A DNA stretch of 64,000 nucleotides. Origin: an uncultured Saprospiraceae bacterium. GTDB lineage: Bacteria > Bacteroidota > Bacteroidia > Chitinophagales > Saprospiraceae. Location: contig CALFBG010000003.1 of the NCBI GenBank assembly GCA_937951685.1, positions 1 to 64,000 of the forward strand, written 5' to 3'. This document shows positions 1 to 64,000 of this stretch, piece by piece. Both the position numbers and the translations under genes were made by a program. Each line of letters opens with the position of its first letter. Position 1 is the stretch's first letter. A model generated the notes under the pieces. It had not been told where the DNA came from and did no database searches. It saw nothing but the letters and a program-made list of their open reading frames with translations.

Positions 1-234
1 GTCGGTAGTTGTGCGAATCGGACTCATTTGTCTTGGTACCTACTTACCGTTTAGACCGTACGAGTGTGGAATTGATTTGCCTAGCGCTGCGCAACTACAT
101 GACAATATCGACCGCTACACCGGGAAATTTGAAAGCACAGATGTCGTCGTTATTAAGTTGTTCTACTTGTAAAGAGATCTTTGAGATTGTTAAATTTTTC
201 ATTTGGAGTAATTTTATGATTAGTAAATTTTTGT

Positions 235-554
235 GAAGTTTAAAAAACAACTTCTATATTAAAATCTCATTACAGCAAATCTCCTAATGCTGGGTTCATT
301 ATTCACGATGGCCTATAATCGTAAGTAATGCTTGCGTACCAGGCATACTGGGTGAGTTACCATAATAAGCGATTGCGCTTAATATGAATGTAAGTATTCA
401 CTTCATTTGGTGAATAACTTAAGTTGATGCTAGATATATAACCTAGACCTGCTATTGTGTTTTTTTTAACTGTTGTGGGAGAGCGAAGGCTAACCTTTGA
501 ATCAGTTTTAGTTTTATATTTTTGGCTTTTTATTTTTTGTTTTTAAACAACTTC
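235..554. repeat. Possible degenerate copy of the dispersed inverted-repeat element
   Basis: The right end reads GTTTTTAAACAACTTC (539-554), the same as the right end of the element at 33199-33317. The left end, at 235, starts GAAGTT followed by TAAAAAAC, which matches the inverted end only if two bases are missing. The interior shares no obvious sequence with the better copies, and no short target duplication is visible at the flanks. It may instead be two unrelated right ends. Assigned only by its ends. Confidence 0.3.
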
Positions 555-969
555 TTTTTAATGAAAATCAAATCCAATACTTCATACCAATTTACTTAGA
601 ATATCGTCTAATAGATAATTTGTATTAGTGCTTAACAAGTAATTAACAAAACTAATATTAGATATTAATTTGTACTTACTGCTAGTACATTTAAGGATAC
701 TGATTGATTGGCGGAAAACTTAAAGGAATCTTAATCTGCAAATTTTAAAATGCTGTTCAAGCACTTATTATTTTAACGTGAATTTTGCAGCCTTTAGATT
801 AGCATTTTTAAAATTCATTTTCAAATGGCATTTTTGTGCAATTGTGATTTAGAACTGTGTTTAAATTGCTTGAGTGGTGCTACAAAAATAATGTTTATTT
901 CGCAATAAAATTGCTTCTTCGTATAATTAATCTATGAATAAGCGATTTTTTTATACGAAAAGGGATGCC

Positions 970-1006
970 GCTTGACAAAAATGCCTAAAAAAGCCTTTTT
1001 GCAAGC
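970..1006 (-). terminator. Stem-loop downstream of the DUF3857 pair
   Basis: GCTTGACAAAAATGC (970-984) pairs with GCCTTTTTGCAAGC (993-1006) with two single-base bulges. It lies 118 nt past the stop of the minus-strand gene ending at 1124, where a transcript end would be expected. There is no U-run directly after the stem on the minus strand, so it is an imperfect intrinsic terminator. A second small stem (ATTCTTT/AAAGAAT) follows at 1011-1029. Confidence 0.4.
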
Positions 1007-1123
1007 GCTAATTCTTTATTCGAAAGAATTGATTTACAAACATTTGTTAGTATGAACATTTATTGTTGGATCAGTAAGTTTTAGCCTTTTATGTCTTATC
1101 AATGATTGCAGCTTAGGCTAAGT

Positions 1124-3136
1124 CTATTCTTTCTTAGCCGTCGCCAATTGAATAATAATTCCAGTATCATCGGCTTGCTTTGCTGCGTCGTTTAATTTCT
1201 GCAGTTCGTTCATTTCTGTATTCAGAATCTCATGGTTTTTGAGAATATACTTTGATCGCAACACTAGCATTTTTTCGTTAAGCTGATCAATGCTCACCTC
1301 GTAAGTTCCAATCGGCGTTTCTACCGTTTGGTCAATATTGTTTTTATTGACCAACTCAACGGCTTGATCAAAACTGAGATAATAGCTGAAAGCATCAATT
1401 CCCGTAAAGAGAGGATAATAATGTAGTAAGCGGGTATTCGAATTGGTTTGGTATAATTGGTGTGGAAACCATTGCTCAATATTTATTTTATAAATGCCTT
1501 CATCCATTTTTGTCAGCGCAGCAGGAATACTTAGGTCGTAATCTAAGGTAAACTTAAACGGAAATCGATCTGCATTTTCTGATAAAACTAAGTTTTCAAA
1601 CGTTGCATCAGGAAAGCGCTTTTCAATGCCCGCTTCTAAATAGCTTGTCAGTTGGGCTTGCTGTTGTTTGTTGGCGTAAAGGTTGCGCGTTTGGGTAGAA
1701 GCGGCTCCTTCAAAACTTTCTTGGCATTTTTGCTGTAAACTTTGGGTGGCAAGATTGACCGTCGCTTTGATTTTGTGCAAGCGCTTGTTTTTCTGATACG
1801 GACTGAGTGGGATTTTAATTTCCTTAAAATTTTCAGCGTCTTGCAAATCTAAAAGATAGAGGGAAGTGCCTTCTAAAAAAGGAGGAATTTCATCCATCTC
1901 ATATTGTCGATTAGGCGTCTTCGGGAAAACCAAATGAAAGTTACCACTATCATCCTCTACCACAAAAGTATAGTCCGTAATTTGAATCGAGGAAGGGAAG
2001 TTAAGTTGTACCGGACCATGGTATCGGTTCTTGCAAGAGGCTAGGTAATACTTCAAACCTAAACGGTCTAGTAGTGCTTTATACATCTTAAGCAACACGT
2101 GGTAATCTGCTTTTCGTTCTTCGATAAAGTATTCAATGCCACTACTTTCTTCGTTGCTGCTAATCCGTTGTAACGCAACGTCTTTATTGATGAATTGATG
2201 AATGCGCTTGAGTTGTTCCAAGGGACTTGCCGTTTGCTGATCGCCAAGAATTTCTTCGTAGAGTCGGCGGAATTTTTTAGATTTACGAACGACGACTTGC
2301 AAGGATTGTTTATCCACGTATTGCAAAAGATCGCGCCAGTTCTGAATGTCTGGTGGTGCCGAGTCGATATAAAAACGATTAAGGTTGAGTTCGTAGATGA
2401 AGTAGGGGAGTTGAAGCGCCGGAATAATCCCATTATCATCATAGAGCCCCGGTAGCTCTGTTACTTCCCAACTGAAGCTGTAATTTTCTAAACCTTGTTC
2501 CATTTTGGGGTCAGACATTCCATTGTATACGTTGGTCAAGACAATTACTTTCTTATCAACTTCTAGGATAAACGTCGATTTTAAAATGGGTAAAAAATCG
2601 TTTAGATATACGTTATTCCCGCGTTGAATGGTTTCTCCTTCGTATACACAAACCAATTCGAATTCATCGCCTACTTCCAAGCCAGGGACGGAGAAAAGGA
2701 AGTATTTCTCTCGATCATAAATGTCTTCCTCGTCGGTCAAATCTAGCGATTTGATATCTTCTGCCGCATGATCGACTAAGCTACCATCTTGTTTGATGGT
2801 GCGAGTATCTAAAATGGTTATTTCCAAATCTTGTTTTTTAGGAATTACGATTTTCCCGTAGCGTTCCAGACCACGTTGCGTCAAAATTTTGATCCGCTTT
2901 TTTATAATATTTCGCGCAAAGAATAAGCTATTATTAATTAGTGTTTGCCGTTTTTCGTAATCATAAATAATGACGGCGTCTTCACGCTGATATTTAGCAG
3001 GCAAGGCTTCGCTGGGTTGGAGGGAATCCTCCCATTTATAATCTTTTTGTGCGGATAGCATCGTCGCGGATAAACTGACTAAAAGGAATAGACTTAGCGT
3101 GAATGCAGAGCGGGAAAGGTTAAGGCATGCTTTCAT
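1124..3136 (-). CDS. Exported DUF3857 protein with degenerate transglutaminase-like domain
   Basis: 670 residues. An N-terminal hydrophobic signal segment (about residues 10-29, ending near SAQ) indicates export to the periplasm. Residues about 50-260 resemble the DUF3857 beta-rich domain that precedes transglutaminase-like domains in Bacteroidota. Residues about 300-410 align by eye with the transglutaminase-like core of the upstream gene product, but the catalytic positions are lost: Cys is replaced by Tyr345, His by Asp (about 388), and Asp by Pro (about 405). The C-terminal third is beta-rich and unassigned. The ATG start lies inside the end of the upstream gene (17-nt overlap), implying co-translation. 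A non-catalytic binding role beside its active partner is inferred; the substrate is unknown. Confidence 0.8.
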   Translation of the reverse strand: MKACLNLSRSAFTLSLFLLVSLSATMLSAQKDYKWEDSLQPSEALPAKYQREDAVIIYDYEKRQTLINNSLFFARNIIKKRIKILTQRGLERYGKIVIPKKQDLEITILDTRTIKQDGSLVDHAAEDIKSLDLTDEEDIYDREKYFLFSVPGLEVGDEFELVCVYEGETIQRGNNVYLNDFLPILKSTFILEVDKKVIVLTNVYNGMSDPKMEQGLENYSFSWEVTELPGLYDDNGIIPALQLPYFIYELNLNRFYIDSAPPDIQNWRDLLQYVDKQSLQVVVRKSKKFRRLYEEILGDQQTASPLEQLKRIHQFINKDVALQRISSNEESSGIEYFIEERKADYHVLLKMYKALLDRLGLKYYLASCKNRYHGPVQLNFPSSIQITDYTFVVEDDSGNFHLVFPKTPNRQYEMDEIPPFLEGTSLYLLDLQDAENFKEIKIPLSPYQKNKRLHKIKATVNLATQSLQQKCQESFEGAASTQTRNLYANKQQQAQLTSYLEAGIEKRFPDATFENLVLSENADRFPFKFTLDYDLSIPAALTKMDEGIYKINIEQWFPHQLYQTNSNTRLLHYYPLFTGIDAFSYYLSFDQAVELVNKNNIDQTVETPIGTYEVSIDQLNEKMLVLRSKYILKNHEILNTEMNELQKLNDAAKQADDTGIIIQLATAKKE

Positions 3137-4925
3137 AGATAATAGATTTTTGTAAACTTTCTTGGATCAGCTGGTTCAACTGATTATAGCTTTTTATTAA
3201 ATGGGGAGCGAGCTGTACGTGTTCGTTTTCGTAGAGATAATGAACTTCTATTTTGGTCGCTTCGCTTTGTTGAATGTCCATTTGAAAACGCAATCCTTCT
3301 GCTGCAAAACGGATCTTTTCGAATGGCTTCAGTTGCACGGCTTTATCTAAGGTCAAGGTGAGGTGCAAGACTCGGTGTTGACTTTCGTAAGTAACAAAAG
3401 TCTCGTCTTCCGCTACTTTCGTAGGAAGTTGGTGCGGCTTGGGCAAGAAGTCCAACGAGAGATAGGTACGTTGACCAATCTGGGTAAACATTTTATTGAC
3501 TTCGCATTGATAATTAACGGCCGTCGTGCTATCGGAATTGAGGAATTCAAAGGAAGATAATTCGGTATTTGAAAATTCTTGTTCAAAGCTTTTACTGAGG
3601 TAACGATGTACTTTCGCTACGCTAGTGTAATGCTGTAAAAACTGCAAATCTATTTGACTCAAACCATGATATTTGTACTGGCCCTTGCCCCTCAAAATTT
3701 GCCCTTCTTGTTGGAGTTGCAAACGATGAAAAACGGCGTTTTCAGGAGCGGCAACTTTGTCGACTTTTAAAATTCGTCCTTGATCTTCGTTGATCAAAAA
3801 AACGTGTTTATCCTGGATTTGTCGACTGGGTAAACCAAAAATGCCATAGTCTTCTGTCGCATCTAGAAACAACCAATCTTCTCCCAATTTAACGACGCAA
3901 ATGACGTGATTAGCCGAAGCAAGGCTCGGAAAGTCAAAATCGTAAGGATGAGATAAAGTAGCGGAGATGGCAAGGTAGGCTTCAAAGCCAAAATACTTCA
4001 GGGCTTGACACAAAAGGTTACTCATGTCTTTACAATCACCTTGTTTGTGTTGCAGTACTTGATTGACATCTCGTGGCTGTACCGCACCAATACCATTCTC
4101 AAAGTCGATGTAAGTGATTTTTTCCTTGACGAAATTAAAGATGGCCGTAATGGTTTCCGTGGGAGCTGCGGTTTGAGGAATATGCGCTAAAATCTCTTGT
4201 AAACTAGCTTCTTGTAAGTTAGAATGTGGTTTGACCAAGTTGAAATACCAATCATTAAAGAAGTCGGTAGGAGCTTGATCATTTTTATAAACCATCATTC
4301 TAATTTTTGGTAAATTTTGCTGCGGAGCTCGTTTCCGTTGTTGCGCATTGGAACTAAATAGATAACGAGTCGTATTGGCTTCCTGGACTTGCCTGGTATC
4401 GAAAATTTGGGCACTCAAGCTATCTAAACGATACGCTAAGGTGTAGCCCGTAGGAACAAGTATTTCAAAATAAAAAGTATCCGTTATCAGGTGGTCATAC
4501 AAGGCAATGGAACTCAAAAACATTAAATCGCTCGTCTTCTTTTGGTAGCGATAGTTAAAGGGAAAAGCTTGGTCTTGTGCTTCGAAGAAAAAAGAAGTCT
4601 TTTCAATGCCACTATAAAAAGATTGAGTAAGCGCAGTACTTTTATTGATCTGCTTCTTTTTGATCGACTTCTCTTTCCCCTTGGCAGTAATGTAGTTGGC
4701 TTCAAAGTCAGTTAGTTGATCCAATTCTCCACAATAAATAGCAATCCATTCTTTTTGCTGTGCCGGACAAATACCTTGACAATTTACTTCTTGGAGAAAA
4801 GTATTTGCGGTAGGATTAACACTAATGCGAGTCGTTTTCTTTAGGTAATGAATTTTTTCAGCAGGCTGCGTACTAGCAAGTAAGGGGAGGAGACAAAAAA
4901 CAAGGAAAAGATGTAAATATTTCAT
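3120..4925 (-). CDS. Exported DUF3857/transglutaminase-like protein
   Basis: 601 residues from the ATG at 4925. That start places a typical signal peptide (MKYLHL then a hydrophobic run) at the N-terminus; the frame is open to a TTG at 4949. Residues about 20-230 fit DUF3857. A transglutaminase-like core follows with the expected triad: Cys about 298 in GDCKD, His about 340 in ANHV and Asp about 355 in LDAT. Proteins of this kind are common in Bacteroidota periplasms, and their substrates are mostly unknown. It is followed, with a 17-nt overlap, by a paralogue that has lost the triad. The pair is probably one operon. A peptidase or amidase-like activity on a peptide or cell-wall substrate is inference only. 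Confidence 0.85.
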   Translation of the reverse strand: MKYLHLFLVFCLLPLLASTQPAEKIHYLKKTTRISVNPTANTFLQEVNCQGICPAQQKEWIAIYCGELDQLTDFEANYITAKGKEKSIKKKQINKSTALTQSFYSGIEKTSFFFEAQDQAFPFNYRYQKKTSDLMFLSSIALYDHLITDTFYFEILVPTGYTLAYRLDSLSAQIFDTRQVQEANTTRYLFSSNAQQRKRAPQQNLPKIRMMVYKNDQAPTDFFNDWYFNLVKPHSNLQEASLQEILAHIPQTAAPTETITAIFNFVKEKITYIDFENGIGAVQPRDVNQVLQHKQGDCKDMSNLLCQALKYFGFEAYLAISATLSHPYDFDFPSLASANHVICVVKLGEDWLFLDATEDYGIFGLPSRQIQDKHVFLINEDQGRILKVDKVAAPENAVFHRLQLQQEGQILRGKGQYKYHGLSQIDLQFLQHYTSVAKVHRYLSKSFEQEFSNTELSSFEFLNSDSTTAVNYQCEVNKMFTQIGQRTYLSLDFLPKPHQLPTKVAEDETFVTYESQHRVLHLTLTLDKAVQLKPFEKIRFAAEGLRFQMDIQQSEATKIEVHYLYENEHVQLAPHLIKSYNQLNQLIQESLQKSIIYESMP

Positions 4926-5373
4926 AGCAATATTCATAGCAATAAGCAATCAAATAAAATACCTAAAACTTACAACGCGATGGAGATACGGGCAGGACGT
5001 ACGATTTCCAAGTTATAGTTAATTGATCGCAATTCAGCAATAAAACTTTAAACTCAGACTAAGTATTTAAAACCAGCGACCAACTTAAAGGGTTGAGGTT
5101 TCAAAAAAAAGGAGCAACTACCTAAGCAGCTACCCCTCACACTATGAAACACTATATCTTTAAAACGTTTTTTGTTGAAATTTAGTTTATTTTATTAGTT
5201 AAAAACTTATATAAACTTAAGGACTAATTCCCTGAAATACAACAAAACGTACATTTATTGATCAAATCTGAAGCTAAAAATAGCTAAATCAGCGGTATAA
5301 TTGATAATTATTGATTAATTATTTTTGGAATTTATTTGTTAAGTTGCTCCAGAATGTAAGCTGTAAGGCAAAA
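4926..5373. other. Intergenic region between GNAT gene and DUF3857 operon
   Basis: About 450 nt with no open frame of interest. It contains a minus-strand intrinsic terminator at 5103-5137 (separate entry) and is otherwise AT-rich. No TAnnTTTG box was found on the minus strand in front of the gene starting at 4925. Confidence 0.6.
5103..5137 (-). terminator. Rho-independent terminator (minus strand)
   Basis: Read on the minus strand, an 11-pair stem with several G-U pairs (GGGGTAGCTGC with GTAGTTGCTCC, short TTAG loop) is followed directly by eight U residues. It lies about 240 nt past the GNAT stop and 180 nt before the DUF3857 operon start. It could end the GNAT transcript or act as a leader attenuator of the next operon. 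The first is simpler. Confidence 0.75.
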
Positions 5374-5817
5374 TTAAAGGAAAATCTTTCCATTCCACCA
5401 TTCTTTTTCGAGCGTTGCACCGTGTTTCTCGTAAAACTTGATCGCGGGTTCGTTCCAATCTAAGACTTGCCACTTGGTTAGTCGAGCTCCTTTTTCCTTT
5501 GCGGTTTGCAGAAAAGCCTTGAATAGTAATATTCCAACCCCTTTTTGGCGATAAGTTGCTGTAATAACGAAGTCTTCAAGATATAGCATTCTACCTTTCC
5601 ACGTAGAGTAAGTCATATAGTATATAATGGTTCCAATAATCTTTCCGTCGTGCAGTGCTACCTGCGACTCGAAAATTCCATCCGTAAAATCTCGTTCATA
5701 ATCGGTCAAAGAAGCGGTTAGCTCTTGTGGTGCATTTTCATAAATAGCCAATTCCTCGACGAGTCCATAAACGGCCGCCAAATCATTTATTGTTGTCTTT
5801 CTGATTAAAATATCCAT
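5374..5817 (-). CDS. GNAT-family N-acetyltransferase, diamine acetyltransferase-like
   Basis: 147 residues from the ATG at 5817. The frame is open 15 codons further up, but the GNAT fold starts at MDILIRK. The core motif YLEDFVITATYRQKGVG contains the acetyl-CoA-binding R/Q-x-x-G-x-G/A signature. The C-terminal WNEPAIKFYEKHGA closely resembles the corresponding segment of spermidine/spermine N1-acetyltransferases. The enzyme is therefore expected to transfer acetyl from acetyl-CoA to a small amine in the cytoplasm; the exact substrate cannot be read from sequence. It is a single gene with its own downstream terminator, next to unrelated exported proteins. Confidence 0.85.
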   Translation of the reverse strand: MDILIRKTTINDLAAVYGLVEELAIYENAPQELTASLTDYERDFTDGIFESQVALHDGKIIGTIIYYMTYSTWKGRMLYLEDFVITATYRQKGVGILLFKAFLQTAKEKGARLTKWQVLDWNEPAIKFYEKHGATLEKEWWNGKIFL

Positions 5818-6298
5818 GTCTGCGTAGTTTTTAATGAAGTTGTTTGAAACGATGTTGAGCATTCAAGCATGGCTAGTGAAAGCTTTAAAGTACTTTACGG
5901 ATTAAACTATTTCTTAGTTGTGTGTTGGCACAAAAGGCTAAGAAGAAAGCGGGAAACGAAGCAGTAAGGTTCATAGAGGAACCTTACTTTTGTGGTGCTA
6001 CGATTGCCATCAAATTTATGTATTATGGGATCGTTACCGTATTTTATTTCGCCAATAAGCGCTTTACCCAACGAATGCTGCTGCAAAAATAGGATAAAGA
6101 ATCATTGATTTTTACTGGAATCCAGATTTAATAATGATTTAGCTGAGAAGTTTATAAACCTGTTTGATCAGAATTACTAGAACGTTAGTTACTTAATGAA
6201 GATCATTTGGAAGCGCAGTTAAGAAAAGCCCTGATTGGCTAATGATTTTAAGACTTAGGAATAGTTTCAACATTCTTTAAAATATTTTCAAACTAGTC
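5818..6298. other. Intergenic region upstream of the str operon
   Basis: About 480 nt between the divergent GNAT and rpsL genes. It holds a hairpin with a short T-run at 5963-5992 and the rpsL promoter begins at its right edge. A 24-codon frame at 6018-6092 has no supporting signal. No other structure is seen. Confidence 0.5.
5963..5992 (+). terminator. Terminator-like hairpin with no obvious gene
   Basis: AGTAAGGTTC (5963-5972) and GAACCTTACT (5979-5988) form a perfect 10-bp stem with a 6-nt loop followed by TTTTG. No plus-strand gene precedes it, so it may end a short untranslated RNA or be a remnant. Confidence 0.5.
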
Positions 6299-6329
6299 TT
6301 TGATTTACCCGAAAATAATTCTATCTTTG
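6299..6329 (+). promoter_or_regulatory. Bacteroidota sigma-A promoter of the str/ribosomal superoperon
   Basis: TTTG (6299-6302), a 19-nt spacer and TATCTTTG (6322-6329) match the Bacteroidota housekeeping consensus TTTG-N19-TAnnTTTG exactly. Transcription would begin a few bases further on, leaving a leader of roughly 110 nt before rpsL. The leader has no Shine-Dalgarno sequence, as is usual in this phylum. Confidence 0.85.
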
Positions 6330-6447
6330 CAATCGCTTTTGGAAATAGGGGTTTCATTGTAGGATGTTCATTATCTAAAATCCTATAAATCAAGGCCTTT
6401 CAAAAGCGAACAGAAGTAAAATTTAAGAAAAAAACAAAATGTAGAAT

Positions 6448-6819
6448 ATGCCTACAATTAATCAACTTGTAAGAAAGGGTAGAAAAAAGATCGTAGTTGC
6501 GAGTAAATCTCGTGCTTTGGAATCTTGTCCACAGAAGAGAGGAGTATGTACAAGAGTTTATACGACTACACCAAAGAAGCCTAACTCAGCACTGCGTAAA
6601 GTAGCAAAAGTTCGTTTAACGAATGGTCAAGAGGTGATTGCGTATATTCCAGGAGAGGGTCACAACTTGCAAGAGCACTCAATTGTATTGATTAGAGGTG
6701 GTCGGGTAAAGGATTTACCTGGTGTACGATACACAATCGTACGGGGAGCGCTGGATACTGCTGGTGTTGCTGATCGTTTACAAAGCCGTTCTAAGTACGG
6801 TGCTAAGAGACCAAAATAA
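6448..6819 (+). CDS. rpsL: 30S ribosomal protein S12
   Basis: 123 residues, normal length. S12 lies at the decoding centre and helps monitor codon-anticodon pairing. The two conserved loops are present: [18 protein letters not shown], and [11 protein letters not shown], whose Asp is the usual site of beta-methylthiolation. Both loops are where streptomycin-resistance changes arise; the residues look wild type. It is the first gene of the superoperon behind the strong promoter at 6299-6329 and is followed by rpsG after 51 nt. Confidence 0.98.
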
Positions 6820-6870
6820 AAATTTATGTAATGACACAAGTCATTATTTAGAACCATAACATTAGTAGTA

Positions 6871-7338
6871 ATGCGTAAAAGAAAACCCAAAGTTAGAGTA
6901 GTTGCACCGGATCCGAGATATTCTGATTCATTGATTACTCAGTTCGTTAATAACTTAATGCTTGACGGAAAGAAATCTGTAGCTTTTGATACTTTTTACC
7001 GAGCAATGGATATCGTGAAGGAAAGAACAGGAGAAGAAGAGCATGCCGTTTGGAAGAAAGGTTTAAATAACGTTATTCCAGCTGTAGAAGTTAGAAGCCG
7101 TAGAATCGGTGGTTCTACTTTTCAAATTCCAACATAAATTCGAGCTAAGCGTAAAATTTCTATCGGAATGAAGTGGATGATTAAATTCTCTCGTGCAAGA
7201 AGTGGTAAAGGAATGGCAGAGAAGTTAGCAGCAGAAATTATCGCAGCAAGCAAAGGGGAAGGCGCAGCAGTGAAGCGTAAAGAAGATACGCACAAGATGG
7301 CTGAATCAAACCGTGCCTTCGCACACTTTAGAATTTGA
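6871..7338 (+). pseudogene. rpsG: 30S ribosomal protein S7, interrupted by in-frame stop
   Basis: The full frame is 155 codons, normal for S7, which nucleates assembly of the 30S head and contacts the E-site tRNA. Codon 89 (7135-7137) is TAA, immediately after TFQIPT. S7 proteins normally have Glu or Gln there, so a single change from GAA or CAA would explain it. The remaining 66 codons stay in the same frame, have no other defect and keep conserved blocks ([36 protein letters not shown]), ending at TGA 7336-7338. S7 is essential, so the options are a sequencing or assembly error, readthrough or suppression, or another copy elsewhere. It sits between rpsL and fusA as expected. Confidence 0.9.
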
Positions 7339-7397
7339 GTTATTTTTTTAGTAGAACAAATTATTCGATCATATCACAATTTAGATTGTTATAAGTC

Positions 7398-9530
7398 ATG
7401 GCAAGAGATCTAAGATACACGAGAAATATTGGAATTGCTGCTCACATTGATGCTGGTAAAACGACCACCACTGAGCGTATCCTCTATTATACTGGTATAA
7501 GTCACAAAATTGGTGAGGTACACGATGGTGCCGCTACCATGGATTGGATGGAGCAGGAGCAAGAAAGAGGTATTACTATTACTTCAGCTGCAACGAAGAC
7601 GGAATGGAAGTGGAATGACACGACTTATCACGTTAATATTATTGATACTCCAGGTCACGTTGATTTTACCGTAGAGGTAGAGCGTTCCTTGAGAGTACTA
7701 GATGGTACAGTTGCTTTATTTTGCGCAGTTTCTGGTGTAGAGCCACAATCTGAAACCGTTTGGAGACAAGCAAATCGTTATAAAGTACCTCGTATTGGTT
7801 TCGTTAATAAAATGGACCGTTCTGGTGCAGATTTCTTACACGTAGTAAACGACGTTAGAGAGAAATTAGGTGCTAATGCAATTCCATTACAGATTCCAAT
7901 CGGCGCCGAAGAAACTTTCAAAGGTGTGGTTGATCTTTTAACGAATAAAGCTATCGTTTGGGATGATGATACGCAAGGAATGACCTTCCAAGAGATTCCA
8001 ATTCCTGATGATATCAAAGAAACTGTCGCGGAATACCGTGCAAAGTTGATTGAAGCAGTAGCAGAATATGATGACGAATTATTGGAGAAATTCTTCGATG
8101 ATCCAGATTCAATTACTTTAGAAGAAATGCAAGCAGCCATTCGCGCAGCAACGATAGATATGTCTATCTGTCCAATGATGTGTGGTTCTGCCTTCAAAAA
8201 TAAAGGGGTACAGGCATTATTAGATGCAGTTTGTACTTTCTTACCTTCTCCAATGGACGTCGAGGCGATCGAAGGAATCAATCCTAAAACGGATGAGGTA
8301 GAGACGAGAAAACCAAGTGTAGAGGAGCCATTCGCGGCTTTAGCATTTAAGATTGCTACAGACCCATTCGTAGGTCGTTTAGCTTTCTTTAGAGTATACT
8401 CTGGTGCGTTGGATGCTGGTTCTTACATCTTAAATACACGTTCTGATAAAAAAGAACGAATTTCACGTATCTATCAGATGCACGCAAATAAGCAGAATCC
8501 TATTAGCAGAGTAGAGGCAGGAGATATTGCAGCAGGTGTAGGTTTCAAAGACTTGAGAACAGGAGATACAATCTGTGATCTTGACCACCCAATCGTACTT
8601 GAAAGTATGACTTTCCCAGATCCAGTAATCGGTGTGGCAGTAGAGCCAAAGAGCCAAAAGGATATGGAGAAAATGGGAATGGCTTTAGCGAAGTTGTCTG
8701 AAGAAGATCCTACTTTTAGAGTTAAATACGACGAAGATACTGGTCAAACAGTTATCAGCGGTATGGGGGAATTACACCTTGAGATTATCGTTGATCGTAT
8801 GAGAAGAGAATTTAACGTAGAGTGTAATCAAGGTCAACCTCAAGTAAACTACAAAGAGGCACTTTTATCTACCGTCTCACACCGAGAAAAGCTCAAGAAG
8901 CAATCAGGGGGATCAGGTTTATTCGCAGATATCGAATTTGATTTGGGTCCTGCTGACGAAGAATTCTTAGAGAGCGAAGACTTCAAAAGTGGCAAGAAAC
9001 GACTTCAGTTCGTTAACAATATCACCGGAGGGTCAATTCCTAGAGAATTAATTCCACCGATTGAAAAGGGTTTCAACATGATGATGGACAACGGTGTATT
9101 AGCCGGTTATACCATCGACAGTATGAAAGTAAGAGTTTTTGATGGCTCTATTCACGCAGTGGATTCTAAGCCAATCGCATTCGAACTTTGTGCCAAAGAA
9201 GGCTTCAAGTCAGCGGCGGGTAAAGCTTCTCCTACTTTGTTGGAACCAATCATGAAGTTAGAAGTAGTTACACCGGAAGAATATACGGGTAGCGTAATCG
9301 GTGACCTTAACAGAAGAAGAGGTTTGCCAAAAGGACAAGAGCCACGTACTGGTGGTGCCATCGCTATCCAAGCAGATGTACCATTGTCTGAAATGTTCGG
9401 TTACGTAACTTCTCTAAGAACGATTACCTCTGGTAGAGCAAGTTCTACTATGGAATTTTCACACTACGCACCACCACCAAAAGGTATTGCGGAAGAAGTG
9501 ATCGAAAAAGCCAAAGGTATCGTATCGTAA
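7398..9530 (+). CDS. fusA: Translation elongation factor G
   Basis: 710 residues, full length. The GTPase catalyses ribosomal translocation. Visible motifs are the P-loop AHIDAGKT (residues 15-22), switch II DTPGH (83-87) and NKMD (137-140), followed by domains II-V with the conserved HYAPPPKG segment near the C-terminus. It lies 59 nt after rpsG. tuf does not follow, unlike the enterobacterial str operon. A 9-bp stem-loop (9546-9568) separates it from rpsJ. Confidence 0.98.
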
Positions 9531-9545
9531 AGTTGTAAATTATTT

Positions 9546-9568
9546 AGCGTGCTAAAATGTAGCACGCT
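9546..9568 (+). promoter_or_regulatory. Stem-loop between fusA and rpsJ
   Basis: AGCGTGCTA and TAGCACGCT form a perfect 9-bp stem with a 5-nt loop. No U-run follows, so it is not a standard terminator. It marks the junction between the str and S10 blocks and could be an RNA-processing or partial-termination site. Confidence 0.6.
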
Positions 9569-9605
9569 CAACAATACTTATTATTTGAAATATTATAAAT
9601 AGAGT

Positions 9606-9914
9606 ATGAATCAGAAAATCAGAATCAAGCTTCGTTCGTATGACCATAATTTAGTGGATAAATCTACGGAGAAGATTGTAAAGACAGTCCGCAACAGCGG
9701 CGCTGTGGTCACTGGTCCGATTCCGCTGCCTACGCAAAGAAAGATTTTTACCGTCCTGCGTTCACCGCATGTCAATAAAAAATCGCGTGAGCAGTTTCAA
9801 TTGAGGACTCATAAGCGATTGATAGAAATTTACACACCAACCCAAAAAACGGTTGATGCACTTTCCAAACTGGAATTGCCTAGTGGTGTAGATATTCAAG
9901 TCAAATTGACATAG
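9606..9914 (+). CDS. rpsJ: 30S ribosomal protein S10
   Basis: 102 residues. S10 is part of the 30S head and, as NusE, also joins antitermination complexes with NusB. The conserved [29 protein letters not shown] segment spans the ribosome-binding loop. It is the first gene of the S10 block. A 122-nt spacer follows before rplC, longer than most gaps in this operon, with only a weak inverted repeat in it. Confidence 0.98.
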
Positions 9915-10036
9915 TATAAATTATTATTTCTAAAAAAATTATTGAATTAGGAATTATACTTGTTGTTCTTTAGAACTTTCTAACGAATGCCATAGGTATA
10001 GGCTTACTCCTATTCATAATCTAAAATATAATAATC

Positions 10037-10660
10037 GTGAACGGTTTAATCGGTAAAAAAGTCGGTATGACCAGCATCTTCGACGAAGCTGGAAATAGTA
10101 TTGCTTGTACAGTTGTAGAAGCCGGTCCTTGTGTAGTTACGCAAGTAAAGACAGAAGATTCCGACGGATACACTGCCCTTCAACTCGGCTTTAGCGACGC
10201 TAAAGTCAAAAACACTTCTAAAGCACTTCTCGGACATTTTGACAAATCTGGTACGACACCTAAGAAAAAGGTGATTGAATTTCGCGACTTCGACGTCGTT
10301 GAAAAAGGACTTGGCGATCTAGTTACAGTGGAGGAAGTATTTGCTGAAGGTGATCTTGTAAATGCAGTAGGCACATCCAAAGGAAAAGGATTTCAGGGAG
10401 TTGTAAAACGTCACGGTTTCCGTGGTGTTAACGATGCAACTCACGGTCAACACAATCGACAACGTGCTCCAGGATCTATTGGGGCAGCATCTTATCCTGC
10501 GAAGGTTTTCAAGGGAATGAGAATGGCAGGTCGAACAGGTGGAAAAAGAATCAAGACGGCAAATCTTGAAATTCTTAAAATCTTTCCGGACAAAAATTTA
10601 ATCCTTGTTAAAGGAGCAATTCCTGGTCATAAGGGATCATTCGTAATCTTAGAAAAATAG
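10037..10660 (+). CDS. rplC: 50S ribosomal protein L3
   Basis: 207 residues, normal length. The protein reaches towards the peptidyl-transferase centre with a long loop, here around [15 protein letters not shown] and the following [10 protein letters not shown]. The start codon is GTG (10037); no in-frame ATG lies close by and [11 protein letters not shown] is the usual L3 start. Only 2 nt separate it from rplD. Confidence 0.98.
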
Positions 10661-10662
10661 CA

Positions 10663-11289
10663 ATGAAAGTTGAAGTTGTAAATATCGAAGGAAAAAAGAC
10701 AGGGAAATCTGTCGAATTACCTGACAGCGTCTTTGGTATTGAACCAAATGAACATGCTATCTATCTTGCGGTAAAGCAATATAACGCAGCACAACGTCAG
10801 GGTACGCACAAAGCGAAAGAGCGTGGCGAAATAGTAGGGTCAACCAGAAAAATCAAACGCCAAAAAGGTACAGGTACCGCGAGAGCAGGTAGTATCAAAA
10901 GTGGTTTGTTTAGAGGTGGGGGACGAATTTTTGGACCTCGTCCAAGAACCTATGATATCAAACTGAATAAAAAAGTTAAGCAATTAGCAAGAAAGTCGGC
11001 TTTATCTAGTAAAGCTACCGCTGGACAGTTAATCGTGATGGAAGACTTTACGTTTGATACACCACAAACTAAGCAGTATTTAAGTATCTTGCGCAACCTT
11101 GAGCTAGATCAAAAAAAGACACTGCTCGTAACAGGAGATCATGATAAGACACTTTATTTGTCTTGCCGTAACTTGAAAAAGTCGGATGTCTCACGTGCAC
11201 AAGATTTAAACGTTTATCAAATGCTGAACGCACAAACTCTGATTCTTTCGGAGGGCGCAATCGAGCAATTGACAGCATCTTTAGTATAA
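10663..11289 (+). CDS. rplD: 50S ribosomal protein L4
   Basis: 208 residues. L4 binds 23S rRNA early in assembly and its extended loop lines the exit tunnel, seen here as KRQKGTGTARAGSIKSG and GRIFGPRPRTY. In enterobacteria free L4 represses its own operon. No recognisable L4 leader target is visible here, so that control should not be assumed. It is tightly coupled to rplC (2-nt gap). Confidence 0.98.
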   Translation: MKVEVVNIEGKKTGKSVELPDSVFGIEPNEHAIYLAVKQYNAAQRQGTHKAKERGEIVGSTRKIKRQKGTGTARAGSIKSGLFRGGGRIFGPRPRTYDIKLNKKVKQLARKSALSSKATAGQLIVMEDFTFDTPQTKQYLSILRNLELDQKKTLLVTGDHDKTLYLSCRNLKKSDVSRAQDLNVYQMLNAQTLILSEGAIEQLTASLV

Positions 11290-11321
11290 TTTTTTAGCTA
11301 AGCATTGAGAAACCATAAGAC

Positions 11322-11618
11322 ATGGCAAAGACAATTCTAGTAAAGCCGATTATCACCGAAAAGGCAGAAGCACTTTCTGAAAATAGCAGCAAGTACAGCT
11401 TTGTGGTAAACAAAAAGGCTAACAAAGTAGAAATTAAAAAAGCAATTGAAGAAATGTATGGCGTCAATGTTGCCTCTGTCAACACTGCAATCATGCCTTC
11501 AAAAGCTAAAAGTAGAAACACAAAATCCGGAGTGTTAAAAGGAAAAATTTCTTCCTACAAAAAAGCAATCATTTCTCTAGCAGATGGAGAAGCAATTGAT
11601 TTCTTCGGAGATATTTAA
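11322..11618 (+). CDS. rplW: 50S ribosomal protein L23
   Basis: 98 residues. L23 sits at the tunnel exit and is the docking site for trigger factor and SRP. The N-terminal ILVKPIITEKAE and the VEIKKAIEEMYGVNV core are typical; the usual tunnel loop follows. It lies 32 nt after rplD and 60 nt before rplB. Confidence 0.97.
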   Translation: MAKTILVKPIITEKAEALSENSSKYSFVVNKKANKVEIKKAIEEMYGVNVASVNTAIMPSKAKSRNTKSGVLKGKISSYKKAIISLADGEAIDFFGDI

Positions 11619-11678
11619 TTTAGTCAACAAAATTGTAGCGGACTTTTTACACGAAGCCTTACAAACAACTAAATAATA

Positions 11679-12515
11679 ATGCCAGTAAAAAAATATAATC
11701 CAATTACGCCAGGTACTCGTTTTAGAGTAGGTAACGATTATTCTATCATTACTACCAACAAACCTGAGAAAAGCTTAGTTGCTCCGATTAAAAGAACAGG
11801 CGGTCGTAATCACGATGGTAAAATGACCATGCGTAATCGCGGTGGTGGGCACAAGCGAAAGTACAGAATCATTGACTTCAAAAGAGACAAAGATTTGGTT
11901 AAAGCAGAAGTGCTAACGATTGAATACGATCCAAACCGTACTGCTTTTATCGCTTTAGTTCAATATGAAGATGGAGAAAAAAGATATATCCTTTCTCCCG
12001 ATGGTTTGAAAGTAGGAGATAGCGTTGTTTCTGGAAAAGGCGTTGCGCCAAACCCAGGTAATTCACTCTTCTTCAGCGAAATTCCTTTAGGATCTGTTAT
12101 TCATGCTATTGAAATGCAACCCGGTAAAGGTGCAGCTTTGGCAAGAAGTGCAGGTACTTACGGTACACTAATGGGAAGAGAAGGAAAATATGCGATCGTT
12201 AAATTACCTTCTGGTGAAGTACGTCGTATCTTGATGACTTGTAAAGCAACCATCGGAACTACTTCAAACCCAGATCATGGTCTACAAGTACTCGGTAAAG
12301 CGGGAAGAAAAAGATGGTTAGGTCGTCGTCCAAGAGTAAGAGGGGTAGCAATGAACCCTGTTGATCACCCAATGGGTGGTGGTGAAGGTCGAGCTTCTGG
12401 TGGTCACCCACGTTCTCGAACTGGTGTTATGGCAAAAGGTCAGAAGACACGGAATAAGAAAAAACATTCAACTAAACTTATTGTTACGAAGAGAAAGACA
12501 AAATCTAAGAAATAA
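11679..12515 (+). CDS. rplB: 50S ribosomal protein L2
   Basis: 278 residues, full length. A primary 23S rRNA binder needed for subunit joining and peptidyl-transferase activity. The C-terminal block [15 protein letters not shown] includes the conserved His near the catalytic centre. A strongly basic C-terminal tail ([14 protein letters not shown] onwards) completes the protein. Spaced 21 nt before rpsS. Confidence 0.98.
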
Positions 12516-12536
12516 TAAACTAGCTTAATTATCATT

Positions 12537-12806
12537 ATGGCTCGATCAATAAAAAAAGGACCCTACATTTTCCATAGATTACTTGAAAAAATAGTAAAAG
12601 CGAAGGAATCTAAAAAGAAATCTGTGATCAAAACTTGGTCACGCTCTTCTATGATCTTTCCCGATATGGTTGGAGAAACTATCGCGGTACACAATGGAAA
12701 AACCTTCATTCCTGTCTTCGTTACAGAGAATATGGTAGGACATAAACTAGGAGAATTTGCTCCCACTCGTAACTTTAGAGGTCACGGAGGGAATCGTAAA
12801 AAATAA
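12537..12806 (+). CDS. rpsS: 30S ribosomal protein S19
   Basis: 89 residues, typical length. Forms a complex with S13 in the 30S head near the A-site finger. The conserved [21 protein letters not shown] and [15 protein letters not shown] segments are present. It is followed by an unusually long 145-nt spacer before rplV. Confidence 0.98.
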
Positions 12807-12951
12807 CCTGTTGTTAAATTATTTAGCACCGTTTAAAAAGTCAATCCTAAACTGTATATCTCGAGTAGTGAAGCGTTCGAAGCGAAGTAGACTCGTAACC
12901 TACAGCTAAATTAAAGGATTTTTATTTTAGACAATATTTAATGTAAATAAA
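12807..12951 (+). other. Long spacer between rpsS and rplV
   Basis: 145 nt without a gene inside a tightly packed operon. It contains CGAGT (12862-12866) and ACTCG (12891-12895) flanking an imperfect palindrome centred on TTCGAA. The structure is weak. It may be a processing site or the scar of a small insertion. Confidence 0.4.
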
Positions 12952-13362
12952 ATGGAAGCAGTAGCTAAACTCAAGAATTGCCCAATGTCTTCTCGTAAAA
13001 TGAGACTAGTGGTAGACAATATCAGAGGCAAGAAAATTGATCATGCTTTAGACATCCTACGGTATACCAAAAAAGAAGCTGCAGTGTGGTTAGAGAAATT
13101 GTTACTTTCTGCAATCGCAAACTGGGAGCACAAGAATGGCATGACAGTAAGTGCAGATGACTACAAATTAGTAGTAGGAGAAATCTTCACTAGTGATGGT
13201 ACTCAATTAAAGCGATTTCGACCCGCACCACACGGTCGAGCACACAGAATTCGTAAAAGAACTTGTCACGTAACACTGACTGTAAAAAATAAAATTCCGT
13301 TAGAGAGTGATTTAGCTGCCGCCAACGAGGCAGTGGAAACGGTTGAAGCAACGGAAGAATAA
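12952..13362 (+). CDS. rplV: 50S ribosomal protein L22
   Basis: 136 residues. L22 contacts all 23S rRNA domains and its beta-hairpin lines the exit tunnel at the macrolide site; here the hairpin is around RFRPAPHGRAHRIRKRTCHVTL. A short acidic tail (EAVETVEATEE) extends the protein beyond the usual end. Residues in the hairpin look normal. Confidence 0.97.
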   Translation: MEAVAKLKNCPMSSRKMRLVVDNIRGKKIDHALDILRYTKKEAAVWLEKLLLSAIANWEHKNGMTVSADDYKLVVGEIFTSDGTQLKRFRPAPHGRAHRIRKRTCHVTLTVKNKIPLESDLAAANEAVETVEATEE

Positions 13363-13391
13363 AAATTTAACTAATACTAACACTTTAATCC

Positions 13392-14156
13392 ATGGGTCAA
13401 AAGACAAATCCGATTGGTAATCGTTTAGGAATCATCAGAGGTTGGGAATCTAACTGGTTTGGTGGTAAAAATTTCGGCGCAAAGGTGGTGGAAGATGAGA
13501 AGATTCGCACTTACTTGAAAGCTAGAATACGTAAAGGTGGGATTGCTCAGATTATCATTGAGCGAACACTAAAGCGTATTACCGTAACTATTCACACTTC
13601 CCGTCCAGGTATTATCATCGGTAAAGGTGGTTCAGAGGTAGATAGAGTAAGAGAAGAGTTGAAAAAATTGACTAACAATGATGTACAAATCAACATTGTA
13701 GAGATTCGCAAGCCAGAATTGGACGCTGCAATCGTAGGAGAGTCAATCGCAAAGCAAATCGAAGCTCGTATCAACTACCGGAGAGCAATCAAGATGTCTA
13801 TCCAGTCTACTATGAGAGTAGGAGCAGAAGGAATCAAAGTGAGAATTTCTGGTAGATTGAACGGTGCGGAAATGGCACGTTCAGAAGAATATAAAGATGG
13901 TCGTATTCCTTTACATACTTTCAGAGCAGATATTGATTACGCATTAACGGAAGCACTTACCGTTTATGGTAAAATTGGTGTAAAAGTATGGATCTGTAAA
14001 GGAGAAGTTTTAGGAAAAAGAGACTTGTCTCCAAACGTAGGCGCCAATACTAACGATAAAGACGGTGGTAGAAATAGAGGCGGAAGAGGTGGTAGAAACC
14101 AGCGTGGAGGACGTGGAGGACGAGATAATCGTAATCAGTCTAGAAAACGAGACTAA
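13392..14156 (+). CDS. rpsC: 30S ribosomal protein S3 with RGG-rich tail
   Basis: 254 residues, longer than the roughly 210-230 residue core. S3 forms the mRNA entry tunnel and has helicase activity. The KH domain carries the GxxG loop ([12 protein letters not shown]), and the C-terminal domain continues to [12 protein letters not shown]. After this, about 30 residues are nearly only Gly, Arg, Asn and Asp with repeated GRGG units, resembling eukaryotic RGG RNA-binding tails. Extended glycine/arginine-rich S3 tails are known in Bacteroidota. The codons of the tail are not obviously foreign. Confidence 0.97.
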
Positions 14157-14184
14157 GAATATAGTAAAATATAAAAAAATGCTG

Positions 14185-14192
14185 TACCTTTG
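14185..14192 (+). promoter_or_regulatory. Possible internal promoter -7 box before rplP
   Basis: TACCTTTG fits the Bacteroidota TAnnTTTG box in the 108-nt gap between rpsC and rplP. No TTTG/TTG is present at the expected -33 position, so it is at best a weak internal promoter. Confidence 0.4.
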
Positions 14193-14264
14193 CAAAACTT
14201 TTTGAAGAAGGACTATAAAAGGGAAGCGTTTGCTCATAATATTTAATATTTAAATAGCGATAAA

Positions 14265-14684
14265 ATGTTACAGCCGAAAAGAACTAAATATCGGAAACAG
14301 CAGAAGGGAAGAAATAGAGGTATAGCACACCGTGGTAGCTCGCTTTCTTTTGGATCCTTTGGTCTCAAGACTTTAGAAGGAGGTCACATTACGAACCGAC
14401 AAATAGAAGCTGCTCGTATCGCCATGACCCGTTACATGAAGAGAGAGGGTAAGGTTTGGATTCGAATTTTTCCAGACAAGCCGATTACCTCTAAGCCAGC
14501 CGAAGTACGGATGGGTAAGGGTAAGGGAGCGCTCGATCACTACGTAGCCGTAATCCGACCAGGCAGAATTATGTTTGAAATGGACGGTGTACCAATGGAG
14601 GTTGCAAAAGAAGGTTTGCGTTTAGCCGCACAAAAATTACCAGTAGCTACGAAAATTGTAGTCCGTAAGGATCTTATTGGTTAA
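14265..14684 (+). CDS. rplP: 50S ribosomal protein L16
   Basis: 139 residues, normal length. Organises the A-site tRNA elbow region of the 50S subunit. The N-terminal [19 protein letters not shown] and the central [22 protein letters not shown] are conserved. It starts after a 108-nt gap that may contain a weak promoter, so it may have some independent expression from the preceding S10-block genes. Confidence 0.98.
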
Positions 14685-14719
14685 TCATAATTAGCATATT
14701 ATTATTTTAATTTCGAATA

Positions 14720-14977
14720 ATGGCAAGTAAAAAGTATTTAGAGCTTCAAGAATTTTCTGACGGTGATTTGATAAGCGAATTACAAACGATGGAAAAGGAT
14801 TTTCAAAAGCAAAAATTTGATCACACGATTAAAGGGCTAGATAATCCAATCGTATTGAGAGAAATGGGAAGAGATATCGCTCGCTTCAAAACAGAGGTGC
14901 GCCGAAGAGAATTGGCAAAAATGTCTGCAGAGGAACTTGAAAATCGCTCAAAAATTCGAGCTAGAAGAAAAAAGTAA
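14720..14977 (+). CDS. rpmC: 50S ribosomal protein L29
   Basis: 85 residues, somewhat longer than the usual 60-70. A small two-helix protein at the tunnel exit beside L23. The family signature is in DNPIVLREMGRDIARFKTEVRRREL. The extra length lies in an N-terminal extension and a basic C-terminal run. It lies 35 nt after rplP and 41 nt before rpsQ. Confidence 0.95.
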   Translation: MASKKYLELQEFSDGDLISELQTMEKDFQKQKFDHTIKGLDNPIVLREMGRDIARFKTEVRRRELAKMSAEELENRSKIRARRKK

Positions 14978-15018
14978 TTTCATTTTGTAGTCCCTCGGGC
15001 TATTAAAGATCAATAAAG

Positions 15019-15273
15019 ATGGAAAAAACATTAAGAAAACAACGCATCGGTTTAGTCACTAGCACTAGCATGGATAAGTCAATTACCATCAGTGTAGAAC
15101 GAAAACTTCGTCACCCAATTTACGGTAAATTCGTTAAGAAGAGTAAGAAGTTCATGGCACATGACGAAAAGAACGATTGCAACGTAGGGGATACCGTACG
15201 GATTATGGAGTCAAGACCACTCAGTAAGCGTAAGCGTTGGAGATTGGTAGAAATCATTGAAAGAGCTAAGTAA
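15019..15273 (+). CDS. rpsQ: 30S ribosomal protein S17
   Basis: 84 residues. An OB-fold primary 16S rRNA binder. Conserved blocks: [30 protein letters not shown] and a C-terminal [20 protein letters not shown]. Position after rpmC and before rplN is canonical. Confidence 0.98.
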
Positions 15274-15338
15274 TTTATTAAAATATTAATCCCATTCCTA
15301 GGGGACTATTCCCCGGATGCGATTTAATTTTTGGAATC

Positions 15339-15704
15339 ATGATACAACAAGAAAGTAGATTAAGAGTTGCCGATAATAGTGGTGCAAAAGAAGTTCTTTG
15401 TATTCGCGTATTAGGAGGATCTAAGCGTCGATATGCTTCAATCGGTGACCAAATCGTGGTTACGATTAAAGATGCTAGCCCAGGTGGTGTTAAAAAAGGA
15501 ACAGTATCCAAGGCTGTCGTCGTAAGAACTAAAAAAGAAATTCGTCGTAAAGATGGATCTTACATCAGATTCGACGATAACGCTGTAGTTTTATTGAATC
15601 CTCAAGATGAACCAAGAGGAACTCGGATCTTCGGCCCTGTCGCAAGAGAATTAAGAGATCGTGATTACATGAGAATTATTTCTTTGGCTCCTGAGGTTTT
15701 ATAA
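15339..15704 (+). CDS. rplN: 50S ribosomal protein L14
   Basis: 121 residues, one short of the common 122. Binds at the subunit interface and is the docking partner of the silencing factor RsfS. The start [28 protein letters not shown] and the end IISLAPEVL are highly conserved. Confidence 0.98.
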
Positions 15705-15725
15705 AAATTGTAACGATTAAGAATC

Positions 15726-16070
15726 ATGACAAATAAAAGTAAAAATACACGGTTTGCACCTAAATTGAAGATCAAGAAAGGAGATAAAGTTGTTGTTATC
15801 GCCGGTGCAGATAAGGGTAAAGAAGGTGAAGTCTTAAAGATGCTTCCCGCTAAAAATAGAGCAATCGTAGAAGGTGTAAATGTTGCTAAAAAGCACATGA
15901 AACCAACCAACGAAAATCCTGGAGGGATTAATGATATTGCACTATCCATCCATTTATCTAACTTAATGTTGATCGATCCTAAGACAGGAGGACCAACTCG
16001 AGTAGGACGAAAGCAAGTAGATGGAAAATCTGAACGTTATTCTAAAAAATCTGGCGAAATAATTAAGTGA
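15726..16070 (+). CDS. rplX: 50S ribosomal protein L24
   Basis: 114 residues. An assembly-initiator protein with a KOW motif near the N-terminus ([19 protein letters not shown]). The stop codon TGA overlaps by one base the ATG of rplE (TGATG), so the two are probably translationally coupled. Confidence 0.97.
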
Positions 16071-16627
16071 TGAGCTACAGACCAAGATTAAAATCAGTAT
16101 ACAGAGATGAAATCGTTCCTAAATTAATGGAAAAATTTCAATACTCTAGTATTATGCAAGTGCCAAGAATCGAGAAGATTTGCCTTAATCAAGGTATCGG
16201 CGCGGCCACCGCAGATAAGAAAGTAATTGAAAATTCACTCTCAGAAATGAGTATGATCGCAGGACAAAAAGCGGTACCTACGAAAGCCAAGAAATCAATC
16301 TCTAACTTTAAGTTGAGAGAAGATATGGTTATCGGTGTACGAGTGACTTTGAGAGACGAAAGAATGTATGAATTTTTAGATCGTTTAGTCGCCGTTGCGC
16401 TTCCACGGGTACGTGACTTTAGAGGCGTTAATGACAAAAGTTTCGACGGACGAGGAAATTATACGATGGGAATCACAGAACACATCATTTTCCCAGAAAT
16501 TGACCTAGATAAAGTCAATAAGATTACGGGGATGGATGTTACTTTCGTAACTTCGGCCAATACAGATGCAGAAGCATTAGAACTTTTGAAATTAATGGGA
16601 CTCCCATTCAAGAATCAGAAAAATTAA
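16070..16627 (+). CDS. rplE: 50S ribosomal protein L5
   Basis: 185 residues. Binds 5S rRNA and forms bridge B1b with S13. Conserved segments include [40 protein letters not shown] and a C-terminal [22 protein letters not shown] chose the ATG at 16070, which overlaps the rplX stop by one base, over the GTG three bases earlier. Confidence 0.97.
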
Positions 16628-16652
16628 TTAAGCCTAAAAATACTTATTAGAT

Positions 16653-16922
16653 ATGGCTAAGAAATCACTTATCGCTCGCGAAGCAAAAAGACAGAAACTA
16701 GTAGCAAAATACGCTGCATTGCGCAAGCAATTGAAAGAAGAAGGTCGTTGGGATGAATTAGATAAATTACCAAAGAACTCTTCTAAAGTTAGATTGCACA
16801 ATCGTTGCCTGTTGACGGGAAGACCTAAAGGATACATGAGGATGTTTGGTATTTCCAGAGTTACTTTCCGGCAAATGGCGCTTAACGGCAAAATTCCTGG
16901 AATCACCAAAGCGAGCTGGTAG
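16653..16922 (+). CDS. rpsN: 30S ribosomal protein S14
   Basis: 89 residues, the long zinc-independent type of S14: only a single Cys remains in the C-terminal [22 protein letters not shown] block, not the four of the short zinc form. It is a component of the 30S head. Spacing to its neighbours is short (25 and 30 nt). Confidence 0.97.
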
Positions 16923-16952
16923 TTTTATATACAAAATTCAATTTTTTATCAA

Positions 16953-17357
16953 ATGATAGTTACAGATCCTATTGCAGACTATTTGACGCGAATTAGAAAC
17001 GCGCAACAGGCAGGACACAAGATCGTAGAGATTCCTTCTTCTAAAATGAAGAAAAGTATCACGGAAATTCTTTACGACCAAGGTTATATCTTAAAGTATA
17101 AATTTGATGACAATGCTGGTAAACAAGGCGTTATCAAAATTGCTTTAAAATATGATCCAATGACGAAAGTTCCCGTGATTCGAGAACTAGGACGTATCAG
17201 CAAGCCTGGTCTACGTCAATACGTTAAGTCTGATGAAATTCCAAGAATCATCAACGGTTTAGGAATAGCCATTATGTCTACATCAAAAGGAATTATGACG
17301 GATAAGCAAGCACGAAAAGAAAATGTCGGCGGCGAAGCGATCTGTTACGTATATTAA
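16953..17357 (+). CDS. rpsH: 30S ribosomal protein S8
   Basis: 134 residues. A central-domain assembly protein that binds 16S helix 21; in enterobacteria it represses the spc operon. Conserved [18 protein letters not shown] at the start, and [20 protein letters not shown] with a final CYVY at the end. No spc-type S8 target was recognised upstream of rplE. Confidence 0.98.
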
Positions 17358-17378
17358 GCATTTTTAAATTTTATCGAA

Positions 17379-17930
17379 ATGTCAAGGATAGGAAAAGCAC
17401 CCATCACAATTCCAGCTGGAGTGGAAGTTAGCGTAAGCTCAGGGAACTTAGTTACCGTAAAGGGACCTAAAGGAACTTTGACGCAACAACTAGATCCAGA
17501 TCTTACACTTACTGTAGAAGACGGCGAAGCTACAATCGCACGCCCTACAGATCAAAAGCGTCACCGCTCAATGCACGGTTTATACCGGTCGTTGGTGGCT
17601 AATATGGTCGAAGGTGTTTCTACTGGATTTGAGAAACAACTAGAGTTGGTAGGGGTTGGTTATAGAGCAAACAACACGGGACAGTTATTAGAATTAACAC
17701 TCGGTTTCTCTCACCCCATTATGTTTTATATTCCAGATGAGGTTAAAGTAGAAACCGTCATGGAAAAGGGTAAAAACCCGAGAATTAACTTGAACAGTAA
17801 TGATAAACAGTTGCTAGGTCAAGTTGCCGCAAAAATCAGAGCCTTCAGAAAACCAGAACCTTACAAAGGGAAAGGAGTGCGTTTTGTCGGTGAAGAAATT
17901 AGACGTAAAGCTGGTAAAACTGCTGGCTAA
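17379..17930 (+). CDS. rplF: 50S ribosomal protein L6
   Basis: 183 residues, two-repeat fold near the sarcin-ricin loop. Typical start MSRIGKAPITIPAGVEV and a C-terminal signature around RKPEPYKGKGVRF. Sits between rpsH and rplR with a 69-nt gap downstream. Confidence 0.98.
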   Translation: MSRIGKAPITIPAGVEVSVSSGNLVTVKGPKGTLTQQLDPDLTLTVEDGEATIARPTDQKRHRSMHGLYRSLVANMVEGVSTGFEKQLELVGVGYRANNTGQLLELTLGFSHPIMFYIPDEVKVETVMEKGKNPRINLNSNDKQLLGQVAAKIRAFRKPEPYKGKGVRFVGEEIRRKAGKTAG

Positions 17931-17999
17931 TTATAGTTCATATCATTTTAACCTACAAATACTTAGGTTGATATATATAATTTGATAAAATAGTAGACA

Positions 18000-18350
18000 A
18001 TGAAACTTTCTAAAAATCTTAAGAGAAAGCGAATTCATCTTAGAATAAGAAAAAAACTTCAGGGTACAGAGAGCATTCCTCGTTTATCTGTCTTCCGAAG
18101 TAATCGGGCAATTTATTGCCAGTTAATAGATGATCAGCAAGGTAACACTTTGGTTGCAGCTTCTTCAAGAGAATCTAGTATTGACGCTGGAAATAAGGTG
18201 GAACAAGCCAAAGCAGTGGGTAAGTTAATCGCAGAAAGAGCATTAGCTGAGAATATTAACAATGTTGTTTTTGATAGAGGAGGTTACCTTTATCACGGTA
18301 GAATCAAAGCATTAGCAGAAGGCGCTCGTGAGGGTGGTCTCAAACTTTAA
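18000..18350 (+). CDS. rplR: 50S ribosomal protein L18
   Basis: 116 residues. Binds 5S rRNA together with L5. The [22 protein letters not shown] block and the end [24 protein letters not shown] are family hallmarks. Followed by rpsE after 12 nt. Confidence 0.98.
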
Positions 18351-18362
18351 AATAATCTAGTA

Positions 18363-18881
18363 ATGGCAAAGAAGACTTCAAATAGAGTAAAGCCTACAGA
18401 AAGTGAGTTAAAAGAAAAATTAGTTAACCTTAATCGAGTAGCAAAAGTTACTAAAGGTGGACGTACCTTCAGCTTCGCTGCGATTGTTGTAGTAGGAGAC
18501 GGAAATGGTACCGTAGGACACGGTTTAGGAAAAGCTAGAGACGTATCAGAGTCCATCGCTAAAGCGGTAGATGATGCTAAAAAGAATTTAATCAAAGTAC
18601 CAATTTATAAAGGTACTATCCCACACGAACAGAAAGGGAAGTACGGCGCTGGTAAAGTATTTATTAAGCCTGCCGCAGAGGGTACAGGGGTAATCGCAGG
18701 TGGTGCAATGCGTGCCGTCTTAGAAAGTGCAGGTGTACATAATGTATTAGCTAAATCACAGGGATCATCCAACCCTCACAACGTAGTGAAAGCTACTATT
18801 GATGCTTTAGCAAAATTGAGATCTCCAATGCAAGTGGCTAAAGAGCGTAATATCTCAATGGAAAAATTGTTTAACGGATAA
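18363..18881 (+). CDS. rpsE: 30S ribosomal protein S5
   Basis: 172 residues. Together with S3 and S4 it lines the mRNA entry tunnel and affects fidelity. The double-stranded-RNA-binding-like N-domain holds [21 protein letters not shown], followed by the C-domain with [15 protein letters not shown]. No unusual features. Confidence 0.98.
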
Positions 18882-18897
18882 GCTTACATTTATAAAA

Positions 18898-19077
18898 ATG
18901 AGTAAAGTAAAAGTAACGCAAGTTAGAAGTATCATTGATCGTCCAAAGAGACAAAAAGATACTATGTTCGCATTAGGATTGCGCAAAATGAATCAAACCG
19001 TAGAACACAATCCTACTCCTCAAATCTTGGGGATGATCAAAAAAGTAAGCCACTTAGTGAAAGTGGAAGGAATGTAG
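18898..19077 (+). CDS. rpmD: 50S ribosomal protein L30
   Basis: 59 residues, the normal size for this small protein. The sequence begins MSKVKVTQVRSIIDRPKRQK and has the family pattern of a D-T-M-x-A-L-G-L-x-K-M block followed by hydrophobic helix residues ending in VEGM. Its place between rpsE and rplO is diagnostic. The gene starts 16 nt after rpsE. Confidence 0.97.
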   Translation: MSKVKVTQVRSIIDRPKRQKDTMFALGLRKMNQTVEHNPTPQILGMIKKVSHLVKVEGM

Positions 19078-19126
19078 CTTTTAGCTAGCATCGTTTATTA
19101 TTGGAGTTTCGTAAAGAATTAATAAA

Positions 19127-19573
19127 ATGGAATTACATAGTCTCAAACCTGCAAAGGGAGCGGTTAAAAAAGTAAAAAGAATAGCAAGAGGACAAGGTTC
19201 TGGTCGTGGCGGTACAAGTACCCGTGGTCATAAAGGACAAAAGTCGCGTTCTGGTTATAGCCGAAAGAGAAATTTCGAAGGTGGTCAAATGCCACTTCAA
19301 ATGCGTTTGCCTAAACGTGGATTTAATAATCCAAACCGAGAGGAGTTCGTTGCACTCAACTTAGGAAGATTGCAGGACATCGCAGATAAATACAACTTAG
19401 ATACCATCAACCAAGAAAATTTAGTGGCCAATGGTATCGTGAAGAAAACTGATAAGATTAAAGTTTTAGCTTACGGAGAATTAAAATCCAAATTGAGTAT
19501 CAGCGCTCACGCTTGCTCAGAAAACGCTAAAAAAGCAATCGAAGCAACAGGAGGGAGCATTAATTTAGTATAA
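19127..19573 (+). CDS. rplO: 50S ribosomal protein L15
   Basis: 148 residues. A late-assembly protein with a Gly/Arg-rich N-terminal extension (GQGSGRGGTSTRGHKGQKSRSG) that threads into 23S rRNA, followed by FEGGQMPLQMRLPKRGF. A strong stem-loop lies downstream before secY. Confidence 0.98.
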   Translation: MELHSLKPAKGAVKKVKRIARGQGSGRGGTSTRGHKGQKSRSGYSRKRNFEGGQMPLQMRLPKRGFNNPNREEFVALNLGRLQDIADKYNLDTINQENLVANGIVKKTDKIKVLAYGELKSKLSISAHACSENAKKAIEATGGSINLV

Positions 19574-19624
19574 ATTAAAACTCAAGCTTGCAAATTAAAA
19601 GTGCAATTCTAGAAAATTATAAAT

Positions 19625-19658
19625 AACTTGTTGCTTTATCATTAAAGAGCAACAAGTT
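19625..19658 (+). promoter_or_regulatory. Stem-loop between rplO and secY
   Basis: AACTTGTTGC (19625-19634) pairs with GCAACAAGTT (19649-19658) and the inside continues with CTTTA/TAAAG around a TCAT loop, a long stem with one bulge. It sits in a 192-nt gap. There is no U-run, so partial termination or processing rather than a full stop is suggested. Confidence 0.6.
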
Positions 19659-19765
19659 TATTGCATTTTATGGAAAACCTTTAATTTAGGAACAATTTTG
19701 GATTTGTTTCCGTTAAACCATTAACTCAAGCTTAGAGTAAAAGACCGAAATCATAATTATCGCTG

Positions 19766-21124
19766 ATGAAAAAATTAATTACTACCTTAAAGAACATTTG
19801 GAAGATTAAAGAATTGAAAGATCGAATTCTGTTCACCTTAGCAATGCTAATGGTGTTTAGATTTGGATGCTTTATCGTTCTACCAGGTGTGGTTCCTTCT
19901 GTATTGGAAGATGCAGCTTCGAACGGTAATCCAAATGACTTACTTGGATTAATTAACGTATTTACTGGAGGTGCTTTCAATAGTGCCGCTATTTTTGCCC
20001 TCGGGATCATGCCGTACATTACCGCATCGATCATTATTCAATTACTCGGTTTTGCCGTTCCTTACTTTCAACGATTGCAACAAAGAGAAGGAGAATCCGG
20101 AAGAAAGAAGATCAATCAGATTACTCGATTACTTACGGTAGCAATTACTTTAGTACAAGGTAGTGGCTATTTGACTTATATCAATAGCTTAGGGGCTGTA
20201 GATCCTAATATTCCTACTGGAATTTTCTGGATTTGTAATATCATTATCCTTTCTACGGGAACAATCTTCGCCATGTGGTTAGGAGAAAGAATCACAGACA
20301 AAGGAATCGGAAATGGTGTTTCTTTATTGATTACCATAGGTATTATCGCTTCTTTGCCTTCAGCTTTCATCTTTGAATTCACTTCGCAGTTAAATAATAA
20401 TATCTTACTTTTCGTTATCGAAATGGCTTTATTATTCGTAGTCGTTATGGCTACGGTACTGATTGTACAAGGAGTACGTAAAATTCCGATTCAGTTCGCA
20501 AAACGAATGGTTGGTCGTGGTGCTAATGCAATGCCTGCTACCGGAAATCGAGATTATATTCCTTTGAAAGTAAATGCTGCGGGAGTAATGCCGATCATCT
20601 TCGCACAAGCATTGATGTTCCTACCCGTTACAGTCGCACAGTTGTTTACTGATGCCGCCGCCGAAAATTCTTTCTTGATGGCACTAAATGACTTTACTTC
20701 GGGGCCCTACAATGTTATCTATTTCATCCTAGTCGTTGTATTTACCTACGTTTATACTGCACTATTGGTGAATCCACAACAATACGCGGAATACCTTAAA
20801 CGTCAGAATGCATTCATTCCTGGAATCAAGCCAGGGAAAAATACTGCTGAGTTTATTGATGCCGTTACCACTAGAATCACTTTGCCTGGATCTATCTTTT
20901 TAGGAATTATCTCAATCCTCCCTGCTTTTGCAGCAGCTTTTGGAGTTAATATCGCTTTCGCGATGTTCTTTGGTGGTACTTCTTTATTGATCTTAGTCGC
21001 CGTAGTTTTAGATACTTTACAACAAATTGAAAGTCATCTCTTAATGCGTAAATACGATGGTCTTGTTAAATCTGGTAGATTACAAGGAAGAAGTAGAATG
21101 CAAGGGATTGGTGCTGGAATGTAA
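19766..21124 (+). CDS. secY: Preprotein translocase subunit SecY
   Basis: 452 residues with about ten membrane helices. Forms the protein-conducting channel of the inner membrane with SecE and SecG. The plug and first helices are at residues about 20-90 (FGCFIVLPGV, FNSAAIFALGIMPYITASIIIQLL). The cytosolic loop QQREGESGRKK and later AEYLKRQNAFIPGIKPG are conserved. A strong hairpin follows, so the ribosomal transcript may be reduced after this gene. Confidence 0.98.
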   Translation: MKKLITTLKNIWKIKELKDRILFTLAMLMVFRFGCFIVLPGVVPSVLEDAASNGNPNDLLGLINVFTGGAFNSAAIFALGIMPYITASIIIQLLGFAVPYFQRLQQREGESGRKKINQITRLLTVAITLVQGSGYLTYINSLGAVDPNIPTGIFWICNIIILSTGTIFAMWLGERITDKGIGNGVSLLITIGIIASLPSAFIFEFTSQLNNNILLFVIEMALLFVVVMATVLIVQGVRKIPIQFAKRMVGRGANAMPATGNRDYIPLKVNAAGVMPIIFAQALMFLPVTVAQLFTDAAAENSFLMALNDFTSGPYNVIYFILVVVFTYVYTALLVNPQQYAEYLKRQNAFIPGIKPGKNTAEFIDAVTTRITLPGSIFLGIISILPAFAAAFGVNIAFAMFFGGTSLLILVAVVLDTLQQIESHLLMRKYDGLVKSGRLQGRSRMQGIGAGM

Positions 21125-21754
21125 TGCCCGCACACACTAATATATTTAGCTATTCCAATTGGATTAGCTAAGCCAAAATTTTGACTACCTACTTAAGTGG
21201 GTAGTCAAAATTTGTATTTTTCACAACTTTAATTGCTCAAAAGTACTTTTGTAATTGCAAAACGATGGAGCCATTCTAAGTTATTGGAAAATATAATACT
21301 TAGATTAAATCGGAGGAATCCAAAAGAAACGAAAACGTTCGTAGTCCAGAATTGGTTTTTCTTAAAGGAGTTATTTAACAACTGACCACATACTATACTT
21401 AGCTTGCAGCTTAGACTTGAGAGGAAGCATTGTCATACAATACTTTCACTTTTAGTATCATTTTGAAATGGTTTCATTAGAGGCATTCCTTACTGCATTG
21501 ATCTAGCGAAGTTCTTTTTAATGGATGACTAGCATTAAGCTAATTCCGTTAAATACCACTGTAACTTCAATCTCAAAATCACATTGAATACCCGTTGAAA
21601 TGGTTAAATCAGTAAGATTTTAGGAACATTTTTCATTTTTATTGTTTACTATTAGGCACCTATCGCAATTTACGGCTTATCGTCATTGCGAAACTTCAAG
21701 GAGCTAAAAATGATTGTTTAAATCAAGCCTACACGTACAATTTAATTTAGATAG
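21125..21754 (+). other. Long gap between secY and map
   Basis: 630 nt with no gene. It begins with a hairpin (21147-21170) and the terminator-like stem at 21176-21213. The rest is AT-rich without a recognised promoter box or open frame. adk, which lies here in many bacteria, is absent. Confidence 0.6.
21176..21213 (+). terminator. Terminator-like hairpin after secY
   Basis: AAATTTTGACTACC (21176-21189) pairs perfectly with GGTAGTCAAAATTT (21200-21213) around a 10-nt loop. The following GTATTTTTC is T-rich. It probably ends part of the upstream transcript. Confidence 0.7.
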
Positions 21755-22570
21755 ATGATTTTTTATAAAACTGATGAAGAGATCGAACTAATTCGCGAAA
21801 GTTGCCTATTAGTTTGTAAAACACTCGCTCACGTAGCGAGCATCATAAAGCCAGGAATGACGGGTGAACAGCTCGACAAAGAGGCAGAAGCGTTGATCAG
21901 AGATCACCATGCGATCCCAGGGTTTAAAGGATATGGTGGTTTTCCGGCTACCTTGTGCATTTCTGTAAACGAGGGCGTTGTGCACGGAATTCCAAATAAA
22001 ACGGCGTTCAAAGACGGTGATATCGTTTCTGTAGATTGTGGCACTTATATGAATGAATTTTATGGAGATGCTGCCTACACTTTCGCCCTCGGTGAAGTAG
22101 ACGAAGCAACCATGGAATTGTTAAGGGTAACTAATACTTCTTTATATCGGGCGATTGATAGTGCGGTTGCTGGTAAACGATTAGGAGATATTGGATTCGC
22201 AGTACAGGATTATTGCGAAAAGCAGCACGCTTACGGCGTCGTCAGAGAATTGGTCGGTCATGGAATCGGTAAGTCTCTACACGAAGCTCCAGAAGTGCCT
22301 AATTACGGGAAAAGAGGAAAAGGACCGATGCTCAAGGAAGGACTCGTGATTGCCATCGAGCCGATGGTAAATTTAGGCGTCAAAGAGGTGCGTCAAGCAA
22401 AAGATGGCTGGACGATTATCACGAAAGATAATAAACCTTCAGCACACTATGAGCATACCATTGCCGTCCGAAAAGGAAAGGCAGATATCCTCTCAAATCA
22501 CGTAATTGTAGAGGAAGAAATTAAGAAAAATGACGCGGTAAGGGAAGTGGTAATTAAAGATTTGGTATAG
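21755..22570 (+). CDS. map: Type I methionine aminopeptidase
   Basis: 271 residues. Removes the initiator Met from nascent proteins at the ribosome. Metal-ligand motifs are all visible: SVDCGTYMNEFYGDAAYTF (two Asp), the GHGIGKSLHE block (His), AIEPM (Glu) and HYEHTIAV (Glu). The His in NEGVVHGIP is the usual substrate-contacting residue. It lies 630 nt after secY beyond a terminator-like hairpin, so it likely has its own promoter, though none is clear. Confidence 0.97.
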   Translation: MIFYKTDEEIELIRESCLLVCKTLAHVASIIKPGMTGEQLDKEAEALIRDHHAIPGFKGYGGFPATLCISVNEGVVHGIPNKTAFKDGDIVSVDCGTYMNEFYGDAAYTFALGEVDEATMELLRVTNTSLYRAIDSAVAGKRLGDIGFAVQDYCEKQHAYGVVRELVGHGIGKSLHEAPEVPNYGKRGKGPMLKEGLVIAIEPMVNLGVKEVRQAKDGWTIITKDNKPSAHYEHTIAVRKGKADILSNHVIVEEEIKKNDAVREVVIKDLV

Positions 22571-22696
22571 TCATTTTTTGCATAGTATAGCGCTTAAAAA
22601 TTAATTTATAACGATAAAATGACCGTTTTGGTAGGTGCGAGAAGAAAATAAAATGGTTTTTGCCAATAAATGGGAGGAAAATCATTATTTTTTTTG

Positions 22697-22704
22697 TATC
22701 TTTG
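22697..22704 (+). promoter_or_regulatory. Promoter -7 box of infA and the alpha block
   Basis: TATCTTTG, an exact TAnnTTTG box, lies 18 nt before the infA start codon inside the 152-nt gap after map. The -33 TTTG is not evident. This suggests that infA-rpmJ-rpsM-rpsK-rpsD are also expressed from their own promoter with a very short leader. Confidence 0.6.
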
Positions 22705-22722
22705 CACTCCGAAATCTAAAAT

Positions 22723-22941
22723 ATGGCAAAGCAAGGTTTAATAAAACAAGATGGGATTGTAGAGGAAGCATTATCAAATGCAACCTTCCGTGTACGACTA
22801 GAAAATGAACACCAAATTTTGGCGACCATTTCTGGTAAAATGAGAATGCACTACATCCGAATTCTTCCTGGTGATAAAGTTTCTGTGGAAATGTCTCCGT
22901 ATGACTTATCAAGAGGCAGAATTACTTATCGCTATAAATAG
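22723..22941 (+). CDS. infA: Translation initiation factor IF-1
   Basis: 72 residues, single S1/OB-fold domain, binds the 30S A site during initiation. Highly conserved throughout ([43 protein letters not shown]). It starts only 18 nt after a -7 box, so the leader is very short. Confidence 0.98.
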
Positions 22942-23006
22942 AATAGATTTTAAAAACGATTAACGAGCTATTTCTATAGCTGTTTTACTATTTAAAATAA
23001 TTGGAC

Positions 23007-23123
23007 ATGAAAGTTAGAGCATCAATTAAAAAAAGGTCAGCAGACTGCAAAATTGTGCGGAGAAAAGGAAAATTATTCGTAATTAATAAAAAGAATCCTA
23101 GATTCAAACAACGTCAAGGTTAA
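23007..23123 (+). CDS. rpmJ: 50S ribosomal protein L36
   Basis: 38 residues. The sequence starts [20 protein letters not shown] and ends NPRFKQRQG. It is the zinc-free form: only one Cys is kept of the four zinc ligands. This small late-assembly protein lies between infA and rpsM as usual. It starts 65 nt after infA. Confidence 0.97.
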
Positions 23124-23138
23124 TAAAAAACAGAACTC

Positions 23139-23516
23139 ATGGCTCGAATAGCAGGTGTCGATTTACCTAGAAATAAACGTGGTGTCATTAGTCTTACTTA
23201 TATTTTCGGTATAGGAAGATCTATCGCAGTTGAAATCCTTAAAAAAGCAGGAATCGACGAGAACACCAAAGTTACTGATTGGACAGATGATAACGTAAGA
23301 AATATCGCTAGCCTTATTCAAGAAGAATACAAAGTAGAAGGTCAACTTCGCTCTGAAATTCAAATGAATATCAAACGGTTAATGGATATCGGATGTTATC
23401 GTGGACTCCGTCACCGTAAAAGTCTTCCATTAAGAGGTCAACGAACTCAAACAAATGCGCGTACGCGTAAAGGTAGACGTAAGACAGTAGCAAATAAAAA
23501 GAAAGCAACTAAATAA
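23139..23516 (+). CDS. rpsM: 30S ribosomal protein S13
   Basis: 125 residues. Forms bridges with L5 in the 50S subunit and contacts the P-site tRNA through its basic tail ([16 protein letters not shown]). The N-terminal [25 protein letters not shown] is diagnostic. 15 nt after rpmJ and 11 nt before rpsK. Confidence 0.98.
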
Positions 23517-23527
23517 TCATTAGTCGG

Positions 23528-23914
23528 ATGGCAAAAGGAAAAAAAGTTAAAAAAAGGAATGTAAAAGTTGAACCAGAAGGTCACGTACACATTCAAGCTA
23601 GTTTCAATAATATCATCATCTCTCTTTGTAATAAAAAGGGACAAGTGATTTCCTGGGCTTCTGCCGGAAAAGCTGGCTTTAGAGGTTCTAAGAAAAATAC
23701 ACCTTACGCAGCTCAAATTGCAGCAAGTGATGCAGCAAAAGTTGCTTACGATGCAGGATTACGTTCTGTAGAGGTATTTGTTAAAGGACCTGGATCAGGA
23801 AGAGAAGCGGCGATTCGTGCAATCGATGTGGCTGGAATTAAAGTGAGACGAATCAAAGACGTTTCGCCAGTTCCTCACAATGGCTGCCGACCACCTAAGA
23901 AAAGAAGAGTATAA
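23528..23914 (+). CDS. rpsK: 30S ribosomal protein S11
   Basis: 128 residues. Lines the platform and the mRNA exit site with S7 and S18. Conserved blocks [31 protein letters not shown] and the end [13 protein letters not shown]. The N-terminus is a short basic extension. Confidence 0.98.
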
Positions 23915-23949
23915 TTTTAATAAGATAGCTTAATTAAAGAAACTATATA

Positions 23950-24561
23950 ATGGCAAGATATACGGGTCCTAAGACTAAAAAAGCCAGAGCTTTCGGTGAG
24001 CCAATTTTTGGCTTCGATCGATCTTTTGATAAAAGAAAGTATGGTCCTGGACAGCATGGTAACACTAGACGGAAGAAACAAAAGTCCGACTATGCTAAAC
24101 AGTTGATGGAAAAACAAAAGGTAAAATATACTTATGGTGTGCTAGAACGTCAGTTCCGTAACCTCTTTGAGGCAGCAACTGGCAAGAAAGGAGTAACCGG
24201 TGAAGTACTTTTACAATTTTTGGAAGCAAGATTAGATAATACGGTATTTCGCTTAGGAATTTCTCCTACTAGAAATGGCGCTCGACAATTAGTCTCGCAC
24301 AAACACATTACCGTTAACGGTGTTGTGACCAATATCCCTTCTTGCCACTTAAAACCAGGTGATATCATCGGCGTTCGAGGAAAATCTCAAAACCTTGAAG
24401 TGATCAGAGATAGCGTTGGAAATAAAAGTGATGCTAGAAAATTTGGCTGGTTGGAATGGAACCCTGATAAGTTAGAGGGCGTATTCCTTAGCTACCCTGA
24501 AAGAGAAGCGATTCCAGAGAATATCAACGAACAATTAATCGTTGAACTTTACTCTAAGTAA
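23950..24561 (+). CDS. rpsD: 30S ribosomal protein S4
   Basis: 203 residues. A primary 16S rRNA binder that with S5 shapes decoding accuracy. The N-terminal zinc Cys residues of some S4 proteins are absent. The S4 RNA-binding domain spans about residues 93-155 ([22 protein letters not shown]). A strong stem-loop separates it from rpoA. Confidence 0.98.
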
Positions 24562-24577
24562 TCTATATAATTAGCTT

Positions 24578-24611
24578 GTTTGACAATTGGCATCATTGCT
24601 AATTGTCAAAC
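24578..24611 (+). promoter_or_regulatory. Stem-loop between rpsD and rpoA
   Basis: GTTTGACAATT (24578-24588) pairs exactly with AATTGTCAAAC (24601-24611). The loop can pair further through GCA/TGC. No proper U-run follows. It may set the ratio of ribosomal proteins to RNA polymerase alpha by partial termination or processing. Confidence 0.65.
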
Positions 24612-24677
24612 ATTTTGCTATGTCAGAATATAAGGTTTCAAAGCCTATTTTTTCTCCTCTAAAGATTAACTCAACAT

Positions 24678-25676
24678 ATGAGCATTTTAAATTTCCAGAA
24701 GCCCAATAAAATTATTTTGCAAAAAGCAACTGATTTTGAGGGCACCTTCGAATTCAAACCTTTGGAACCTGGCTTCGGTCAAACCATCGGTAATTCACTC
24801 AGAAGAGTATTATTATCTTCACTGGAAGGATTCTCAATCTCAGCAGTACGAATCGCTGGCGTTGAACACGAATTTGCCACAATTCGCGGAGTAGTCGAAG
24901 ATGTAGTAGATATTATTTTGAATCTGAAGCAAATTAGAATCAAACAACTCATTGCAGACGAAGATGTTTCTTCCGAAAAAATTTACCTTACCATCAGTGG
25001 TAAAGATAGATTCCACGCAGGAGATATTGAAGAGCATACAAATGTGTTTAAGGTGATGAACCCCGAACTCGTTGTTTGTAATATGGAGCCTTTCGTCAAC
25101 TTAGAAATGGAATTAACGATCACTAAAGGTCGTGGTTATGTTCCTGCTGACGAAAACTTGCCTAAAGATGCTCCGATCGGTGTTATTCCAATCGATGCAA
25201 TCTATACGCCCATCAAAAATGTTGCTTACAAAGTTTCTAACACTCGGGTAGGACAACGTACCGATTACGAAAAATTAACGATCGACGTTAAAACGGATGG
25301 TACCATTCATCCCGAAGATGCCATCAAAGAGGCTTCTAGAATTTTGATTCAACACTTAATGTTGATCACCGACGAAAATATTACTTTCGACGATGCAGCA
25401 TCTAGAGAAGATAATATCGTTGATGAGCACATCTTACACATGCGTAAGTTGTTGAAAACTTCTTTGGAAGATTTAGATTTATCTGTACGAGCTTACAACT
25501 GCTTGAAAGCAGCTAAAATTAATACCTTGGCAGAATTAGTTCGATACGATACACACGAACTTTTGAAATTCCGTAACTTCGGTAAGAAGTCTTTAGTAGA
25601 GATTGAAGAATTACTACAAGATAAAGGCTTAACCTTCGGAATGGATTTGTCTAAATACAAATTAGAAGAAGATTAG
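24678..25676 (+). CDS. rpoA: DNA-directed RNA polymerase subunit alpha
   Basis: 332 residues. The N-terminal domain (residues 1 to about 230) drives alpha dimerisation and assembly with beta and beta-prime: FKPLEPGFGQTIGNSLRRVLLSSLEG and NTRVGQRTDYEKL. The C-terminal domain (about 250-320) has the helix-hairpin-helix motifs RAYNCLKAAKINTLAELV and FRNFGKKSLVEIEELL that touch UP elements and regulators. Both domains are complete. Confidence 0.98.
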   Translation: MSILNFQKPNKIILQKATDFEGTFEFKPLEPGFGQTIGNSLRRVLLSSLEGFSISAVRIAGVEHEFATIRGVVEDVVDIILNLKQIRIKQLIADEDVSSEKIYLTISGKDRFHAGDIEEHTNVFKVMNPELVVCNMEPFVNLEMELTITKGRGYVPADENLPKDAPIGVIPIDAIYTPIKNVAYKVSNTRVGQRTDYEKLTIDVKTDGTIHPEDAIKEASRILIQHLMLITDENITFDDAASREDNIVDEHILHMRKLLKTSLEDLDLSVRAYNCLKAAKINTLAELVRYDTHELLKFRNFGKKSLVEIEELLQDKGLTFGMDLSKYKLEED

Positions 25677-25764
25677 TTCTAACATATTTTAACATAAAAA
25701 TATTTTGGCAGTAACGGAAAATCAAAGTACGTGCTGCGAAGTTAACCAATTTAAAATTTAAAAG

Positions 25765-26268
25765 ATGAGACACGGAAAGAAGTTCAATCACCTTGGAAGA
25801 AAGGTCGGACACCGAAAAGCGCTAATGAAAAATATGGCGATTTCTTTGATTATGCACAAAAGAATCACGACAACTGTTGCTAAAGCCAAGGCTTTGAGAA
25901 TGCACATCGAACCGCTAATCACTAAATCTAAAGATAATACAACACACTCTAGAAGAGTTGTATTTAGCTACCTGCAAAATAAAGAAGCAATCAAAGAATT
26001 GTTTGACGTAGTTGCTGGTAAAGTTGGTGATCGTCCCGGTGGATATGTCCGAATCATCAAAACTGGTTTCCGACGAAGTGACGGATCTGAGATGGCAATG
26101 ATCGAGCTAGTTGATTTTAATGAGGTTTACACAAATAAATCTGCTGCTTCTACTAAAGCAAGCAAAAAACCTCGTACTAGAAGAGGTAAGAAGAAATCTG
26201 CTGAAACAACAACTACTGAAACAGCAGTTGAAGAAAACAAAAATGAGCCTGCAGCTGATGAAGAATAG
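25765..26268 (+). CDS. rplQ: 50S ribosomal protein L17 with acidic tail
   Basis: 167 residues. The conserved L17 core covers about residues 1-120 ([44 protein letters not shown]). It is followed by a low-complexity tail, first basic ([12 protein letters not shown]) then Thr/Glu/Asp-rich. Such tails are common on L17 in Bacteroidota. It is the last gene of the superoperon and is followed by a clear terminator. Confidence 0.97.
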
Positions 26269-26300
26269 CATGCACTTTCATGTACGATAAAATATACCTG

Positions 26301-26339
26301 ACGGGTGATGTAGTTTAATAGCTATCTCACCCGTTTTTT
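26301..26339 (+). terminator. Rho-independent terminator of the ribosomal superoperon
   Basis: ACGGGTGA (26301-26308) pairs with TCACCCGT (26327-26334); the stem can extend inward. It is followed by six T residues. Located 33 nt after the rplQ stop. Confidence 0.9.
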
Positions 26340-26522
26340 GTAGCTATCCGCTAAAATAAAAACAGCACGCGAGGATCTCTTTTAGCTACTTTCCCTCAAG
26401 AAGCTGCGTAGACTTAGGATATCTGTACGCAGTGCTTTAATTATGAAGCTTTAGTTATGAAATAATTTCAGCTAGAAAACTACTTTTTAAAGGAATCGCA
26501 AAGTCAAATAACTAAGAAATAT

Positions 26523-26530
26523 TATCTTTG
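26523..26530 (+). promoter_or_regulatory. Promoter -7 box of carA-eno operon
   Basis: TATCTTTG matches TAnnTTTG and lies 36 nt before the carA start, after the rplQ terminator. No clear -33 TTTG at 19 nt. Confidence 0.6.
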
Positions 26531-26566
26531 CACTAATTTTTAGATCAAGATTATCATAAAACGCTT

Positions 26567-29004
<2,438 letters not shown>

Positions 29005-29025
29005 TTGTCCTTAAATTTATAGATC

Positions 29026-29343
29026 ATGGCAACACGTAAAAATCCTTTTCAAGCTTACCTTAATAAAGTGCCAACGCCTTTGCGAAATTGGTATTTCTGG
29101 GTGCTCATTCTGTTTTTTGCGTGGTTAATACTCTTTGACCGACACGATTTTTTGACGAATTGGAAACTCCAACAAACGCTCAATAAGTTAGAAGAGGATA
29201 AAGTTTATTATCAAGAAAATATCAAAGCAATTAAAGCGGATAAAAAAGACATCGAAAAGAATAAAGAGAAATTTGCTAGAGAACATTACTATATGCAAAA
29301 AGACAAAGAAGATGTCTTTATTATTGATAAAGAAGAAGAATAA
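29026..29343 (+). CDS. FtsB/DivIC-family septum formation initiator
   Basis: 105 residues. A short cytoplasmic N-terminus is followed by one membrane helix (about residues 22-42, WYFWVLILFFAWLILF) and a charged coiled coil to the end, the layout of FtsB/DivIC proteins that link the divisome core with FtsL. In Bacteroidota this family is often encoded beside eno, supporting the call. It lies 22 nt after eno. Confidence 0.85.
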   Translation: MATRKNPFQAYLNKVPTPLRNWYFWVLILFFAWLILFDRHDFLTNWKLQQTLNKLEEDKVYYQENIKAIKADKKDIEKNKEKFAREHYYMQKDKEDVFIIDKEEE

Positions 29344-29434
29344 AATCTATTAGACCGTTTCCGCCAGAAAATATTTTTAAATAAGGTCATGTGCTCAATA
29401 CAATAGCATATTCAAATAACGATAAAATAAAATT

Positions 29435-30307
29435 ATGTCTGTTTTAGTTAATAAGGATTCAAAAATCATCGTGCAAGGATTTACTGGAAAGGAAGGTAGT
29501 TTCCACGCAGGGCAAATGATTGAATACGGTACCAATATCGTAGGCGGTGTTACTCCCGGAAAAGGAGGCCAAACGCACCTCGAAAAGCCTGTATTTAATA
29601 CCGTAAAAGAAGCGGTAGACAAAGTAGGGGCAGATACTTCTATCATTTTTGTACCACCAAAATTTGCGGGCGACGCCGTCATGGAAGCTGCCGAAGCTGG
29701 AATTAAAGTGATCATTTGTATCACGGAAGGAATTCCAGTGCAGGATATGGTGAAGGTGAAAGCTTACCTCAATGATAAAGATTGCCGATTGGTTGGCCCT
29801 AATTGCCCCGGCGTAATGACGCCCGGAGAAGCAAAAGTGGGAATCATGCCCGGCTTTATCCATAATCCAGGACGAATTGGAATCGTCTCGCGTTCTGGTA
29901 CACTCACTTACGAAGCCGTCGATCAAGTAACGAAAGCAGGAATGGGACAATCTACTTGTATCGGAATCGGTGGGGATCCAATCGTTGGAACAACAACCAA
30001 AGATGCTGTACAATTGTTGATGGAAGATCCGGAAACAGACGGTATCATCATGATCGGTGAAATCGGCGGAAGCATGGAAGCTGATGCAGCAAGATGGATT
30101 AAAGAACACGCAACGAAGCCCGTAGTTGGTTTCATCGCTGGCCAAACGGCTCCTAAAGGGAGAACAATGGGACACGCAGGTGCAATCATCGGTGGGGATG
30201 AAGATACGGCAGAAGCTAAAATGAAAATTATGGCGGATTGTGGCATCCACGTGGTAAAATCACCAGCTCACATCGGTAAAACAATGGCGGAAGTATTAAA
30301 CAAATAA
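29435..30307 (+). CDS. sucD: Succinyl-CoA synthetase (ligase) subunit alpha
   Basis: 290 residues. Converts succinyl-CoA to succinate with formation of ATP or GTP in the TCA cycle. The CoA-binding N-domain includes [22 protein letters not shown] and [10 protein letters not shown]. The phosphohistidine loop is [26 protein letters not shown] is also diagnostic. The beta subunit gene sucC is not in this window, so the two are unlinked here. A terminator follows at 30374. Confidence 0.97.
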
Positions 30308-30373
30308 ACGCTATTGGCTTAGTCATTTTGTAGCATTAATTGCTAATCGCTAGTACGAATGTTCGTATTCGCA

Positions 30374-30412
30374 TGAGGTTAAATCTGAGTAATCAGGTCT
30401 AACCTCATTTTT
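30374..30412 (+). terminator. Rho-independent terminator after sucD
   Basis: TGAGGTTA (30374-30381) pairs with TAACCTCA (30400-30407), with an inner CTGA/TCAG stem, followed by TTTTTG. It ends the carA-eno-ftsB-sucD unit. Confidence 0.85.
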
Positions 30413-30602
30413 GTAGGGCAATGGTAGACAATTTAAATCCTCATTAATAGTATTTGTTTTATTTATATATTTTATTTGATTTCAAGGCAACAAAAAAGTT
30501 TTCCAACGGTATACTTACAATAGTATAACTAGGTTGGAATGGATACCTCTTTCCTTCCTATAGGCATGATTTAACTTCGAACAATTATAATTAAGAAGGT
30601 CA

Positions 30603-32234
30603 ATGAGTAGTAAAAAAGACCTCATTTTTTTCCGACGCGTCAGCATCGTATGTGCTGTTTTGCTGCTTGGAATTACCCTGATGAATGCTTTCATGGTGAC
30701 GGACATTCAAGATGTCGCATTACCTCGATTGTTTATTGCGATAGCTTTACTCGCGATGAATTACACTTCGTATCATAATGTATTTGTGCGGAGAAATTGT
30801 TCCGCTATTTTTTATTTTTTGTTGCTCCTTTATATTTCCTACGCCATTCATTTGAGTTTTCTCAATCACTTTCCGATTTATGATGTTTCGGCAACGATCA
30901 TTGTTGCCATCGCCTTAGCAGCGCTCTTCAAATCGAAACAACATTTACGGATATACTTGATCGTTGTTTACCTAGAGTTTTTTGGTCTTTTCTTTTTGTG
31001 TGAAAAGCCAATTGTAGAAACCAATTACCTATTTATGTCATTGACGCTTTTAATCGCTTTGGGCTATTTCGTTTTAGTAGGAAAGTTAGATGCGATTGCT
31101 TCGTTGACGAAAAGCAGATCTGCACTTTTAAAAAGTGAAATTCGTTTCAAAAATATTTTCGAATATTCCCCGATTGGTATTTTGCTCTTGGATAGTAACT
31201 TGAACGTCATGCAGGTAAATCCTACGGTGGTTAAAATCCTCGGTTATTCAGAAGCAGAATTGAAGTTGATGCATCGACTTAATTATATTGATGAACACGA
31301 TTTTCTACCCACCAATATTGTACTTGAAAAAATCAAAGGTGGCGCCAACAAACCGCTCGTTAAGGAGCAACGTTTTATTCGCAAAGACGGCACCAAGCGA
31401 TGGTTGCGATCTACTTTAGAAGTCATGGATGATTTACAGGAAGGGGTACCTTGTATTATTTCTATGGTTGAAGATATCTCTTTCGAGCAATCGGCAAGGA
31501 TGAAGCTGAACGAATATGCACAGAAATTAAAAAATCACAATGAGTCTTTGGAAGAGTTTAGTTACGTTGTCTCTCACGATTTGCAAGAGCCTTTGCGCAT
31601 GATCAAAAGTTATACGAGCTTAATTAAACGGCGCTATATCAAAGGACTAAATAATAAAGAAGCGGAGATTGATATTGATTACGTTTTGGATGGGGCAGAA
31701 AGAATGAGTTTGTTAATCAGAGATATGTTGAGTTATTCCAAGTGGAGTGCAAAACCTTTTACAACGGAAGAAGTAAGTTCAATGGCAGTCCTAACAGACG
31801 TGATTCAAAATCTAAGTATGTCGATGCAAGAAAAGGAAGCAGAAATTGTTTGTCATAATATGCCCGATCTAGCGACGAATCGAGTTTTACTCGGACAGAT
31901 TTTTCAGAATTTGGTGGGCAATGGCTTGAAGTACAGTCAAGAAGATCGAAGCCCAAGGTTAAAAGTTTACGGGGAAGAACGCGCGTACGATATTTTGTTT
32001 ACCATCAAGGATAATGGAATGGGCTTTGATCCTAAGGAGAAGCAAAGGATCTTTGGTTTATTTCAAAGAATTAATCCACACGGTGCCAACAAAGGTACAG
32101 GCATTGGATTAGCGATTTGTAAAAGAATCATCGAGCGACAAGGCGGACAAATTTGGGCGGATGCTACGCTTGGAGAAGGCTCAACATTTTACTTTACCTT
32201 ACCCAAAAGAAAATTATCCACGATGGAAATTTAA
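30603..32234 (+). CDS. Membrane PAS-domain sensor histidine kinase
   Basis: 543 residues. About six membrane helices fill residues 12-160. A PAS domain follows at about 180-300 (FKNIFEYSPIGILLLDSNLNVMQVN), then HisKA with the phospho-acceptor His325 (SYVVSHDLQEPLRM) and a HATPase domain with N-box QNLVGNGLKYS, DNGMGFD and GTGIGLAICKRI. HDLQEPLR is typical of the bacteriophytochrome/Bacteroidota kinase subgroup. No response regulator is adjacent, so it is an orphan. Its stop overlaps the stop of the convergent gene by 4 nt. Confidence 0.93.
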   Translation: MSSKKDLIFFRRVSIVCAVLLLGITLMNAFMVTDIQDVALPRLFIAIALLAMNYTSYHNVFVRRNCSAIFYFLLLLYISYAIHLSFLNHFPIYDVSATIIVAIALAALFKSKQHLRIYLIVVYLEFFGLFFLCEKPIVETNYLFMSLTLLIALGYFVLVGKLDAIASLTKSRSALLKSEIRFKNIFEYSPIGILLLDSNLNVMQVNPTVVKILGYSEAELKLMHRLNYIDEHDFLPTNIVLEKIKGGANKPLVKEQRFIRKDGTKRWLRSTLEVMDDLQEGVPCIISMVEDISFEQSARMKLNEYAQKLKNHNESLEEFSYVVSHDLQEPLRMIKSYTSLIKRRYIKGLNNKEAEIDIDYVLDGAERMSLLIRDMLSYSKWSAKPFTTEEVSSMAVLTDVIQNLSMSMQEKEAEIVCHNMPDLATNRVLLGQIFQNLVGNGLKYSQEDRSPRLKVYGEERAYDILFTIKDNGMGFDPKEKQRIFGLFQRINPHGANKGTGIGLAICKRIIERQGGQIWADATLGEGSTFYFTLPKRKLSTMEI

Positions 32235-32818
32235 AGCATTGAAAAAATTAAAAAAGCAAGGATCGCAATGGCAACGATAACGGCAATGGTGGTAAAGCTA
32301 GAATTACCACTGCGATATTCGTTAAAAAGCAATTCAACGACGTCTCGCCATTCTAAGTTTTTGACGACGGATTCTCTTCCCATCACAAAGTATCGTCGAT
32401 GACCTTTCCGAGATTGATCACCGTGTTTTTTAAGAATAAAGAAATCTTTCGATAAATAAGCAAGGTCGTATAGTTCACTTTTTGCAATAGAACCACCAGC
32501 AACACGTTCAATAATCATCGTATTAGACTTTTCGAAAATCCGCCAACTTCCTTTATAAATATCGCCGTCAATCGAGATTAGGTATTCATTGTCTTGGTTA
32601 AAAATGTGCAACATTGATTCGTGAAAATCTTCGGATTCTCTAATCTCTAACCAACGTGTTTCGAAATAATCTTTTTCTTCATATTCGTACAAATCGTCTC
32701 CCCAAGGTCGAATATTAGGAATGATAAGATCTAAATAATCCTCCATACTTTCTCGGAGCGGTAGTTCCAATTCGAAAGTACGAGATAATTTGTCTAACAT
32801 TTGATTCTCAATCGCCAT
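32231..32818 (-). CDS. Tail-anchored protein of unknown function
   Basis: 195 residues. No family recognised. The protein is acidic and soluble-looking over residues 1 to about 170 and ends with one membrane helix (about 173-195, TIAVIVAIAILAFLIFSML), so it is predicted to be C-terminally anchored with the body in the cytoplasm. A second possible start is Met7. It is convergent with the histidine kinase (4-nt stop overlap) and divergent from the TIR gene across 595 nt. A functional link with either is not shown. Confidence 0.7.
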   Translation of the reverse strand: MAIENQMLDKLSRTFELELPLRESMEDYLDLIIPNIRPWGDDLYEYEEKDYFETRWLEIRESEDFHESMLHIFNQDNEYLISIDGDIYKGSWRIFEKSNTMIIERVAGGSIAKSELYDLAYLSKDFFILKKHGDQSRKGHRRYFVMGRESVVKNLEWRDVVELLFNEYRSGNSSFTTIAVIVAIAILAFLIFSML

Positions 32819-33198
32819 AATTTACTAGTATTGGGTAACTCTAATATTCAAGCCCTTGTTTATATCAGATTAAAATAGGAAGAATTTCACTAAAGTTTAG
32901 TTAAAACTTTTATATTTTTAAACAACTGCTTACTTTACGAGTCAGCTGAGTAGCTTATACAGATCAAAGCTCATTCCATTTGTTGACTAATTCTAGCTGT
33001 GTACTCTAAGAACCAGCAGCTTTGCCAAGCAGGAATAATACCTTTCAGGTTGTTAAAATTACCTTCTTTTGCTTAAGTGTTGCTAACAGTGATGCCAATA
33101 ATGAGATTAATTATTACGTTTAATCCTTTCAAAATGGATCTTTTTGATCAATTAGCTACTTTAACCTCAGTTTCGTACGGAGCGCATATTTGACTTTA

Positions 33199-33317
33199 GA
33201 AGTTGTTTAATAATTCTAAAAACAGTTGAGAAAGGCTTTGCCTTCACGCAAGTAAGCAGGGCAGGTTTGAATAAAAAGATCAATTCGTAAACATTTTTGG
33301 AGTTTTTAAACAACTTC
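33199..33317. repeat. Dispersed inverted-repeat element, short copy (119 bp)
   Basis: The ends GAAGTTGTTTAA (33199-33210) and TTAAACAACTTC (33306-33317) are perfect inverted repeats. The flanks carry TTA on both sides, a possible 3-bp target duplication. The right part shares the 20-mer AAAAAGATCAATTCGTAAAC (33273-33292) and the following sequence up to the end with the element at 45102-45443. No coding capacity, so any mobility would need an enzyme supplied elsewhere. Confidence 0.7.
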
Positions 33318-33331
33318 TTACTTAAATTAGC

Positions 33332-33363
33332 TTGGCGTAAAGCCTCTAGCATCTTTAATTTTG
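33332..33363 (+). promoter_or_regulatory. Likely promoter of the TIR/WG-repeat gene
   Basis: TTG (33332-33334), 21 nt, then TAATTTTG (33356-33363) resembles the Bacteroidota consensus with a slightly long spacer. It lies 50 nt before the start codon and only 15 nt after the dispersed repeat element. Confidence 0.5.
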
Positions 33364-33413
33364 CTCAATCCTAAAAAAATAAACATCTTTTAAACGGATT
33401 TTAGTCTAACGAT

Positions 33414-36014
33414 ATGATTAATACGCCAGAAAATATCAACATCTTCATTGCCTACGCTCGCGAAGATAAGGCTTATTTAGAAGAACTGCGAGTACAGTTG
33501 AGTATCTTGGAGCGGATTAAACTCGTAGATAAGATTTGGTATGATGGTTTGATTCAGCCAGGCACCAATTGGGAAAATGAGATTTACCAAGCCTTAGAAA
33601 GTTCAGATATTATCTTACTGCTCGTTAGTGCTGATTTTATCGCTTCAGACTTTTGTTACGACAAAGAAATGAAACGTGCCATTGAGTTGAACGAAGCTGG
33701 GAAAGTTCGTACCATTCCCATTATCCTACGACCTTGCCTCTGGAAACGTACGCCCTTGAGTGTGCTGGAAGCTTTACCTGAAGGTGCCTTTCCCATCGCA
33801 AGTACGCATTGGGAAGATAAGGACGAACCGTATAAACTCGTAGTAGAAGCCATCGAAAAAATTATCCTAGATTTGAAGTCGAGTCACATCGAAATGCCCA
33901 AGGAACAAAATCAAGCTAGTTTCACGCAGTGGATAGAAGAAGCGGAAAGCTTGATGGCGCAGGAAGACTGGAATAAGGCACAATCCCAACTACGCGAAGC
34001 CTTGCATTTATACCAAAAAGGATTTCAGCCCAGCCTAGTCATTATCAATCAGAAAATTGAGCATTGCCAAGAGAAAGCGGAAGATCAAATGTACTATGAT
34101 CAAAACCTAACCCAAGGGAAAAAAGCCTACGAGGAAGGGGATTACAAAACGGCTTATCATTATTTTCAACAAGCCTTACATTTTAAACCGGATGCTACAG
34201 AAGCATTAAAATTAAAGCAAGCTTGCGAAATTAGCTTAGCCCCATTAGCGTCTTTGAAAACGAGGATTAAGGAAGAAAATGAACCCGCCATTACGATTGA
34301 AAAGCAAACCAAACCCGATCGGACTAAAATCTTTCAAATCAAGATTTTTGGGATGGAAATTTTTAAACTAATTATTGCCCTGTGCGCCGTTGGAGTCGTA
34401 GGAACGATGGCCATTAAAATGCTCACCGATTCAGACACGACGAGGTGGGTGGCTACACTAAATGAAGATAAAGGGAAAGTAGAAATTGTTGATGCAACGA
34501 AAATGAAAGACCCAAATGGTCCAATTCCAGAAACGGCAAAGATCGGAACGGATTTCGTTGAAACGAGGAGTATTAGCCAAGGTTTGATAGCGGTTAAAAA
34601 TACGATAGGAGAGTGGGGTTATATCAGTATCAAAGATGGTGCAGTGATGACGGTCGTTGACTTTAAATATGAAATCGCTTGGCCTCATAGTGAAAAAGAA
34701 AAATTAGCCTACGTGAAGCGCAATGGAAAATGTGGTTTTATCAATTTACAAGGAGAAGAAGTGATTCCTTTACAATACGCCGCAGCGGCTTCTTTCCAAG
34801 AGGGCTTGGCGATGGTGAAGAAAGGACAGCGCGATTATGCTTTTATCAATGCCAAAGGTACGGAAGTGATTGCTAATTTGGATTCGGTCATTACAACGCA
34901 ATTTGTGAATGGGGAAGCTTGGGTAATACGCGGACAAAAGAAAATGCTCATTAATAAAGAAGGAGTGTGTCTGAATGGTTGCGATACGGCGGCGCCACCC
35001 AATTTAGCGGCAACAACTCGTCGGAAGAAATTCCAAGAATTTATGGAAAAAGCACGTCGTTACGAAGCGGCAAAACGTTACGAGCAGGCTTTAGTGGTAT
35101 TGAAAGATGCAGAAAAGGTAGCAACGACCGACGCTGAGAAAACGGAAGTTGGCAATCAGATTGATTTGATTGGTAGAAAAATTAGTGCGATGGATCGTGC
35201 TAAAATTGAAGAACTGAGCAAGGAAGCAGCAGGATATCTCGAAATCGGAGATTATCGATCCGCAGCAAATACTTATCGGCAAGCCCTTGAAATTGAGCAG
35301 CTTGCTCGTTTAGAAGAACAACTAAAAATTTGTGAAGAATATCTTGCGAAAGAAGCCAAGATCACGACGCCGATTTATGCTTTTGAGCATCCGAGTAAAT
35401 TACTAGGAGTGAAAAGTCAAGAAGGGGAAGTACTATTGAGTCCACAATTCGAAAATGCCTTGTCGTACAGTAACGAAATGCTCGCCGTTGAAAAAAATAA
35501 CAAGTGGGGATTTGTAGATCTCAAAGGGAATATTGCGATCAAATTGCAGTACGATAAAGTCAGCCCATTCAATAGTGAAGGAAAGGCAGAAGCAATTTAC
35601 CAAGGTCGGAAAATGTTGATTGATCAGGATGGGAATTGTCTCAATTGTGAGCAAGAGGACCGAAGCGTGGAAGACTATACACAGTACTTTTTGAAAGAAG
35701 GGGAGAAGTTGCGATTGGATGCTTTAGATCTCATGGCAAAGAAAATGAAATTCAAAGTGAACCGAGCACGATATGCTAAAACGTGCAATTTTGGATTTGA
35801 TACTTTTGCGACCAAACAGTGCAAAATGCTAACGAAAAGACTGAAGAGTTTTGGGAAAATTACTTCTCGAGAAGTACTCAAAAAGAGTTTGGAAAAGTAC
35901 AAAGCAATTTGTGAAGCCGCAGTGCAAGAATACATGAGAAGAGGTGGGCTTAAATATGATCAACTGCTACTCGAAAAAGTATTGGGCGGGAAACGAATTA
36001 TTAAAATTAACTAA
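33414..36014 (+). CDS. TIR domain - TPR - transmembrane - WG-repeat protein
   Basis: 866 residues. Residues about 9-135 form a TIR domain of the bacterial TIR_2 type: FIAYAREDKAYLEEL, WYDGLIQPGTNWENEI, SADFIASDFCYDKEMKRAIE with the putative NADase Glu85, and VRTIPIILRPCLW. TPR-like helices follow (about 170-265). One membrane helix is at about 314-336. WG repeats (WGYISIKDG, CGFINLQGEEVI) span 375-520, then a TPR-like region 540-650, a further WG unit (KWGFVDLKG, about 695-740) and a helical C-terminus. The TIR would be cytoplasmic and the WG part periplasmic. TIR domains of this kind often cleave NAD+ or signal in immunity. The role here is unknown. Confidence 0.85.
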   Translation: MINTPENINIFIAYAREDKAYLEELRVQLSILERIKLVDKIWYDGLIQPGTNWENEIYQALESSDIILLLVSADFIASDFCYDKEMKRAIELNEAGKVRTIPIILRPCLWKRTPLSVLEALPEGAFPIASTHWEDKDEPYKLVVEAIEKIILDLKSSHIEMPKEQNQASFTQWIEEAESLMAQEDWNKAQSQLREALHLYQKGFQPSLVIINQKIEHCQEKAEDQMYYDQNLTQGKKAYEEGDYKTAYHYFQQALHFKPDATEALKLKQACEISLAPLASLKTRIKEENEPAITIEKQTKPDRTKIFQIKIFGMEIFKLIIALCAVGVVGTMAIKMLTDSDTTRWVATLNEDKGKVEIVDATKMKDPNGPIPETAKIGTDFVETRSISQGLIAVKNTIGEWGYISIKDGAVMTVVDFKYEIAWPHSEKEKLAYVKRNGKCGFINLQGEEVIPLQYAAAASFQEGLAMVKKGQRDYAFINAKGTEVIANLDSVITTQFVNGEAWVIRGQKKMLINKEGVCLNGCDTAAPPNLAATTRRKKFQEFMEKARRYEAAKRYEQALVVLKDAEKVATTDAEKTEVGNQIDLIGRKISAMDRAKIEELSKEAAGYLEIGDYRSAANTYRQALEIEQLARLEEQLKICEEYLAKEAKITTPIYAFEHPSKLLGVKSQEGEVLLSPQFENALSYSNEMLAVEKNNKWGFVDLKGNIAIKLQYDKVSPFNSEGKAEAIYQGRKMLIDQDGNCLNCEQEDRSVEDYTQYFLKEGEKLRLDALDLMAKKMKFKVNRARYAKTCNFGFDTFATKQCKMLTKRLKSFGKITSREVLKKSLEKYKAICEAAVQEYMRRGGLKYDQLLLEKVLGGKRIIKIN

Positions 36015-36537
36015 AAAATTACTCAAAAGAAGCTGTAATAAAGTGATGTCATTCCCCGCCTATGCGTAATCCACAATGCTTTAAATCCAAAAGCTCAACA
36101 CCACTTTCTGAGCGAAAATAGCATTGAGCAATTGAGTTTAGAAGAGCAGAGTCTATTTTATACAAAAAAGTAAATTTCCACTCTTATGCTGAATAGCTCA
36201 GGGCGGAAGCAACACGTGTTATACTACTTACCACTAAGCTAGTTCTTCCTACCTACACAAACCGATAATCGACCATTAATCAGCAAAACTAGTACGAGCT
36301 ATCCTTCCTGAAAAGGAGCTATTGGCTGTGTGGTTTATTGTATAGTCGTATAAGCGATGAAAAGCGGAAGTGTGACAAAAAAAAGCTATTTTTTTACTTA
36401 TTAACTTGCCTCATCTTTTGAACAGTCTTTTTTTTACTCAAAGCCTTCCTAAGCAAAGGCTTAAGGGCTGATAAAAATCTAACACAATTTAATGGCAAAT
36501 TAATTTTGTCTTAGTACTTACTTATGAATTATTGTAG
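36015..36537. other. Intergenic region after the TIR gene
   Basis: 523 nt without a supported gene. One plus-strand frame (about 36050-36165) reads VIHNALNPKAQHH and so on before a stop and could be a gene remnant, but no family was recognised. A TAATTTTG box at 36501-36508 may serve the following small gene. Confidence 0.5.
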
Positions 36538-36858
36538 ATGATCTGGCGTTTTCGGAAAAGTTTGGAGGATTGTGTGAAAATCTATCTCGCAGCGTATGAT
36601 TTAGAGATTATTGCATTGGAACGAATCAAAGCTTTACCAGAAGGGCTTTTCGAATTAGATTGGAGTGCGGGAGATGAAGTGGAGAAGGATTATTTTTTTG
36701 TGATAACCTGTCGCAAAAAAGATTCACATGAGCTAACATTTTATTTGAAAATGACTTTGTTGTTAGGTCTTTTTGCAATTCGGTTTAAATCTTATGTGCT
36801 AGAAGCAAAGCGGATGAAACGCTTTGATATGACTAAGTATTTTGAGAAGCTAGACTAA
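36538..36858 (+). CDS. Small protein of unknown function
   Basis: 106 residues. No family recognised. The sequence is mixed helical with a basic N-terminus (MIWRFRKSLEDC), a hydrophobic stretch near residues 70-82 (MTLLLGLFAIRF, too short and mixed to be a sure membrane helix) and a basic C-terminus (KRMKRFDMTKYFEKL). A TAATTTTG box lies 30 nt before the ATG. Codon use resembles its neighbours. It is possibly a real lineage-specific gene. Confidence 0.55.
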   Translation: MIWRFRKSLEDCVKIYLAAYDLEIIALERIKALPEGLFELDWSAGDEVEKDYFFVITCRKKDSHELTFYLKMTLLLGLFAIRFKSYVLEAKRMKRFDMTKYFEKLD

Positions 36859-36904
36859 ATATAGCCTTGTTGATTAATTTAATTACGTTTTGATTCCATT
36901 AATA

Positions 36905-37396
36905 CTAGGCAGATACTTCTTTTTCCGCTGCTTTTCTCGCCCGCCGACTTTTGAAGAACTTACTATCAACAACCAACAGCCCGAAAGATTCACAATCTTC
37001 CTTCGTTTGTACCGCGTGATGACTACCGTGCGCACGGAGAATCGCTCTTGAATAGACGCCATCTAATTGCTTAAACCATTTGAAACGACGATGGATATAA
37101 ACATCGTGAATCAAGAAGTAAATCAAACCGTAGATGCTAATACCGACACCAACAAAAAATAACCAAAAGTGAGGCGTAGAGCTGCCAATGATATAAGCAG
37201 TGGCGCTAGGAATGGCAAAAACTAAAAAGAAAAGATCATTTTTTTCAAAAAAGCCTTCCTTGAGTTGTGGCTTATGATGATCTTCGTGCCACGACCATAA
37301 AAAACCGTGCATGATGTATTTATGAGCAAACCAAGCCACAAATTCCATGGTGATGACGGTAGCAATGGTAATCAAGAAATAAAAAAATACGGTCAT
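36905..37396 (-). CDS. crtZ: Beta-carotene hydroxylase (CrtZ-type)
   Basis: 163 residues with about four membrane helices. Di-iron membrane hydroxylase that puts 3-OH on beta-ionone rings. The histidine motifs are all visible: HKYIMH, HEDHH, HDVYIHRRF and HGSHHA. It is the last gene of the minus-strand set crtD-like, cruF-like, crtZ, 99 nt after cruF. crtB, crtI proper and a cyclase are not in the window, so the early pathway must be encoded elsewhere. Confidence 0.9.
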   Translation of the reverse strand: MTVFFYFLITIATVITMEFVAWFAHKYIMHGFLWSWHEDHHKPQLKEGFFEKNDLFFLVFAIPSATAYIIGSSTPHFWLFFVGVGISIYGLIYFLIHDVYIHRRFKWFKQLDGVYSRAILRAHGSHHAVQTKEDCESFGLLVVDSKFFKSRRARKAAEKEVSA

Positions 37397-37495
37397 TTTA
37401 CGAATGATTTAGAGTCTTTAGTTGATAGTTAGTCTACTATATTTAACAATAAAGTTAAGCATTTGTTGTCAAAAAAGTAGTTTTAAGCTGCGGAC

Positions 37496-38143
37496 TTAGC
37501 GCAAGAATAGTAGGATTCCAAAAAATATAAATTGCAAAGCTAAGAGACAAATCGCGACTTTGTTTTTTGCTCGACCGACAAAATGATAAAAGCCGAGTAG
37601 CAGGACTAAAGCAATAAGGTACCAAGCTAGATAATTTTGTATGGGCACTTCCGTGGCTTCCCAGGTCCAGAAATTATAACGAATCGCCACGGGCTCGATG
37701 AGTATATCTAGTAAGAGTAGGATGAGGGCACCGACGATTGCTTTTAAAAGTATCGCTTTATCCTTGAGCAAACTATGGTTGAGCGTAGCGCCAATGCAAT
37801 AAACGAGTAGCACCCAATTGACACCAATCATCAAAGGCGTTTCCCAAATCTGGTATCCCAAAACGGGTCCGTAGGTATAACTTCCGAAAATAAGCCCTGT
37901 CTGCACCCCTACAACTTCAATACCGTAGCCCGCTAAAAAACAGCCAATCAAAAAAGTGTAAGTAGCTCGATTCCAAGTGGGATGATTCCACAAAACTAAA
38001 CCGAGCGATAGCAATAGATTCAAGGGCGTCAACAAAATAAAACTTTCGTGAATATTCGCTCCAATGCCGACCAGACCAACCGTGTAAACGATGATTAAAA
38101 TGGCAATGGCGCGATTTTCTTTTTGTAAATACAGCTTCGACAT
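37496..38143 (-). CDS. cruF: Carotenoid 1,2-hydratase family protein (CruF-like)
   Basis: 215 residues, about seven membrane helices. The segment GVQTGLIFGSYTYGPVLGYQIWETPLMIGVNW is characteristic of the carotenoid-biosynthesis family that includes CruF, which adds water to the psi end of gamma-carotene-like carotenoids. The conserved acidic DILIEPVAIRYNFWTW follows. It sits 6 nt after the desaturase gene and before crtZ, the neighbourhood expected for saproxanthin or myxol synthesis. A CrtYcd-type cyclase is the main alternative but fits the motif less well. Confidence 0.75.
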   Translation of the reverse strand: MSKLYLQKENRAIAILIIVYTVGLVGIGANIHESFILLTPLNLLLSLGLVLWNHPTWNRATYTFLIGCFLAGYGIEVVGVQTGLIFGSYTYGPVLGYQIWETPLMIGVNWVLLVYCIGATLNHSLLKDKAILLKAIVGALILLLLDILIEPVAIRYNFWTWEATEVPIQNYLAWYLIALVLLLGFYHFVGRAKNKVAICLLALQFIFFGILLFLR

Positions 38144-38149
38144 GATAGA

Positions 38150-39610
38150 TTAATTAGCGGCAATTAATTCAGAAACAATTTTTGCGGAAAGCAAACACAA
38201 AGGAATGCCGCCGCCCGGATGGACACTGCCGCCACAAAAGTACAAGTTCTTAATCCGATTTGAAAAATTAGGGTGTCGTAAAAAAGCCGCCATGCGATCG
38301 TTGGAACTCGTACCGTACAAGGCGCCTAAGTGAGAAGAAGTTCTTTTTTCGATGCTGCGAGGATCGAGTACGGCTTCGCAACGAATGAGTTGGCTCAATT
38401 CAATTCCCAAAACGCGATTGATTTTTTCGACAATTTTAGTTTTCGCACGTTCGATCAATTGATCCCAATCTTGTCCTGCGTTAAAGGGAACGTTGATCAT
38501 CGTAAACCAATTCTCCGCGTTGGGTGGCGCATCGGCAGTATGGTATTTTGAACTGACGTGTACGTAAACCGTTGGGTCGTCGGAAATTTCTCCTTTGGCG
38601 AGACAATCAAACTCGTGACGATAGTCGTCGCTGAAGAGAATATTGTGCAAGTCAAGCTCTGGAAAAGACCGATCGACGCCCCAGTAAAAAATAAGTGCTG
38701 AACTAGACTTTTCTTGTGCTAAAGTTTTTTCGGGATGTTTTTCTTTGGGCAGTAAATGTTTGTACGTATAGAAAATATCCATATTGCTAATCACGTAATC
38801 GTAAGGCTCCGTTTTACCTTGGTAACGAATTCCAGTAGCCGCTCCATTTTTACAAATGATTTCTGCTACTTTCGTATTAAAGTTAAATTTCACCCCTTTT
38901 TGCTCCGCGAGCTGATACAAACTTTTGGTAATTGAGTACATTCCTCCTTTTGGAAAAAAAGTACCGAAGCCATGTTCGAAGTGTGGAATGATATTGAGAA
39001 TCCCAGAAGCTTTATACGGATTAGAACCATTGTAGGTGGCAAAACGATTGAAGAGTTGCACCAATTTAGGATGCTTCAATTGTTGCTCGTTGACTGCATT
39101 CATCGTTTTAAAAATATCCAAGCTAGGAATCTGTAGCATTGCTTTAGCGACTTTTGGGCGCAACCAAGTTCCCGCTTTGTGCAAAGAATTTTCCAGAAAA
39201 ATCGTTCCCGTTAAATCATATTTACGTTCACTATCTTTCAGCGCTTTTCGCAGTCGTTCGGGAGGAACGCCAAGTACTTCTTCCAAACTTTGCGCAAATC
39301 TTTCTGGATCACTAAAGGCGGTTAAGCGCGTGCCATCTTCCCAAAAGTAATTGCAAGCGACCTCCAACTTTTGGTACGTAAAAAAATCGTCAATTTCCAC
39401 TTGCGCCAATTCGAATAATTCCTCAATGTACATTGGCATGGTAAACAAAGATGGTCCCGCGTCGAAGCGAAAGCCCTCTACTTCAAAACTAGAAAGTTTC
39501 CCTCCAGGATAACTATTCGCCTCAAAAACTTCCACTTGATGTCCTTGGCAAGCCATTCTCACGGCACTGGCGATGCCGGCAATTCCTGCGCCAATAATTG
39601 CTGTTTTCAA
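38150..39610 (-). CDS. crtD: Carotenoid desaturase of the CrtI/CrtD family, probably CrtD-like
   Basis: 486 residues. FAD-binding Rossmann motif at the N-terminus (IIGAGIAGIASAVRMACQGHQVEVFE) and the CrtI-type C-terminal GGSVHPGGGIPLCLLSAKIV. Phytoene desaturases and 3,4-desaturases share this fold. The next genes being cruF-like and crtZ favour a 1-hydroxycarotenoid 3,4-desaturase (CrtD), but plain CrtI cannot be excluded. The start appears to be TTG (39610): the frame is closed by a stop 5 codons upstream, and no ATG precedes the Rossmann strand. Acts at the membrane. Confidence 0.8.
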   Translation of the reverse strand: MKTAIIGAGIAGIASAVRMACQGHQVEVFEANSYPGGKLSSFEVEGFRFDAGPSLFTMPMYIEELFELAQVEIDDFFTYQKLEVACNYFWEDGTRLTAFSDPERFAQSLEEVLGVPPERLRKALKDSERKYDLTGTIFLENSLHKAGTWLRPKVAKAMLQIPSLDIFKTMNAVNEQQLKHPKLVQLFNRFATYNGSNPYKASGILNIIPHFEHGFGTFFPKGGMYSITKSLYQLAEQKGVKFNFNTKVAEIICKNGAATGIRYQGKTEPYDYVISNMDIFYTYKHLLPKEKHPEKTLAQEKSSSALIFYWGVDRSFPELDLHNILFSDDYRHEFDCLAKGEISDDPTVYVHVSSKYHTADAPPNAENWFTMINVPFNAGQDWDQLIERAKTKIVEKINRVLGIELSQLIRCEAVLDPRSIEKRTSSHLGALYGTSSNDRMAAFLRHPNFSNRIKNLYFCGGSVHPGGGIPLCLLSAKIVSELIAAN

Positions 39611-39794
39611 AATAGGATTTACGATTTAGTGTTAGTGATAATAATTATTGTCAGTATACGACTTACTTCCCAATAAGGAGGCTTGAATGCTAGGAAAATA
39701 ACAAGAATTTCGGATAAAAGTTTGGGGAAGAGGAGATTGTTTTTGGGAATATGCTGGTTGTTGTGGCTTTTCTTTTATCCTAAAAAAGAAATCA

Positions 39795-40100
39795 ATGCTT
39801 GAGCTGTCTAAACAGATTAAATTTGACGAAAAAGACCTTGTACAAGTAATTGATACTTCCGCGTTGCGCCACTTGACAGCACTCATAAAACAACATCCTC
39901 GAAAAATTGAAGTGATCTGCCTAGCTAAATACGAAGACCGATTTTACCTAGAAAATTTACAGTACCGAGCAGAGCAACTGAAAGCTTACTTTGTCAAACA
40001 AGGCGTCGCAGCAAAAAAACTAACCACTAAGATAGGCTTGGACTATCCGCTTAAATACGAGGAACTAAAAAGCAGCTCAATCATTTTATTGATCAAATGA
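39795..40100 (+). CDS. Stand-alone OmpA C-terminal-like domain without signal peptide
   Basis: 101 residues. Residues about 20-80 (ALRHLTALIKQHPRKIEVICLAKYED, then YLENLQYRAEQLKAYFVKQGVAAKKLTTKIG) follow the OmpA/MotB peptidoglycan-binding pattern: a helix, a beta strand, then the xxLSxxRAxxVxxYLxxxGI helix and the RLxxxGxG strand. The conserved Asp and Arg that bind diaminopimelate are only partly kept (Arg in YRAEQL remains). No signal peptide is visible, so it may be cytoplasmic or a gene fragment. It is convergent with the large kinase, 17 nt apart. Confidence 0.6.
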   Translation: MLELSKQIKFDEKDLVQVIDTSALRHLTALIKQHPRKIEVICLAKYEDRFYLENLQYRAEQLKAYFVKQGVAAKKLTTKIGLDYPLKYEELKSSSIILLIK

Positions 40101-40117
40101 TTTTTAAAAATAACAAA

Positions 40118-43100
40118 CTACACTTCCTCGTACGCCACCACTTCCACAATCGGCATCTCCACAAAAAAGTCCGTACCCACATTCGGCTCCGTTTGGAAAT
40201 AAATACTACCATCAACCGCTTCGATAATATTTTTAGAAATAGCTAAACCTAAGCCCGTTCCAGAATTTTTAGTCGTGAAATTAGGGACAAATACTTTCTC
40301 TTGCTTGTCCAACGGAATGCCCGTTCCATTATCACTCACCTTAATAATCGCTAATTGATCTTTGCGGTACAAGTGGATTTCCACCAAGCCTTTGCGACCA
40401 TCGGGAATCGCCTGCAAAGCATTTTTAATCAAATTGTTGAACACGCGCATGAGGTGATTCTTATCCGCAAATACCTGATAGCTTTCCTCCGGTAAATAAA
40501 GTTTTAATTCTGAACGTTCGTCGCCTTCACTAAATAAATCGTACACCGAACTAACTAAAGTGTTAATTACAAATTGCTGATTTTCGGCTCGTGGCATCTT
40601 GGCAAAATTGGAAAACTCTGAGGCAATCGCTGCCAAATTATCAATCTGTTCAATCAGCGTAACCGATACTTTTTTTAGCAATGGTTCGATGTTGTCGGGA
40701 TTCGCTCGGTAAGCGTGTTGCAAATATTGGATGCTGAGCTTCATCGGCGTCAGCGGATTTTTGATTTCGTGAGCTACTTGTTTCGCCATCTCTCGCCAAG
40801 CACCTTCTCGCTCCGATTGGGCAAGCATCTTAGCACTTTCTTCCAACTTTCTAATCATGTTATTATACTCGGAAATAAGCGCGCCCAGCTCGTCTTTGTT
40901 TTTCCACTCCAAGGGTTCGTTGCGTTTCCCTAGTTTGAATTGTTTTAGCTTTTCGCCAATCACACCAATCGGTCGGGTAATCGAATTGGCGACTACGATG
41001 GCAATTCCTCCGGCAATTAGCAACAAGAAAACATAAACGTTCATCAAGGTACTCATGAATGCACTGATGTTGTTTCTCAAGTCTCTTTGCTTTGAATAAT
41101 AAGGCATGCCCATGTAAGCAATCGTTTTATCCTTACCATCCTTCATTTTAATGTTGATCGGAATGTAAGAGGACTTGTATGCTAACTCCCCAACACTTTC
41201 TTTTTCTTGAATGTATTCGGGGACTTTTTCTCTGGATAATTTATAAAAAGCAATCGCATCCATCTGTGGCATCAGAATGCCTTTGTCAATAATGTCTTCT
41301 TCGGAAGAGTGAATCAAGCGTCCCCGCAAATCATAAAGGTTGATGTCTAGTCGGTGGATTTGAGAAAGTGGTTTTACTAATTCTTCTAATAAAATCGTTG
41401 AATCTTTCAAGTAGGCTTCCATACTCATATTCTGAATCTCAAAATTAGTATTCGTGAGGACAGAAGTGGTCTTTCGCGCTAGTCGTTTGTAGTGGTAATT
41501 CTCCGTTTGATTTTTAAAGAAAAAGATCGTTACAAAACCAATAATAAAAAAGGAAACGAGAATAGACGAAATAACGGACCATTGAATTTTTCCTTTCAAC
41601 GATGGACTTTTGCTAAACGAAAAGTTGAAGGCATTCGGTAAGAATGGATAAAAAGTATTTAGGATAGAAAAGAGAACCACCGTAATAATTAGAATCCCAA
41701 AGATGTACGAAAATAAAGAAATCGCTTTGATAAAAGTTTCTGTGTCGCGACCAATAACTACGATGATATCGGTATCTAAATCCGACCGGTAGGTCAATTC
41801 CGTCCAAGGTTTTTCGATAATTTCCTTGCGCTCTCCGGGCGCAATTTTAATGTCTTCATTCAGATACGGACCGTAAGTTTGTCCTTGCCCGTCTAGCCGT
41901 TGAAATTTCTTGTAGATGGCATAATCGTAATTGGCAATATTTTTTAAATTCTTATAAGGTTGATCTACTAAGAGTTCGGTGTATACTTTGGACTGCTCTC
42001 TTTTTTCACGTTGAAACTCTAGGTAAACGCGGTTGTGATTGTCTTCGCTTTCCGCAAACGGTAATTTCAAAAAGTAAGAAAATGCTTTTTGATTGTCTGT
42101 CCAAAAATAGAGACCATCAAGCTTAGTTGGTTTGGCATCGGTTAATCTTTGCTGCAAACTTTTCATCTCATTGCGCTGCGCTTCCGTAATGGAAGGATTG
42201 CGTAAATTGTTGAGATGAACTTTATAAGTATAATTGTAAAATAAATAGTCATTCCCCGTATAAATATTCTTAATGCGCTCATCAATTGAATCCATGCTGG
42301 GGGCGAAGTCGTGCGGCGTATTGCGAATTTCTTCGCGAATAAATTTATCCGCTCGGATAGACGTTTGCAAATCCTGAAATCCAACCACGGCAATACTATC
42401 TTGTAATTCCGCTAAGGTTTTTGCGTAAGAAAAACGATTGAGGCGTTCTTTGTAGGCATTGTATTTAAATAATAAAATAGAAGGAAAGGCAGAAAGAATC
42501 ACCATCCAAATCGCCAACCAGGTGAAAGACATATGTCGGTTGTCGACGAATAAATCAAAAATCAAAATGAAAACGAAGGCAATCAAAATGAGATAGATTG
42601 GTGGCAACAATAAATTACTCATCCATAAAACAGGAAAAGCCAATAAAGAGGCAATACCCAACGCAGCCAGTCGTTCGTTGCGGTTGAATCCAATTTTTAC
42701 AATGGTCAACATCATCCGGTGACTGAAAATAAATAAGGCAATGAGCAAAATAATAACGCCAATAATGGCAATCAAACTTGAAACGTTGAGGTTAAAAACG
42801 TAATCAAAATCAAAAACGATCTCCGTTCCAATGACCAAACTCTTAAAGACGTTGACAATCATCAAAATACCAATCAAAATCGAAAAGTAATTAAGGGTCG
42901 TCAAGCTAAAACGGACGGGCTTGGATAAATGCTGAAAGGAACGAATGGGAAAGCGTTGATGAAAAAAGATCATCATCCACAGCAATAAGAAAATATTGAT
43001 CAATAAATCGCCCAAAGAATTACTCAGCGAAGTATTAAACAAGTTTTTCGAAAAAATACTGATGTCTTCAAACTTACCCGTAAAATCAATGAGGATACTG

Positions 43101-43870
43101 ATGTAACGCAAGCCAAATACCGTCACCATCAAAAATAATGCGCCGAGCCATGGTCGACCCGCTTCTGCGATTCGTTTCGCCTGACTATTGAGCAATACGG
43201 CTAAAAGAATAAAACTGATCAAGTACAAACAAAAAATGCCACCTAGATAACGGCGGTTCTTTAATTGACCTTCAAATTCTAAATAAAAAGCAGGACTACC
43301 ACTAGCATTCTGAATCACATTTTCAGTGACTTGCTTGGTCGGATTGATATTGGTCGGGATGTATTGTCCGGCACTAAACCGGTCTTTGAGATAATCACTC
43401 TTAATGCTATAGTTAGCCTTGATCGGAATCAAAGCGGTTAAATCTACATTTCCTAATTTGGTCGCTCGATACTGATCTTTCAAACAATAGTAAAAACCAT
43501 TGTGCAATTGAATAAGACCAGTCGTAAATCGAATTGAATCTAATTTGAAGGCCGCTAAATTATTGGACCAAAAAAGGAGAGAATCGTTTTTGGAAGCGAA
43601 AATGGTAAAGGGTGCTTTCGCCAATTGATTGCGCAGTTTAAAATTTTCGTCAAGGTCTTCTTTCGGAATCTCTTCCTGTAAAAGCGCATTGAGTAAAGCC
43701 TGATCCGCAAAGATTCCTTTCACTTTAGTCTCCTGAGTTTGGAGATAATGCGTGATTTCCTTACCATAGTTGGTAATGTTGGCAGATTGCTTATAAAAAA
43801 AATCTACTCCAATCGTAATACTGAATAGTACAGTAAAAAAAAGCAGTAAGTACTTTTGTTGTCGAGACAT
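40118..43870 (-). CDS. Large multi-span sensor histidine kinase (NtrY-like core)
   Basis: 1250 residues. One N-terminal membrane helix, a first extracytoplasmic region (to about 205), then about seven membrane helices (about 210-490), a second outer region (to about 690), a membrane helix, another at about 765-790, a third outer region (to about 950), a last membrane helix followed by HAMP (about 985-1035), HisKA with His1034 (QVAHEIKNPLTPMKLS) and HATPase (DNGTGIPLDKQ, GTGLGLAISKNII). HAMP-HEIKNPLTP resembles NtrY. Three separate outer regions in one kinase is unusual. No response regulator is adjacent. Upstream promoter not identified. Confidence 0.9.
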   Translation of the reverse strand: MSRQQKYLLLFFTVLFSITIGVDFFYKQSANITNYGKEITHYLQTQETKVKGIFADQALLNALLQEEIPKEDLDENFKLRNQLAKAPFTIFASKNDSLLFWSNNLAAFKLDSIRFTTGLIQLHNGFYYCLKDQYRATKLGNVDLTALIPIKANYSIKSDYLKDRFSAGQYIPTNINPTKQVTENVIQNASGSPAFYLEFEGQLKNRRYLGGIFCLYLISFILLAVLLNSQAKRIAEAGRPWLGALFLMVTVFGLRYISILIDFTGKFEDISIFSKNLFNTSLSNSLGDLLINIFLLLWMMIFFHQRFPIRSFQHLSKPVRFSLTTLNYFSILIGILMIVNVFKSLVIGTEIVFDFDYVFNLNVSSLIAIIGVIILLIALFIFSHRMMLTIVKIGFNRNERLAALGIASLLAFPVLWMSNLLLPPIYLILIAFVFILIFDLFVDNRHMSFTWLAIWMVILSAFPSILLFKYNAYKERLNRFSYAKTLAELQDSIAVVGFQDLQTSIRADKFIREEIRNTPHDFAPSMDSIDERIKNIYTGNDYLFYNYTYKVHLNNLRNPSITEAQRNEMKSLQQRLTDAKPTKLDGLYFWTDNQKAFSYFLKLPFAESEDNHNRVYLEFQREKREQSKVYTELLVDQPYKNLKNIANYDYAIYKKFQRLDGQGQTYGPYLNEDIKIAPGERKEIIEKPWTELTYRSDLDTDIIVVIGRDTETFIKAISLFSYIFGILIITVVLFSILNTFYPFLPNAFNFSFSKSPSLKGKIQWSVISSILVSFFIIGFVTIFFFKNQTENYHYKRLARKTTSVLTNTNFEIQNMSMEAYLKDSTILLEELVKPLSQIHRLDINLYDLRGRLIHSSEEDIIDKGILMPQMDAIAFYKLSREKVPEYIQEKESVGELAYKSSYIPINIKMKDGKDKTIAYMGMPYYSKQRDLRNNISAFMSTLMNVYVFLLLIAGGIAIVVANSITRPIGVIGEKLKQFKLGKRNEPLEWKNKDELGALISEYNNMIRKLEESAKMLAQSEREGAWREMAKQVAHEIKNPLTPMKLSIQYLQHAYRANPDNIEPLLKKVSVTLIEQIDNLAAIASEFSNFAKMPRAENQQFVINTLVSSVYDLFSEGDERSELKLYLPEESYQVFADKNHLMRVFNNLIKNALQAIPDGRKGLVEIHLYRKDQLAIIKVSDNGTGIPLDKQEKVFVPNFTTKNSGTGLGLAISKNIIEAVDGSIYFQTEPNVGTDFFVEMPIVEVVAYEEV

Positions 43871-44665
43871 CGTGTGCTTATGAGTTACAAATCGGTCTTT
43901 TGGGGTGCTCTGGTGCTAAAGTCGTTTAAAAAAAGTTGAAGATTATAACTATCCGCAACGTAGCATTTAGTACCGCTAAGCCAAAAATGTTACGCGGTTG
44001 CGTAACGGTGGTAAAGTACAAAATTTACGGCGAACCAATTGTAGCCTATCTGTAGCCATACGCTTGGCAAGTCAATCTACTTAAGTAATTTAAAACAATT
44101 ATAATTATTGCAAATTTGTATCCAAAAAAAGAAAAATGGAAGCTGTTTTAAAAAGGAACTTAAGAACCGAACCTGCTCCTTGCTTAGGCAAGCATAAAGC
44201 TAGGGCAATCAGGATAGCGCTTTTCTGCGTTTTGTAGTCGTAACGGTGCAAACAAGAAAAGCTGAGGTGCTGATTGCCAGTGATTTATTGCTGCTGCTGA
44301 GCTTAGTACATTGTGTGCTAAGTAGCGGTAGGTTTTTAAATCTATCTTAATAATATTTTAATAACTCCCCCTGCGCTCTAAATAAGATGGAATTCGGCAC
44401 GTGGTTTATTTTATCCAAGCACTTCGGCAAGTTCACATCATAATTTTCCTTAATATACTGCTTTTTGACCTGTTTTGCCACAATCTGGATTGAAAATTGA
44501 ACGATTAAGGTCAAGTTTGGGGTTAAGTTAAAATAAGTAAGGAAGTGACTAAAAGCCAATTCACACCCCACGCTTAAGAAAAATTGAATACATTTGGGTA
44601 AAGAATACATCATTCGCAAGGTCGATGGCACGCTCATCGGAGCCACGGCGAGCGTATAAAAATAA
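43871..44665. other. Intergenic region between the large kinase and rnpB
   Basis: 795 nt. Contains a small perfect stem (GTTACGC/GCGTAAC, 43989-44006), a degenerate copy of the dispersed repeat (44139 to about 44340) and a minus-strand open frame (44347-44646, 99 codons) that I do not accept as a gene. No clear rnpB promoter box was found. Confidence 0.5.
44139..44340. repeat. Degenerate copy of the dispersed inverted-repeat element
   Basis: The left end GAAGCTGTTTTAAAAA (44139-44154) matches the family end with one change. An inner segment at about 44252-44280 (AAGAAAAGCTGAGGTGCTGA) resembles the reverse complement of about 63150-63175 in the best copy. The right end is unclear, near a GTTTTTAAAT at about 44332. 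Orientation is inverted relative to the 63098 copy. Confidence 0.45.
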
Positions 44666-45093
44666 AACAGCGGACTATTCTATCGCGGTTTTATGTCTTC
44701 GGGCATAAAAATGAGGAAAGTCCGGACAACGTAGAGCACCACACCATTTAACGAATGGGGTTTTGCCTTCGGGCAAAATACAGCAAGTGTCGCAGAAAAT
44801 AACCGCCGCTTTCTCAGGAAGGAGGTAAGGGTGAAAACGTGTGGTAAGAGCACACGCTTTGGCTTGGTAACAAGTCGAGGGGATAAACCTTGTGGGTTGA
44901 AATGCCACGTACATCTCGATGCTGATTTTTTCAGCTTTAAGCTGCTCGTTTAATTAGATTACCCTCGTGGTAATCAGTCGGGAGGGGTAGGCAGATAGAC
45001 TTCGTTTGTGAAAACGAGGCTAGATAAATGATAGAACTTTGTAGCTCGTCTGACGAGCTGTGAAGACAGAATCCGGCTTATCGGTCCGCTGTT
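44666..45093 (+). ncRNA. rnpB: RNase P RNA (bacterial type A)
   Basis: The catalytic RNA of RNase P, which removes tRNA 5-prime leaders. Helix P1 forms between AACAGCGGAC (44666-44675) and GTCCGCTGTT (45084-45093). The universally conserved GAGGAAAGTCCGGA is at 44713-44726 and its partner ACAGAATCCGGCTTAT at 45066-45081. GGTAAGAGCAC is also present. Two stems are capped by CTTCGG. The T-run straight after P1 (45092-45099) can serve as terminator. Length about 428 nt, normal for the class. An open frame on the minus strand inside it (44675-44914) is not a gene. Confidence 0.95.
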
Positions 45094-45101
45094 TTTTTTA
45101 T

Positions 45102-45443
45102 GAAGTTGCTTAATACACTATAATCTAAAGTACGTAACATTTTGAACAGGTCTTTTTATCCTACTCGTTCGTCTTGTCCTCGTTATGATAGCTAAGGCTA
45201 TCCAAACTCCGGGCATTCCTCGATTAGAATAAAAATTCAACGCTCAAAACATCAATGAACTTAAATTCTTATATAATGCTAAAAGCAGTTGCGAAGCAGC
45301 GTTTTTTGTTCAGGCCTGCCTCTGCCGGCAGGCAGGTTGAAGCTTTTTTGGGAGTTCGTAGCAGCGCTACGGAGGATGAAAAAGCTAAAAAGTTGGACAA
45401 AAAGATCAATTCGTAAACTTTTTTGGAGTTTTTAAACAGCTTC
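45102..45443. repeat. Dispersed inverted-repeat element, long copy (342 bp)
   Basis: Ends GAAGTTGCTTAA (45102-45113) and TTAAACAGCTTC (45432-45443) are inverted with two mismatches. The inside contains several hairpins: GATAGC-TAAG-GCTATC near 45190, a CCTGCC/GGCAGG palindrome near 45320 and GTAGC-AGC-GCTAC near 45360. The segment CGGAGGATGAAAAAGCT and AAAAAGATCAATTCGTAAAC (45399-45418) link it to the copies at 63098 and 33199. It begins 9 nt after the rnpB P1 helix. Confidence 0.65.
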
Positions 45444-45729
45444 AGTATTATAGCGGCTATGGTTTATCGTCTTATTTTTGCAAATATAAATAGACTCTCT
45501 TTAATATTCGTTTTTCGAGACAGAAAACTTAGTCCTCCGCAGGATTAGCATAAAACTTTTTAAAGGCGCTTTAACTGAATACTTTGTAATTTCGCTAGAA
45601 GCAAATTGACACTTTCTTCGGTAATGCGCTCCGCTATTTTCTACCATGATCTTTCTACAAGTTCCGATCTTCATCGACTATTGCAAAATATAATCCAAAC
45701 ATAGAAATTGTTTTAAAATTTCTCGTCAA

Positions 45730-45759
45730 TTGTTCTTTATAAAAGAAGCGCTATCTTTG
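45730..45759 (+). promoter_or_regulatory. Promoter of the yigZ-family gene
   Basis: TTG (45730-45732), exactly 19 nt, then TATCTTTG (45752-45759): a full match to the Bacteroidota housekeeping promoter. Confidence 0.75.
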
Positions 45760-45874
45760 TTTCTTCAAAGATCGGATGTATAGCGATAAACTGTTGTTAA
45801 TAGCTCGTCAACGATTGTTAATGAGCTGTTAAGCCCTTAGCCGAATGTCTAGTATCAAAAGTTATTGTAAAACC

Positions 45875-46528
45875 ATGGAAGATAGTTATCAAACTTTAGC
45901 AGAACCGGCCTTCGGAGATTTTCGGGATCGAGCCAGTAAATTCTTAGCTTATGCTTATCCCGTTTACACGGAAGAAGCGTGGCAAGCCGCAATAGCTGAA
46001 GTCAAAAAATTACATCCTAAGGCACGCCATTTTTGCTACGCGTATCGACTTGGTTTGGATAATCAACAGTTTCGTGCCAACGACGACGGCGAACCTTCGG
46101 GTACTGCTGGTCGCCCTATTTTAGGGCAGATTGATAGTTTTAGTTTGACGAATGTGATTGTCATTGTCGTACGCTATTTTGGCGGAACGAAGCTAGGCAC
46201 CTCTGGTTTGATCAATGCTTATCGACAAGCTACCATTGAAGCTTTCGAAGCCGCAACGATTATCCAAAAAACTGTCGAAGATGTGTTTCGTATTAATTTT
46301 GAGTACGCCATTATGAGTGAAGTGATGAATGCTGTCAAGCAGCAAAATTTAAACGTTTTGACGCAAGTCTTTGAAACGGAGGCTTATTTAGAATTTGCCA
46401 TTCGACAAAGTGAAAAAGAAGATTGTCTCACCCAACTCCGTGCAAACATCGCAAAAGTACGAATTGCTGAACTTCCTAAATTGGAACGGATCGAAGGCTT
46501 GGAGATTAAGTATCTATACACAAGGTAA
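45875..46528 (+). CDS. yigZ: YigZ/IMPACT family protein
   Basis: 217 residues from the ATG at 45875; the frame also has an ATG 10 codons earlier (45845), but family members start about 20 residues before the SKF motif, which favours 45875. Signature motifs are present: SKFLAYAYPV, ARHFCYAYRLG, NDDGEPSGTAGRPIL and VVRYFGGTKLGTSGLINAYR. The family is related to eukaryotic IMPACT; members are small cytoplasmic proteins suspected to act in translation or stress, with no agreed reaction. Own promoter upstream; bidirectional terminator downstream. Confidence 0.9.
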   Translation: MEDSYQTLAEPAFGDFRDRASKFLAYAYPVYTEEAWQAAIAEVKKLHPKARHFCYAYRLGLDNQQFRANDDGEPSGTAGRPILGQIDSFSLTNVIVIVVRYFGGTKLGTSGLINAYRQATIEAFEAATIIQKTVEDVFRINFEYAIMSEVMNAVKQQNLNVLTQVFETEAYLEFAIRQSEKEDCLTQLRANIAKVRIAELPKLERIEGLEIKYLYTR

Positions 46529-46564
46529 GTAAGCGTTCAACCCCATCTCTTTACGACCAATGCA

Positions 46565-46598
46565 ATGCGGCGCAGTAGCAATAGCCACTGCGCCGCAT
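46565..46598. terminator. Bidirectional terminator-like hairpin
   Basis: ATGCGGCGCAGT (46565-46576) pairs perfectly with ACTGCGCCGCAT (46587-46598), a strong 12-bp GC-rich stem. It lies between the convergent yigZ-family gene and the PKD-repeat gene, and can serve both. The U-tracts are modest on either strand. Confidence 0.75.
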
Positions 46599-46606
46599 AA
46601 TTTGTA

Positions 46607-46632
46607 AGCTTTATAAAAAAGCTTTATAAAAA
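46607..46632. repeat. Short tandem repeat (2 x 13 bp)
   Basis: AGCTTTATAAAAA occurs twice in direct tandem between the terminator hairpin and the stop of the minus-strand PKD gene. Probably replication slippage; no function is suggested. Confidence 0.6.
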
Positions 46633-46640
46633 ATAGGTGT

Positions 46641-49600
46641 TTACCTCAGTAAAGTAACATCTCCTTTTTTTATAATCACTTCTCCGTCTAGTTTACAAGG
46701 TGCTTCAATGACGTAAATGTAAACGCCTACATCTGCATCTCTACCTTTTCTTCGACCATCCCAGCCTTCGTTAATGTCGCTCGTTTCCCACATCAAACCT
46801 CCCCAACGATCGTAGATTCTGAAGCTATTAATTTCAAAAATAGAATTAGAGAACATTCTCAAAACATCGTTGAAACCATCGTCATTCGGTGAAAAAGCAT
46901 TAGGCATCTCAATTAAGTCATCTGGACACGCAGATAATTCTCTGAGTAACACACTATCCGTCGACGTACAGAACGAATTGAGGTCCGTTACGGTAACGTA
47001 ATAAGTCATATTCGTATCCACTTCGGTAACCGTCGGATTCGGACAGTTCCAGCAAGATAAGTTCGTAATTGGCGACCATTGATAATCATAATTACTATTA
47101 CCATTCACGGCGACACTTAAATCAATCGTACTACCTGGGAAAAATTCATATACCCGATTCAATACCAAATCTGGTTGCTCTAACACCGTTACCGTTACCG
47201 TTGTACTGTCCGGTGGACAAGTAGCCGAGCCACCTAAGACAACATAATCGGTTGTCGTCGTTGGACTTGCTGTCGGCGTCGCAATAAAGGGATCAGACAG
47301 CGTTTCCGAAGGACTCCAGATATAGTAATCTACATTTCCGTAAGCCTCTAATTGTATGGTATCTCCTACGCAGATCGTTACATCATCTCCATCTATTTCT
47401 GGCGAAGCCAGTACTCGAATGTATTCCATTTTCGTAAGGGTATCAATACAATTTCCATTATCAATAATAAGTTGCACATCAAATTCCCCGATCGCATCGT
47501 AATCCACTACTGGATTCAAGTCGCTACTGGTACCCGGTTGCCCCTGCTCAAAAGTCCAGTCTACATTAATAATCGGATCACCAGTATTAATCATACTTTC
47601 AAAGTTGATTGGCGCATCCGCATTACAAATATTCGTATCGGAAGCCATAAAATCGACTTCTAAATAAGAAAGGAAAATCGTATCCTGTGGATCAATTAAC
47701 TCCGTACAATCTGGGTTATCAATCTCTATAATTCTTAACAAGGGTACAAAACCATTAACCGGTGTTACGTCGTATAAATGCACTACGGTATCTCGATCAA
47801 CATCAAAGCTTGTCTTAACGTTTCCATCTCCAAAATCCCACATATAGATGTAATTCCGATCCGATTCTCCGAAGAAATTCACTTCCGCAGGAATACAATT
47901 ATCATTTACGGTATAAGTAAAATTACCAACTAAGCCTAATAAGTTTAAACTTTGAACGACGGTATCTCTGCAGCCTGCAGTTCCGCCGATTGCAATTAAG
48001 GTATCAAAATATATTCCTTTATCAATAAAGATGTGAGTAGGATTTTCTTGGTTGTCCGTACCACTTGCGTCACCATACTCCCAGATATAACTCGTTGCAC
48101 CTTGTGATTGATTAATATACTGTACCAAAGAAGGCGTACAGTTGGAGTAGGAAGAATCTACGGTAAACGCCGCAATGGTTTCTTCTACCGAGATTTCTTG
48201 ACAAGTTGTATTAACACAACCGCCAATATCCGTGACGGTCAAACAAGCCGTATAATTTCCAATCGAATAGAGATGCGTAGGATGCTCATCCATCGTACTT
48301 CCTGTATCTCCAAAGTCCCAGAAATAAGTTAAGCCATTTCCTTGGGAAAGATTCTCAAAGACTACTGGTTCTCCGGGACAAGTAAAGGTATTCGCACTAA
48401 AATTTGCCAAAGGCGCATCGATGTTAATTCCTTCGTTGACTACTAGTTCTTTCATGCATCCCCAAGTATCCGTCACTTGCAAGGTAATCGGTAAAAAGCC
48501 AACGGTATCAATGCTCACCATCGGGTTTTGCCCATTCGCTAAAGCAATCGTATCGCCAATGATCCAAGTCCAATCAATATTAGTAGCGAATAGATTTGAA
48601 CTCGTATCGGTAAAGTTGAGATTAACGGGTAAACAATCATTCAGTTGTTCCACTTCGAATCCAACGTCAATATCATTGATTCTGAATGGTCCAATCTGTG
48701 TCGTATCAGTACAACGATTAACATCCTCTACGGCCAGCGTCATATAAAACTCCCCTGCCTTTCCAAAACGAATATTAGGCTCTGCCGCTTCGTCGTCAGA
48801 AATATTAATAATACTACTTGGAGGCTTGATCCACTTCCATTTTACGATATCTACTGAATTATTCGTGATGTAAACCCGCAAAGGCAGACAGCCCATCATC
48901 GTATCGACACTGATGTTAATTTCAGGTTGTGTAATTCTTATATTTTTAGTCAGCGTATCGCTGCAATTGGTCTCAAAGTTATAAGCAATCAAGGTCACTG
49001 GATAAACCCCCGTTTGTGGGAAAACAAAAGTTGGATTATCCGCAGAAGAGGTATCCGTGGTAGTAGTGGAAACACCAAAATCCCAGAACACAGAATCCGC
49101 TCCAATCGTGTATGCTGTTAAGAAAGTTCTTTCAAAAGGTTGATCACAATCTATGACTGTACTAAATTTAGCTACCGGAGGTAAAATACAAACTACGTCC
49201 GTTTTGGAAACGAAGTTTTCACAGCCTTCGTCAAAGATTCTCAACGTCACGGTGAAACATCCAGTATCGGCATATTCGTATGTAGGGTTGGGATCAAAAG
49301 AATCAATAATCCCATCGTTATTAAAATCCCATTCGTAATCATCCACTGCTGGATTAGTATTACTAGTAAAGCTGATAATTTGACTAGAACAAGCAACGTC
49401 TGGCGTTACATCAAAGTCTACTGGGAATACTTCCCCCGCACAGATTCGATCTCCGAACGTTCTTGATGCCACACAACCTAAATCATTCGTTACTTCTACC
49501 ACGATGTCATAACATCCCGTTTCAGTAACTGTTAAAATTGGATTTTCTTGGCTTGAAGTAAAGACCGTTGCTCCGGCTTCATCCAATACCGTCCAATTCC

Positions 49601-51026
49601 AAGCTACGATGGGAGCAGTAGAAGCGGAGTTTTCGTTTAAGGTTACTGAAATTGGTGCACAATCTTTTATCTTACCAAATCCTAATTTCGGTAAAATTTC
49701 TTGTAACTCAATCGTTTCTAAGCTTACCGTTTTGGTACAACCCAGCGCATCCTCAATGGTCAAACTCACTGGATAAGAACCCAATTCCGTGTAAGTATGG
49801 GTAGGATTTTCTTCCGTAGAAGTTGTATTATCTCCAAAATCCCAAAACCAACTAATCGCATCGGAAGATTGTCCGTCAAAACTCACGGTAAAAGGAATGG
49901 TACAGCTTTCCGTAACGCCACTCGTTACAACGTAACTTACATCTAAGTTCTCCGAATTCGTAATACACACCTGCTCAGTCGTACTGATCACACAACCATT
50001 AACGGTACGCGTTAAGGTAACATCGTAGCAATCAACCGCCGCGTAGGTATGAATTGGCGTAGCATCATTGGAGCTCGTATTGTCCCCAAAATCCCAAGAG
50101 ATGGAAGTTGCTGGTGGACCAGAACTTGTATCTTCAAAAAATATCGTTAAATCGCCACAACCATTCTGCGAAACAGAAGTAAAACTAGGAGGAGCACCCG
50201 CCGCAATATAATCTTCTAAAACTAAAGTATCCCGGCATCCCGTCGTGGTGTTAACCCCCGATAAGGTTACCGTGAAAGGACCTGCTGTTTCGTACGTAAC
50301 AGGATCCGGATTATTCCCGTCAAATTCTTCTCCATTACCAAAATCCCAATGAAAATTATTACCAGCCAAAGTACTCGTATTCGTAAAGTTAACTTCAAAT
50401 GGAAGCGTACAAGCATAAGTTAAATCGGCAGTTAAGCCCAAATTCACCCCTTCTTCTACGGTAACAAATTGCGTGATATTATCCGAACATCCATTATCAT
50501 CCGTTACAATTAAAGTTACTTGATACGAATCCGCAGATTCGTAAATGCACTGTACGTTGGGTGCATTGGTAGATGGGCAACCGTTTAAATCCCAAACCCA
50601 GTTATTGATCGTTCCACTTTGAGAAGTAGAGTTATCCGAAAAATTAACCGTCAAGGGACCACAACCTAAGTCGTTGTCCATCGCAAAATTGGCAACGGGT
50701 AAACTAAATACCGTTACAAAGTTTGTCTTACATTCCGTACTAGATAAATTATTATTATCCGTTACCGTCAAACAAATTTCGTAAGTACCTGCACTCGTAA
50801 AAATGTGCACGGGATCTTCTTCGTTCGATAAGAAGTCTCCATTCTTTGTCCACTCCCAAGTAGTAATCGGATTACCATTTCCCGAGGAGAGGTTTGAAAA
50901 AGAAACGGTGTGCGGTACGCAACCAGCCGTTGAATTTCCGGCGGCAAAATTTGCGGTGGGTTGTGCCGTAGCAGTCAACGCAAAAAAGCTAAGAAAACTC
51001 AATATTAATAGGTGTGGGTGTTTCAT
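46641..51026 (-). CDS. Giant PKD-repeat surface protein with type IX secretion C-terminal domain
   Basis: 1461 residues. Signal peptide at residues 1-21 (ends TATAQ). About 14 PKD-like repeats by eye (recurring WDFGD, NPTHxY and GxYxVxLxV motifs) cover about residues 25-1200, then two Ig-like/SprB-type repeats (YIWSPSETLS; YQWSPITNLSCWNC) and a gliding-type C-terminal domain of about 85 residues (NAFSPNDDGFND, IYDRWGG, GWDGRR, VGVYIYVIE, GDVTLLR). Type B T9SS cargo are exported and held at the cell surface; adhesion or gliding is the likely role. It is the smaller co-linear paralogue of the next gene upstream. A TATCTTTG box lies 465 nt before the start. Confidence 0.92.
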   Translation of the reverse strand: MKHPHLLILSFLSFFALTATAQPTANFAAGNSTAGCVPHTVSFSNLSSGNGNPITTWEWTKNGDFLSNEEDPVHIFTSAGTYEICLTVTDNNNLSSTECKTNFVTVFSLPVANFAMDNDLGCGPLTVNFSDNSTSQSGTINNWVWDLNGCPSTNAPNVQCIYESADSYQVTLIVTDDNGCSDNITQFVTVEEGVNLGLTADLTYACTLPFEVNFTNTSTLAGNNFHWDFGNGEEFDGNNPDPVTYETAGPFTVTLSGVNTTTGCRDTLVLEDYIAAGAPPSFTSVSQNGCGDLTIFFEDTSSGPPATSISWDFGDNTSSNDATPIHTYAAVDCYDVTLTRTVNGCVISTTEQVCITNSENLDVSYVVTSGVTESCTIPFTVSFDGQSSDAISWFWDFGDNTTSTEENPTHTYTELGSYPVSLTIEDALGCTKTVSLETIELQEILPKLGFGKIKDCAPISVTLNENSASTAPIVAWNWTVLDEAGATVFTSSQENPILTVTETGCYDIVVEVTNDLGCVASRTFGDRICAGEVFPVDFDVTPDVACSSQIISFTSNTNPAVDDYEWDFNNDGIIDSFDPNPTYEYADTGCFTVTLRIFDEGCENFVSKTDVVCILPPVAKFSTVIDCDQPFERTFLTAYTIGADSVFWDFGVSTTTTDTSSADNPTFVFPQTGVYPVTLIAYNFETNCSDTLTKNIRITQPEINISVDTMMGCLPLRVYITNNSVDIVKWKWIKPPSSIINISDDEAAEPNIRFGKAGEFYMTLAVEDVNRCTDTTQIGPFRINDIDVGFEVEQLNDCLPVNLNFTDTSSNLFATNIDWTWIIGDTIALANGQNPMVSIDTVGFLPITLQVTDTWGCMKELVVNEGINIDAPLANFSANTFTCPGEPVVFENLSQGNGLTYFWDFGDTGSTMDEHPTHLYSIGNYTACLTVTDIGGCVNTTCQEISVEETIAAFTVDSSYSNCTPSLVQYINQSQGATSYIWEYGDASGTDNQENPTHIFIDKGIYFDTLIAIGGTAGCRDTVVQSLNLLGLVGNFTYTVNDNCIPAEVNFFGESDRNYIYMWDFGDGNVKTSFDVDRDTVVHLYDVTPVNGFVPLLRIIEIDNPDCTELIDPQDTIFLSYLEVDFMASDTNICNADAPINFESMINTGDPIINVDWTFEQGQPGTSSDLNPVVDYDAIGEFDVQLIIDNGNCIDTLTKMEYIRVLASPEIDGDDVTICVGDTIQLEAYGNVDYYIWSPSETLSDPFIATPTASPTTTTDYVVLGGSATCPPDSTTVTVTVLEQPDLVLNRVYEFFPGSTIDLSVAVNGNSNYDYQWSPITNLSCWNCPNPTVTEVDTNMTYYVTVTDLNSFCTSTDSVLLRELSACPDDLIEMPNAFSPNDDGFNDVLRMFSNSIFEINSFRIYDRWGGLMWETSDINEGWDGRRKGRDADVGVYIYVIEAPCKLDGEVIIKKGDVTLLR

Positions 51027-51490
51027 ATTACAAAAATAAAAAATATATTAAATATAACTATTTAATAATCAATAATAATGCCGTTAAGCCTTAAATTAAT
51101 GCCCCTTTTGTTTAATCGCACACGAGTAGACTTTATTCTAAACAATTAAGTAGGAGATAAAACTACTTTAGGCGAAAGTCTAATCTTTTCTTTTCAAGCA
51201 TAATTATTATGCCAATTGCAGCGCTTCTTATTATTTTAACAACAAGTTGGTCTAAAATGTATGCCATCAGCGCTTTTTAAAAATAAAGCCGCCTAGCTAT
51301 CAAAAATCTATGTATTGGGTTCAAATATTTCTAACCGTTCAGATGTGTAGTCATTTTAAGGATTAACTTAATACAGTGTAAAATCAATAATAGTATAGCT
51401 TACAGTGTACTTAACGCTAGAAATCGAATATTTAAAGGAGTACATTTGTGCCAAATTTTGAAGACTGTATTTCCTTTAATCTAAGTGACA

Positions 51491-51498
51491 CAAAGATA
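51491..51498 (-). promoter_or_regulatory. Promoter -7 box of the 1461-residue PKD gene
   Basis: Minus-strand TATCTTTG, an exact TAnnTTTG match, placed just past the upstream gene's terminator. No -33 TTG at 19 nt. If used, the leader is about 460 nt, long for this kind of gene. Confidence 0.45.
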
Positions 51499-51565
51499 CG
51501 TAATTTTAGCTTTACCGTGCTCAGGTTAATCGCAAATTCCTACCAAACTACCGATAATATTATAC

Positions 51566-51600
51566 GAAAGCCTAGCTTCCAAATAGGAAACTAGGCTTTC
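51566..51600 (-). terminator. Terminator-like hairpin after the 1856-residue PKD gene
   Basis: GAAAGCCTAG (51566-51575) pairs with CTAGGCTTTC (51591-51600) and the loop continues with TTCC/GGAA. It lies about 100 nt after the stop at 51698. No long U-run follows on the minus strand. Confidence 0.65.
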
Positions 51601-51697
51601 TTACTACCAAGTTATTTCTTGGCTAAGGACTTATATTTTCAACTAGCTACCACATCTTGATGAAGGGAGATCGCCAAAAGTCAATATCTAAAAGGGT

Positions 51698-54600
51698 TTA
51701 GCGTAACAAACTCACATCTCCCTGTATATAAAAGGAACTCCCATCGACGGGACAAACCAATTCTACGAAGTAAACATAAACACCATTAGGCAAGTTTTTC
51801 CCTTGATAACGACCATCCCAAGCTTGCGTCAGGCTATTCGTAGCAAAAACTAAATTGCCCCAGCGGTCGTAAATTTGAAATAATCGCAAGGTTTCAATCG
51901 ACTGCGCCGTTTGTACCATTAGTACATCATTAATGCCATCTCCATTGGGCGAGAATGCATTTGGAACACTGGCTAAGTATCCCGGACAAGTATTCAGTTC
52001 CTCCAAGCGCGTTTCAATACTTTGCTGACACCCCGTTGTCGCATTTGTCAACTTTGCGGTCAACATTTCCGCCGCTACCGTCGGATCAACCACTGGATCT
52101 GGACACCGCAGACAGCTCAAGCCCGGAGAATAATCCCATTGATATTCCAGTCGCTCCGTCGCGCCATAGGCTAAATCCAAATAAACTTGTTGCCCAGAGA
52201 AATAATAGTGAACCGCAGGCAAACGACTTGCTGGTAGTGTATTGACGACGACGGTAAGCCGAGCAGTATCTGCAAAGCAAGTAGACCGCCGACCGATGAC
52301 TTGATATTCCGTAGTTTTGCTCGGTGTTACAAAAGGAGAATTACCCAATAATACCTCCCCCGTTGCTAAATTCGTCCATTGATAATCCGTTGCTGTACCA
52401 CTAGCAAATAATTGTACCGAATCCTGCTGACAAATCACTAAGTCTTCCGCCCTAATTTGTACCGACTGCAACAAATTGACTTGCATAGAATCCTCCAAAA
52501 TACATTCTCCGTTGACAATCCTAATTTTATATTGGGTCGTTGTTTCGGGTAAGGCTTCGGGTGCTAAGACCGTAGGATCATCCAGTGTACTAGCTGGCTC
52601 CCAAGTTATTAATCCTTCCCCTCGCCCATTCAACGTCACCAGGTCTCCTGCACAAATCGTAGTATCTTGCCCAGCACTGACCGCATCCCGCGCAATAACC
52701 TTAATCTCGATCGAATCCTTGATCAAACAACCATTGTCCGTATAGGCTTGCACTTCGTAATGGGTCGTTTCGCTAGGAGCTGCAACCGGATCCGCACAAT
52801 AAACACAACTCAAGCCATCATAAACTAACCATTGTGGATCATTTGTAATACTCAAACTAAGCGGTGTGCTTTCTCCCTCACAGATCGTTTTATCTGCTCC
52901 GGCAAAAGACTGTGATTCATCCAATACATTGACAAAAACAGAATCAATCGCTGCGCAGCCATTACTATTGGTAACCGTCAAAACATAGCTTGTTGGAACG
53001 ATCGGAGTAGCAATTGGATTGAGACAAGCATCATAACAATTCAAGCCTTCCCGCGTCTCTTCCCATTGGTAAGCGTAAACGTCTTCTCCCCCACTAGCAT
53101 ATAATTGCACGAAGCTATTTAAGCAAATCATTGTATCTTTCGTAAGGCTAATTTCAGGAATCGCATCCGGTTTTACAAAAACCGTAACTTCGCTTGAGGA
53201 ACTACAGCCTTCCGCGTTTTCTACCACAAAAGTATAAATCGTTGTCACCGTTGGACTTGCTTTTGGGTTCATACAATTAATGCAGCTTAGGTTAGTCACA
53301 GGGGTCCAGTAATAGTTCGTTCCCGTCGTATCGCCACTAATCGAAGCATTTAATTGTGCGGCTTCGCCAATGCAAATCTCAGGAGCTACTCCTGCACTTA
53401 GTGCCGTTAAGCCATAAGCGGTAACCAATTCCGTAGCGGTATCGCTACAGCCTATATCCGTAGTAACCGTCAATTGAACCGGAATATTTTCCCCCGCCGT
53501 AAACGTATGACTCGGATTCGGAGTATTTGTTTCTGTACCGTCGCCAAAATCCCAGTGCCATGCCTCAATGGTTCCGGTGGGCGTAGTTGCGGTTTGAGTA
53601 AAATCAACACTCAAGGGCGCACAACCTTCAATCGTAGAAAGTTGAAACGATGCCGTCGGATTAGGTCCAATGCGAATTAAATCTTCTTTGAGAATAGTAT
53701 CGCTACATAGCGCCGTCGTAGCAATCAGTTGTACGTCATATTTTCCCGTTCCCGTAAAACTCACTGCGGGTTGAATCGCGGTACTTTGGCTTGGATCTCC
53801 GTTTTCAAAATCCCACTGAAAAGTTTCAATCGTTTCGGAAGCACTCGAAAGGTTAATGAAAGTCACTACTTCATTGACATCACAAAATAAAGTATCCGTC
53901 GCAGCAAAATCAAGCGCTAGTCCCGCCACGTAGAGTTCCGAAGGAGCAGCGACAATACGCTGACAGCCTTGCCCGTCCGTCAAAATCAAAGAAGGAAAAT
54001 AAGTTCCAATGGTCTCGTACGTCCAACTTACCGTATCGGCACTCTGTAAGCCTGCGGTATCCAAAATCCCATTGCCAGAATCCCAGACGTAAAAGTAAGC
54101 AGCAGCCGACTGAGCGACAAAACTTACCGATTCGCCTCGACAAATGGTATCCTGATCCATTGTAAAACTACCCGCGGGACCTTCCAAGTTGATCAAGTTA
54201 TCGAGGGTTAAAGTATCCGAGCAGCCCGGCACACTCGTCGCAATTAAGCGGACGGCGTATTGCCCGGGTTCCGTGTAAATTTGTGTCGGATCAACTAGCG
54301 TAGAAGAACCATTCCCAAAGTCCCAGCTAAAATCAGTCGCATTTTGAGATAAATTGGTAAAGGGCACATTCAAGGGTGGACAAGTACCACCAGTAACATC
54401 TACGGAAAAATTGGCTACGGGATTGGCAATGGTAATATAATCGGCTTTGCACAGGGTTTCTTCACAACCATAAGCATCCGTAACTGTAAGGCAAATGGTA
54501 TAAATGCCTTCGTTGGCAAAACAATGCAAGGGCTTTTTCAAATTTGAATTTTCGCCGTCGCCAAAATCCCAAAAGTAGCTCAAGTTTTTCCCCTCCGATG

Positions 54601-57268
54601 AATTTTGAAACTGCACACATTGATCGGTGCAACTCTCCTGCTTAGCATTAAATTTAATCACTGGCTTGGTTACTTCTACCACTTCAGGAATAGTTAGTTC
54701 ATTGGTACAGCCCCAATCATCTGTAAGCTGTAAGCTGACTGGAAAAAGTCCTACTGCATCGAACTCAAAACTAGGTTGAGCCGCAGAGGAACTCCCAAGG
54801 TTGTTTCCAAAAATCCAATTGTAACTAGTTATATTGGCAAAAAGATCCGTGGAAGTATCTGTAAATTCGACGGTCAAAGGCAGACAACCACCGCTAGGAG
54901 TAGCTACAAAATCAACCTCAATTCCATTCACCAAAATGGTATCTTGAAACTGAAGCGTATCCCGGCAATTATTAATATCTTTGATAATCAATTGTAAATC
55001 GGTATGCATTCCCGGAGTAGCAAAAACAATGGTCGGATTTACAGCATTCACATCAGAAAAACTAGCGTCATTTCCACTCCAAAAGTATTTATCTCCAAAT
55101 TCCGATTGATTACTAACTCCTAAGCTTAAGGGTGCGCAGCCCCTCAGGGTATCCAAAACAAAATCGGCGACGGGAACGGTAATGTATACGTTTTTAGTTT
55201 CTGTATGAAAACAGCCTGTGTTGGCATTGTAGGCGGTGAGCTTCACGCTATAAACACCCGTTGCCGGAAAGGTAAACTCAGGTTCTGCCAAACTAGACGT
55301 ATCGGTGGTAATCCCTGGTACTCCAAAATCCCAAAGAATCGTTTCGGCGCCGATAGATTTATCTTTAAATTGACGTCGAAAAGGTTCTTGACAAAATTGC
55401 TGAATCGAAAACTTTGCGACGGGATCAATGACGTGAACATAATTTTCTAAGTTCAAAACACCATTACAACCATTGTGATTAACCAGTAAAGTGATGTCAT
55501 AATATCCAGTATCGGTGTATAAATGTTCTGGATGTTGCTCAAATCCAAAAGTACCATCACCAAAATCCCAAAACCATTCTTCTACGTAATCCGCCGAGAG
55601 GTCCGTAAAGTTGATTGGAATTTCTACGCAGGCTACTGTTGGATCGGCCGTAAAATTAACGAGCGGATCGGCACCAACTTGAATGACTTGTTCAAAAATT
55701 GCGGTATCACTACAGCCGAGGGTATTTGTTACAATTAATTTAAGATCAAAAAATCCAGTATCTACAATGCTGAAACTCGGCGTAGCTTGCGTGGATTGGT
55801 AAGTTTCATTAGGCGTAACAATTTCCCATTCCCACGCCATGATGGGCGTGATCGAAGTAGTATTATCGGCAAAGTTTACTGCTAAAGGAGAACATCCCGT
55901 CAAAAAAGGATTCAAGAGACTTGCTTGCACTGCTTCTACTTTTACTGTATTTACAAGGACGGTATCCTTACAACCTTGCGCATTTTCAACGACTAGGCTG
56001 ACCGGAAATTCACCGTAAGTATTGAAGGCGTGGGTTGGATTGGGTGCATCGGAGCTTTCTCCATCCCCAAAATCCCAATGCCAGCTCACTGCATTTAAGG
56101 TAAGGCTCGTGAAGTTGACAATGTGTGGAAGGCTACAACCAATATTATTATCATTACTGTAATTGGCGACGGGTTTGGGTTGGACGAGGATGCAATTAGG
56201 GGCAAATTTTTCGGAAACGCAACCATCTTGGAAACGTTTTAGGCGAACGTAGTAGCAGCCAGGGTTTTGGTAAACGTAAGTTGGACTCGCTGCCGTTGAA
56301 GTAAAACCGTCACCAAATTCCCAAAGCACACTATCCGCAGGTAAAGGGGAAGTATCGGCAAATTCAACCAGTAACGCTTCGCAACCTTCCGTCGGCGTAA
56401 AAGTAAAGTCGACGATATTTCCAACTTGCACATAATCTTCTAAAATTAAAATATCGGAGCAATTCGAGTTGGTATCCGTCGCAATAATCGTGATATCGTA
56501 ACTACCATAATCGTTGTACAGTATGTTTGGTGGAAAGTCGCCTGTATAGTTTTGTCCGTTACCGAAATCCCACTCGTAAGTAATCCCAGTGGTCGGTCCC
56601 ATGTTGGTAAAACCTACCGTTGCAGGTGGCGCGCAGGCGAAGTCTCCGGTGAGTTCAACTTCAATAATGGGTTTGGGTGAAACCTGTAGGTAATCCATTT
56701 TTGCTTCGGTCTGGCTACAACCATTGGCATCGGTCACCGTCAAACTAATGGCATAATTATCCGGTAAGTCATAGCTGCACGACTGCGCAACGCCAGAAGT
56801 AGCTTCAATGACATTACAATTTCCACCTAAGCCCCAAGTCCAATGCGTAATTGGCGCGCTCGCAGCAACGGATAAATCCTGAAAATCAACTTCTAAGGGA
56901 ACGCAACCCTGCATCGGAGTTGCTACGAAATCTGCTTGAGGCAGCTCGAATACTTGTATAATATTATTTTTACATTCAGTGTCTACATTGCCAGCGTTGT
57001 CCGTTACGGTTAGGCAAATTGTGTAGCTGCCCGGCGTACTAAAAATTCTTCCGGGGCAAGGAGTCGTAGCTGTAAATCCGCTTAAATCCCATGCTCGCGT
57101 CACGACGAAATTGCCATTCAGCAAAGTAGAATTATCACAAAAAGAAACTTGCAAGGTCCCGCAACCCGTAGAATCAGAAACGGTAAAATCTGCGTCCAAT
57201 TGAGCCGTAGCAGATAAGCAATAAAAAAGGAATAGAATAGTGGTTAAGCTTTGATATTTTCGTGGCAT
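51698..57268 (-). CDS. Giant PKD-repeat surface protein with type IX secretion C-terminal domain
   Basis: 1856 residues. Signal peptide at 1-22 (ends LSATAQ). About 15 PKD-like repeats by eye (WDFGDGxxS, NPTHxF, GxYxVxLxxT) extend to about residue 1330, then about six Cys-containing Ig-like/SprB-type repeats (TPVTNLSCINC, SPGLSCLRCPDPVV) and the gliding-type C-terminal domain (NAFSPNGDGIND, IYDRWGNLVF, AWDGRYQGK, GDVSLLR). Paired Cys in most repeats suggest disulphides. With the PorP/SprF and OmpA-like genes directly upstream, it is the probable main cargo of this locus, likely an adhesin. It is co-linear with the downstream paralogue, consistent with gene duplication. Confidence 0.93.
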   Translation of the reverse strand: MPRKYQSLTTILFLFYCLSATAQLDADFTVSDSTGCGTLQVSFCDNSTLLNGNFVVTRAWDLSGFTATTPCPGRIFSTPGSYTICLTVTDNAGNVDTECKNNIIQVFELPQADFVATPMQGCVPLEVDFQDLSVAASAPITHWTWGLGGNCNVIEATSGVAQSCSYDLPDNYAISLTVTDANGCSQTEAKMDYLQVSPKPIIEVELTGDFACAPPATVGFTNMGPTTGITYEWDFGNGQNYTGDFPPNILYNDYGSYDITIIATDTNSNCSDILILEDYVQVGNIVDFTFTPTEGCEALLVEFADTSPLPADSVLWEFGDGFTSTAASPTYVYQNPGCYYVRLKRFQDGCVSEKFAPNCILVQPKPVANYSNDNNIGCSLPHIVNFTSLTLNAVSWHWDFGDGESSDAPNPTHAFNTYGEFPVSLVVENAQGCKDTVLVNTVKVEAVQASLLNPFLTGCSPLAVNFADNTTSITPIMAWEWEIVTPNETYQSTQATPSFSIVDTGFFDLKLIVTNTLGCSDTAIFEQVIQVGADPLVNFTADPTVACVEIPINFTDLSADYVEEWFWDFGDGTFGFEQHPEHLYTDTGYYDITLLVNHNGCNGVLNLENYVHVIDPVAKFSIQQFCQEPFRRQFKDKSIGAETILWDFGVPGITTDTSSLAEPEFTFPATGVYSVKLTAYNANTGCFHTETKNVYITVPVADFVLDTLRGCAPLSLGVSNQSEFGDKYFWSGNDASFSDVNAVNPTIVFATPGMHTDLQLIIKDINNCRDTLQFQDTILVNGIEVDFVATPSGGCLPLTVEFTDTSTDLFANITSYNWIFGNNLGSSSAAQPSFEFDAVGLFPVSLQLTDDWGCTNELTIPEVVEVTKPVIKFNAKQESCTDQCVQFQNSSEGKNLSYFWDFGDGENSNLKKPLHCFANEGIYTICLTVTDAYGCEETLCKADYITIANPVANFSVDVTGGTCPPLNVPFTNLSQNATDFSWDFGNGSSTLVDPTQIYTEPGQYAVRLIATSVPGCSDTLTLDNLINLEGPAGSFTMDQDTICRGESVSFVAQSAAAYFYVWDSGNGILDTAGLQSADTVSWTYETIGTYFPSLILTDGQGCQRIVAAPSELYVAGLALDFAATDTLFCDVNEVVTFINLSSASETIETFQWDFENGDPSQSTAIQPAVSFTGTGKYDVQLIATTALCSDTILKEDLIRIGPNPTASFQLSTIEGCAPLSVDFTQTATTPTGTIEAWHWDFGDGTETNTPNPSHTFTAGENIPVQLTVTTDIGCSDTATELVTAYGLTALSAGVAPEICIGEAAQLNASISGDTTGTNYYWTPVTNLSCINCMNPKASPTVTTIYTFVVENAEGCSSSSEVTVFVKPDAIPEISLTKDTMICLNSFVQLYASGGEDVYAYQWEETREGLNCYDACLNPIATPIVPTSYVLTVTNSNGCAAIDSVFVNVLDESQSFAGADKTICEGESTPLSLSITNDPQWLVYDGLSCVYCADPVAAPSETTHYEVQAYTDNGCLIKDSIEIKVIARDAVSAGQDTTICAGDLVTLNGRGEGLITWEPASTLDDPTVLAPEALPETTTQYKIRIVNGECILEDSMQVNLLQSVQIRAEDLVICQQDSVQLFASGTATDYQWTNLATGEVLLGNSPFVTPSKTTEYQVIGRRSTCFADTARLTVVVNTLPASRLPAVHYYFSGQQVYLDLAYGATERLEYQWDYSPGLSCLRCPDPVVDPTVAAEMLTAKLTNATTGCQQSIETRLEELNTCPGYLASVPNAFSPNGDGINDVLMVQTAQSIETLRLFQIYDRWGNLVFATNSLTQAWDGRYQGKNLPNGVYVYFVELVCPVDGSSFYIQGDVSLLR

Positions 57269-57684
57269 GGTTAAGTATTTGGTATTGAAATACGTAAATC
57301 ATCAGATAGCCAACCGACAACCGTCGATGGGCTTATAGCCACGGGGAGTTTATACTAAGGAAGGAAAGTAAGATGATGTGCCAAACGAGCGTTTTAAGAC
57401 AAACGCATCAAAAGACATCATTTGTGGTAAGTACCAATACAAATTAACTTACTTATTATAGAATACATCAATATCTTTGCCAGAAATAACAATTAATGCT
57501 TTATTTCTATATAAAATTTAAAAAAATATTTTCGGGAAGCTTTTCGAAGCGTTAACGAAGTACACGAATGGAACGAAAGTAAAGCAGTTTGTTCGGCGGC
57601 TAAGGTTAAGTAGTTAAATTTTACTTTTTTAGCTTGAGAATGAAGCCTAGTGCTGCAACGCTCAACCTTAAAAGTACCTTACAC
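57269..57684. other. Intergenic region between the OmpA-like and PKD genes
   Basis: 416 nt without a gene. No minus-strand -7 box was found for the PKD gene, so it may be read through from upstream. A plus-strand TATCTTTG (57472-57479) points into this gap and towards the antisense of the OmpA-like gene. Confidence 0.5.
57472..57479 (+). promoter_or_regulatory. Orphan plus-strand -7 box
   Basis: TATCTTTG matches TAnnTTTG exactly on the plus strand although all genes here are on the minus strand. No -33 element at 19 nt. Could drive a small or antisense RNA, or be chance in AT-rich DNA. Confidence 0.3.
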
Positions 57685-59706
57685 TTAAAACTCATCTGTG
57701 ATAATCTCTACGATTTCTACTCTTCTTTCTTTTGCCGCTAAAACGCTGTAAACGGAGTTTCGCTTGTCATTAAGATCATCGCTAATTACGGAGGCGGCAG
57801 TTGTCTCTCCGAAGGATCGCTCAGAAATAATTAATTGCTCCGACCGTAAGTATTTTTTGAAAACACCATTTTCGTATTTTTCAAAATGATTGCGCAAGCT
57901 ACTAATTCTTCGCTTACCTAAGGATAAATTGTAATCGCCTTTTGCTCTGGGACTGGTATAGCCTTTGATGAAAATCTCTACGCGATCACCATCTTGCAAA
58001 CGAGCCAACAATATATTAGAAAATTTATTAAGATAATCAAATCCTAATTTTACTTTTTGCTCAAAAAACGTCTCCAAAGCTTGGGTCGCTGCTGCTTTTG
58101 CTTGCGGAGATAAGGGTTTACCATACTCATATTTATACTCTTCTTTTAAAGCATAATACTTCAAAAAGGTCTGCTCGTAGGTTTGCCGTGTCGTTTTCCT
58201 TTTGGTTCGACGATCGGGTTCATCGTTATGAAAGTAAAGCTGCAAGGGTAAAAAATCGTCTAGTGTTTCGGGTTCTTTTACGACAACCGGTGGCGTTACT
58301 TTCGGTATCGGCAAGTCAATCACAATCGCCGTAGAGTCGAAGCTTGGTTGTTCCACTAGCAAAGAATCCATCGGGGGTACAACGAGGGTATCTGCCTGCT
58401 TAAAGTTAACTTTATAAATATCATTACAACAGGCTTTATTTTTCTTATCCAAATAAAAAGAGCCTAAACGGTTGGACGAAAATAGGGCAACGGTAGAATC
58501 TGGATTGAGCGAAAAATAAAGATCATTATAACTACTGTTCAAAGGATAACCAGTATGTGCAGGTACTGACCAACGATCATTTGCCCACCGAGATTTAAAA
58601 ATATCGTAGCCACCGAGTCCTTGATAACCTTCCGAACTAAAGAATAAGGTTTGTGCTTTCGCGTAATAAAAAGGGGTAATATCATTTTCGGGCGTATTAA
58701 TTTCCTCGAGATTGACGGGTTTAGAAAATTTCCCTTGTTTAGAAATTGTTGATCGCCAAATGTCAAGTTTTCCCTTTCCTGCGGGACGATCTGAAACAAA
58801 AAATAGATACGATTCTTTTGTGATAGGATCATAACCAATACTCGGTTGCGTACTCGTATAGCCTTCCATATTGATCGACGCAGGAAGCTTGGTTGTCTTG
58901 CCCCAGATTCTTCGTTTCCGCTTATCTATCCTTATTTTTCGACTGTAGATTTGACACTGAATTTCGGTACTATTGGTATAATCACAAATCGTAAAAAAGA
59001 TCATATCGCCCTTGCGATTGAAAGTTGTGTGCGCCGTATTTTTATCTACGGCGTTAAATTTTCGGCGAAGGGCTTTTCCTTTTGCCCCTTTTACGGATTG
59101 CAACACCTTAGCAATTCTACGCGGCGGATCGTGTTCGTCTGCTTTGTTTTTAAATCGATAGGAAGAATAATAAATTGTATCGCCTCTTTGTAAGGCGCCA
59201 AATTCAGAATAAGAAGTATTAATCCGTTTATTGAGTTGTTGGATTTGAAGATCATCCGGCGACTTCAGCTTGCCGATGGCCCATTTACACTGCTCGATTT
59301 CAGATTTGGCGAGTTGGCGAAACTTTTCGTTTCTCGTTTGCTTCGCACCGAGGTATTTCTTAAAATAATCCAATGCGGCGGCGTAGTCCCCCGTTTGCTT
59401 TTTGACCATCCCCATCCAATAATTAGACAAAGGAAAATCGAGTCGTTGATCACTTTCGAGCACCTTTAAATAGTATTCCTCCGCAATTTCAAAAGCGTGA
59501 TATTGTCGTGCCGCGTCCGCATACTTATAAAAGAGACTTACTTCGGTAGGTTTCATTTCCATGGCCGTCCGGAAATATTCAATCGCCGCATTGAAATCGT
59601 TATTGGCGACTGCTTTGTCCCCCGCCTTTACGTAGGCTTTGAACGTCTGCGCAGAAAGAGAAGCCATTGAAGAGCACAAAACAACGAACAGGAGTAATCT
59701 TTTCAT
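57685..59706 (-). CDS. TPR - PD40 - OmpA-family outer membrane associated protein
   Basis: 673 residues. Signal peptide 1-19 (ends SLSAQ). TPR repeats at about 20-150 (AAIEYFRTAMEMKPTE, AAALDYFKKYLG). WD40-like PD40 beta-propeller blades at about 170-450 (YLFFVSDRPAGKGKLDIW, LFFSSEGYQGLGGYDIF, ALFSSNRLGS). OmpA C-terminal domain at about 540-660 (VEIFIKGYTSPRAKGDYNLSLGKRRI), binding peptidoglycan. This order is the same as in PorE of the type IX secretion system. The gene follows PorP/SprF by 6 nt and precedes the giant PKD cargo. It is probably an anchoring part for that cargo's secretion or display. Confidence 0.92.
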   Translation of the reverse strand: MKRLLLFVVLCSSMASLSAQTFKAYVKAGDKAVANNDFNAAIEYFRTAMEMKPTEVSLFYKYADAARQYHAFEIAEEYYLKVLESDQRLDFPLSNYWMGMVKKQTGDYAAALDYFKKYLGAKQTRNEKFRQLAKSEIEQCKWAIGKLKSPDDLQIQQLNKRINTSYSEFGALQRGDTIYYSSYRFKNKADEHDPPRRIAKVLQSVKGAKGKALRRKFNAVDKNTAHTTFNRKGDMIFFTICDYTNSTEIQCQIYSRKIRIDKRKRRIWGKTTKLPASINMEGYTSTQPSIGYDPITKESYLFFVSDRPAGKGKLDIWRSTISKQGKFSKPVNLEEINTPENDITPFYYAKAQTLFFSSEGYQGLGGYDIFKSRWANDRWSVPAHTGYPLNSSYNDLYFSLNPDSTVALFSSNRLGSFYLDKKNKACCNDIYKVNFKQADTLVVPPMDSLLVEQPSFDSTAIVIDLPIPKVTPPVVVKEPETLDDFLPLQLYFHNDEPDRRTKRKTTRQTYEQTFLKYYALKEEYKYEYGKPLSPQAKAAATQALETFFEQKVKLGFDYLNKFSNILLARLQDGDRVEIFIKGYTSPRAKGDYNLSLGKRRISSLRNHFEKYENGVFKKYLRSEQLIISERSFGETTAASVISDDLNDKRNSVYSVLAAKERRVEIVEIITDEF

Positions 59707-59712
59707 AGGAGA

Positions 59713-60732
59713 TTAGAATATCGGACAAGCCTTAAAACTTTTAACGGGTTTGACTTTGGTAATAACATAAGACAAGCTCATTTCAGGACCGCCAGCGCGA
59801 TTGGTAGCAATTTCAAAATCAGAAATATTAATATCGTAGCTGAATCCAAATTGCCAAGCATTATAAAAAATTTCGAAGTTGGGAATAATCGCATCACCAA
59901 AACGTAGCCCGGAACCCAATTGCACGGCAATCTTTTTGCCTGCCCGCGGTGGAAAGTGATATCTCAGCCCAGTGTTAATGACCGTTTCTCGGTACTTCCC
60001 TTGCAGAGAGAAAATTCCTGCGGCGATCCAATCTACTTGTGGATGCACTTCAATTTCTGCGATGGCGTAGCCATTATATTTAGAAGCTAAACGCACATCT
60101 CCCGCTCCTAAAAAGCCAATCTCCGGTCGGTTGAGGTGCATAAAACTGATTCCTGCATTAACATTCGTACGCATCCGATCCAGTTGGGTATGCCAATTCA
60201 AACCCGCAGAAAAATCGGAAAGGCTCCGTTGGGTATTCGAAAAATCTTCGCGGGAACTCAAGTTAGCATCATAAATATCTCCACTAAATTGATTTTGAAA
60301 ACGCAACTGATCTGCGTTGAAACGCCGTTGACCAATTCCCATTTGAATGCCTATACTTACCGCATTGAGCTCATCCACAGGATAAGCATAAGCAGCATTT
60401 AACTTGAATTCCGAAAGGCTTAAACGCGAATCTCCCGCTTGGTCTATGTTGAAAATAGCACCGCCCGAAAGCAATCCCTTCCCAAGTAAGCCTTCCATAA
60501 TCTTCATATCAAACGCACCCGAAAAGCTTAAATAATCCACGGGAACCGACGCCCACTGATTCCTATAATTACCGTTGAAACGTAAGTCGCCTTTGAAAAC
60601 ACCGGTAAGGGCAGGATTCAGGTTGAGCGGACTGTTGTAAAATTGAGAAAAGTGAATGTCCTGCGCTTGCGTGCCAAACACACTCATCAAAAAACAGCAA
60701 ATAAAGAATAGTTTTGTCGAAGTATCCTGCAA
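59713..60732 (-). CDS. PorP/SprF family type IX secretion membrane protein
   Basis: 339 residues. Signal peptide ending TQAQ at about residue 24, then the family hallmark DIHFSQFYNSPLNLNPALTG and a beta-barrel-like sequence. SprF in Flavobacterium is needed for secretion or attachment of the SprB adhesin, and such genes usually sit next to their cargo, as here. The start is TTG (60732): the only nearby ATG is at residue 16 and would cut the signal peptide, and an in-frame stop lies 5 codons upstream. Only 6 nt separate it from the next gene. Confidence 0.92.
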   Translation of the reverse strand: MQDTSTKLFFICCFLMSVFGTQAQDIHFSQFYNSPLNLNPALTGVFKGDLRFNGNYRNQWASVPVDYLSFSGAFDMKIMEGLLGKGLLSGGAIFNIDQAGDSRLSLSEFKLNAAYAYPVDELNAVSIGIQMGIGQRRFNADQLRFQNQFSGDIYDANLSSREDFSNTQRSLSDFSAGLNWHTQLDRMRTNVNAGISFMHLNRPEIGFLGAGDVRLASKYNGYAIAEIEVHPQVDWIAAGIFSLQGKYRETVINTGLRYHFPPRAGKKIAVQLGSGLRFGDAIIPNFEIFYNAWQFGFSYDINISDFEIATNRAGGPEMSLSYVITKVKPVKSFKACPIF

Positions 60733-61075
60733 TAGCCTTATGATTTAATTCGTCGTATCAAAAGACGGCAACGAATTTGTGAACTAAAAAAATCAAGGAT
60801 TAGAAAAATGGGAATCTATAACTAATAAAACAAATATATCGGTCTTTCGGCAGAAAGTCTACGTTCTGCTTCAAATTTAATGTCAAAAAATGACGCATCA
60901 TCGTTAATTTCTGCACATTTCGAGAAAATGTTAGTCCCTTTTCGGGAAAAAAATAGCATCCCCTCAAATGGCAATCCATTCGCAAACAATACAAGGATAT
61001 GATTTCTCTCCAAAATTGCAGCGGAGATCAAATCGTTTTTCGTACCTTGCTCCGAAACGATAAATCACTTTTTTT
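60733..61075. other. Divergent intergenic region between porP/sprF and coaE
   Basis: 343 nt, no gene. A minus-strand TATATTTG box (60831-60838) likely serves the porP/sprF operon. A weaker TACCTTG on the plus strand lies close to coaE. Confidence 0.55.
60831..60838 (-). promoter_or_regulatory. Promoter -7 box of the porP/sprF operon
   Basis: On the minus strand the sequence reads TATATTTG (TAnnTTTG), about 100 nt before the TTG start. The -33 element is not evident. Confidence 0.5.
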
Positions 61076-61675
61076 ATGTTAAAAGTAGGCATCACTGGCG
61101 GAATTGGTAGCGGTAAAACGACCGTTTGTAAAATCTTTGAAACCCTTGGTATTCCCGTGTACTACGCGGATGATCGCGCTAAAATGCTCATGGTCGAAGA
61201 TCTCGTTATTGTTCAAAAACTGAAAGCACTCTTCGGAGAAGCCGCCTATTTCCCCGATCAAAGCCTTAATCGAGCACATCTTTCCACTTTAGTTTTCCAA
61301 GATAAGACTTTATTACATCAACTCAACGCAATTATTCATCCAGCGGTACATCAAGATGGATTGCAGTGGCAAGCTGCGCAAAAAGATGTGCCTTATACGC
61401 TGAAAGAAGCCGCTATTTTATTTGAAAGCGGGAGCTATAAAACGATGGATAAAGTGATTACGGTTTTTGCCAACAAAAAACTACGAATTGCCCGAGTCAA
61501 AAAAAGAGACCAACTCACAAGCGCACAAGTGGAAGCGAGAATGTCCAAACAAATGCCCGAACGAGAGAAAAAAAAATTGGCGGATTTCATTATCAACAAT
61601 TCTGGTCACCGCCAATTAATTCCACAAATTTGGAAAATTCACCAACAATTAGTTCAGTTAGCAAAAGAAGCCTAA
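61076..61675 (+). CDS. coaE: Dephospho-CoA kinase
   Basis: 199 residues. Last step of coenzyme A synthesis, phosphorylating dephospho-CoA at the ribose 3-prime OH with ATP. P-loop GGIGSGKTT (residues about 8-16), then YYADDRAKMLM (substrate-binding DxR-like region) and the lid region KRDQLTSAQVEARMSKQ, with a C-terminal IINNSG. Its stop overlaps the stop of convergent rtcB by 3-4 nt. Confidence 0.96.
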   Translation: MLKVGITGGIGSGKTTVCKIFETLGIPVYYADDRAKMLMVEDLVIVQKLKALFGEAAYFPDQSLNRAHLSTLVFQDKTLLHQLNAIIHPAVHQDGLQWQAAQKDVPYTLKEAAILFESGSYKTMDKVITVFANKKLRIARVKKRDQLTSAQVEARMSKQMPEREKKKLADFIINNSGHRQLIPQIWKIHQQLVQLAKEA

Positions 61676-63069
61676 GCCTTATCCATGCGCACAATTTTAG
61701 GATAAAACATTCCCAAAACATCTACCAAGCTTTGCTGTGATTTCATGACATCGTGAATGTCCTTGTAAGCCATTGGTGCTTCGTCTCTTCCTCCACCAAT
61801 CAAAGTCACCTGTTGCTTTTTGAGTTGTGCTTTGAGGGCTGCGTTGGTCGTAGAATTCCTAGCTTTAGTTCTTGACATCTTTCGACCGGCTCCGTGCGCC
61901 GCCGACGCTAGTGCTTGATCATTTCCTTTACCTCGCACGATAAAGCCCGGAGCGGTCATTGACCCCGGAATAATGCCCAGTACACCTTTCCCCGCAGGAG
62001 TAGCCCCTTTACGATGAACGATTACCTTTTGACCAGAAGACAAGGTCTCTTTCCACGCAAAATTATGATGATTTTCAATCTTAAGTACTGCTTTTTCTCC
62101 CAGCGCAGTTGACATTCGCTGGTGAATCTGATCGTGACAAGCCGATGCATAATCGCCCGCCAAATTCATGGCTTGCCAATACTCCTCCCCTTCTGCCGAC
62201 GCTAGATCTAGCCACGCAAGGTGCTTAACCTGCTTAGGTAATAAACAAGTATCCATCGCAATCTGAGTATAGTGATTGGCAATCGCTGCCCCCATTCCTC
62301 TGGATCCAGAATGAGAAAGTAAAGCCAAGTATTCCCCCGCTGCCAATTCTAATGCAGGATCAGTAACTTTTACAATTCCCCACTCCACAAAATGATTTCC
62401 AGACCCCGAAGAACCCAGTTGTCGATACGCTTTATCTTTTAATCTTTGCACGAAAGGAATCGCTTGAAAAGTCGCTCGATCTAAAACTTCGTGGTCAATC
62501 GGCTGCCGAAAAACGTCCCGACCAAATTTAGAATTTTTCATCAAAATCTCCTTCAACCGATAATGATCTTTCCCGATGGTACTCGCAGGTAAAGGATAAA
62601 CGGAGAGACTCATTCTACAGCCAATATCCACGCCCACACCATAAGGAATCACAGCATTATCCGTCGCTAAAACGCCGCCGATGGGCAAACCATAGCCCAA
62701 ATGTGCATCTGGCATCAAAGCCGCCTGCACGGCTATGGGCAAACGACAAGCCCATTCCATTTGTTCTTGCGCCTGAGACTCAATGAATTGACTACCAAAG
62801 GATTGCCAAGGTACTAAACGCTCACTCAGCACTTGTTCTTTCCGCTGCTCGGTAGTCGGTTGCACCAAAAGTTGAGCAAGTTGCCCAAAAACTTCGTGCG
62901 TTAAATAATCTTGGGGTTGAGCAACTAGCTCGTAAAGTAATTGTAGCGCAGTTGCTTTGTCCAACTTTCGATAATGACGCAGCATTACATTCATTGCTAG
63001 TGCCATTGTTTTTTTATCTGGAAAATTAATTTTCTTTAAATCTTTTCCTCTTAATTTTAATTTCGCCAT
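61672..63069 (-). CDS. rtcB: RNA ligase RtcB
   Basis: 465 residues. GTP-dependent ligase joining RNA 2,3-cyclic-phosphate or 3-phosphate ends to 5-OH ends, used in RNA repair. Metal-ligand and active-site motifs are visible: YGVGVDIGCRMSL (Cys and Asp), GSGNHFVEWG (His), HSGSRGMG (His), ENHHNFA (His), and HGAGR with His392, the residue that takes GMP. It lacks an obvious archease partner nearby. The start codon is only 28 nt from a 196-bp structured repeat, so its promoter must lie in or beyond that element. Confidence 0.94.
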   Translation of the reverse strand: MAKLKLRGKDLKKINFPDKKTMALAMNVMLRHYRKLDKATALQLLYELVAQPQDYLTHEVFGQLAQLLVQPTTEQRKEQVLSERLVPWQSFGSQFIESQAQEQMEWACRLPIAVQAALMPDAHLGYGLPIGGVLATDNAVIPYGVGVDIGCRMSLSVYPLPASTIGKDHYRLKEILMKNSKFGRDVFRQPIDHEVLDRATFQAIPFVQRLKDKAYRQLGSSGSGNHFVEWGIVKVTDPALELAAGEYLALLSHSGSRGMGAAIANHYTQIAMDTCLLPKQVKHLAWLDLASAEGEEYWQAMNLAGDYASACHDQIHQRMSTALGEKAVLKIENHHNFAWKETLSSGQKVIVHRKGATPAGKGVLGIIPGSMTAPGFIVRGKGNDQALASAAHGAGRKMSRTKARNSTTNAALKAQLKKQQVTLIGGGRDEAPMAYKDIHDVMKSQQSLVDVLGMFYPKIVRMDKA

Positions 63070-63097
63070 TTTGGATGGAAATGTTTATTTAAAAATT

Positions 63098-63293
63098 GAA
63101 GTTGTTTTAAAATAGATCTTAATACCTACAGCTAAAGCATTGCAATCCAGTACTTCAGCTTTTTCTCGTCACCGCAGCTACGGCTGCATAAATTCTGAAC
63201 AGAATTTACCGCTTGCGGATGGGATGCAAAAGAGCTTCGTCCTGACTTACAAGCCTTTACCTTCGGTTGCTAACATCATTTTAAAACAACTTC
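63098..63293. repeat. Dispersed inverted-repeat element, best copy (196 bp)
   Basis: GAAGTTGTTTTAAAAT (63098-63113) and ATTTTAAAACAACTTC (63278-63293) are perfect 16-bp inverted ends, and ATT flanks both sides (possible 3-bp target duplication). The interior has three perfect hairpins: GCAGC-TACG-GCTGC (63174-63187), TAAATTCTG-AA-CAGAATTTA (63189-63208) and CCGC-TT-GCGG (63209-63218). It has no coding capacity. It lies 28 nt before the rtcB start codon. Confidence 0.8.
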
Positions 63294-63316
63294 ATTAAAA
63301 AAATATAATCCTACAA

Positions 63317-63355
63317 TCAAAAAGCCTCTCCCGCACGACGGAAGAGGCTTTTTGA
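63317..63355. terminator. Bidirectional rho-independent terminator
   Basis: TCAAAAAGCCTCT (63317-63329) pairs perfectly with AGAGGCTTTTTGA (63343-63355) with a 13-nt loop. The A/T ends give a U-run on either strand. It is 248 nt upstream of rtcB (minus strand) with no plus-strand gene before it. It may end a minus-strand transcript coming from beyond the window or regulate rtcB. Confidence 0.8.
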
Positions 63356-64000
63356 TGATAAAGCGATTTAAAATCAAAAGTACCGTTCCTAGTCGGAATC
63401 GTATAAACGGAATATGATCGTATTAACTTTGAACATCGTTATAAAATTTAGGAAGGTTTAAGCATTAATGCATTAAGCTATAGCTGATTTTTATTAATTT
63501 TTAATAGCAAAAAAACGTTGAACTCCTTTGAGGCTTTTTGACGGACAAAAAAGTACAAAAATTATTACGCTAGTTAATGGTATTAAATTTAGATCGCTAT
63601 GTAATCAATTATCGCTTATTCTTACAAACTACTAACAAAAATAGTTCCCGCCCGTTTCTATTTTTTTTTATTTTAAAAATAAAGCGAAAACTAGGCTCAT
63701 TTTAAAACCACTACCATGATTTAAATCACCTTGTGATAGACTCCAACGTTGAAAAATTGGTTTTCCCATTTAATTTTTGTATTTTTATTATCAATAGACG
63801 TTGCAAGGAAATTCCTCCTCTAGTGCAGACTATATTTGTATATAATATAATTATAATATAATCACGATCACACAACTTGCGAACAAAGAGCGTCATATAT
63901 TCTCCCAAACCAAAAGTTAATTTTTCATTTTCAATAGGTAGAATACCTATTAGATAAGTAAATATTATAATTATATCAATAATTCTATTAATTTTACGTC

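Follow-up and report, generated by a model that had tools for sequence, protein, structure and literature searches.

A single-pass TIR protein with predicted periplasmic WG repeats as a possible envelope-to-cytoplasm receptor in Saprospiraceae

Domain organization of the TIR-TPR-TM-WG protein

The window, that is, the whole 64,000-nucleotide stretch of uncultured Saprospiraceae DNA analysed here, contains at 33414..36014 on the plus strand an ATG-initiated gene for an 866-aa TIR-TPR-TM-WG protein, whose domains were delineated with Pfam profiles and an AlphaFold2 model (mean pLDDT 83). The TIR domain (residues 9-157; 33438..33884) matched TIR_2 (PF13676) at residues 10-111 with an E value of 7e-15 and 56 bits against a curated cut-off of 28. 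Its VIA-align Z scores were 16.0 to the plant RPPT-TIR, 14.7 to the SPARTA TIR, 14.6 to AbTir, and 12.4 to Cat1. The putative catalytic Glu85 (33666..33668) is supported by alignments with orthologous and related TIR domains. TPR-like helices, predicted to be cytoplasmic, follow at residues 163-288 (33900..34277), as placed by TPR_2 (E value of 2e-6 over three stretches) and the model. A single transmembrane (TM) helix was then located at residues 316-334 (34359..34415; 315-338 in the model) by hydropathy and flanking charge. This segment was the only strong hydrophobic stretch of the protein (mean hydropathy 2.39), and the next-best segments fell within the TIR and WG folds.

C-terminal to the membrane helix, WG repeats modelled as strands occupy residues 345-521 (34446..34976), with WG_beta_rep (PF14903) matching three stretches at an E value of 4e-31 and 107 bits against a curated cut-off of 25.6. 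This part aligned with several propellers, including the designed Cake5 and the periplasmic BamB, at VIA-align Z scores of 8-9; since the match is only middling, we call it propeller-like. A second helical TPR-like part at residues 533-647 (35010..35354) was recognized from the model and TPR profile matches, and a second WG part, again of strands, at residues 654-736 (35373..35621) from the model and a WG-type alignment to the orthologues at L053 and L054. The C-terminal helical extension (residues 752-856; 35667..35981) was modelled with low confidence and is missing in two of the three orthologues.

A sequence-only reading of this DNA had proposed a TIR domain with a putative catalytic Glu85, joined to TPR helices, one membrane helix, and WG repeats around a second TPR-like part. 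The TIR_2 match and the invariance of Glu85 in the orthologues bear out the former; Pfam, hydropathy, and AlphaFold2 agree on the latter, and domain search and structure prediction placed the proposed residue ranges correctly to within approximately 30 residues.

Orthologues and the core locus

Full-length orthologues were found in three of the 298 Saprospiraceae genomes (G185, G105, and G101), with 39-41% overall identity to the window protein. The TIR-TPR-TM-WG order through the first WG part, the single TM helix, and Glu85 were kept in all three; therefore, the architecture of the window protein is not a product of chance. Cys440, Cys519, and the nearby Cys523 of the WG part were invariant in the four proteins and might form a periplasmic disulfide. 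The second WG part was present in G185 and G105 and absent from G101, in which the C-terminal third diverges from the others and the C terminus is helical. Among 385 genomes across the phylum, no full-length orthologue was detected outside Saprospiraceae, only separate TIR or WG matches.

The TIR gene is flanked by the gene for a 195-aa tail-anchored protein and a carotenoid hydroxylase gene in the window and in G185 and G105. On the opposite side of the TIR locus, the window and G185 carry eno, ftsB, and sucD; the G101 orthologue is found elsewhere, near sucC. The 195-aa protein, encoded divergently (32231..32818, minus strand) and without a Pfam match, was searched for in the family genomes; it occurs in 164 of 298, nearly always as a single copy, and its gene frequently adjoins sucD or a histidine kinase gene. 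A TIR gene was adjacent in only three of the 30 such loci that were read, namely those with the TIR orthologue. Moreover, the 195-aa gene adjoins crtR, the hydroxylase gene, with no TIR gene detected at L111, L114, and L119. The TIR gene of the window has therefore been inserted stably into the core locus eno-ftsB-sucD...crt and is kept there in two genera.

The 195-aa protein was also considered as a dedicated TIR partner and was rejected, being a core gene product whose gene also adjoins crtR where no TIR was detected. No partner gene, ligand, or downstream effector was found for the window protein, and a small ORF at 36538-36858 had no Pfam match. Upstream of the TIR gene, a gap of 595 nt (32819-33413) contains two similar A+T-rich stretches, near 32920 (aaacaactgcttacttt) and 33310 (aaacaacttcttactta). 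The window also encodes a bacterial RNase P class A RNA (Rfam RF00010) at 44667-45096 on the plus strand.

A class of single-pass TIR proteins with different C-terminal modules

Sixty family TIR loci were picked by similarity to the window TIR and combined with the orthologues and the other TIR genes of the window genome, giving 79 TIR proteins. Of these, 29, the window protein included, combine a TIR at the N terminus with exactly one TM helix after it; because the sample was picked by similarity to the window TIR, this fraction is not a family-wide rate. Membrane tethering of a TIR domain, which had been thought exceptional, is a common architecture within Saprospiraceae. On the TIR tree, 27 of 28 TM rows fell on one weakly supported side, intermixed with soluble forms, and TM helices have therefore probably been gained or lost several times.

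The module after the TM helix varies. An FGE-sulfatase domain (FGE/C-type-lectin fold) was present in ten proteins, and the other modules were GH18 (e.g., L125 7996-9687), TonB_C (e.g., L124 7681-9129), PG_binding_1, SH3_3, Fib_succ_major/Lcl_C, DUF4384, an L7/L12-like domain, and WG; the protein at L136 (2-1999) ends in PG_binding_1 plus FGE. Furthermore, two Ser/Thr kinase-TM-WG proteins were found (L087 1817-4423, minus strand; L089 1420-3231, plus strand), in which, by their domain content, the output is exchanged and the sensor type retained. The window protein shares the features of the class, with an N-terminal TIR, one TM helix, a Lys/Arg-rich TIR side, and a C-terminal module. The class is large and, as judged from one open-access library from which subscription papers may be missing, apparently undescribed; no paper on a TIR with WG repeats or on a Saprospira TIR was found there, and the matches listed for 'WG repeat' treat other subjects. 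In the available part of a TIR survey (PMC7075850), TM segments are named only for animal receptors.

One relative lies in a retroelement cassette. At L133 (G203; 8047-12279), an FGE-fold gene (9257-10540), whose product has a signal-peptide-like start and is exported, begins 34 bp after the end of a TIR-TM gene (8047-9222). Further downstream come genes for an HRDC-domain protein and for a reverse transcriptase (11148-12149). At the 3' end of the FGE-fold gene, a repeat of 130 bp (10414-10543) has its template at 12150-12279, and all 15 differences between the variable and template repeats lie at template adenines. Since changes solely at template adenines are the mark of a diversity-generating retroelement (DGR), the 3' end of the FGE-fold gene is identified from its sequence as the variable region of such an element. 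An FGE gene likewise closely follows a related TIR-TM gene at L123.

The window gene is not in a defence island

The TIR domain of the window protein matched the PADLOC ThsB model at 1.6e-36. Among the tested neighbours of the window gene, however, no credible PADLOC defence match was found; besides the TIR, the only protein with a match was the crtI desaturase, to a desaturase model. No ThsA match was found among these neighbours either, and a genome-wide search, confined to the STALD family, found no ThsA-type SLOG (STALD) domain in the window genome (94.6% complete). On the basis of these neighbours and the STALD search, membership in Thoeris was rejected. The window protein has the same general type of TIR domain as ThsB, a soluble protein encoded alongside ThsA, but adds a TM helix and a large ectodomain. 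A survey of neighbourhoods for defence genes, which the sequence-only reading had advised, gave 40 PADLOC families matched by the neighbours of TIR-TM genes versus 84 by those of soluble TIR genes; since these are counts of families rather than genes, from unequal spans (four versus two genes a side) and without a random control, the smaller number near TIR-TM genes is only suggestive.

These results bear on whether the protein is an anti-phage receptor, whose ectodomain would detect a phage on adsorption, or the phage's lysis activity, with the TIR then killing or arresting the cell through NAD+ loss. Such a role would fit the ThsB match and the pairing of a related TIR-TM gene with a DGR-diversified exported lectin-fold protein, comparable to the putative antigen sensors described elsewhere (PMC10907252). 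Nevertheless, we consider it unlikely, as the gene occupies a core locus in two genera, its tested neighbours have no credible defence matches, the genome yielded no STALD domain, and the TIR-TM neighbours matched fewer PADLOC families. The window gene is not in a defence island, and the defence setting raised earlier gives way to a conserved housekeeping locus.

The catalytic position

In the aligned TIR domains, the position of Glu85 was Glu in 26 of 29 and Gln in three. The invariance of Glu85 in the orthologues and the predominance of Glu suggest that the window TIR is likely an active NADase, and its fold matched AbTir, the SPARTA TIR, Cat1, and the plant RPP1 at Z scores of 12-16. The three Gln-type sequences are TIR-TM-WG proteins of genus g4 (L128 9405-11384, L131 6640-8511, and L134 6555-8444). 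Catalysis is therefore not universal in the class, which may include inactive, adaptor-like members. The middle domain of these g4 proteins also differs.

Alternatively, the TIR of the window protein could be a non-enzymatic scaffold that recruits the other TIR proteins of the cell, so that the receptor would serve as an adaptor hub in the manner of animal TLRs. This would be compatible with the TPR helices adjoining the TIR, the Gln-type relatives, and the window genome's five further TIR matches, but Glu85 is invariant in all four true orthologues, the window protein included, and the fold matches active NADases, so that we assign the scaffold a low probability.

Membrane topology

A single true TM helix in the middle of the protein requires one flank to be outside. 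Among the 29 single-pass proteins, 24 had an excess of Lys/Arg on the TIR side of the helix and one had a deficit (Wilcoxon p of 9e-6 over 29 mutually non-independent sequences); in the window protein itself the difference was small, with three versus two Lys/Arg within 15 residues of the helix. PG-binding, SH3, and TonB_C modules occur at the position of the WG part in relatives, and the TM-WG layout recurs in the kinase-TM-WG proteins. Therefore, charge and domain content predict a cytoplasmic TIR and a WG part beyond the inner membrane, as had been proposed earlier.

WG repeats can also be cytoplasmic, since soluble TIR-WG proteins without a TM helix occur in related genera (L076, L077, L090, L091, and L172). 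That all soluble parts of the window protein stay inside, tethered by a peripheral or re-entrant helix, would accord with the soluble TIR-TPR-WG homologues in genera g22, g58, and g76 but is very improbable, because a true mid-protein TM helix leaves one side out and both the charges and the envelope modules make that the C-terminal side.

Discussion

Envelope-to-cytoplasm signalling is the best-supported reading of this protein, and the defence reading is without support at the window locus. The signalling idea, put forward before, is well founded on the predicted TIR-inside, WG-outside layout of the window protein and its relatives, with the charges, the envelope modules, and the kinase-TM-WG proteins behind it. 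Specifically, we put at about even the chance that the window protein is a single-pass inner-membrane envelope-to-cytoplasm TIR receptor and one member of a Saprospiraceae class with exchangeable sensors. What was observed is the order of the domains, the single membrane helix, the bias in charge, the conservation, and the swapping of modules among relatives. The TIR and TPR helices would be cytoplasmic and residues of approximately 340-866 periplasmic. The WG propeller, the TPR-like arm, and the further WG blades may bind an envelope-reporting ligand or partner; binding would alter clustering across the membrane and bring TIR domains together, and this clustering would switch on NAD+ cleavage by Glu85, giving a nucleotide signal or NAD+ loss, and possibly an abortive response as raised earlier; the role served may be one in envelope stress or in defence.

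Several known systems share parts of this design. The window protein resembles AbTir, PdTIR, Cat1, and the SPARTA TIR in fold (Z scores of 10-15) and in its catalytic-type Glu; none of these NADases is known to be attached to a periplasmic sensor. Its predicted layout, with a cytoplasmic output, one TM helix, and a C-terminal outer sensor, is also that of PASTA-type receptor Ser/Thr kinases and of the kinase-TM-WG proteins, but the output is a TIR rather than a kinase. The DGR-diversified putative antigen sensors of multicellular bacteria (PMC10907252) have a lectin fold and are linked to several effectors, TIR among them, and the L133 TIR-TM gene lies in such a cassette; the window protein, in contrast, carries WG repeats, and its locus showed no reverse transcriptase nearby.

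Toll-like receptors have an N-terminal LRR ectodomain and a C-terminal TIR. The window protein shares with those of animals a ligand-type ectodomain, one TM helix, and a cytoplasmic TIR, as an analogy only; its TIR is N-terminal, the orientation is opposite, and a WG propeller and TPR take the place of the LRR. No evidence for common descent of the two architectures was found. More tentatively, the Saprospiraceae TIR-TM repertoire, with interchangeable and once retroelement-diversified sensors, could possibly be a pattern-recognition system converging on a Toll-like architecture, of which the window gene would be the core-locus WG-propeller branch; we hold this somewhat less probable than the receptor role itself.

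Work on bacterial TIR proteins has mostly dealt with soluble forms that sense phage infection or carry out the response to it. If the receptor reading is true, TIR domains in bacteria also serve recognition beyond the cytoplasm. The class would then supply receptors in which to study the transmembrane triggering of TIR clustering, as well as an experimentally testable example of convergence with animal Toll-like receptors.
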